A stretch of DNA of 35,903 nucleotides from an uncultured Brachyspira sp. (lineage in GTDB: Bacteria > Spirochaetota > Brachyspiria > Brachyspirales > Brachyspiraceae): assembly GCF_944390845.1 (NCBI RefSeq), contig NZ_CALXRM010000030.1, forward strand, positions 1-35,903, written 5' to 3'. A model generated the notes under the pieces. The model was not told where the DNA came from and did not search any database. It saw only the letters and a program-made list of their open reading frames with translations. The position numbers were made by a program, and so were the translations under genes. Shown here piece by piece: positions 1 through 35,903 of this stretch. Every line of letters begins with the position of its first letter. Position 1 is the first letter of the stretch.

Positions 1-1
1 C

Positions 2-43
2 TGTTTCATAGGTATTCCTTTGGCTTTATTTCTAGCAATTTAA
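2..43 (+). pseudogene. 3' tail of an open frame cut by the window edge, possibly a decayed transposase
   Basis: The frame starting at base 2 is open from the edge and stops at TAA 41-43, ending in a short hydrophobic tail (..GIPLALFLAI). It could be the C-terminus of a membrane protein. It could also be the degenerate end of a transposase, because the DNA just after it shares ataaggaatac (47-57) and a 17-bp motif (81-97) with the end of the transposase gene at the far right of the window. Only 13 codons are visible, so neither reading is firm. Confidence 0.3.
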
Positions 44-68
44 ATTATAAGGAATACCTTCTTTTTTT
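10..68 (+). terminator. Long-loop hairpin followed by T-run
   Basis: An 11-bp perfect inverted repeat pairs 10-20 (aggtattcctt) with 49-59 (aaggaatacct). The loop is 28 nt and the second arm runs into a T-rich stretch at 59-68. This fits a terminator for whatever lies upstream. The loop is longer than usual and the stem overlaps the end of the open frame at 2-43, so confidence is moderate. Confidence 0.4.
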
Positions 69-80
69 AAACTAAAAATG

Positions 81-97
81 TGCAATATCTATGGCTC
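81..97 (+). repeat. 17-bp motif matching the insertion-sequence end at 35595-35611
   Basis: tgcaatatctatggctc matches the reverse complement of 35595-35611 at 16 of 17 positions, and the similarity stops abruptly after ggctc in both copies. A second shared block, ataaggaatac, lies inside each copy (47-57 here, 35617-35627 on the other strand). The two copies point towards each other across the window, as the right end of one element and the left end of another would. Confidence 0.45.
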
Positions 98-124
98 TTA
101 AACAAAATATATACAAAACTATTA

Positions 125-153
125 TTGACTATAGATATATATTGTGATAGAAT
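125..153 (+). promoter_or_regulatory. Sigma-70 promoter of the OppA-like gene
   Basis: TTGACT at 125-130 and TAGAAT at 148-153 are separated by 17 nt. The predicted start near 160 leaves a short leader containing the GGGGA ribosome site at 172-176, 7 nt before the ATG. Confidence 0.65.
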
Positions 154-183
154 AGAACAATTAATATTGTTGGGGAATTATTT

Positions 184-1800
184 ATGATGAAATCTATAAA
201 AATATTATTTTGTATATTTGTTTACATTTTTGTTATCTCATGCGGCGGATCAGCAAAATATGAAGAAGGTGTTTTAAGACTTAATGTAGGCCCAGAACCT
301 CAAACCATAGACCCTACATTAAATTCGGCAATAGATGGAAGTATGTATATTATACATGCATTTGAAGGACTTGCCACAAAAGATAAAGAAGGAAAAATAG
401 TTGGAGGTGTTGCTGAGAGCTGGGATATAAGCGAGAATGGAAGTAAATATGTGTTTCATATTAGAAGCAATGCTAAATGGTCAGATGGTAAGCCTGTAAC
501 AGCTAATGATTTTGTTTATAGCTGGAGAAGGGCAGTTGATCCAAAAACAGCAGCTAATTATAGTTACCAAATGGAGCCTTTAAAAAATGCTAAAAAAATA
601 ACAGCTGGTGAGATGTCAGTTGATTCATTAGGTGTAAAGGCAGTAGATGATAATACATTGGAAGTAACTTTAGAGGCACCTATACCATATTTTGATCAGC
701 TTATGGCATATCCAGTATACTTCCCTTTAAGAGAAGATGTTATATCAGCTAATCCAGATACTTGGACTATGAATCCTGAAACTTATATAGGTAATGGCCC
801 TTTCAAAATGACAGAGAGATCTATTGATGATAGAATAGTTATGGAAGTGAATACTAATTATTGGAATGTTTCTGCTATAGTTCCTAAGAAATTAATATTT
901 GTATTAATGGACAATCCTACAGCAGTAGTAGCTGGTATTAAAGAAGGTTCTATATATTTTTCAGACAGAGTTCCTACTCAGGATATGGATGCCTTAAAAG
1001 AGGAAGGATTTTTACAAATAAAGCCTTATTTATCAGTTTATTATTATAGCTTGAACAATACTAATGAAATATTAAAAGATGTAAGAGTTCGTAAAGCATT
1101 AGCCTTAGCTATAGATAGAAATTATATAGTAGAGCAGGTTACAAGAGGCGGACAGATTCCAGCTGCTGCTTTAGTTCCTGGTTTAATATCAGATGTTACT
1201 GGAAGTTTTAGAACAAACGGCGGTGATTATTATAGTGTAAAACCAGAAGACTATACAAAAAATATAGAAGAAGCTAAAAAATTATTGGCAGAAGCAGGAT
1301 ATCCAGATGGACAAGGTTTTCCAGTATTAGATTTTAAAACAAATCCTGGAGAACATACTTCTATATTCGAAGCAGTTCAGCAGATGTGGAAAAATAATTT
1401 AGGAATAGACAGTACTATATCTAGTGAAGAATGGGCAGTATTTCAGCAAACACGTTTAGATAAATCTTATGTTGTTGCTAGAAATGCATGGGTAGGCGAT
1501 TATGATGATCCTATGACATTTTTAGGTATGTTCTTAAGTCATAGTGCTCAAAATGTAGAAGGTTATAATAATCCTAAATATGATGCATTACTTGCAGAGG
1601 CTTCTTCTACAGGCGATAATAATATTAGAATGCCTATACTTCATAAGGCAGAAGATTTATTTATGTCAGAAATGCCTATTATACCTATTTACTTTTATAC
1701 TTTGCCAGTACTTGTTAATCCTAATTTAAAAGATGTACAATTTGATACTTTGGGTAAGCATAAATTTTTCTATGCTTATTTAGAGAATAATGAAAAATAA
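184..1800 (+). CDS. oppA: Peptide ABC transporter substrate-binding lipoprotein (OppA family)
   Basis: The 538-residue protein is an extracytoplasmic oligopeptide-binding protein of the SBP_bac_5 family. It would deliver peptides to an Opp/Dpp-type ABC permease, which is not encoded in this window. The N-terminus is a lipoprotein signal: basic MMKSIK, a hydrophobic stretch, then lipobox VISC with the lipidated Cys at about residue 20. The mature part starts with the family pattern LNVGPEPQTIDPTL and includes RVRKALALAIDR, typical of this fold. GGGGA at 172-176 supports the start; the second of the two ATGs would also work. A good promoter lies upstream and a strong hairpin downstream, so it looks monocistronic. 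The downstream dipeptidase and OPT transporter suggest a local peptide-utilisation theme. The symbol marks the family; the peptide range is unknown. Confidence 0.9.
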   Translation: MMKSIKILFCIFVYIFVISCGGSAKYEEGVLRLNVGPEPQTIDPTLNSAIDGSMYIIHAFEGLATKDKEGKIVGGVAESWDISENGSKYVFHIRSNAKWSDGKPVTANDFVYSWRRAVDPKTAANYSYQMEPLKNAKKITAGEMSVDSLGVKAVDDNTLEVTLEAPIPYFDQLMAYPVYFPLREDVISANPDTWTMNPETYIGNGPFKMTERSIDDRIVMEVNTNYWNVSAIVPKKLIFVLMDNPTAVVAGIKEGSIYFSDRVPTQDMDALKEEGFLQIKPYLSVYYYSLNNTNEILKDVRVRKALALAIDRNYIVEQVTRGGQIPAAALVPGLISDVTGSFRTNGGDYYSVKPEDYTKNIEEAKKLLAEAGYPDGQGFPVLDFKTNPGEHTSIFEAVQQMWKNNLGIDSTISSEEWAVFQQTRLDKSYVVARNAWVGDYDDPMTFLGMFLSHSAQNVEGYNNPKYDALLAEASSTGDNNIRMPILHKAEDLFMSEMPIIPIYFYTLPVLVNPNLKDVQFDTLGKHKFFYAYLENNEK

Positions 1801-1814
1801 TTTATATATGTATT

Positions 1815-1856
1815 AAAACTAAAATGATGAATAATGTTCATTGTTTTAGTTTTTTA
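1815..1856 (+). terminator. Rho-independent terminator after the OppA-like gene
   Basis: aaaactaaaa (1815-1824) pairs with ttttagtttt (1844-1853). Six further inner pairs, two of them G-U, close a 7-nt loop, and the hairpin ends in a T-run. Confidence 0.8.
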
Positions 1857-1897
1857 TATATGTATTATTTTATAAATATTTTTAAGGAGTTTTTTGT

Positions 1898-3337
1898 ATG
1901 GATTTAAGTAATTTTGATAATCTTGATTCTAAAGAAGTTTTTAGATGGTTTAGTGAAATGAGCAAAATACCTAGAGAATCTGGACATGAAAAAGAAATTA
2001 GTGATTTTTTAGTAAAATTTGCTAAAGACAGAAATTTAGAAGTTTATCAAGACAAAGAAAACAATGTAATTATCAAAAAGAAAGCTACAAGCGGATATGA
2101 AAATGTTAAACCTGTTATAATACAGGGACACATGGATATGGTTTGTGAAAAAACAAAAGAATCAAAACATGATTTCAGAAAAGATCCTATAGAATTAATA
2201 GTTGAAGGTGATATTTTAAGAGCTAATGATACTACTTTAGGCGGTGATGATGGAATTGCTGTTGCAATGGGACTTGCATTACTTGATTCTAAAGATATAC
2301 CACATCCAGCATTAGAAATATTAGTTACAACTGCTGAAGAAACAGGTATGGACGGTGCTTCTGCTATTACTGGCGAACATTTAGACGGTAAAACTCTTAT
2401 TAATATAGACGGAGAAGTTGAAGGCGTATTTTTAGTAAGCTGTGCAGGCGGACTTAACACTTTAGTTGATTTTGATATCAAAAAAGAAGCTAACAGTAAT
2501 GAAGCATTAAAAATTGAAGTTTCAGGACTTAAAGGCGGACACTCTGGTATAGAAATTAATAATCAAAGAGCTAATGCTATTAAAGTATTAGGAAGAGTCT
2601 TATATGCAGTAAAAAATGATATTAATATTGCTTGTATAGAAGGCGGTGCTAAACATAATGCTATTGCTAAAAGTGCTGATGCTGTAATAGTTGCTAAAGA
2701 TATTGATAAAGTAAAAACTGCTATTGAAGTAATTGCTAACAATATCAAAGCTGAATACAGAGTTGAAGATCCTGATATGAAAATAGCTGTTTCAAAAGCT
2801 GATGCAGTTAAGGAATGCTATACTAAAGAAGTAAGCAATAATGTTATAGACTTTATTATGCTTTCTCCAGATGGAGTACTTTATATGAGCAGAGATATAG
2901 AAGGCTTAGTTCAAACAAGTGCTAATAATGGAATTTTGAAAGAAGAAAATAATAAATTAACTTTCACTATATCTATACGTAGTTCTGTTTCAAGCTCTTC
3001 AAATGAAATAGCTTCAAGAGTAGAAATTGCTGCAGCAAGAACAAATGCTAATTGTAAAAGATCAAGCGAATATCCAGCTTGGGAATATGATGCTAATTCA
3101 AAAGTAAAAGATATAGCTCTTAATGCTTACAAAAAAATAACTGGAAAAGATGCTAAAATAGAAGCTATACATGCTGGTTTGGAATGTGGAATATTAAAGA
3201 AACCTTTACCAGATGTTGATATGATTAGTATGGGACCAGATATTTGGGACGTTCATACTCCAAAAGAACATTTAAGCATAGCTTCAGTTGATAGAATGTG
3301 GAAAGTTTTGAAAGAGCTAGTTATCAATATAAAATAA
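1898..3337 (+). CDS. pepD: Aminoacyl-histidine dipeptidase (PepD, peptidase M20)
   Basis: This 479-residue cytosolic zinc dipeptidase hydrolyses Xaa-His and other dipeptides to free amino acids. The M20 metal-site motifs are visible: QGHMDMVCEK with H78 and D80, LGGDDGI with D117/D118, and TAEETG with E147/E148. Length and end-to-end similarity fit PepD rather than PepT or carboxypeptidases. AAGGAG at 1884-1889 sets the ATG start. It sits between a peptide-binding lipoprotein and an OPT transporter, which fits intracellular breakdown of imported peptides. A weak hairpin and a TTGACA box before the next gene leave co-transcription with it open. Confidence 0.93.
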   Translation: MDLSNFDNLDSKEVFRWFSEMSKIPRESGHEKEISDFLVKFAKDRNLEVYQDKENNVIIKKKATSGYENVKPVIIQGHMDMVCEKTKESKHDFRKDPIELIVEGDILRANDTTLGGDDGIAVAMGLALLDSKDIPHPALEILVTTAEETGMDGASAITGEHLDGKTLINIDGEVEGVFLVSCAGGLNTLVDFDIKKEANSNEALKIEVSGLKGGHSGIEINNQRANAIKVLGRVLYAVKNDINIACIEGGAKHNAIAKSADAVIVAKDIDKVKTAIEVIANNIKAEYRVEDPDMKIAVSKADAVKECYTKEVSNNVIDFIMLSPDGVLYMSRDIEGLVQTSANNGILKEENNKLTFTISIRSSVSSSSNEIASRVEIAAARTNANCKRSSEYPAWEYDANSKVKDIALNAYKKITGKDAKIEAIHAGLECGILKKPLPDVDMISMGPDIWDVHTPKEHLSIASVDRMWKVLKELVINIK

Positions 3338-3360
3338 TTAATTATGTAAAAAATTAGTGT

Positions 3361-3390
3361 TTGACAATATATTAAAAACACTTTGGTTAT
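3361..3390 (+). promoter_or_regulatory. Possible promoter of the OPT transporter gene
   Basis: TTGACA at 3361-3366 is a perfect -35 box. The best -10 at normal spacing is GGTTAT at 3385-3390 (18 nt), which is weak. The -35 box lies inside a 7-bp inverted repeat (3356-3362 with 3376-3382), which could be an operator or a weak pepD terminator. Confidence 0.35.
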
Positions 3391-3428
3391 TTATGAAAAA
3401 TACTATAAAATAATTTTAAGGAAATATT

Positions 3429-5363
3429 ATGTCAGATTTAAACAAAGAGGCTAGAAAGTTATCTAAAGATGCCTATGGCGGTATAAAAGGTGAGGATTAT
3501 GTTCCTTTTATTCCATCAACTGTTGTTATGCCGGAAATGACAGGTTATTCAATAATACTAGGTATTTTATTTGCTATACTTTTTGCTGCTGCTAATACAT
3601 ATTTAGGATTAAAAGTAGGATTAACAATATCAGCTGGTATACCAGGAGCTATACTTGCTACAGGTTTATTCAAAGCTTTCTTTAAAAGAAATAATATTCT
3701 TGAAGCGAATTTCACTGCTGCTTTAGCTGCTGTTGGTGAATCTATTGCCGGCGGTATTATATTTATACTTCCAGCTTTGCTTTTATTTGGAATGGGACTT
3801 TCTATGTTAACCGTTATCATTGTTACAATAGTTGGCGGTTTTATGGGCTGTTATTTTATTACACCTGTTAGAAAATATTTAATAGTAGAAGAACATGGTT
3901 CTTTGATTTATCCTGAAGCTATGGCTCAATCAGAAGTATTGGTTATAGGTAGTGAAGGCGGTAAAGGTTTTAAATATATGATAACAGGTATAGCAACAGG
4001 AATGTTATACAAATTATTTTCAGGCGGATTTGGTTTCTGGAAAGAAAGTGCTACTTATATAATTAAGCCTTATGAAAAAACTATGCTTGGTATAGATACA
4101 TTAGCTTCTTTATTGGGTGTAGGTTTTATTATCGGTCTTGAAACTTCATCTCTTATGTTTGCAGGCGGTATAGTTGCTTGGCTTGGACTTATTCCATTAA
4201 TTAAATATTTTGGTAACTTTATACCAGTAGCTGTTTTCCCTTCATCAGTTCCTATTGCTGAAATGTCTGCTCAAGAGGTTTGGGGAAGCTATATAAGATA
4301 TATTGGTGCTGGTGCTGTTGCTATGGGTGGATTTATTTCTTTAGCTAAATCTATGCCTACAATTATTAGTTCTTTCCAAAAATCTTTATCAGGTATGGCT
4401 GGCGGAGATCATAATGCTGCTAAAAATACAGATAGAATAAATCAAGATGCCCCTATTATATGGCTTATTGCTGCTGCTATATTTGGATTTTTAGCTACTT
4501 GGCTTATACCAAGCATTGGCGGCGGAATAATAGGCGGTATATTAGCTGTAATATTCTGTTTCTTCTTTGCTGTTGTATCAGCTAGAATGGTTGGTGTAAT
4601 TGGAGCAAGTAACAACCCTGTTTCTGGTATGACTATAGCTACACTTTTAATTGTTGCTACAGTATTTAAATTGACTGGAAATGTTGGTGATGAAGGAATA
4701 AGAATGTCTCTTTTAGTTTGCGGTATAGTTTGTGTATCTACTGCAGTTGCTGGCGGTGTTGCTCAATCATTAAAAGCTACATACATAATAGGCGGAACTC
4801 CTAAGAAAATACAATTAGGTATGTTTATAGCATTAGGTATTGCTTCTGTAGGTGCAGGTGCTACAGTTATACTTATGCAAAAAGCTTATGGTATAGGTTC
4901 CGATGCTGTTCCAGCTCCTCAAGCTACTTTGATGAAACTTATAGTTGAAGGTATAATGACTGCTCAGCTTCCTTGGACTCTAGTTATAATAGGTGCTGCT
5001 GTTGCTGTATTCTGTGCTATAGCTAAACTTCCTATACTTGCTGTTGCTTTAGGTCTATATTTACCTATTACTTTAAGTACTGCAATATTTATAGGCGGTA
5101 TTGTTAGAAAACTTGTTGAAATGAAATTCAAAGACAATGAGGAAGAAAAAAGTGAAGCTACAGAAAAAGGTATATTGCTTGCTTCTGGTTTAGTTGCTGG
5201 TGATGCTATAGTTGGTATATTTATAGGTATAATGGCTGCTTTAAATATAGCTATTAACTTTGGTTCTAAAATTGTACCTCAAAGCAATTTAATAACTTTC
5301 ATTATATTTGCTTTATTCTGTGCTTGGGTATACAAATATACAACTACTAAAGACAAAAAATAA
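3429..5363 (+). CDS. OPT-family oligopeptide transporter
   Basis: The 644-residue polytopic membrane protein belongs to the OPT (oligopeptide transporter) superfamily, bacterial branch. It opens with FIPSTVVMPEMTGYSIILGILFAILFAAANTYLGLKVG in spirit: a short cytosolic N-terminus, then a first membrane span followed by NTYLGLKVGLTISAGIPGA, the conserved start of this family. About 14 or more hydrophobic segments follow, with several Gly-rich ones (IGGGIIGGI). AAGGA at 3418-3422 supports the start. Family members import peptides or metal chelates, usually with protons; the substrate cannot be read from sequence. Its place after pepD favours peptides. A hairpin terminator closes the unit. Confidence 0.88.
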   Translation: MSDLNKEARKLSKDAYGGIKGEDYVPFIPSTVVMPEMTGYSIILGILFAILFAAANTYLGLKVGLTISAGIPGAILATGLFKAFFKRNNILEANFTAALAAVGESIAGGIIFILPALLLFGMGLSMLTVIIVTIVGGFMGCYFITPVRKYLIVEEHGSLIYPEAMAQSEVLVIGSEGGKGFKYMITGIATGMLYKLFSGGFGFWKESATYIIKPYEKTMLGIDTLASLLGVGFIIGLETSSLMFAGGIVAWLGLIPLIKYFGNFIPVAVFPSSVPIAEMSAQEVWGSYIRYIGAGAVAMGGFISLAKSMPTIISSFQKSLSGMAGGDHNAAKNTDRINQDAPIIWLIAAAIFGFLATWLIPSIGGGIIGGILAVIFCFFFAVVSARMVGVIGASNNPVSGMTIATLLIVATVFKLTGNVGDEGIRMSLLVCGIVCVSTAVAGGVAQSLKATYIIGGTPKKIQLGMFIALGIASVGAGATVILMQKAYGIGSDAVPAPQATLMKLIVEGIMTAQLPWTLVIIGAAVAVFCAIAKLPILAVALGLYLPITLSTAIFIGGIVRKLVEMKFKDNEEEKSEATEKGILLASGLVAGDAIVGIFIGIMAALNIAINFGSKIVPQSNLITFIIFALFCAWVYKYTTTKDKK

Positions 5364-5385
5364 TTTATAGTATTTATAAATTTAT

Positions 5386-5432
5386 AAAAGATCATAATGC
5401 TTTACTTAATTTAGTATTGCATTATGATTTTT
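5386..5432 (+). terminator. Rho-independent terminator after the OPT gene
   Basis: atcataatgc (5391-5400) pairs perfectly with gcattatgat (5419-5428). Flanking A and T residues extend the stem, and the T-run starts at 5428. The remaining 190 bases to the next gene are AT-rich with only its promoter recognisable. Confidence 0.8.
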
Positions 5433-5580
5433 TATATATTCTAAAAAATTAAGTTTTAAAAATTAACTATCTTTTATATAAATCATTATCAATTTTTCAT
5501 ATAATAAATATTTATAACTTAAAAAAAATTAATATATAATATATATTTGTAATATTGTTAATAGTAATTTTTTTATTTTT

Positions 5581-5589
5581 TGGTATAAT
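5581..5589 (+). promoter_or_regulatory. Extended -10 promoter of the PqqD-like gene
   Basis: TGGTATAAT is a perfect extended -10 element (TGnTATAAT). No good -35 box stands at normal spacing, as is common when the TGn is present. The predicted start is about 25 nt before the ATG. Confidence 0.6.
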
Positions 5590-5619
5590 ATATCTATATT
5601 ATTTGAGAGAGAAAATTAT

Positions 5620-6033
5620 ATGGGTAAAAAAAATGACAATATACTGGATAACTTTTTAAAAGAGAAAGATGAACATAATTTTGTACTTTATGTTCCGGAA
5701 ATAATTCACACTAATTGGAAAATAAATGAAAAAGGCAGAGTATTGCTTATACTTGAAACAAATAATCCTATAACAAAAATTTCAGCTTGGCTTTTAAAAA
5801 AGAAAATTAATAAAGATATAGAATTTGATGAACTTTCCACTTCTGCATGGCTTAGTATAGATGGAGAGAGATGCATATTTGAAATAGCAAGACTTCAAAA
5901 GGCAAAAACAGATGATAGTTTTAAAGATGCTCTTATCAGACTTATACAATTTATGCATTATATAGCAAATAGAAGATGGATAAAATATAAAAAGGTAAAA
6001 AGTAAAGAAGAAGTTGATATTAGTAAACTTTAA
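5620..6033 (+). CDS. PqqD-like small protein
   Basis: The 137-residue soluble protein has no signal peptide or membrane span. The segment from about residue 65 to 125 (DELSTSAWLSIDGER, then a helix-rich tail and RLIQFMHYIANRRWIKY) resembles the winged-helix PqqD/RRE fold, whose pattern is 'W..idG.rt..ei' followed by 'fl..L...g.i'. Classic PqqD proteins hold a peptide substrate for a radical-SAM partner. No radical-SAM enzyme or precursor peptide is nearby, so the role is open. It has its own promoter and a GAGAGA-type ribosome site. The PqqD assignment is by motif memory and is tentative; the gene itself is well supported. Confidence 0.6.
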   Translation: MGKKNDNILDNFLKEKDEHNFVLYVPEIIHTNWKINEKGRVLLILETNNPITKISAWLLKKKINKDIEFDELSTSAWLSIDGERCIFEIARLQKAKTDDSFKDALIRLIQFMHYIANRRWIKYKKVKSKEEVDISKL

Positions 6034-6074
6034 TTTTTATATATTGTTTTTATTAGAATATTAATATATATTGA

Positions 6075-6093
6075 TACAATATTTTTTTAGGAG
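6075..6093 (+). promoter_or_regulatory. Extended -10 element and ribosome site for cysK
   Basis: TGATACAAT, with -10 TACAAT at 6075-6080 preceded by TGA, is an extended -10 element. AGGAG at 6089-6093 is the ribosome site, 8 nt before the ATG. The leader would be very short, which leaves no room for a riboswitch or T-box. Confidence 0.45.
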
Positions 6094-6101
6094 ATTTATA
6101 T

Positions 6102-7019
6102 ATGTTATGTAATAGTATATTGGATTTGATAGGAAATACTCCAATTGTTAGATTAAAAAATATAGAATCTAAATTTGGTTTAAATAATAATATAGAATTA
6201 TATGGAAAACTTGAAAGAAATAATCCAGCAGGTTCTATAAAAGATAGGGCTGTAAAACAGATTATATTAGATTTATTTAAAGACGGCAAATTAAAAGAAG
6301 GCTATACTATAATAGAGCCTACATCTGGTAATACTGGTATTGCCATGGCTGCTATTGGAAGATATTTAAAGCTTAATGTTATAATAGTGATGCCTTCTTC
6401 TATGTCTGAAGAAAGAAGAAAATTAATAAAAGATTATGGTGCAAAATTAGAATTAGTAGACGGCGGAATGGATGTGGCAGTTGAAAGAGCAAATCAATTA
6501 AATAAAAAAATACCTAATTCTGTAATACCAGGTCAATTTGTTAACGAATCAAATGTTATGGCACATTATTTAACTACTGCCCCAGAGATATTTAGAGATA
6601 TTCCAGATCTTGCTTATATATTTGCAGGTATTGGTACAGGCGGAACAATAACAGGTATTGGACAGTATGTTATGGATAATAAAAGAAATACTAAAGTTAT
6701 TGGTGTAGAACCAGAAGCTTCACCTCTTTTAACTAAAGGAAGATCAGGGCCTCATAAAATACAGGGGTTAGGTGCTAATTTTGTACCAGAAATTTTAGAT
6801 TTAAAAGTTGTAGAAAAAATTGTAGATGTATCAAATGACAATGCTATAAATACTGCTAGAGAATTATGTTTCAATGAAGGTTTATATGTAGGTATATCTT
6901 CAGGAGCTAGTGTTTATGCTGCAATTGATTATTCAAAGCAATTAGATAATGATTCAAAAAATAAGATAAAAATGCTTTGTATTTTACCAGATACAGGTGA
7001 GAGATACTCTTGGAGTTAA
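6102..7019 (+). CDS. cysK: Cysteine synthase A (O-acetylserine sulfhydrylase)
   Basis: This 305-residue PLP enzyme makes L-cysteine from O-acetylserine and sulfide. Diagnostic pieces are all present: GNTPIVRL near the N-terminus, NPAGSIKDRA with the PLP lysine K47, the substrate loop TSGNTG (74-79), the phosphate loop GTGGT (178-182) and SSGAS near the C-terminus. Length is normal for CysK. The next gene, 11 nt downstream, is a serine acetyltransferase that makes its substrate. The pair is co-transcribed up to the hairpin at 7766 and probably forms the cysteine synthase complex. Confidence 0.95.
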   Translation: MLCNSILDLIGNTPIVRLKNIESKFGLNNNIELYGKLERNNPAGSIKDRAVKQIILDLFKDGKLKEGYTIIEPTSGNTGIAMAAIGRYLKLNVIIVMPSSMSEERRKLIKDYGAKLELVDGGMDVAVERANQLNKKIPNSVIPGQFVNESNVMAHYLTTAPEIFRDIPDLAYIFAGIGTGGTITGIGQYVMDNKRNTKVIGVEPEASPLLTKGRSGPHKIQGLGANFVPEILDLKVVEKIVDVSNDNAINTARELCFNEGLYVGISSGASVYAAIDYSKQLDNDSKNKIKMLCILPDTGERYSWS

Positions 7020-7030
7020 GGACTTAATTT

Positions 7031-7744
7031 ATGAAATTGAAAACTTTTAGTGAATTACCAAATCAAAAAGATATTAGGGAAATTGTAAAGCTTATTAGAG
7101 ATTATGCATTTCCAAATTTTTTTAGAGAGACTCAAAACAGAGATATTGTTAAAAAAAGCATAGCTAAACTTTATATGAAAATAGTTAGTGATGACTCTGC
7201 TTTATTAGATTTTGTTGAACAGCTTGATGATATTACATTAAGTCTTGAAAAGGATTTAGAATTCTTTTATCAATCAGATCCTGCTTCTAAGTCTTATGAT
7301 GAAATAGTTTTTACATATCCAGGATTTAGAGCTATTTTTCATTATAGAATAGCACATATATTTTATAATCAAAAAGAATATTTAATAGCAAGAACTATAT
7401 CAGAATTTGCACATTCAAAAACTGGTATAGATATTCACCCTGGTGCAACTATAGGAGATTATTTCTTTATAGATCATGGTACAGGAATAGTTATAGGTGA
7501 AACTACTATTATTGGTCATCATGTAAAAATATATCAAGGTGTTACTTTGGGAGCTTTATCTTTAACTAATGGAAGAAGCCTAAAAGGACAAAAAAGACAC
7601 CCTACAGTTTGCGATTATGTTACAATATATGCTAATGCTTCAATATTCGGAGGCAATACCACAATAGGTGAAAATGCTATTATTGGGGCAAATTGTATAG
7701 TTTTAGAATCTGTTGAAGAAAATAAGAAAATATCATTATCATAA
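7031..7744 (+). CDS. cysE: Serine O-acetyltransferase
   Basis: The enzyme acetylates serine with acetyl-CoA to O-acetylserine, the first step of cysteine synthesis. The N-terminal half (1-130) is the helical domain with PGFRAIFHYRIAH. The C-terminal part (about 131-230) is the left-handed beta-helix of hexapeptide repeats, including DIHPGATIG (D134, H136) and IDHGTGIVIGET (D148, H149). At 237 residues with a helical N-domain it resembles the spirochaete/Firmicute EpsC-like type, but the tail after the last repeat is short and ends ISLS. AAGGA at 7018-7022 overlaps the cysK stop, so the two are translationally close. Confidence 0.92.
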   Translation: MKLKTFSELPNQKDIREIVKLIRDYAFPNFFRETQNRDIVKKSIAKLYMKIVSDDSALLDFVEQLDDITLSLEKDLEFFYQSDPASKSYDEIVFTYPGFRAIFHYRIAHIFYNQKEYLIARTISEFAHSKTGIDIHPGATIGDYFFIDHGTGIVIGETTIIGHHVKIYQGVTLGALSLTNGRSLKGQKRHPTVCDYVTIYANASIFGGNTTIGENAIIGANCIVLESVEENKKISLS

Positions 7745-7765
7745 ATTTTTATTATTAATTTTTTT

Positions 7766-7796
7766 AGAGGAAGCAATATAGCTTCCTCTTTTTTTG
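7766..7796 (+). terminator. Rho-independent terminator of the cysK-cysE unit
   Basis: agaggaagc (7766-7774) pairs perfectly with gcttcctct (7781-7789) around loop aatata, followed by seven T residues. Confidence 0.93.
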
Positions 7797-7874
7797 TTCT
7801 TATTCTTATACTAAAAAATACTTTATAAATACTGTTTTTTATTTTTAATTTTTATTTAATTGTGCTAAATATAA

Positions 7875-7903
7875 TTGCAATAATTATTAACATAATATAT
7901 TAT
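7875..7903 (+). promoter_or_regulatory. kdgK promoter
   Basis: TTGCAA (7875-7880) and TATTAT (7898-7903) are 17 nt apart. The -10 box lies in the centre of the inverted repeat described at 7886-7926, so binding there would block polymerase. Confidence 0.55.
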
Positions 7904-7926
7904 TATGTTAATAAAGTTATGTTAAC
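7886..7926 (+). promoter_or_regulatory. Operator-like inverted repeats at the kdgK promoter
   Basis: ttaacataata (7887-7897) and tattatgttaa (7901-7911) form a perfect 11-bp inverted repeat around TAT. A third half-site, tatgttaac, follows at 7918-7926. The outer pair (attaacata at 7886, tatgttaac at 7918) has nearly the same spacing as the pair at the fliP promoter (20574 and 20605). The bound regulator is unknown. Confidence 0.55.
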
Positions 7927-7959
7927 AATATTCTTTTAAAGAAAGATAAAGGATTTTTT

Positions 7960-8982
7960 ATGGCTTCAGTTATTACATTCGGTGAAATAATGTTAAGGCT
8001 TTCACCACCTTCAAATTTAAGATTTGTACAAACAGATTCTTTTGATGCAAGATTCGGTGGCGGAGAAGCTAATGTTTCTTTTGCATTATCAAATTTTGGT
8101 GTTGATACTTCATTTGTTACTAAACTTCCTAAAAATGATATAGGTCAAGCATGCATTAATGAATTAAGACGTTATGGTGTAGATGTATCTAATATAGTTT
8201 TAGGCGGAGATAGAATAGGTATATATTTCCTTGAAAAAGGAGCAAGTCAAAGAGGTTCTAAAGTAATATATGACAGAGCTAATTCTTCAATATCTCAATG
8301 CAGTAAAGAAGATTTTAATTGGGATAAAATTTTTAATGGTGCTAAATGGTTTCACCTTACTGGAATAACTCCCGCACTTGGTAAAAATGTTGCTGAAGTT
8401 TGTATAGAAGCTTGTAAGAAGGCTAAAGAAAAAAATTTAACTATTAGTTTGGATTTAAATTTTAGAAAGAAATTATGGACTTCAAAAGAGGCTAATGAAA
8501 CTATGAGTAAATTAATGCCTTATGTTGATATATGTGTTGCTAATGAAGAAGATGCTGAAAAGGTATTTGGCATTAAAGCTAAAGACACTAATATTATAGA
8601 AGGAAAGTTATCTCATGAAGGATATAAAGATGTTGCTAGAGAAATAATTGATAGATTTAAAGTAAAAAAAGTAGGCATTACTTTAAGAGGTTCAATTTCA
8701 GCAAGCGAGAATTTATGGTCTTGTATGCTTTATAATGGAAGTGAATATTATTTCTCAAAAGAATATTTGATAAAAATAGTGGATAGAGTAGGCGGAGGAG
8801 ATAGTTTTGCAGCAGGACTAATTTATTCTTTTTTGAATGGCAAAGATGACAGAGAAGCACTTGAATTTGCAACTGCCTCAAGCTGTTTAAAACATTCCAT
8901 AGAAGGTGATTTTAATGTTGTAACTGTTGATGAAGTTATGACTGTGTATAATGGTGATGCTTCAGGACGTATTCAAAGATAA
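7960..8982 (+). CDS. kdgK: 2-keto-3-deoxygluconate kinase (PfkB family)
   Basis: This 340-residue cytosolic sugar kinase phosphorylates 2-dehydro-3-deoxygluconate to KDPG, linking uronate and pectin-type sugars to KDPG aldolase. PfkB features are clear: GEIMLRLSPP at the start, FGGGEANVSFALSNFG (32-47), the substrate-binding TGITPAL, and the C-terminal signature DRVGGGDSFAAGLIYSF with catalytic base D281; the usual GAGD is GGGD here. The N-terminus and substrate loops look more like KDG kinase than ribokinase or fructokinase. AAAGGA at 7948-7953 sets the start. Its promoter carries an operator-like palindrome. No KDPG aldolase is adjacent. Confidence 0.83.
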   Translation: MASVITFGEIMLRLSPPSNLRFVQTDSFDARFGGGEANVSFALSNFGVDTSFVTKLPKNDIGQACINELRRYGVDVSNIVLGGDRIGIYFLEKGASQRGSKVIYDRANSSISQCSKEDFNWDKIFNGAKWFHLTGITPALGKNVAEVCIEACKKAKEKNLTISLDLNFRKKLWTSKEANETMSKLMPYVDICVANEEDAEKVFGIKAKDTNIIEGKLSHEGYKDVAREIIDRFKVKKVGITLRGSISASENLWSCMLYNGSEYYFSKEYLIKIVDRVGGGDSFAAGLIYSFLNGKDDREALEFATASSCLKHSIEGDFNVVTVDEVMTVYNGDASGRIQR

Positions 8983-9015
8983 TTTTTATTATTAATTTAA
9001 TTTATTCTTGACAAT

Positions 9016-9043
9016 TTGTATTATTGTACTAAAATAGTATAAT
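9016..9043 (+). promoter_or_regulatory. Promoter of the ROK glucokinase gene
   Basis: TTGTAT (9016-9021) and TATAAT (9038-9043) are 16 nt apart. A perfect TTGACA at 9008-9013 is too far from this -10 (24 nt) to be its partner. tacta-aaa-tagta (9027-9039) is a small inverted repeat overlapping the -10 and could bind a regulator. Confidence 0.5.
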
Positions 9044-9065
9044 AAATATAATTAGGAGTATAAAA

Positions 9066-10022
9066 ATGAAAGATGTAGTTATAGCTATAGATATAGGCGG
9101 CACTTCTATGAAAGGTGCTGTTATAGAAGAAAATGGTAATATTTTATATAAGGATAATTTTGATGTTGATCCTAAACATACTACAGAGGAACATAAAAAA
9201 GTTATTGCCGGTTTTGTGGAAAAATTAAAAAGTAATATTCCTAATGATTATAAAGCTATAGGTTTAGGTATAGATTGTCCGGGAGTTATGAACAGAGAAA
9301 CTCTTCACATGGGAGGAGCTGAAAATATACCAGGTCTTAAGGGATTAAAATTTTCTGATATAGGAGATAAATTCAATTTGCCAACAAAAACTGCCAACGA
9401 TGCTAGTATGGCTGCTTTAGGCGAAGCAAAATATGGAAGCGGTAAAGAAAAAGCATATCAATCTGTAATGTTTGTTACACTTGGAACAGGTGTTGGAGGC
9501 GGATTTGTACTTAATGGACAATTATTTACTGGTTCTTTAGGCGGTGCCGGAGAAATCGGACATGTATTTGTAGTTCCTGATGGTGATAAATGTAACTGCG
9601 GTTCAAGCGGTTGTATTGAACGTTATGCTTCTGCTACTGGTTTTATTGCTATGGCTAAACAAAAGATTCATAAAGGTGTAATTCCTACTACATTAACTTA
9701 TGAAGAATTAGATAAAGGTAAGGCTAAGGCTTTATTTGATGCAGCTAAAAAAGGCGATGCTCTTGCAAAAGAAACTATTGCAGAATGTTCTTATTATTTA
9801 GGTATGTCTATAGCACAGGCTTTAAATATGCTTGATTTAGATTTAGTTCTTATAGGCGGAGGTCTTTGTAAGGACTTTGATATGATGATAGAGCATATTA
9901 ATAGAGGAGTAAGAAATTACGGCCTTAGAATGATGGTTAATAATGTTGAAATAAAACCTGCTTCTTTAGGTAATGATGCAGGTGTTTTAGGCTGTGCTGC
10001 TTTATTCTTTAGAAACAATTAA
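9066..10022 (+). CDS. glk: ROK-family glucokinase
   Basis: The 318-residue protein is a sugar kinase of the ROK family, most likely ATP-dependent glucokinase making glucose-6-phosphate in the cytosol. The N-terminal phosphate loop is DIGGTSMKG (9-17), catalytic D112 sits in AND, and the glycine-rich TLGTGVGGGF and GEIGH motifs follow. The ROK zinc site is intact: H166 with C176, C178 and C183 in CNCGSSGCIE. There is no N-terminal DNA-binding domain, so it is an enzyme rather than a NagC/XylR-type repressor. TAGGAG just before the ATG sets the start. N-acetylglucosamine or mannose kinase activity cannot be excluded. Confidence 0.85.
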   Translation: MKDVVIAIDIGGTSMKGAVIEENGNILYKDNFDVDPKHTTEEHKKVIAGFVEKLKSNIPNDYKAIGLGIDCPGVMNRETLHMGGAENIPGLKGLKFSDIGDKFNLPTKTANDASMAALGEAKYGSGKEKAYQSVMFVTLGTGVGGGFVLNGQLFTGSLGGAGEIGHVFVVPDGDKCNCGSSGCIERYASATGFIAMAKQKIHKGVIPTTLTYEELDKGKAKALFDAAKKGDALAKETIAECSYYLGMSIAQALNMLDLDLVLIGGGLCKDFDMMIEHINRGVRNYGLRMMVNNVEIKPASLGNDAGVLGCAALFFRNN

Positions 10023-10042
10023 TAATTTATTTAAAATAATTT

Positions 10043-10079
10043 AAGGCTTACTAATATACATTTATTAGTAAGCCTTTTA
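10043..10079 (+). terminator. Terminator between convergent glk and clpB
   Basis: A perfect 14-bp stem pairs aaggcttactaata (10043-10056) with tattagtaagcctt (10063-10076) around a 6-nt loop, followed by T-rich sequence on the + strand. The - strand exit is less T-rich, but the hairpin may also serve clpB, which ends 26 nt away. Confidence 0.9.
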
Positions 10080-10104
10080 TTTTTTATGAAATTAAATTAA
10101 AATA

Positions 10105-12684
10105 TTATTTTTCAAAAACTAAACCATTTTCTGATTTAACAACTCTTATAGTATCACCTTCTAAATATTTGCCTGATAGCATTTCTTTAGCTAAAGGATT
10201 TTCTATATAAGTTTGTATAGCTCTTTTTAGAGGTCTTGCTCCAAACTGAGGATCATAACCAATATCAGCAATATAGTCTATTACTTCATTGCTTACATCT
10301 AAAGTTATTCTTCTGTCTTTAAGTCTGTTAGCAACTCTTGCTATTTGATTTCTTACTATCTCAGCAATGTATTTTTTGTCAAGTCTAGTAAATGTTATTA
10401 TCTCATCTATTCTGTTTAAGAACTCTGGTCTAAATGACATTTTTAGTAATTCCTGAATCTTCTCTTTGATATCATTAGTATCATTAGCTTCAAGAATAAG
10501 ATCAGAACCTAAATTACTTGTCATTATGATAATAGCATTTTTGAAATCTACTATTCTTCCTTGTCCGTCAGTAAGTCTTCCGTCATCTAATACCTGAAGT
10601 AAAACATTAAATACATCAGGGTGAGCTTTTTCTATCTCATCAAATAGTATAACAGAATAAGGTCTTCTTCTAACTGCTTCTGTTAATTGTCCTCCTTCAT
10701 CATAACCTACATATCCTGGAGGGGCTCCTATAAGTCTAGTAACAGAGAATTTCTCCATATACTCACTCATATCTATTCTTGTTAAAGCATGCTCATCACT
10801 AAATAAGAAATCAGCAAGTGTTTTAGCAAGTTCTGTTTTACCAACCCCAGTAGGTCCTATAAACAAGAAACTTCCAAGAGGTTTATTTTCATCTGAAAGT
10901 CCAGCTCTGTTTCTTCTAATAGCATCAGCAACTGAAGTTATAGCCTCATCTTGTCCTACAACTCTCTTATGTAATACTTCTTCAAGCTGTAAGTATTTTT
11001 GTTTTTCACTAGCAAGCATTTTACTTACAGGTATTCCAGTCCATACAGATATTACTCTAGCTATATCATCTTCAGAAATCTCTTCTCTTAAAAGTCTTTT
11101 CTTATCAGAGTTTTTAGCCTCTTCCATAGCTTTAGTAGCTTCTTCTAATTTTTTCTGTAATTCTGGTATTTTACCATATTTTATTTCAGCAGCTTTTGCT
11201 AAATTTCCTTCTCTTGTATATTGAGTTTCTTTTATATTTAAAGCTTCAAGTTCTTCTTTTAATTTTCTTGTTTCTTCAATTCTTCCTTTTTCATTATCCC
11301 ATTGAAGTTTCATAGCATTACGTTCTTCAGAAAGTTCAGATAATTCTTTTTCAAGTTTTTCTAATCTTTCTTTAGAAGCAGCATCATTTTCTTTTGAAAG
11401 AGCTTGTTTTTCTATATTAAGCTGTAAAATTTTTCTTTCAATTTTATCAAGTTCTGTAGGCTGACTGTCTATCTCTATTTTTAATTGGCTTGCAGCTTCA
11501 TCTACTAAGTCAATAGCTTTATCAGGCAAGAATCTATTAGTTATATACCTGTTAGATAAAACAGCGGCAGCAACTAATGCATCATCTTTTATTCTAACAC
11601 CATGATGAACTTCGTATTTATCTTTTAAACCTCTTAATATTGAAATAGTATCTTCAACGCTAGGTTCTTTACAATAAACTTGTTGGAATCTTCTTTCAAG
11701 TGCTTTATCTTTTTCAATATATTTTCTATATTCATCTAAAGTAGTTGCACCTATTGCCCTCAATTCACCTCTTGCCAATGCAGGTTTTAAGAGGTTAGAT
11801 GCATCCATTGCACCTTCAGTGGCACCAGCTCCTACAAGAGTATGAAGCTCATCTATAAATAATATTATGTTACCTTCAGATTTTTCTATCTCTGTAATAA
11901 CAGCTTTTAATCTCTCTTCAAACTCTCCTCTAAATTTAGCACCAGCTACTAATGCACCTAAATCCAAAGCTAATAATCTTTTGTTTTTAAGTCCGTCCGG
12001 TACATCTTGAGAAACTATTCTTCTTGCAAGTCCTTCAACAATAGCAGTCTTACCAACACCAGGCTCACCTATAAGTACAGGGTTGTTTTTTGTTCTTCTT
12101 GACAATACCTGCATAACACGTCTTATTTCTTCATCACGTCCTATAACAGGGTCAATTTTTTCAGCCTCTGCTAATGAAGTCAAATCGCGGCAATATTTAT
12201 CTAGTGCCTGCATTTTAGCTTCTGGATCTTGGCTATTAACGCTTTGACCTTTTCTTAAGTCTTTTAATGCAGTTAAAACTTCTTTCTTACTTATTCCGCT
12301 TTTTCTAAGCATATCGCCTGCTTTGTTGTCTGCTTCAACAAGTGCTAAGAATATATGCTCTGTAGATACATATTGATCTTTCAAAGCATTTGCTTCTTTT
12401 TCTGCTTTTGCTAAAACTTTACCGGCATTAGTAGATAGATGTAACTGTACATTTTCACCTGTAACTTTTACGTTTTCATCAACTAATCTTTGAGTTTTAT
12501 CTATTAATGTATTTATAGGTACGCCTATTCTTTCTACTAATGGCTGAATAAGTCCGTCCTCTTGTTTTAATAATGCTAAAAGTAAATGTTCGCTTTTTAT
12601 TTCATTATGGTCTTCACCATTAGCTATATTAGCAGCTTCATTTACTGCCTCTTGGGCTTTTATTGTATATTTATTATAATCCAT
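10105..12684 (-). CDS. clpB: ATP-dependent disaggregase ClpB
   Basis: ClpB is a hexameric AAA+ chaperone that, with DnaK, threads proteins out of heat-induced aggregates. At 859 residues it has the full layout. The Clp-N double repeat (1-145) comes first. NBD1 has Walker A GEPGVGKT (206-213) and Walker B ILFIDE (274-279). A charged coiled-coil middle domain (about 405-530) separates ClpB from ClpA and ClpC. NBD2 has Walker A GPTGVGKT (610-617) and Walker B VILFDE (678-683). The NBD2 pore loop GYVGYDEGG is intact; in NBD1 the usual pore tyrosine of KYRG is Phe251. No ClpP-binding loop was noted. The ATG at 12684 has no adjacent ribosome site (see leader). Monocistronic. Confidence 0.97.
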
Positions 12685-12736
12685 ATTCTAATTAATTAAC
12701 GGTTTAAAACCGCCTAACTCCTTTATAAATTAATTA
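12685..12736 (-). promoter_or_regulatory. Structured clpB leader with displaced ribosome site
   Basis: In the mRNA the strong AAAGGAG (12724-12718) lies 33 nt before the ATG, and an in-frame TAG just upstream of the ATG rules out a longer protein. A small hairpin (CGGTTT/AAACCG, 12700-12712) sits between them. A 9-nt arm (12736-12728) can pair perfectly with 12697-12689, enclosing the ribosome site and ending 4 nt from the start codon. This could be an RNA thermometer or a standby site; the pairing is seen, the function is inferred. Confidence 0.45.
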
Positions 12737-12786
12737 TTTAAGTTTTAATTAAATAATTTGGTTTCAGCATTTAATTGCTGTACACT

Positions 12787-12811
12787 ATTATATATGCAAG
12801 AAATGTGCCAA
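12787..12811 (-). promoter_or_regulatory. clpB promoter region with sigma-54-like element
   Basis: On the - strand, TTGGCACATTTCTTGCAT (12811-12794) matches the sigma-54 pattern TGGCAC-N5-TTGCA, with exactly 10 nt between GG and GC. A sigma-70 -10 box TATAAT follows at 12792-12787, with only a weak TTATTT at -35 spacing. No CIRCE (HrcA) operator was found. The rest of the 333-bp gap up to 13017 is AT-rich with no gene or convincing terminator seen. Confidence 0.5.
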
Positions 12812-13017
12812 ATAAATAGCTTGAAATGTTTTGTTTTTATACATTTATTTTATGTATAGTTATTTTTGGTAATATTGTAAATATAATTATTGTATAAATT
12901 TTATATATGAAAAATTATATTATGTATAAAAATAATACTATAAATTTGTATTGTGTATCAATATAGCATATTAATACAACTTAATTTATTCTCTATACAA
13001 TTCAAAAGTAATGAATT

Positions 13018-14895
13018 TTAAATTATATAATCGTCTGCTATCTTTCTTAGTCTTTTGTTGCCCAATACATGGAAATGTCTTAACTTTCTTAGAGTTTCGC
13101 TTGAAAATGTTGTGAGAGGTACATAAACTATTTCAACAGAATGTTGTTTGGCAAATTCTTTTAATATGCTTGACGGCGGAGTAGGAGCAACATAACCTAA
13201 ATATTTATCAACTGAATATATTATTGCTGTATAAAGAAGTAAATCAGCATAATTTCTTACTATGCCTTCTTTTTTTAGCTTCGGATATATTCTCCATACA
13301 TCATGCGGAGCTTGAGGAGGCATTAAGGATGCATAACCTCCAAAATAGCATTTAGATATTCCGGGGCCTACAAGAGTATTTCCCGGTTCTGTAGAGTATA
13401 ATATTAAATCGCTGTCGTCATGAGCTTCACTATACCATACTATATTCCAATCATAATCTTCATCATGCTCATCATCGAATATTACAACCATGTGTCCTAT
13501 ATTTCCTTTTATTTTTGGAATCTCTTTGACATATATTTCATTTTTATAGTAATTTCTTATAGTTTCACGCATGTCAATTCCGTCTTTTATACTAACGGTA
13601 AAAGGTTCTATTTTTGCCTTGTCTTCTGTAAGCATATTTCTTATTTTATCTCTTAATATATTCATATGCTTTTCCATTAGTATATCTTCAGGTATATGGG
13701 AAAGTAAATTGGTTCTTTTATTCCAAACATCTTCCCATTCTCCCTCATACTTTTCACTAGGACGTGTTGTAACATGAACTTTTTTGAAAGATGTTCTCCA
13801 TACATTATCATATTTATGGAGTTTGATTTTTTTATCTTTTAATAATCCTTCCATACCATTTGTGCTAGGATCTCTGTTTAATTTTATAGTAGGGTAGTTT
13901 TCATCTTCTTCAGTATAATGAGGATAGTATTCTAAACCTTCCATTACTTCTAATGCATAATCATTGTTTATCATGCATTTTGCTGCTGTGAGCATATCTA
14001 TATAATCAGGTATTATATAATTATCTATTAAACATAAATTCCTTAAATACTTCATCATATTTTTCTGCTGAAGTAATGATATAGGAAGTTTATATCTCAT
14101 CTTTGCTTCTTTGAAAATTGTTTCTATTATAGATATCTTGTCAAAATTTTCTAATTCTCCATTTCTGTATAATTCATACATATAAGTAGTGAATGGAAAT
14201 TCTCCAAGCATTTTATTTAAAGATTCTTTATGTACATTATATATTTTAGGTTCTCCGTATTCATCTTCTTCATCGGAGTTGAAATCCTTTATTTCTTTTT
14301 TTAATTTTTCATCATCTAATTTTTTTAGAATAGAAACCATATTTTCCCAATGTGACATTCCTATAACTAAAAGTATTTTATTATATTTTTTAGATAATTC
14401 ATGAAGATACTTAGACATAAATATTTCTCTTTCTTCATCAGTATCATCTTTATAAAAAATATAATTTTCTTTTATTTCATTATAGAATTTTTCAAGTCCA
14501 ATACTTTTCATTACATGATCATCAGGCATAAGATAATGAGAATTTGAATTGATTGAAGTAATATCTTTATCAATAGGAAAAAAAGGTATTTCTTCATCAA
14601 TAGCAAGTCTTACAGCCTCTATTATAGAATCGCATGGATCTATAGGAATATAAACAGCTTCGTCATTTATTTCTCTTATTATTAAACTTACAAAAGGAAG
14701 TCTGCTTACAGCTTCACGCAATGAATCTGCAAAATTTGCTGGGTGTTCTATTGCAACGATATCTGGTTTGAACTTTTCAAAAGCTTCTCTAACGGCAAGA
14801 GAAAAATATACTCTTGAATGTATAGACGGAATGGCTAATATATTTTTGTATCTTAGCACATTAGAGTTTATATCAACAATACTTTTTTTATCCAT
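13018..14895 (-). CDS. Uncharacterised protein with TraB/TIKI-like N-terminal region
   Basis: The 625-residue protein has no signal peptide or membrane span. The first 200 residues resemble the TraB/ChaN/TIKI-type fold: an IPSIHSR segment, PDIVAIEHPANF (the family's 'vxxE.p' strand), then PIDKD and KILLVIGMSHWENM, which resembles the TraB 'vxGxxHxxg' motif. Members include putative metalloproteases and haem- or surface-related proteins, but catalysis here is unproven. The C-terminal 250 residues carry acidic and aromatic stretches and a GYASLMPPQAPHDVWRIYP segment that I do not recognise. It starts 13 nt after the PBP1A stop, with AGGA overlapping the gap, so the two are co-transcribed. A cell-envelope role is only a guess from that pairing. 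Confidence 0.6.
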   Translation of the reverse strand: MDKKSIVDINSNVLRYKNILAIPSIHSRVYFSLAVREAFEKFKPDIVAIEHPANFADSLREAVSRLPFVSLIIREINDEAVYIPIDPCDSIIEAVRLAIDEEIPFFPIDKDITSINSNSHYLMPDDHVMKSIGLEKFYNEIKENYIFYKDDTDEEREIFMSKYLHELSKKYNKILLVIGMSHWENMVSILKKLDDEKLKKEIKDFNSDEEDEYGEPKIYNVHKESLNKMLGEFPFTTYMYELYRNGELENFDKISIIETIFKEAKMRYKLPISLLQQKNMMKYLRNLCLIDNYIIPDYIDMLTAAKCMINNDYALEVMEGLEYYPHYTEEDENYPTIKLNRDPSTNGMEGLLKDKKIKLHKYDNVWRTSFKKVHVTTRPSEKYEGEWEDVWNKRTNLLSHIPEDILMEKHMNILRDKIRNMLTEDKAKIEPFTVSIKDGIDMRETIRNYYKNEIYVKEIPKIKGNIGHMVVIFDDEHDEDYDWNIVWYSEAHDDSDLILYSTEPGNTLVGPGISKCYFGGYASLMPPQAPHDVWRIYPKLKKEGIVRNYADLLLYTAIIYSVDKYLGYVAPTPPSSILKEFAKQHSVEIVYVPLTTFSSETLRKLRHFHVLGNKRLRKIADDYII

Positions 14896-14908
14896 CTATA
14901 TTTCCTAA

Positions 14909-17308
14909 TTAATAATTAAGGAATGAGTCTATTATACTGTCAAGCTCATTTGAATCTTCCAAATAATGAGAACATACATCACAAGTTTCTGTAGGTATCT
15001 TATCTTTAATAAATAAATCTGTTTGGAATGAATAACAAGATGGGCCTGGAAGCTTACCGCTTATAGCACAAACCTGCATACTTACTACATTTTCTGGTCT
15101 GTCATACCAAGTAGGTTTAACATCTTTCAAAGCAGCAACCATATATTTACCCCAAATAGGAGCAGCAACTCTACCGCCAACCTGATTGTTTCCAAGAGAA
15201 TATTTGAATGAGTCGAATCCTATCCATATACCAGTTGCAAGTTCCGGAGTATATCCTACAAACCAAGCATCTTTCCAGTCATTTGAAGTACCAGTTTTTC
15301 CGGCACCTTTTCTAGTAAATCCTGCTTCGTACATAGCACTTGTGGCAGTACCTCCTCTTAATACTCCTAATAATATATCACTTATTAGATAAGCGGCTTC
15401 TTTACTTATAACTTGTTTAGGACCGCCTCTTAATGTTACTTTTTTCTTTAAGTTTTGTTCAAAGTTATCCATTACTATTCCGTATCTGTCTGTAACATAT
15501 CTTATAAGTATAGGATTAACTTCTTTTCCTTCATTAGCAAATTCAGCAAAACCAGTTGTAAGTTCTAATGGAGTGAATAATCCTGTTCCAAGACCTAATG
15601 TTAAATCAGGGTTAAACATTCTTTTTGATTTATCAGAATCTGGTTCAGCTTTGAATATTGGTTCTACATATCTTATAGCATTTGTAATACCAACATAATT
15701 GAGAACATTTACAGTAGCTATATTTAATGAAGCAGATAATGCATATCTTAAACTTACATCACCTTTGAAGTTTCCTGAATAGTTTTTAGGTATCCAAACT
15801 TCACCATCTTCACCTTCTTCCGGTACAAAACCAATAGGAGCATCGCTTACAATAGTTGATGGGCTATAGTTACTTACATCCATAGAAGCAGCATATACAA
15901 ATGGTTTGAATGCACTTCCTGCTTGTCTTCTTGCCTGAGTTGCTCTGTTAAATTGGTTTCTTGCAGTAAATCCGGAACCTCCAACCATAGAAACAATATA
16001 TCCGTTTCTAGGATCTATTGATACTAATGCACCTTCTATTTGTCTTGAAAGTTCTGCCTCATCAGCTTTCATTACTTCCATTGTTATGTCATTTACTTCT
16101 TCCATTCCGAATATATCTGACATTAATGCCAATGGTAAAGTTGTGTATTTATTTAAAGTATCTCTTACAGCAATATTAAATTTATTGTAAGCACTGTTTT
16201 CCGGTAAATTAAATAATATAGAAAGCATTTTTACTTTGTCTATAGTTTCTCTATTGTATATATTAACTATATCCATAGATCCGCCTTCATATTTATTGTT
16301 GTATTCTGTGAGTGCTTCTGTTAATAATTTTTGTGCGGCTTCTTGTTTTTCTATATCTATTGTAGTATATATTTTTAATCCGTCTTCTTTTAATGCTTTT
16401 TCGCCATATCTATTAACTAATTGTCTTCTTACATATTCTGTAACATAAGGTGCTCTGTCTATAGAAGCACTATAAGCAGTAGAACCTCTTCTTCCTATTT
16501 TTCCAGTATATGTTTCCCAGAATTCTTTATGTGCTTTATCAGCTTCATCTCTTGTAATGAATTTTAAATCAGCCATTCTGTTTAATACAACTTTATGTCT
16601 TGCTATTGATATATTAGGATTATTGATAGGGGAGTAAGCATTTGGTGCAGGAGGTAATGTAGCTAGCATTGCACATTCTGCTAAATCTAAATTTTGAACA
16701 TCTTTATTAAAATAAAATCTGCTTGCAGCTTGTACTCCATAAACTGAGTGTCCGAAATATATTTGATTGAAATATAAAGTTACTATTTCTTCTTTTGTAA
16801 GCCTTTTTTCTATTTGGAAAGTAACCCATATCTCTTTTAATTTTCTCATTATGGTTCTTTCAGTTGATTTCAATACTATATTTCTTGCTACCTGCTGAGT
16901 TAATGTACTAGCTCCTCTTGCTCTCCTTCCTGTTAATATATTACCTATAGTGCCTCTGAATATACCAAATATATCTATTCCGAAGTGTTTCATAAAATTA
17001 TTATCTTCCATAGATATTATAGCTTGTATTAATTGAGGAGGTAAATCTTTATATTCAACTAATGCTCTTTGTTCAGTAAAAAATTCTGATATTACTTCAC
17101 CTTTGATATCATAAATTTTTGTAGGTATAGTAGGTTTGTATAATTCTACAGCCTGAACATCCGGCTGAATTACTATATCAGAAACTAAAATTGAAAGTAC
17201 TACTGTTGTTGCTAAAAACATTATTGATATTAGTACTATATAAAATTTTTGAAATTGTTCTATATTTATTTTATTATAATTAGCCCAGATTTTTTTTAAA
17301 AGTTTCAA
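14909..17308 (-). CDS. mrcA: Bifunctional penicillin-binding protein 1A
   Basis: This class A PBP polymerises and cross-links peptidoglycan in the periplasm. A cytosolic tail and one membrane anchor (about 23-45) precede the GT51 transglycosylase, with SMEDNNFMKHFGID (catalytic E101), RGASTLTQQ (131-139) and KEIWVTFQIEKRLTKEEI. The transpeptidase has SAFK (S465, K468), SLN (527-529) and KTGTS (671-675). About 799 residues is usual. The only sensible start is TTG at 17308, preceded by AGGA with 8 nt spacing; the next in-frame ATG is residue 30, inside the anchor. A good promoter lies upstream, and the TraB-like gene follows. Other class A PBPs (1B, 1C) fit the motif pattern less well. Confidence 0.93.
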   Translation of the reverse strand: MKLLKKIWANYNKINIEQFQKFYIVLISIMFLATTVVLSILVSDIVIQPDVQAVELYKPTIPTKIYDIKGEVISEFFTEQRALVEYKDLPPQLIQAIISMEDNNFMKHFGIDIFGIFRGTIGNILTGRRARGASTLTQQVARNIVLKSTERTIMRKLKEIWVTFQIEKRLTKEEIVTLYFNQIYFGHSVYGVQAASRFYFNKDVQNLDLAECAMLATLPPAPNAYSPINNPNISIARHKVVLNRMADLKFITRDEADKAHKEFWETYTGKIGRRGSTAYSASIDRAPYVTEYVRRQLVNRYGEKALKEDGLKIYTTIDIEKQEAAQKLLTEALTEYNNKYEGGSMDIVNIYNRETIDKVKMLSILFNLPENSAYNKFNIAVRDTLNKYTTLPLALMSDIFGMEEVNDITMEVMKADEAELSRQIEGALVSIDPRNGYIVSMVGGSGFTARNQFNRATQARRQAGSAFKPFVYAASMDVSNYSPSTIVSDAPIGFVPEEGEDGEVWIPKNYSGNFKGDVSLRYALSASLNIATVNVLNYVGITNAIRYVEPIFKAEPDSDKSKRMFNPDLTLGLGTGLFTPLELTTGFAEFANEGKEVNPILIRYVTDRYGIVMDNFEQNLKKKVTLRGGPKQVISKEAAYLISDILLGVLRGGTATSAMYEAGFTRKGAGKTGTSNDWKDAWFVGYTPELATGIWIGFDSFKYSLGNNQVGGRVAAPIWGKYMVAALKDVKPTWYDRPENVVSMQVCAISGKLPGPSCYSFQTDLFIKDKIPTETCDVCSHYLEDSNELDSIIDSFLNY

Positions 17309-17342
17309 TTTACTAATCCTAAATATATATTTTTTATCAGAT

Positions 17343-17371
17343 ATTATACAGATAATTATTCAATTAATCAA
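17343..17371 (-). promoter_or_regulatory. Promoter of the PBP1A gene
   Basis: On the - strand TTGATT (17371-17366) and TATAAT (17348-17343) are 17 nt apart, with TG directly before the -10. It lies between the upstream terminator and the TTG start. Confidence 0.65.
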
Positions 17372-17394
17372 CATGTTTTTTCTATAATATATAT

Positions 17395-17429
17395 AAAAAC
17401 ACTCTATGAAATCGAGACTTCATAGAGTG
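17395..17429 (-). terminator. Terminator of the four-domain META lipoprotein gene
   Basis: cactctatgaa (17400-17410) pairs perfectly with ttcatagagtg (17419-17429) around an 8-nt loop. On the - strand the second arm runs into GTTTTTAT. It lies 94 nt after the stop codon; the gap holds only a small acaaa/tttgt inverted repeat at 17468-17482. Confidence 0.85.
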
Positions 17430-17523
17430 AAAAAGTAATGGGTTTGTATATATATCTTAAGAGCGCAACAAATGACGTTTGTAGCTATACTATATATAAC
17501 ATAATTAAATAAAAACTGTAAAA

Positions 17524-18909
17524 TTAATTTATCATATTAAATAATAATATTTTATCATCAGATGTTTTTATGCATAAAGTATTATCGTTATATGATATAT
17601 AAACTGCTTTATTAAGAAGATCTAAATATTCATCTTCAGCTTTCATATCTGCTTCAGGTCCAGCCATTAATGTAGATATTCCAGTTTTACTCATTTTTAT
17701 ATTACCGTCTTGTATTTCAACAGGTATATTATAGTTATTAACTCCAGATTTTCCTACAAATGAATTATTGTTTATAGATAAAGTTATTTCTGTACCTTCA
17801 AACATATTTGATAATTTGAATTGTTTTCCAGCCAATGTTTTTGCATCGAAATAATCTTCTATGAATTTTAATATTGTAGAATCTTTAGTTATTATATATA
17901 ATTCTTTACCTTTTAAGTACATGTATTTAGCATTTTCTATATATGATGAGAATGCTGCTTCAGCTTTCATATTTTCTTCAGGGCCAGCCATTTTAGTAGT
18001 AGCAAGCATATTAAATTTAACTTCATTTCCATTGATGTTGCTGTAAGAAGTTCTGTAATTATTAACTCCAGCAAAACCATTTACTTGATTATTTTCACCA
18101 TAGAAAGACATAGTTATTTTTATATTAGGATATTGATATAAATTATGTAATATGAATGTTTTTCCTAGTAATTTGTTTTCAGAAATAGAATTATCTTTGA
18201 ATATTAATTTTTCTCCGGATTTTGTTGTTATTTCTAAATTAGTAGCAGATAAAGATATATTAGAAGCTTCAGAAAGTAATTTTGAGAATTCTTGTTCAGC
18301 TTTCATATTCGCTTCAGGTCCAGCCATCATAGTAGAACCTAAAGCACCTATTACTATGTTATTTTCATTTGTTAAAGTATATCCGGCAAAATATCTATTA
18401 ACACCAGAATATCCGTATATTTTATTTGTATCGAAAGTAAGAGTGATATTCATTTCAGGGTATTTATTTTCAAGCACAAATTCTCTTTGATATAGATCCT
18501 CTATTGTTAATGCTCTTTGTTTGAATACTAATTCTTTATTTTCTGATGTTTTTAAAGTTAATTCATCATTATTTACTGATACAGAATTAACTTTTCCTAA
18601 ATCGCTTAAAAAAGCCTGTTCATTTTTCATATCCTCTTCATTTCCAGCCATTAAAGTAGCTCCTATATTTGTTCCTATAATTATTTGATTATTGCTTACA
18701 GAAAATGATGTGAAATATCTGTTAATACTAGCATTTCCATAAACGTTACTGTTTTCAAATCCAATAGTTATTTTTGGATTGCTTGTTAAATAATATTCTC
18801 TGCCATTTATGCTTTCAAAAATATTGTTTTGCTTTGACTCTTTTTGAGAGCAGGACAGTAAAAATATTGTAGTTGATAATAATAGTAATAATAATAGTGT
18901 TTTTTTCAT
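17524..18909 (-). CDS. Lipoprotein with four tandem META (HslJ-like) domains
   Basis: The 461-residue protein has a poly-Leu signal ending in FLLSC, with lipidated C20, so it is membrane-anchored outside the cytosol. Four repeats of about 105 residues fill the rest. Each has a 'G..G.N.Y' turn followed by the signature T.MAG.E..MK.E: MAGNEEDMKNE at 87-97, MAGPEANMKAE at 195-205, MAGPEENMKAE at 307-317 and MAGPEADMKAE at 415-425. This is the META/DUF306 fold of HslJ, with the usual Cys of 'maC' replaced by Gly. HslJ is linked to novobiocin resistance in E. coli; no enzymatic role is known. AAAAGGA before the ATG sets the start. A two-domain paralogue lies just upstream. Confidence 0.8.
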   Translation of the reverse strand: MKKTLLLLLLLSTTIFLLSCSQKESKQNNIFESINGREYYLTSNPKITIGFENSNVYGNASINRYFTSFSVSNNQIIIGTNIGATLMAGNEEDMKNEQAFLSDLGKVNSVSVNNDELTLKTSENKELVFKQRALTIEDLYQREFVLENKYPEMNITLTFDTNKIYGYSGVNRYFAGYTLTNENNIVIGALGSTMMAGPEANMKAEQEFSKLLSEASNISLSATNLEITTKSGEKLIFKDNSISENKLLGKTFILHNLYQYPNIKITMSFYGENNQVNGFAGVNNYRTSYSNINGNEVKFNMLATTKMAGPEENMKAEAAFSSYIENAKYMYLKGKELYIITKDSTILKFIEDYFDAKTLAGKQFKLSNMFEGTEITLSINNNSFVGKSGVNNYNIPVEIQDGNIKMSKTGISTLMAGPEADMKAEDEYLDLLNKAVYISYNDNTLCIKTSDDKILLFNMIN

Positions 18910-18979
18910 GTTTTTTCCTTTTAATAAAAAATTAAAATATATATTTTTCTTTTTGTATAAATCTTACATAATATAACAA

Positions 18980-19011
18980 TGGGCTTATGATTAAGGAAAA
19001 TCACAAGCCCA
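18980..19011 (-). terminator. Hairpin after the two-domain META gene
   Basis: tgggctt (18980-18986) pairs with aagccca (19005-19011), and after one mismatch tgatt/aatca extends the stem around a 6-nt loop. The T-tail on the - strand is poor (TTGTTATATT), so it may be a weak terminator. It separates the two META genes. Confidence 0.5.
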
Positions 19012-19073
19012 TCAATAATAGTGTTAGGAGTCTGATAATAATGAATAATTGCTATATCAAATAAAAATAAACA

Positions 19074-19787
19074 TTAAAACTTCATCTTATAAATTAATTT
19101 TTCTTTATCTTTTGTTATTAAAATAAGTTCGTCATTTTCTAATGAAATTTTACGTATATTAGAAAATAATTCTATATACTTTCCATTAGCTTCTTTTTCA
19201 GTACTCTCCACATGTTTAATATTTTTTATAAATATTTTATCATCAGTTATTGTATAAGATGAAAAATATTTGTCTATATCATTATAACCATATATATAAT
19301 TTTTGGTAAAACCAATAGTTATATTTAAATCATTAAATGCATTTTTTAGTATAAATTCTTTACCTTTTAAATAATTTGGTGATAACTCAGCTTGTTCTTT
19401 AAATATTAATTCTTTATTATCTTTAGTTTTTATTGTTAATATATCACCTTTTATATTTATATCTTCAGCATTAGCAAGAAGCTCAAAATATTCATTTTCA
19501 TCTTTCATTAAATTATTTGGACCTTTCATTTTTGTAGCTTCGATATCTGAAATTTTTATTTTAGTATCTTCTATATCGAAAATAGCTTCATAAGTATTAA
19601 TAGTAGATTTTCCACTTATTTTATTCCTATTAAACATTATGTTTATTGTGTTTTTGCCAAAATTATTTAATGTATATATTTTTCCGTCCAAAATTCTTTC
19701 AGTAATATCTATATTATTAATTAAATTCTGCTTAGAAAATAGGGTAGCAGAACATACTATAAATATTATAAATATCACTTTTTTCAT
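19074..19787 (-). CDS. Exported META-domain protein, paralogue of the next gene
   Basis: The 237-residue protein starts with a signal sequence (KKVIFIIFIVCSATLFS). It has a Cys at 12 but no proper lipobox, so it is probably secreted or periplasmic rather than lipidated. Two META-like repeats follow, about 30-130 and 137-237. The first keeps the signature as TKMKGPNNLMKDE; in the second it has decayed to VESTEKEANGKYIE. A TATAAT at 19846-19841 and an AAAGGA 13 nt before the ATG serve it. It probably arose by duplication with the four-domain lipoprotein downstream. The function is unknown. Confidence 0.72.
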   Translation of the reverse strand: MKKVIFIIFIVCSATLFSKQNLINNIDITERILDGKIYTLNNFGKNTINIMFNRNKISGKSTINTYEAIFDIEDTKIKISDIEATKMKGPNNLMKDENEYFELLANAEDINIKGDILTIKTKDNKELIFKEQAELSPNYLKGKEFILKNAFNDLNITIGFTKNYIYGYNDIDKYFSSYTITDDKIFIKNIKHVESTEKEANGKYIELFSNIRKISLENDELILITKDKEKLIYKMKF

Positions 19788-19921
19788 TATTATATTAATA
19801 TCCTTTCGGCATTTATTAACTATATATAACTAATATAACAATTATAGTGTAAAATGTATAATAAAAAAATATAAAAACTATGAAAAATAAATTGCAAAAA
19901 AGGAAAAATAAGTTATCATAT

Positions 19922-19948
19922 TACAGTTTACATAATAAAATCCGATAA
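19922..19948 (+). promoter_or_regulatory. Possible sigma-28 promoter before the acetyltransferase gene
   Basis: TACA (19922-19925), 15 nt, then TCCGATAA (19941-19948) is two mismatches from the sigma-28 consensus TAAA-N15-GCCGATAA. The start would fall near 19955, giving a very short leader. The overlapping TTACAG-17-GATAAT could equally be a sigma-70 promoter. Confidence 0.35.
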
Positions 19949-19968
19949 TATATTTATAGGTGTTATCT

Positions 19969-20472
19969 ATGAGTAATAATATAAGAGAAGCACATATAGA
20001 AGATGCTAAAAACGTTATAGATTACATTAAGAAAATGTCAGATGAAACAGATTTTTTAATGTCTGGTTCTGATGAAAGGCTTTTAGATGTAAAGAAAGAG
20101 GAGGAATTTTTACAAAATATACAGCATTTAAGGCTAGAAAAGATGTTTTTGTACGAAATTGACAAAAAAATCGTCGGTATATGCAGTATAAAAGGCTTAA
20201 ATAAGAAAAGAGTAAAACATAGAGTTGATTTAGGTATAACAGTTTTAAAAGATTATTGGTCTAATGGCATAGGTACAAAATTACTTGAACATGCTATTAA
20301 CTATTGCAGAGTAAATTCTATAGAAAAAATAGAATTAACTGTAAGGACTGATAATGAAAGGGCTTTAAAATTGTATAAAAAAGAAGGTTTTGAAGTAGAA
20401 GGAGAAATAAAGAAGTTCTTCTATATAAATGGAGTTTATTATAATTGTTATATTATGGGGCTTTTTGTTTGA
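19969..20472 (+). CDS. GNAT-family N-acetyltransferase
   Basis: The 167-residue cytosolic enzyme would transfer acetyl from acetyl-CoA to an amine. GNAT motif A is LGITVLKDYWSNGIGTKLL (88-106), with the pyrophosphate loop SNGIGT, and motif B is NERALKLYKKEGF (129-141), as in RimI/RimL-like and ribosomal-protein acetyltransferases. The ATG at 19969 is preferred over a GTG at 19960, because ATAGG stands 8 nt before the ATG and the GTG overlaps that site. The substrate is unknown. It lies just before the flagellar block, but an AT-rich hairpin (20475-20509) and a separate promoter lie in between. A weak sigma-28-like element precedes it. Confidence 0.85.
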   Translation: MSNNIREAHIEDAKNVIDYIKKMSDETDFLMSGSDERLLDVKKEEEFLQNIQHLRLEKMFLYEIDKKIVGICSIKGLNKKRVKHRVDLGITVLKDYWSNGIGTKLLEHAINYCRVNSIEKIELTVRTDNERALKLYKKEGFEVEGEIKKFFYINGVYYNCYIMGLFV

Positions 20473-20474
20473 AA

Positions 20475-20509
20475 AATATACTATAAATAAAATTTTTATA
20501 TAGTGTATT
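20475..20509 (+). terminator. AT-rich hairpin after the acetyltransferase gene
   Basis: aatatactata (20475-20485) pairs with tatagtgtatt (20499-20509) with one G-U pair. The T-tail is poor, so termination is uncertain. Confidence 0.35.
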
Positions 20510-20573
20510 GTTGCTGTAAATGTGATTTGGGTTTTATTATAAGATTTAAATTTTATTAATTGAGTGTAAATTA

Positions 20574-20615
20574 GTTAACATAATACTTGACTATTTTAGA
20601 ATAATATGTTAACTT
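20574..20615 (+). promoter_or_regulatory. fliP operon promoter with flanking operator-like half-sites
   Basis: TTGACT (20587-20592), 17 nt, then an extended -10 TGTTAACTT (-10 TAACTT at 20610-20615). The perfect inverted pair gttaacata (20574-20582) and tatgttaac (20605-20613) brackets the -35 and overlaps the -10. The start-to-start distance is 31 bp, about three helical turns. The same half-sites occur at the kdgK promoter. Confidence 0.5.
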
Positions 20616-20691
20616 TAAGCAAGTTATAAAACATTATCGTTTTTGAAAGAAAAAAGATTAGGAAAAAAATTTATAAAGTTGGAGTTCTCAA

Positions 20692-21480
20692 ATGCGAAAG
20701 TTTCTTATGGTGTTTTTGGTATTATGTTTACTTATGCCAGTTGTAGCTTACGCTCAAGATAATACCCAAATACCAATACCTACAATAGGGTTAAATGTTA
20801 CTCAAGCTCAAACTCCTCAGCAAGTAAGTTTAGGACTTCAGATATTATTTCTTTTAACAATATTGTCGTTGTCTCCTTCTATTATAATAATGACAACAAG
20901 TTTTATAAGAGTTTCCATAGTATTAAGTTTTGTTCAAAGGGCATTATCTTTACAGGAAACCCCTCCAAGGGCATTAATAATGGGGTTGTCTTTGTTCTTG
21001 ACCTTCTTCATAATGATGCCGACTCTATCGCAAGTTAATAATGAGGCACTTCAGCCATATTTGAATGGCAGTATAGGTGTCAATGAATTATATAGTAGAG
21101 GAATACAGCCTATAAGAATGTTTATGTTCAACTCTTTAAGAGGTGAAAATGGTATGAAAAGTTTGGATTTGTTCTTAAGTATAAGTAATACTGATATAAG
21201 ACTTAGAGAAATTCAAACAGTAGAGGATTTAAATAGAATTCCTACTATAGTAGTTATACCGGCATTTATTATAAATGAACTTACTATAGCATTTAAAATG
21301 GGGATATATTTGTTTATACCATTTATTGTTATAGACTTGGTGGTTGCTTCAATACTTATGGCAATGGGTATGATAATGCTGCCGCCTATTATGATATCAT
21401 TGCCGCTTAAAATAATTTTGTTTGTAGCGGTTGATGGTTGGAAACTTTTGATACTTCAAATAGTACAAAGTTTTCAATGA
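20692..21480 (+). CDS. fliP: Flagellar export gate protein FliP
   Basis: FliP forms the core of the FliPQR export gate inside the MS ring. The 262-residue protein has a cleavable signal peptide (1-21, cut after AYA), a periplasmic linker, then the conserved block with LSLSPSIIIMTTSFIRVSIVLSF and GLSLFLTFF. The C-terminal pair of spans includes IPAFIINELTIAFKMG and LPPIMISLPLKI. GGAG at 20681-20684, 7 nt before ATG, sets the start. It is the first gene of the flagellar block here; no fliO/fliZ precedes it. Confidence 0.97.
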   Translation: MRKFLMVFLVLCLLMPVVAYAQDNTQIPIPTIGLNVTQAQTPQQVSLGLQILFLLTILSLSPSIIIMTTSFIRVSIVLSFVQRALSLQETPPRALIMGLSLFLTFFIMMPTLSQVNNEALQPYLNGSIGVNELYSRGIQPIRMFMFNSLRGENGMKSLDLFLSISNTDIRLREIQTVEDLNRIPTIVVIPAFIINELTIAFKMGIYLFIPFIVIDLVVASILMAMGMIMLPPIMISLPLKIILFVAVDGWKLLILQIVQSFQ

Positions 21481-21549
21481 TGTAATGATAATATAATAAT
21501 GGATTTTTAGAGCTGCTTTATATAGTTAATATAGTTTAAGGGAAATGTT

Positions 21550-21819
21550 ATGAGCGATACTTCGATTATTGTTTTGGTGCAGGAAACTTTATGGGTTTTC
21601 ATGTTGCTTTCAGCACCAGTTTTAGGGGTTTCTATAATTGTTGGTTTGATTATTTCTATACTTCAAGCTACTACAAGTATTCAGGAACAAACATTAACTT
21701 TTGTACCTAAGATGATAGCGATGTTGGCAGTTATATATATGTTAGCTTCTTGGATGTTAAATTATACAAGTGCTTTTACAGTTAGATTGTTTAGCATACT
21801 TCCAAGCATAGCAAGATAA
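21550..21819 (+). CDS. fliQ: Flagellar export gate protein FliQ
   Basis: This 89-residue protein with two membrane hairpin helices is the usual FliQ size. The pattern LVQETLWVFMLLSAPVLGVSIIVG followed by LQATTSIQEQTLTFVPKM is the FliQ signature. Four copies wrap around the FliP/FliR helix in the gate. AAGGGA at 21538-21543 sets the start. It lies 69 nt after fliP and 25 nt before fliR, within one unit. Confidence 0.96.
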   Translation: MSDTSIIVLVQETLWVFMLLSAPVLGVSIIVGLIISILQATTSIQEQTLTFVPKMIAMLAVIYMLASWMLNYTSAFTVRLFSILPSIAR

Positions 21820-21844
21820 GAGTGTATTGATTTAGGAATAATAA

Positions 21845-22648
21845 ATGGATAATTTTGTAAATTTTTTCCAGATTTACCTGCTCATTATGGTAAGATTCAT
21901 AGCTATACTTATGGTAGCACCATTGTTTTCATCTAATGTTATTCCTAATAGTATAAAAATGGGACTTGCTTTTATAGCTACAGCAACTATATTTCCATTA
22001 GTTGCTAACATAAATGTTCAGGCAGCACCTACTTTTGTAGAGTACTTTTTGACACTTGTTAATGAGGCTCTTATCGGTATTTTGATAGGATTTTTAATGT
22101 CTATTATATTTGCTGCTTATCAAGTTATGGCTAACTTTTTTGAAATACAAATAGGATTTGGTATATCTGAAACTGTTGACCCTATATCTCAAGTTACAGT
22201 TCCGGTATTAGGGCAGCTTCAGTCTTTGATAGTTATACTTATATTCATAGCTATTGACGGGCCTAGTTGGGTAGTTAGAACTTTGTTTTATAGTTTTAAA
22301 GCTATGCCAGTATTGAGTGATGCTTCAAAAGCAGTATTCACTTCATCGTTTAATGGAGTTATAGACAGAATGATATATTATATGAGTTCTTTATTTTCTA
22401 TATCTCTTTCATTAGCTTTACCTATAATGCTTACTTTATTCTTATTATCATTAAGTTTAGGTTTGTTGGCAAAGGCTGCACCACAAATGAATATTTTGAT
22501 GTTAGGTTTCCCAATGCAGATTGGAGTTGGTATAGTAGCTTATTATATATTGATACCAGCACTTGTTTCTAATTTTATGAAGATATTAGAATATACAATA
22601 TCAGATGTTAATAATATAATAACTTTCTTGTCAGGAGGCACTGTATGA
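21845..22648 (+). CDS. fliR: Flagellar export gate protein FliR
   Basis: The 267-residue membrane protein completes the FliP5Q4R1 gate. Recognisable parts are VRFIAILMVAPLFSSNVIPNSIKMGLAF, the NEALIGILIGFLMSIIFAAYQ span, GFGISETVDP, and the C-terminal LPIMLTLFLLSLSLGLLAKAAPQMNILMLGFP. TAGGAA precedes the ATG. Its stop overlaps the flhB start by four bases (ATGA), so translation is probably coupled. FliR and FlhB interact directly in the gate and are fused in some bacteria. Confidence 0.96.
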   Translation: MDNFVNFFQIYLLIMVRFIAILMVAPLFSSNVIPNSIKMGLAFIATATIFPLVANINVQAAPTFVEYFLTLVNEALIGILIGFLMSIIFAAYQVMANFFEIQIGFGISETVDPISQVTVPVLGQLQSLIVILIFIAIDGPSWVVRTLFYSFKAMPVLSDASKAVFTSSFNGVIDRMIYYMSSLFSISLSLALPIMLTLFLLSLSLGLLAKAAPQMNILMLGFPMQIGVGIVAYYILIPALVSNFMKILEYTISDVNNIITFLSGGTV

Positions 22649-23844
22649 AAAATATGATAGCTTCCTTATTAGAAATGTTGATTATATTTAAAGCTAGACT
22701 TTATAGAAAATATTTACGCCTTACTGGAAAAGGCTTTGTATTAACATTATTTGCTTCTCCGGAAGATGAAGGAAGAACAGAACTTCCAACTGAGAGAAAG
22801 AAAAGAAAGGCAAGAGAAGAAGAAGGACGTGTTGTAAACTCTACAGAGATAAACCAAACTCTTGTTTTGGCTGTTACAATAGCTGTAATAGCTTTGCTTA
22901 CAACATATTTAATTAATACAGTATCTCAATTTTTTGTTGGAATATTGAATAAAATTTCCAATGCTGATGCTAGTATGAATATTTTATCTTTGCCTGATAT
23001 GTTTTTGGAAATAGTTGTTTTAATAGCTAAAACTGCTGGAATAGTTTTATTGGTTGCTTTAGTTGTTGGGGTAGGTATTAATTTAGCACAGACTAAATTC
23101 TTATTTACAACTAAAAAGTTAAAACCAAATTTTAAAAGAATAGCTCCGACTTGGTCTAACTTCAAAGAAAGGGTGTTTATTTCTTCCCAAAACTTGATGA
23201 ACTTAGCCAAAATCTTATTCAAGATGGTAGTTATATCTTTTCTTACTTTTTCAACTATATACGGCAAACATGATCAATTATTTAATATGGTTAATATGGA
23301 ATTACCTCAAGCTATGCATTTATTCTTTTTTATTGTTTTAGATATGTTAGCTAAGGTAATAATATTTATGATAATAGTATCTGCTTTTGACTATTTCTTT
23401 CAAAAAAAGCAGTACATTAATAGTTTGAAAATGACAAAACATGAAATGAAAGAAGAATTCAAAGAGATGGAAGGAGATCCATTGGTAAAAAGCCAGTTAC
23501 AAGATATGGCTAGAAAAATTGTCAATAGAACAATGCTTAAGGCGGTTCCAGAGGCAGATGTGGTAATTACAAACCCTACTCACTTTGCAGTTGCTTTGAA
23601 ATATGAAAATGGAGATTATGCTCCAATAGTAACAGCAAAAGGAGCAGACCATATTGCTTTAAGAATAAAAGAGATAGCTAAAGAGAATGATGTTCAAATA
23701 GTAGAAAATAAACCTTTAGCCCGTGAATTATATTTTAATGTTGAAATAGGACAATATATACCAGAAAAACTATTTCATGTTGTTTCAAGAATACTTGGCG
23801 AAGTGTATAGAATACGTAATGAAAAAATGGCAAGGGCTATATAG
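22645..23844 (+). CDS. flhB: Flagellar export switch protein FlhB
   Basis: FlhB controls the switch from rod/hook to filament export. After four membrane spans, the cytosolic domain has the self-cleavage motif N310-P-T-H in VVITNPTHFAVAL, and the linker GDPLVKSQLQDMAR is typical. The core start EDEGRTELPTERKKRKAREEGR-like segment begins at about residue 40. So the protein has roughly 36 extra N-terminal residues, hydrophobic then basic (LLEMLIIFKARLYRKYLRL). AGGAGG at 22634-22639 and the ATGA overlap with fliR support this long start. At 399 residues it is longer than most FlhB proteins. Confidence 0.96.
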   Translation: MKNMIASLLEMLIIFKARLYRKYLRLTGKGFVLTLFASPEDEGRTELPTERKKRKAREEEGRVVNSTEINQTLVLAVTIAVIALLTTYLINTVSQFFVGILNKISNADASMNILSLPDMFLEIVVLIAKTAGIVLLVALVVGVGINLAQTKFLFTTKKLKPNFKRIAPTWSNFKERVFISSQNLMNLAKILFKMVVISFLTFSTIYGKHDQLFNMVNMELPQAMHLFFFIVLDMLAKVIIFMIIVSAFDYFFQKKQYINSLKMTKHEMKEEFKEMEGDPLVKSQLQDMARKIVNRTMLKAVPEADVVITNPTHFAVALKYENGDYAPIVTAKGADHIALRIKEIAKENDVQIVENKPLARELYFNVEIGQYIPEKLFHVVSRILGEVYRIRNEKMARAI

Positions 23845-23856
23845 GAGGAATAAAAA

Positions 23857-25977
23857 GTGGCAACAATGAATGGTGATAAATCAATTTTAGATTCAATAAA
23901 ATTACCTAGCAATCTTAGCAGGCATAGTGACATAATGTTTGCTGTTGGTGCAGTTATGGTAATAATGATGCTTATTATACCATTACCAGCAATAATTTTA
24001 GATTTTTTGCTTATAGTAAATATAATCGTATCATTATTGATATTACTTATGGTACTTAGTATAAAGAGTGCCAATGATTTTAGTGTATTCCCTTCTGTAT
24101 TGCTTGTAATGACAGCATTCAGACTTGCTTTGAACGTATCTACAACTAGAGCAATTCTTACTGAAGGAACTAACTTTAATGGTAAGGTTATTACTTCATT
24201 CGCTGATTTCGTAGTAGGCGGTAATATAGTTGTAGGTGTTGTAATATTTATAATTCTTATAATAGTACAATTTGTTGTAATTACTAAAGGTGCTACAAGA
24301 GTATCAGAAGTAGCAGCAAGATTCGCATTAGATAGTATGCCTTCAAAAATGATGGCAGTTGAAAGCGAACTTCAAGCTGGTGCTATAACAGATAAAGAAG
24401 CAGAAGAAAAAAGAAAGAAAATCAGAGGTGAAAGTGATTTTTATGGTACTATGGACGGTGCTTCAAAATTCGTGCAAGGTGACGTTATAGCAGGTATTAT
24501 AATTACTGTTATAAACATAGTAGGCGGACTCATCATTGGTATGACAATGAGAGGCGAACCATTTGCTCAGGCAGTTAATGCTTATACTCGTTTTACTGTA
24601 GGTGATGGTTTGGTAAGTCAGATTCCTTCATTCTTTATGAGTTTTGCTACAGGTTTATTAGTAACTAGAAGCAGCAGCGAAGATAATTTGTCTACTCAAA
24701 TTGCTGTACAAATTTTTGCTAAACCTAAAAACTTATTTATTGGTGCTGGTTTCGCATTCTTCTTAATGCTTTTACCAGGCTTCCCAAAATTGGCTTTATT
24801 TGTTATATCATTAGCATTATTTTTAGCTGGATATGCTTTAAGAAAAGAGCAGCAAGAACTTGGACTTAATGAAGATGGTACAAAGGCTGATGCCGGAGAG
24901 CAGGTTCATCAAGGTCCTTTAGATGTTACTCCTTTCTTGAAAGTTGAAAAGATAGAACTTTCTGTTGGTGCCTCTCTTATACCTTTGGCATTAGAATCTG
25001 AAGGAGGGGATTTAATCAATAGAATAAGTCAGATACGTAGAGAGCTTGCTTTGGAGGTTGGTTTAGTTGTTCCTCCGGTACGTATTGTGGATAATAGTGT
25101 AATAGAACCAGATGAATATACTGTTAGTATAAATGGTACTGAAATGGCTAAAGGATTCGTTCGTCCTAATATGCTTTTAGCTTTGAACGCTAATTCTCCA
25201 GATGGCCCTACTCCAGATTGTGAAAGAGTAAGAGAACCAGCATTCGGACTTCCTGCTTATTGGATTAAAGTTGATGAAAAGGATATGGCTGAGAAAAAAG
25301 GCTTTATGTTATTCCAGCCTACATCAGTTATAGCTACTCACTTCAGTGAAACTATTAAAAGAAATGCTAATCTTCTTATCGGACGTGAAGAAGTACAGAA
25401 TATGCTTGATCTTATTAAAGATGATCATAAAGCACTTGTATCAGAAGTACTTGCAGCTAAGCCTCATAATGAAAGTCCTCTTGGATATATACAAAAAGTA
25501 TTACAGAATCTTCTTCAAGAGGAAGTACCTATTAGAAATAGTGTTGCAATATTAGAAGGTGTTGCTGATGCTATATCTATTATGGGAAGTGAACAGGCTA
25601 CAGAATTGGTAAGAAGCAGATTAGCTTCACAAATATCTCAAATGGTTGCAGATCAGGATAGAAATATTAGAGTTATTACTTTAAGTCAGCAATTACAAAA
25701 TAATATAGCACAGAACCTTGCTAATACAGGTAATTTACAGGGTTCTCAAATGATAGCTATGAGTTTTGAAAGTATGCAGAACTTAATTAAGAATATAAAA
25801 GATGCTGTTAAACTTGTTAGTGATTCAGGAGTTGATGATATAGTATTTTTGACTTCTCCTATTATAAGAAGACCTCTATATCAGTTTATAGCTAAGAATG
25901 TTGGTAAGTATAAAGTTATTGCTACAACAGAGATAGCACAAGGATATAATGTACAAGGAATTGCTAGTATTAAATAA
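23857..25977 (+). CDS. flhA: Flagellar export platform protein FlhA
   Basis: FlhA forms the nonameric ring that receives chaperone-substrate complexes and takes part in proton-driven export. The 706-residue protein has about eight spans up to residue 330, with the FHIPEP signature RLALNVSTTRAIL (89-101), and a large cytosolic domain. The start is GTG at 23857: AGGAGG (23843-23848) is 8 nt away, whereas the next ATG (23866) is 17 nt away. It begins 12 nt after flhB and is followed by a small gene and flhF. Confidence 0.96.
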   Translation: MATMNGDKSILDSIKLPSNLSRHSDIMFAVGAVMVIMMLIIPLPAIILDFLLIVNIIVSLLILLMVLSIKSANDFSVFPSVLLVMTAFRLALNVSTTRAILTEGTNFNGKVITSFADFVVGGNIVVGVVIFIILIIVQFVVITKGATRVSEVAARFALDSMPSKMMAVESELQAGAITDKEAEEKRKKIRGESDFYGTMDGASKFVQGDVIAGIIITVINIVGGLIIGMTMRGEPFAQAVNAYTRFTVGDGLVSQIPSFFMSFATGLLVTRSSSEDNLSTQIAVQIFAKPKNLFIGAGFAFFLMLLPGFPKLALFVISLALFLAGYALRKEQQELGLNEDGTKADAGEQVHQGPLDVTPFLKVEKIELSVGASLIPLALESEGGDLINRISQIRRELALEVGLVVPPVRIVDNSVIEPDEYTVSINGTEMAKGFVRPNMLLALNANSPDGPTPDCERVREPAFGLPAYWIKVDEKDMAEKKGFMLFQPTSVIATHFSETIKRNANLLIGREEVQNMLDLIKDDHKALVSEVLAAKPHNESPLGYIQKVLQNLLQEEVPIRNSVAILEGVADAISIMGSEQATELVRSRLASQISQMVADQDRNIRVITLSQQLQNNIAQNLANTGNLQGSQMIAMSFESMQNLIKNIKDAVKLVSDSGVDDIVFLTSPIIRRPLYQFIAKNVGKYKVIATTEIAQGYNVQGIASIK

Positions 25978-26048
25978 TTAAATTGGAAATTATAATGCCC
26001 GTAAATGGAGCAATTTTTTAAGATGTAAATAAATTATGGAGTTAAACT

Positions 26049-26222
26049 ATGAAGACAATTAAAATCTTTGGAAAAAACAGAGAAGAAATTGAGAAACAAG
26101 CTAGAGACAAATACGGCGAAAGCTATTTTATCATTAGCGTTAGAGAAAGCAAAAGGAAGAATATTTTTGGTATGACAAAGAAAGAGTTTGAAGTTTCTAT
26201 CGGTATTTTAGAGCAATATTAA
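26049..26222 (+). CDS. 57-residue FlhF N-domain paralogue
   Basis: A small open frame, ATG to TAA, has a good ribosome site (GGAG 26038-26041, 7 nt before ATG). The product resembles the first 55 residues of FlhF encoded just downstream. Both have an early I-x-x-x-GK, then AR-x-[KE]-YG, F-[IV]-I-[IL]-[ST], a glycine turn (NIFGM against GFLGLGM) and K-x-E-x-E-[VL]-x-I. It ends where the FlhF linker begins, with no GTPase domain. This N-terminal module also resembles the Jag-N fold. Coding signs are the ribosome site, the frame fit in the operon and the homology. A role with or against FlhF is inferred only. Confidence 0.75.
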   Translation: MKTIKIFGKNREEIEKQARDKYGESYFIISVRESKRKNIFGMTKKEFEVSIGILEQY

Positions 26223-26269
26223 TTAGGTGATTATTTAGGGAGTTTTAAGATGATTAGAGGAGAAATAAA

Positions 26270-28303
26270 ATGGTAGATATACGTACTATTAGAGGGAAGG
26301 ATAAGACTGATGCTTTTGCTAAAGCTAGGGTTGAGTATGGCGGAAATTTTGTTATCTTGACCAGTAAAGATGTTAAAGTAGGCGGTTTTTTAGGTTTAGG
26401 TATGAAAACTGAACATGAACTTAGAATAATGCTTAATAACTCTATATACGATAGAAAAAATAATGCATCGGAAGAAAAAACTTCATATTCTAGTGAAGAA
26501 GAAGATGATGATGAAATGCATAGAAATAAACTTCTAAGCGATAGAATAGAGATGAAAAAACATGCTACTGAAACAATTGATGCTAGTGAAATGGCTGATA
26601 GAATAGTTGCAGTTACTAAAGCTTTAAAAGAAGCTTCAAGAGAAAGAAATGCTAATAAAGTAACTAATAATTCTTCTAGTGCAGCAACAACAGTTCCTAC
26701 ATCAGATAAATTTGAAGATGATAATAGAGATAACTTCAGAGATAGTTTAAGGGATAGTTTTAGAGAAAATAATAATGTTAGAGATAATAATATCAGAGAA
26801 AACATTAGTGAAGATATTATGAATGAAACATTAGAACCTACAGTTAATAATTCTAATTCTTATACTGAAGAAAAGAGAGAAATTGTTAGAGAAAGAAATA
26901 CTAATACAGATGGTTTTAGTCCTTTACCTCATTTTAATAATTATCCATATTCTAATTCAAATTTTGCTGGCTCCTCATTTAATAATATGAGAGGCTCGAT
27001 GTTGTCTGACTATTCATCAAATAATGGTTTTTCTCCAATAAATAATTATAGCAATTTTTCTGCTAATAATAATAGTTTTATGAATACTATGAATAACAAT
27101 AATAATATGGGTGGTTTTAATAGTAATGTTATACCTAATCATATAAATAGTTCTAGTAATAAAAACAATAATGCTATTGATGACAATGTTAAGAAAATGG
27201 TTCAAGAGCAGATAAGAGATATGGTTAAAGAATATTTGGAAGGCAGTTTCCCAAATATAAATAAAAATCATAATACTGCTTCAAATACAACTCAAAGTAA
27301 TAATAACAATAGCAGAAATACAAATACATTAGTAAATCATGAATATGAAGATGAAGAAATAAATAATGCTCTTGAAGAAATAAAAGAGTATAGAGAAGAA
27401 AATAATCTTACAAGAGAAAAGAAAACTAACATTAGAGATTATTTTGAAAATCCTGATAATGAAGAACATGATGAGGAAAATAATGAAGAAAGCTCTGATA
27501 TGAACATTGCTGATGGTATGGAGGAGAGCTTCAATTATTTAAGAGATAGAGAATTCCCAGAAGAAGTTTTATTAGATTTAAGAGAATATTTACTTACATC
27601 TAGTAATGCAAGATTTTTCCAATCTAAAGATGTAATTAGAGAAGAAGTTGAGAAATATTTCTCAGATAAATTAATGCTTGCTAATGGTATAGAAATAGGT
27701 GCTAAGAAAAAAATAATAGTATTTGTTGGACCTACTGGTGTTGGCAAAACTACAACTATACCAAAAATAGCAGCTCAATATATGAAGTCTGGTAAGAAAG
27801 TTTCATTTGTTACAATAGATAATTACAGAATAGCGGCAGTTGATCAGCTTCAAAGATATGCTAGTATAATGAAAGTACCATTTACAAGTGCAAGTACTCC
27901 TGAAGCTTTAAGAGCTGAAATAAGAAAACTTGACAATTCTTCGCTTTTATTTATTGATACTATGGGACGTTCTCCAAAAAGTGCAGAAGAAATAGTGGCT
28001 ATGTCAAAATATTTCACAACAGTTGGAAGATTTGATATGGATATTCAGCTTGTTATGAGTGCCACTGCTAAATATAAAGATGCTGTAAAAATAATGAATG
28101 GTTTCAAACCAACAAATTATAAAGGTATCATATTAACAAAAGTTGATGAAACAGATTATTTAGCTTCTTCAATTTGTGCTATAACTAGAAAGAAATTGCC
28201 TATTACTTATATAACTTATGGTCAAGGTGTACCTAAAGATATATCTACAGCCAAAAAATATGGTTATAAAATAATGGAAGGCTTATTTGGTTCTTCAAAA
28301 TAA
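26270..28303 (+). CDS. flhF: Flagellar SRP-like GTPase FlhF with long Asn-rich linker
   Basis: FlhF is a membrane-associated GTPase that sets where and how many flagella form. At 677 residues it is far longer than the usual 350-450. Residues 1-55 are the N-terminal module, with GFLGLGMKTEHEL. Residues 60-410 are low-complexity, rich in Asn, Ser and acidic residues. They include short R-[DE]-[NS] repeats (152-178), Asn runs (274-279, 344-347) and a helical patch at 305-325. The N domain (about 425-475) and GTPase follow, with P-loop [10 protein letters not shown] (487-496), DTMGR (563-567) and TKVDE (623-627), all intact. AGGAG before the ATG sets the start. flhG follows 31 nt downstream, as in other bacteria. 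Confidence 0.95.
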   Translation: MVDIRTIRGKDKTDAFAKARVEYGGNFVILTSKDVKVGGFLGLGMKTEHELRIMLNNSIYDRKNNASEEKTSYSSEEEDDDEMHRNKLLSDRIEMKKHATETIDASEMADRIVAVTKALKEASRERNANKVTNNSSSAATTVPTSDKFEDDNRDNFRDSLRDSFRENNNVRDNNIRENISEDIMNETLEPTVNNSNSYTEEKREIVRERNTNTDGFSPLPHFNNYPYSNSNFAGSSFNNMRGSMLSDYSSNNGFSPINNYSNFSANNNSFMNTMNNNNNMGGFNSNVIPNHINSSSNKNNNAIDDNVKKMVQEQIRDMVKEYLEGSFPNINKNHNTASNTTQSNNNNSRNTNTLVNHEYEDEEINNALEEIKEYREENNLTREKKTNIRDYFENPDNEEHDEENNEESSDMNIADGMEESFNYLRDREFPEEVLLDLREYLLTSSNARFFQSKDVIREEVEKYFSDKLMLANGIEIGAKKKIIVFVGPTGVGKTTTIPKIAAQYMKSGKKVSFVTIDNYRIAAVDQLQRYASIMKVPFTSASTPEALRAEIRKLDNSSLLFIDTMGRSPKSAEEIVAMSKYFTTVGRFDMDIQLVMSATAKYKDAVKIMNGFKPTNYKGIILTKVDETDYLASSICAITRKKLPITYITYGQGVPKDISTAKKYGYKIMEGLFGSSK

Positions 28304-28334
28304 ATAATTAATTATAGGAAATAAAAGATATATT

Positions 28335-29198
28335 ATGAAAGATCAAGCAGATGAATTAAGAAAGATGATGGGACTTAAAGACAGACGTCCCCAACGTATA
28401 ATTAGTATTGCCAGCGGTAAAGGTGGAGTAGGTAAAACTAACATAGCTATTAACTTGTCTATAGCATTGCAGCAATTAGGTCAGAATGTACTTTTGATAG
28501 ATGCAGATCTTGGACTTGGTAATGTTAATGTAATACTTGGAAATATGCCTGAGTATAACCTTTATCATGTTATAAAAGGTGTTAAGAAATTGCATGAAGT
28601 TGTACTTGAAACAGATTATGGTATTAGATATATTGCAGGGGCTTCTGGTTTTTCTTCTTTAGCAAATCTTTCTGGTAGAGCTTTGACTAAATTAGTAAAC
28701 AGCATGGATTCTTTGAATGATGCTGATATTATCATAGTAGATACTGGTGCAGGAATATCAGATACAGTTTTATATTTTCTTCTTTCTTCAGATGAAAGTA
28801 TAGTTGTTACAACTCCTGAACTTACTGCTATACTTGATGCTTATGGTGTAATTAAATCTATTGCTCCTGAAGATGCTAATGCTGATATAAAAATATTAGT
28901 TAATAGAGTTACAAAAGCTTCTGAAGGAAAAGAAGTTGGCGATAAAATTATTATGACAAGTAAAAAGTATTTAGATATGGATGTTAAATATTTAGGACAT
29001 GTTTTTGAAGATAAAACAATTCCTTACGCTGTTTCTCAGCAGCTTCCTTTTTATCAATATGATAATAAATGCCATGCATCTATGTCTATATATAATATAG
29101 CTAAAAAAATTATTGATATGGAATATGATGATGACAGAGAAGTGAAAGGATTAGGCGGATTTATGGAATCACTTCTATCTTTTGTTAGTAAAAAGTAA
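28335..29198 (+). CDS. flhG: MinD-like ATPase FlhG (FleN/YlxH)
   Basis: FlhG is the ParA/MinD-type ATPase that restrains FlhF and so limits flagellar number. The 287-residue protein has the deviant Walker A KGGVGKT (29-35), preceded by a basic N-terminal stretch with DELRKMMG. In FlhG this region holds the DQA(x)xLR motif that stimulates the FlhF GTPase (here DQADELR, residues 3-9). Switch motifs DADLGLGNVN and DTGAGISD follow, and an amphipathic C-terminal helix (MESLLSFVSKK) could bind membrane. The motif and gene order make FlhG more likely than MinD itself. Confidence 0.95.
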   Translation: MKDQADELRKMMGLKDRRPQRIISIASGKGGVGKTNIAINLSIALQQLGQNVLLIDADLGLGNVNVILGNMPEYNLYHVIKGVKKLHEVVLETDYGIRYIAGASGFSSLANLSGRALTKLVNSMDSLNDADIIIVDTGAGISDTVLYFLLSSDESIVVTTPELTAILDAYGVIKSIAPEDANADIKILVNRVTKASEGKEVGDKIIMTSKKYLDMDVKYLGHVFEDKTIPYAVSQQLPFYQYDNKCHASMSIYNIAKKIIDMEYDDDREVKGLGGFMESLLSFVSKK

Positions 29199-29230
29199 TT
29201 TAATACTTTGATATTTATTAGAGGTAATTT

Positions 29231-29872
29231 ATGAATAATATACTTGAAAAAGTGAAACAACATTTTTCTTCTAACTTTGGAAAATTAGGAGCTATTATAA
29301 CTGGTTTATCATTTATTATAACTCTTTTGTTATCAATATCTTTTAAAAATAGAGTTGATGTTTCCATTTTGAAAGCAATAATTTCAGCTATTTTAACACT
29401 TGTAATATTGTTTGTACTTGGAATTATATTGAAAAAATATTTAGGTGATGTAATAGATGAATCAACAATGAGTTCCAATTCAGATATAGATTATAATGCT
29501 ATAGATGATAATAGCGGTTTTGTAGGAGAGGTTAATAATGATAATACTGCTCCTGCAGTAAATGATGATACTCCTATATTTACACCGGATTTGAGTAATA
29601 TAGAAAATATAGGAAAAGGAGCTCCAAAACCTGTTAATGTTGATAAAAAAAGTAAAGTAGATTATCATAGTTCAGGTGATGATATAGGTGATATAGTATT
29701 TGGAAGTTCTAATACATCATCAGCATCAAATTACACTACAAAAAGTACTATGTTTCCAGATAAGAAGATTGATAATGAAGAAATGGTAAAAGAAGCACAG
29801 GAAGATCCTGAAAAAGTTGCTAAGGCTGTTAGAACAATGATAGCTAAAGATGAAAAAAGCGACAATAAATAA
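29231..29872 (+). CDS. Two-span membrane protein of the motility operon
   Basis: The 213-residue protein has two membrane spans (about 20-37 and 47-68) and a long acidic, Ser/Asn-rich cytosolic region (75-185). It ends in a short predicted helix, EDPEKVAKAVRTMIAKDE (191-208). That tail resembles the C-terminus of the MS-ring protein FliF, which binds FliG and has the pattern 'dp..vA.vir.wm..d'. The rest does not look like FliF. It lies between flhG and the sigma factor, each gap under 70 nt, so it is co-transcribed with them. I recall an uncharacterised gene at this position in other spirochaete motility operons, but cannot confirm orthology. Confidence 0.65.
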   Translation: MNNILEKVKQHFSSNFGKLGAIITGLSFIITLLLSISFKNRVDVSILKAIISAILTLVILFVLGIILKKYLGDVIDESTMSSNSDIDYNAIDDNSGFVGEVNNDNTAPAVNDDTPIFTPDLSNIENIGKGAPKPVNVDKKSKVDYHSSGDDIGDIVFGSSNTSSASNYTTKSTMFPDKKIDNEEMVKEAQEDPEKVAKAVRTMIAKDEKSDNK

Positions 29873-29936
29873 ATGATGCAATTAAGATGCAATAAATAAA
29901 ATATATAGCAAAAATTAATAACTAGAGTGAATTATT

Positions 29937-30749
29937 ATGAAGATGAATAAAAAAGATAAAATACCAAATATTACTAATGATAATGAACAGGAATATTGGC
30001 AAGAGTTTAAAAATACTCAATCCCCTTATATCAGAGAGGCTTTAATTATTAAATATTCTCCATTAGTAAAGTATGTGGCAAGTAAAATATCTGTTAATAT
30101 GGGTTCTCATAAGCATATTGAATTTCAGGATTTAGTAGGTTTTGGTTCTTTTGGGCTTATGGACGCTATTGATAAGTATAACCCTAATAGAGATATTAAA
30201 TTTAAAACTTATGCTGTTACTAGGATAAGAGGTGCTATATATGATGAACTTAGGAAATTAGACTATCTTCCCAGATCTATACGTAAAGATGTAAAGGAAA
30301 TAGAAAAAGCTAGAGAAATATTAGAGGCAAGACTAAGCAGAAATATTAAACCGCAGGAGATAGCTGATATGCTTGGAATACCTATTAGCAAATATAATGA
30401 AACTATGAAAAGATATATAGAGGCTTCACCTACATCTTTAAGTGATGTTTGGTATGTAGGTGATGATTCTGATGAAATATCTGTGATAGATACATTAAAA
30501 TCTAATGATAAAACTAACCCTGAATATTTAGCAGAGAGAGAAGATGTTAAAAATAAAATAGTAGCTGCTTTAAAAGAACTTCCAGAAAAGGAAAAGCAAG
30601 TACTTATATTATATTATTACGATGATCTTACATTAAAGGAAATTGGTAAGGTTTTAGAGGTTTCTGAAAGCAGAATATCTCAATTGCATACCAAAGCTAT
30701 ACAGCAGTTAAGATATAGTCTTTCAGAGATAAAAAAACAATTATTATAA
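29937..30749 (+). CDS. fliA: RNA polymerase sigma-28 factor (FliA/WhiG)
   Basis: This 270-residue alternative sigma factor directs late flagellar and chemotaxis genes. Region 2 reads LVKYVASKI, DLVGFGSFGLMDAIDKYNP and KFKTYAVTRIRGAIYDELR. Region 3 follows with PRSIRKDVKEIEKA. Region 4.2 has the helix-turn-helix LTLKEIGKVLEVSESRISQLHTKAIQQLR. The lack of a region 1 and the RGAIYDELRKLDYLPRS run place it in the FliA/WhiG group rather than RpoD or SigB. AGAGTGA 6 nt before ATG sets the start. No anti-sigma FlgM is adjacent. Confidence 0.95.
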   Translation: MKMNKKDKIPNITNDNEQEYWQEFKNTQSPYIREALIIKYSPLVKYVASKISVNMGSHKHIEFQDLVGFGSFGLMDAIDKYNPNRDIKFKTYAVTRIRGAIYDELRKLDYLPRSIRKDVKEIEKAREILEARLSRNIKPQEIADMLGIPISKYNETMKRYIEASPTSLSDVWYVGDDSDEISVIDTLKSNDKTNPEYLAEREDVKNKIVAALKELPEKEKQVLILYYYDDLTLKEIGKVLEVSESRISQLHTKAIQQLRYSLSEIKKQLL

Positions 30750-30763
30750 AATAGGTGATTTGT

Positions 30764-32743
30764 ATGAATGAATTAAAAAGAAAAATATTGCAAAGCGATT
30801 TTTATAAAGAAGTTTATAATAATAAGAACACTCGTTCAGTTGAATTGTCAGTGGAGTCTTTGGAACGCGGAATGCAGGAAGCTGCTGCTATATTCCAATG
30901 TCCAATTTATGAATTAACTTATAAAGTTTTAGAAGAAGGAAGTAAAGGATTTTTTAATATAGGTGCTAAACCTTTTTTAATTAGATACACTCATATCACT
31001 TATGATAAATCTAATATAGGTATGGGACAAGGGGCAGACTATACTATTGGAACATCTGGCGATAGTTCACAAAATAAAGTTATATTCAATAAAGATACAG
31101 ATGTAGTTGTTAGAGTAAAACGCGATGGTGTATTCTTAAAAGTTGTACCTCCTACAGCCGATGGTAAGAGAATTGAGGATATGACCATTGTAGAGGAAAA
31201 ACTTATAGATGCAGGTATTAAAGAATATGATTCACATTTAGCTAAAAAAATGCTTCATGAACAAACAGGAAAATATGAAAAAATTGCTGAATGGGATATA
31301 AGCAGATCTGGAAATAATGCTAAGATAAGTTACAGTATTAGTGATGATAAAATGCGTGCTTATGTTACTGTAACTAAGCCTAATAAAGGCGGAAGAGAAA
31401 TGGATTTGCAGGACGTAAAAGAAATAATGGAAAACTGCGGTATTACATTTGGATTCCAAGAAGAAAATGTTACTAAATGTTTAGAAGAAGGTACTTTTAA
31501 TATTCCTATATTATCTGCTGAAGGACGTCCTCCTGTAAACGGACAAAATGCTAAAATAGAATATTTAGTTAATGTTAATAAAAAAGTTATACCTAAATAT
31601 ATTGGAGAAGATCAAAGTATTGACTATAAAGATTTAAGTATAGTTGAGAACGTTGTAGAAGGTCAAAAATTAGCTAAAAAAATTCCTGCTACAGATGGTG
31701 AGATAGGAAGAACTGTACTTGGTGTTAAAATAGAAACTAAGGCTGGAAAAGATATTGATATTAAAGAAGTATTAGGTGATAATGTTGAAATGTCTGATGA
31801 TGGTGAATATATATTATCTACTATAAACGGACAAGTAGTTCTTAGAGGAAAATCACTTAATGTTGAACCAATATTTGAAGTTTCTGGAGATGTTGGACCT
31901 GAAACAGGAAATATTAACTTTATTGGAAGTGTATTAGTTAAAGGAAGTGTTAATGATAACTATTCAATAAAAGCTGAAGGTAATATTGATGTTCATGGTA
32001 CAGTTGGTAAATGTGATCTTGAAGCTAAGGGTGATATTATGGTTAAACTTGGTATTCAAGGAAATGAAAATAGTGTTGTAAAAGCTGGCGGAGATGTTAT
32101 TGCTAAATTTATACAATTCTCCAATGTTCAAGCTGGAAATAATGTTGTTGTTACAGAAGCAATACTTAACTCTAATATTGATTCTGATAACAGAATTATA
32201 CTTATAGGTAAGAGAGCTTCTGCAAGCGGCGGAAGACTTAGAGCTTTAAGAGAAGTTAATGGTAAAGTTTTAGGTTCTCAGGCTGGTACTAGAACATTGA
32301 TAGAAACAGGAATTAGCCCAGCTAAAAGACGTACTATCGATGATTTAGATAAAGAAAAAGAAGAATTAGATAATTCAATAGAAGAAACAGAAAGAAATAT
32401 TAAATCTTTGGAACAAGCTGCTAAACTTAAAAAGCTTGATGATGAGAAAAAAGAACAATTACAAAGTTATAAAGAACAATTGGAACAAGCAAGCAGTAGA
32501 AGAGAAGAAGTTGTTTTAGAAAGAGAAGCTTTAACTCAAACTATTGAAGTAGAAAAAGTAGAATCTACAATAAGTGCTGGTAAAGAAATGCTTCCAGGTG
32601 TTCAATTGACTATAGGAAGTGCTGAATTTACTATAAGACAAAGTTATAAGTCTATAACATTCTTTGAAGAAAATGGTATGATACAGACTGAGAAATATAG
32701 AGGAGAACCTAAAAACGATAAAAAACAAGATGATGAAGAATAA
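30764..32743 (+). CDS. FapA-like (DUF342) protein with Jag-N module
   Basis: The start is taken at ATG 30764 (659 residues), with AGGTGA 5 nt upstream; the GTG at 30755 overlaps that site. Residues 23-75 resemble a Jag-N module (VLEEGSKGFFNIGAKPFLIRY). The FapA/DUF342 region follows, with a repetitive beta-helix at about 365-500 (GDVGPETGNINFIGSVLVKG and similar turns). Then comes a charged coiled coil (about 515-590) and a short C-terminal strand domain. DUF342 proteins of spirochaetes and Firmicutes are little studied; some have been tied to flagellar assembly or polar placement. Its position after the sigma-28 gene supports a motility role. Confidence 0.8.
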   Translation: MNELKRKILQSDFYKEVYNNKNTRSVELSVESLERGMQEAAAIFQCPIYELTYKVLEEGSKGFFNIGAKPFLIRYTHITYDKSNIGMGQGADYTIGTSGDSSQNKVIFNKDTDVVVRVKRDGVFLKVVPPTADGKRIEDMTIVEEKLIDAGIKEYDSHLAKKMLHEQTGKYEKIAEWDISRSGNNAKISYSISDDKMRAYVTVTKPNKGGREMDLQDVKEIMENCGITFGFQEENVTKCLEEGTFNIPILSAEGRPPVNGQNAKIEYLVNVNKKVIPKYIGEDQSIDYKDLSIVENVVEGQKLAKKIPATDGEIGRTVLGVKIETKAGKDIDIKEVLGDNVEMSDDGEYILSTINGQVVLRGKSLNVEPIFEVSGDVGPETGNINFIGSVLVKGSVNDNYSIKAEGNIDVHGTVGKCDLEAKGDIMVKLGIQGNENSVVKAGGDVIAKFIQFSNVQAGNNVVVTEAILNSNIDSDNRIILIGKRASASGGRLRALREVNGKVLGSQAGTRTLIETGISPAKRRTIDDLDKEKEELDNSIEETERNIKSLEQAAKLKKLDDEKKEQLQSYKEQLEQASSRREEVVLEREALTQTIEVEKVESTISAGKEMLPGVQLTIGSAEFTIRQSYKSITFFEENGMIQTEKYRGEPKNDKKQDDEE

Positions 32744-32754
32744 GAGGTTTTTAT

Positions 32755-33720
32755 ATGGCTTTGAAAATAATTGATTTTTATAAAGCAGCTATAAAATGCG
32801 GTATTAATGCAGATCCTAGAGGAAGAATAGTTGTAGAAAAAGAATTGGAAAATATAGAAAAATCTTATGAAAAATTAGATGATAAAAAGAAAGAGTATTT
32901 TGATAAAGATACTCTATTTAATCCTTATGCTGATACAAGAATTTTGAATATTGCAGAAGATAAAAATATAAAGAAAATTTTCTGCGGTATAGATATGCAA
33001 ACACCAGAGCTTTTATTGGCTGACAGGCTTAATGAAAAAAATGAAAATATAGATTTGGTTATAAGTCATCATCCTAATGGTTATGGTTTTGTTAATTTTT
33101 ATGATGTTATAGAAATGCAGTCTGATAAGAATGCATTGCATAATGTACCTATAAATGTTGCAGAAGCTTTAACGAATAAAAGACTTAATGAAGTAAGCAG
33201 ATCTGTTTATGGTGCAAATCATTTTAGAGATGTAAATGCTGCTAAACTTCTTAAATTAAATTATATGTGTATGCATACTGTAGCTGATAATTTTGTTGAA
33301 ACTTTTTTGACTAGAGAGATGGAAGAAAAAAAGCCTACAACATTATCTGAGATAATAGATATTTTATTTGAAATAGAAGAATATAAAATATCTGCTATGC
33401 GCCATAATCCTCCAAAAATATTTAATGGTTCTAATAATTCTAAAGTTGGAAACATTGTTGTTGATATGACAGGAGGTGCTTATTTTGATCCTGCTATGGT
33501 TGATGCCTTATCAAAGGCTGGTATGGGAACATTAATTGTAATGAATATATCTGATAAACTTTTAGATGAGTGTAAGAAACATTATATTAATGTTGTATGT
33601 GCCGGTCATATGGCTAGTGATAGTTTAGGACTTAATTTGTTATTCAAAGCTATAAAAGAAAGAACTAAAGAAGATTTTGATATACTTCCTGCCTCAGGAT
33701 ATATTTTTGTAAATAGATAA
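32755..33720 (+). CDS. NIF3-like metal-binding protein
   Basis: The 321-residue soluble protein matches the NIF3 (DUF34) family: IFCGIDMQTPELL in the middle, the metal-binding LVISHHPNGYG with H105/H106, and the C-terminal partner VCAGHMASDSLGLNLL with H285. NIF3 proteins bind two metal ions. They are often annotated as type 2 GTP cyclohydrolase I, but the true activity is unsettled. Here D289 stands where many members have Glu, and the N-terminus (1-70) is longer than usual. It starts 11 nt after the FapA-like gene with AAGAGG as ribosome site, so it closes the motility transcript with the HAD gene. Confidence 0.8.
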   Translation: MALKIIDFYKAAIKCGINADPRGRIVVEKELENIEKSYEKLDDKKKEYFDKDTLFNPYADTRILNIAEDKNIKKIFCGIDMQTPELLLADRLNEKNENIDLVISHHPNGYGFVNFYDVIEMQSDKNALHNVPINVAEALTNKRLNEVSRSVYGANHFRDVNAAKLLKLNYMCMHTVADNFVETFLTREMEEKKPTTLSEIIDILFEIEEYKISAMRHNPPKIFNGSNNSKVGNIVVDMTGGAYFDPAMVDALSKAGMGTLIVMNISDKLLDECKKHYINVVCAGHMASDSLGLNLLFKAIKERTKEDFDILPASGYIFVNR

Positions 33721-33733
33721 TGTGAGTTGTAAA

Positions 33734-34399
33734 ATGCCTAAATATTATAATATATTATTTGATCTTGATGGTACTATTACTGATTCTGCACCTGGTATAA
33801 TAAATGCAGTTGTATATGGAATTAAAAAAATTAATGAAGTATATAATTTAAAAATAAATATACCAAATGATAAAATATTGAGAAAGTTTATTGGGCCTCC
33901 ATTAGATGTAAGTTTTAGAAAGTATTGCTATGATGATGAAAAATTATCTCTTGAATTTGTGAAATTTTACAGAGAAGATTATAATGGTAACGAAGGATTA
34001 TTTAATTGTACTCTTTATGATGGCATATATGATTTGATTAAGACTTTATCTGAGAACGATTACAGAGTTTTTTTAGTCACTGCAAAACCTAAAGAATCTG
34101 CAGTAAGAATAATAGAACATTTTAATTTAACTGAATTTTTTAATGATTTTTATGCTCCTATACTCGGCGGAAAAATAAAAAATAAATTAGATGTTTTAAA
34201 TGAAGCTATAGAAAAAGGAAACTTTGAAAAATCTAAAACTATAATGATAGGTGATAGAATTGATGATATAGATGCTGCTAAAAATTTAGGAATTGATTCT
34301 ATTGCTGTTAGATATGGTTTTGGCAGTGATGAAGAGTTTAAAAATGCAGTATATATAGCTAATAACACTAAAGAAATATTTGATATATTAAGTAAATAA
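33734..34399 (+). CDS. HAD-family hydrolase, phosphoglycolate phosphatase-like
   Basis: The start at ATG 33734 gives 221 residues and puts MPKYYNILFDLDGTITDS directly at the N-terminus, as in Gph-type phosphatases. An in-frame GTG at 33722 is possible but has no better ribosome site. HAD motifs are complete: nucleophile D10 and acid D12 in DLDGT, LVTAKP as motif II, and IGDRIDDIDAAKNLGI as motif IV. The cap domain is the helical C1 type. The substrate may be phosphoglycolate or another small phosphate ester. It begins 13 nt after the NIF3-like stop; its last 12 bases overlap the 3' end of recO on the other strand. Confidence 0.83.
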   Translation: MPKYYNILFDLDGTITDSAPGIINAVVYGIKKINEVYNLKINIPNDKILRKFIGPPLDVSFRKYCYDDEKLSLEFVKFYREDYNGNEGLFNCTLYDGIYDLIKTLSENDYRVFLVTAKPKESAVRIIEHFNLTEFFNDFYAPILGGKIKNKLDVLNEAIEKGNFEKSKTIMIGDRIDDIDAAKNLGIDSIAVRYGFGSDEEFKNAVYIANNTKEIFDILSK

Positions 34400-35167
34400 A
34401 ATTTCTTCTAATACATGCAGGCTTTTTATATTTCTGTTTATATGATTAAATAAAGATTTATTTAGAATATTTTTAACATTATTTATTGAATTATTATACA
34501 ATGATTTTAATTCTTTATTATTTGCTATACTAATCAATGAAGTATGCTTTATTATTCTCATTAAGTTTTTATCATTTTCTGTTATTTCAAATGCATCTTT
34601 AATAAGAGGTTTACATTTAGAACATATTAGTCCTCCATCAAAAATTGAATAAAAAGATGTATCATTATTTTCGCACATAATGCATTTATCTAAATGAGGT
34701 GATATTCCAGCAATATGAAGTGTTTTCATTTCAAATGCCCTCATTAAAATATTTATATATATTTTTTTAGTTGTATCATCATTATCTTGTTCTTCTAAAT
34801 TTTCCAAAGCATCTAAAATTTTTTCCATTAAAATAAAGTATCTGTCATCAAAATCTTTAGCACAATATAATAATACTTCCCTTATATAGAATACGGCCAA
34901 AGAAGAATATATTGATTTTTCTAGTATAGAATAATTTTTTATGATGTTTGATTCTTTCAATATTGATAGCTGAGATGTGCTTTTTTCGTATAGATTTATA
35001 TTTAATTTAGATATGCTTTCTAAATCAGAGCCGAATGCTTTAGAATCTTTTTTAGCTTTATAACATATCGCCTGCAATATAGAATTGCTTGTTAGAAAAG
35101 ATGCTATTATTGAAGAACTTTTATATTGGCTATACGATAATATAAAAGCTTGAGTATTTTTTATCAA
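34388..35167 (-). CDS. recO: DNA repair protein RecO
   Basis: RecO loads RecA onto SSB-coated DNA with RecR and anneals strands in gap repair. The 259-residue protein has the N-terminal OB-fold (TQAFILSYSQYKSSSIIASFL), a helical middle, and a four-cysteine zinc knuckle with C162, C165, C182 and C185 around the FDGGLICSKC turn. The start is TTG at 35167, supported by AAGGA 7 nt away; no ATG fits nearby. It is convergent with the HAD gene, overlapping 12 bp, so no terminator lies between them. The ferredoxin terminator sits right upstream. Confidence 0.88.
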   Translation of the reverse strand: MIKNTQAFILSYSQYKSSSIIASFLTSNSILQAICYKAKKDSKAFGSDLESISKLNINLYEKSTSQLSILKESNIIKNYSILEKSIYSSLAVFYIREVLLYCAKDFDDRYFILMEKILDALENLEEQDNDDTTKKIYINILMRAFEMKTLHIAGISPHLDKCIMCENNDTSFYSIFDGGLICSKCKPLIKDAFEITENDKNLMRIIKHTSLISIANNKELKSLYNNSINNVKNILNKSLFNHINRNIKSLHVLEEILFT

Positions 35168-35189
35168 TATGATTCCTTAAATATTTTAT

Positions 35190-35228
35190 AAAAAATAGGG
35201 TAGGCATCTTATTAAAGAAAACCTACCC
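35190..35228 (-). terminator. Terminator of the ferredoxin gene
   Basis: gggtagg (35198-35204) pairs with cctaccc (35222-35228); on the - strand the stem is followed by TATTTTTT. It lies 22 nt after the ferredoxin stop and just before the recO ribosome site. Confidence 0.8.
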
Positions 35229-35250
35229 ATAACTATGCCATCAAAAGCAA

Positions 35251-35418
35251 TTAAGCTTGATGTATAGCACTGCTTGGGCAAACTGCTTCACAAGCACCGC
35301 AATCAGTACATTTGTCAGGATCTATTACGTAAATATCTCCTTCGCTAATAGCATCAAATGCACATTCTGGTTTACAAGAACCGCAAGCTACACAATCGTT
35401 ATTTATAACACGTGGCAT
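35251..35418 (-). CDS. 2[4Fe-4S] ferredoxin
   Basis: The 55-residue clostridial-type ferredoxin is a soluble electron carrier for anaerobic pyruvate and hydrogen metabolism. Both cluster motifs are complete: C9-C12-C15-C19 and C37-C40-C43-C47. The second Cys run is followed by Pro as usual; the first is followed by Ala (ECAF). GGAGGT (35429-35424) before the ATG is a strong ribosome site, and a promoter and terminator frame it as a single-gene unit. Confidence 0.96.
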   Translation of the reverse strand: MPRVINNDCVACGSCKPECAFDAISEGDIYVIDPDKCTDCGACEAVCPSSAIHQA

Positions 35419-35449
35419 AATTTACCTCCATATAATTAAACTATGTATA

Positions 35450-35478
35450 ATTATAACATAAATTAATAACGAAATCAA
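35450..35478 (-). promoter_or_regulatory. Ferredoxin promoter
   Basis: On the - strand TTGATT (35478-35473) and TATAAT (35455-35450) are 17 nt apart, 31 nt before the ATG. The spacing and boxes match the PBP1A promoter. Confidence 0.7.
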
Positions 35479-35594
35479 TATCTATTTATATAATGTTAAT
35501 ATATTCTTACTAAATTTATATCTATATATAAAAAATGTTTTAGTATATTAACTTTTGTAAATACACCATTTATTAAAAATCATTAAATGCACGG

Positions 35595-35611
35595 GAGCCA
35601 GAGATATTGCA
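35595..35611 (-). repeat. Putative insertion-sequence end, matching 81-97
   Basis: Just outside the transposase stop, tgcaatatctctggctc (- strand) matches 81-97 at 16 of 17 bases. taaatgc/gcattta (35584-35590 with 35609-35615) also forms a 7-bp hairpin around it that could end the transposase transcript. Confidence 0.45.
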
Positions 35612-35612
35612 T

Positions 35613-35903
35613 TTAAGTATTCCTTATCTTTTTGAAGTATAACATAGGTGTATCATAATTTAAAGCTGAATGTATTCGTTTATGATTCCAAAAATTATTA
35701 TATCTTTTTAATTTTTGATTAGCTTTTTCTAAAGTTAATTCTTGTGTACAATAATCATAGAATTCTTTTTGGTCTCGGTTATGTGTACTTTCTACAACAC
35801 CATTATACCAGGGACTAGCGACTGGGCTATAAACTCTTTTAATATGTTTATTATTACAAAACTTGTCTAACGGATGTTCTGTTTCAAACAAATGCTTACG
35901 ATA
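35613..35903 (-). mobile_element. DDE transposase, C-terminal part, cut by window edge
   Basis: The frame is open to the right edge (about 96 codons visible) and ends at TAA 35613-35615. The sequence is the C-terminal half of an rve/DDE integrase core. YSPVASPWYNGVVESTHNRDQKEFYDY contains the catalytic Glu in VVES, and YNNFWNHKRIHSALNYDTPMLYF is the usual tail of IS3/IS481-type transposases. The two Asp residues lie beyond the edge, so family and integrity cannot be judged. The stop lies only a few bases from the putative element end. Confidence 0.8.

Follow-up and report, generated by a model that had tools for sequence, protein, structure and literature searches.

Why should a reading frame that resembles the beginning of FlhF stand directly in front of flhF itself? 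The question arises in a contig of an uncultured Brachyspira sp. (NZ_CALXRM010000030.1, here called the window, 35,903 nucleotides in length), where flhA, the small gene, flhF and flhG follow one another in this order (Table 1). The initial annotation had placed here a 57-codon gene with a good ribosome site; the coordinates are right, and the site is a purine-rich GGAG or GGA that is kept at the same place before the start in other genomes. As flhF has a ribosome site of its own, the two frames are not fused. The window form of the product, which we call the microprotein, is 57 aa long and reads MKTIKIFGKNREEIEKQARDKYGESYFIISVRESKRKNIFGMTKKEFEVSIGILEQY; the stretches YGESYFIISVR and EFEVSIGILEQY within it are peptides that would reveal its translation.

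Table 1. Features of the flhA-flhG region of the window, and related frames at the corresponding loci of other genomes
Feature	Position	Strand	Remarks
flhA, neighbour upstream of the microprotein gene	23857..25977	+	from gene order and sequence
Shine-Dalgarno of the microprotein gene, GGAG	26038..26041	+	ATG begins 7 nt further on
Microprotein gene (free-standing FID)	26049..26222	+	57 codons; ATG 26049, TAA 26220-26222
Shine-Dalgarno of flhF, AGAGGAG	26256..26262	+	read directly
N-terminal FID of full-length FlhF	26270..26443	+	domain paralogous to the microprotein
flhF	26270..28303	+	677 aa: FID, long low-complexity linker, NG GTPase domain at about 27710-28258
flhG (MinD-like)	28335..29198	+	N-terminal DQADELR matches the FlhF-activating motif DQAxxLR
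Second lone FID-type ORF, G019	L044:5193-5363		56 aa, MKTFRIIGRDKREALKKAHNIYG...; between microprotein gene and flhF
Third copy, B. hampsonii 30446	L036:5217-5471		84-codon ORF; also in G004 and G005
Broken microprotein frame, Brachyspira sp. G79 (G015)	L045:5001-5169		downstream flhF open

Several features of the surroundings deserve mention. The linker between the FID and the NG domain of the window FlhF (26480-27500) is of low complexity, rich in Asn, Asp, Glu and Ser, and its length exceeds that in the other families of spirochetes inspected, whose open frames mostly total 380-520 aa. FlhG carries the motif known to activate FlhF (PMC12826062). Between flhG and a sigma-28-like gene lies a frame for a 213-aa protein (29231-29872) with two hydrophobic stretches near its N-terminus followed by a polar tail; its position and layout would fit FlgV (BB0268) of Borrelia (PMC10802407).

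The microprotein and the adjacent FlhF share only about 25-27% of their residues, and since such an identity over 57 positions merits distrust, we used profiles to settle the matter. Searched against NCBIfam, the microprotein matched a single model, TIGR03499 FlhF (E 1e-4), its residues 1-54 falling on model positions 1-52; the score of 22.5 bits is below the curated cut-off of 174 bits. A class counterpart from a different family gave a stronger match to the same model (E 9e-8), and the alignment of microproteins, compared with an alignment of FlhF N-domains, reached a probability of 97.9% (E 3.6e-13). An HMM built from 28 FlhF N-domains, drawn solely from other spirochete families, gave the window microprotein 39 bits against 9.2 for the best of 300 shuffled sequences. 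When it was run over all ORFs of the window, this outgroup model returned two matches, the microprotein (39.1 bits) and then FlhF (37.3 bits), and no third window ORF came near threshold. Conversely, a phylum-wide search of whole genomes with the microprotein profile led, in the best out-of-class matches examined, to the N-termini of FlhF-like long frames. By these profile comparisons the microprotein is a homologue of the FlhF N-terminus, and the likeness to FlhF residues 1-55 noted in the initial annotation is not one of chance. The shared residues listed there hold for the microprotein and its neighbour but not across the whole set, in which few columns are invariant, among them a G at the end of the helix and a G in a loop. 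The linker and the GTPase are missing, as had been said: the 57 aa stop after the FID, and neither an SRP-type NG domain nor a match to any P-loop family was found in them. With no GTPase and a score far under the cut-off, the microprotein is outside the FlhF equivalog TIGR03499.

Other assignments were considered and dropped. The Pfam matches of the microprotein are weak and at chance level. The window also encodes a FapA (30755-32743) with an N-terminal Jag_N domain (PF14804, E 8e-10) followed by FapA_N and a beta-solenoid; the microprotein ORF has no PF14804 match, aligning the outgroup FIDs with the FapA N-terminus by hhalign gave only 2.5%, and a kinship of the FID with Jag_N is not supported.

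Structure prediction leads to the same domain. AlphaFold2, supplied with an alignment of class sequences and no templates, gave a strand-helix-strand-strand model (mean pLDDT 87.9) whose three antiparallel strands and one helix resemble 9EN1, the crystal structure of the FliG-interaction domain (FID) of Shewanella putrefaciens FlhF (Dornes et al. 2024, PMC11236974). Among solved structures Foldseek ranked 9EN1 chain G at the top (probability 1.00; query TM 0.62, target TM 0.72), with an E-value of just 0.08 that is limited by the size of a 57-residue query; other 9EN1 chains were also within the first ten matches. The N-domain of the window FlhF, taken through the same procedure as a control, likewise found 9EN1 first. 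Searching PDB sequences with the microprotein profile returned nothing relevant; the link to 9EN1 comes through the fold alone. The microprotein is predicted, then, to fold like the FlhF FID.

The frame is conserved far beyond the window. It was found in all 26 genomes of the genus, one copy being frameshifted, and, with that copy counted, in 31 of 31 genomes of the class, which cover the genus, two more genera of the same family and, from a second family, two genera. In every class locus inspected it is located downstream of flhA and upstream of flhF. In 32 other families of the phylum the region upstream of flhF was inspected at 34 loci, and apart from FlhF no FID-type ORF turned up; where flhA is the preceding gene there, the gap between the two is mostly no more than some tens of bases, or the genes overlap. 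A wider scan with the single sequence returned only loci of the Brachyspira class. Weak short-frame matches in other families (G153, G075, G238, G107 and G126) proved on inspection not to be FID genes next to flhF. In a tree built from few columns and rooted at the midpoint, the 12 class microproteins all group on the same side of one branch (support 99/98), which favors a single old origin. The gene would go back to one event in which the flhF 5' end was duplicated, no later than the root of the Brachyspira class, and the duplicate would then have been retained between flhA and flhF.

Further copies have appeared at the locus in individual lineages. In G019 two lone FIDs stand in tandem before flhF, making three in a row with that of FlhF itself; the second sits on a long branch within the microprotein clade. 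In the B. hampsonii group (G004-G006) an extra ORF of 83-84 codons is a separate, recent copy of the flhF 5' end.

As many pairs are saturated at synonymous sites, selection was gauged from pooled pN/pS and from counts by codon position rather than from single dN/dS values. Over all genus pairs the pooled pN/pS of the microprotein is 0.08; in matched pairs the microprotein has 0.048 and codons 1-57 of flhF have 0.094, so that the microprotein changes at about half the rate of the FlhF FID. Among 24 genomes the sites variable at codon positions 1, 2 and 3 number 9, 9 and 48 of 57. The third copy in G004-G006 is a natural control and apparently decays: its pN/pS is about 0.5 over the first 56 codons, while the microprotein of the same genomes shows zero amino-acid changes. 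These ratios lie far below the neutral value that the initial annotation had proposed as a check. Its two other grounds for refutation, a frame lost in relatives and a predicted fold foreign to the FlhF N-domain, are likewise countered by the conservation and the model described above. The microprotein is under strong purifying selection and, as its codon pattern indicates, its gene is a genuine conserved protein gene. That it is a selected, free-standing FID we regard as close to certain.

What might such a protein do? The number and place of flagella are set in many bacteria by FlhF and FlhG (PMC12826062). In S. putrefaciens, FlhF needs its residues 1-60 to bind FliG, and these alone are enough, the FID contacting mainly the FliG M and C domains; FliG held in this way can still bind FliF but is blocked from binding FliM/FliN, and loss of the FID delocalizes the flagellum (PMC11236974). 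The pole protein HubP is bound by the NG domain of FlhF, not by the FID (PMC11236974). We think that the microprotein is best explained as a free-standing FID, an old duplicate of the flhF 5' end that would bind FliG and act in trans as a competitor or holder, a reading to which we would give about half of our belief. The initial annotation had suggested competition for the partner of FlhF, or a cofactor role, which is plausible, and had left the partner unnamed. By analogy, FliG would be its partner, with perhaps somewhat better than an even chance; that its effect would be to compete for FliG or to hold it is perhaps slightly short of evenly balanced. The microprotein would bind FliG at the same M-C region as FlhF. 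Lacking the NG domain, it could neither dimerize on GTP, nor be switched or released by FlhG, nor be tethered through that domain to the pole, and for these reasons it would act in trans. It might occupy FliG away from the assembly site or nascent motors and keep the protein so held from being joined too early by FliM/FliN. A FliG_C search found one FliG in the window genome, so that both FIDs, that of the microprotein and that of FlhF, would share it, and their competition might set the number and site of the basal bodies started. The idea of one FID for each FliG paralogue was discarded: 29 of the 31 class genomes have a single FliG_C gene, one incomplete genome has none, and G029 has one extra, weaker match.

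Two features bear on the choice of partner. Of the GG(F/I/L)LG loop that characterizes FlhF, part is missing from the microprotein, which also has invariant residues of its own; the partner may therefore have changed. In Pseudomonas aeruginosa FlhF binds FliG in its GTP state (PMC12713375), which hints at a possible contribution of the NG domain to affinity.

The main rival to a competitor or holder is a division of labour, in which the FID of FlhF would have switched partner and the free FID would have kept FliG, serving FlhF as an adaptor or cofactor. It owes this rank to the ending of the domain, which is RIML in the FlhF of the class in place of the I-x-E/D type, whereas most free FIDs keep an (I/V)-x-E resembling that of many other spirochete FlhFs. 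The slightly higher score of the window microprotein on the outgroup profile and its halved rate of change point the same way. In most genomes, however, the FID of FlhF outscores the microprotein on that profile, and it keeps the GG(F/I/L)LG loop; FlhF is thus not clearly devoid of the ancestral surface, and we consider the division of labour rather unlikely. Alternatively, the free FID might have a partner different from FliG: FlhF itself, by pairing of the two FIDs, or else FlhA or some further factor of flagellar assembly. Its conserved residues, partly unlike those of FlhF, and its invariant position directly after flhA in the loci inspected would suit such a partner, but gene order by itself names none, and FliG is the measured partner of the FID (PMC11236974, PMC12713375); this too seems unlikely.

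Two further readings would deprive the product of a function altogether. A short ORF that has a ribosome site to itself and lies just before flhF, at a distance of 17-79 nt in most genomes, might be a leader peptide or a device for coupling the translation of flhF in cis, the product being irrelevant. Yet variation is free at third codon positions and nearly absent from the amino-acid sequence, the gap to flhF is variable and in four genomes contains a further ORF, and no terminator-like hairpin was found on the coding strand between the gene and its neighbours; we hold this to be very improbable. Scarcely credible is a decaying flhF fragment or a chance ORF. Decay does affect copies of the flhF 5' end at this locus, and the microprotein gene of Brachyspira sp. 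G79 has two 1-nt deletions; both are in runs of A, however, which suits a sequencing artefact, though a true loss is conceivable, and the frame is open in every other genome. The tree, moreover, points to one old origin rather than to repeated fresh fragments, and the low pN/pS and the presence in 31 of 31 genomes contradict decay.

Returning to the trans-acting competitor or holder, we tentatively propose a class-wide, GTPase-free, FliG-binding microprotein that would regulate the capture of FliG by FlhF, either by competing with FlhF or by keeping FliG from FliM/FliN; we find this plausible without counting on it. Spirochetes of the Brachyspira type have several periplasmic motors at each cell end. 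How the FlhF-FliG capture is tuned, and whether it operates beyond single polar flagellation, are open questions (PMC12826062), and a natural competitor or helper for the placement of flagella may exist in spirochetes of this class. If the proposal is true, the flagellar assembly of a whole class of spirochetes would be under a dedicated, genetically encoded trans-regulator that binds FliG. An isolated FID conserved over the age of a class also offers a genetic handle, as its deletion should alter one interaction and leave FlhF intact. A small gene without a family model of its own and with only a sub-threshold match to FlhF would be filed as hypothetical at best.

The domain itself is already known; what is new, as far as the searched literature goes, is a separate gene for it. 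No such gene is described in the literature searched, which included work on Brachyspira and FlhF and on small proteins and paralogues, with most subscription journals outside it, in agreement with the initial annotation, which knew of no counterpart. The FID of S. putrefaciens FlhF has a similar length (about 45-60 residues), is homologous by profile and shares the predicted three-strand, one-helix fold; the microprotein differs from it in being a separate gene product devoid of linker and NG GTPase, and its FliG binding is putative. With full-length FlhF, an SRP-type GTPase (TIGR03499) encoded by the adjoining gene, it has the homologous N-terminal part in common, but not the GTPase, the pole-binding part or the FlhG-controlled switch. 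The extra duplicates, second in G019 and third in the B. hampsonii group (G004-G006), are likewise lone FID-type ORFs between flhA and flhF; unlike the microprotein they are lineage-specific, and the third copy is separately derived from flhF and decaying. Among eukaryotes, trans-acting single-domain microproteins such as ID and LITTLE ZIPPER consist of a lone interaction domain related to that of a multidomain regulator. They are unrelated to the Brachyspira protein, and the comparison concerns only the way in which it might work, its mechanism being proposed by analogy.
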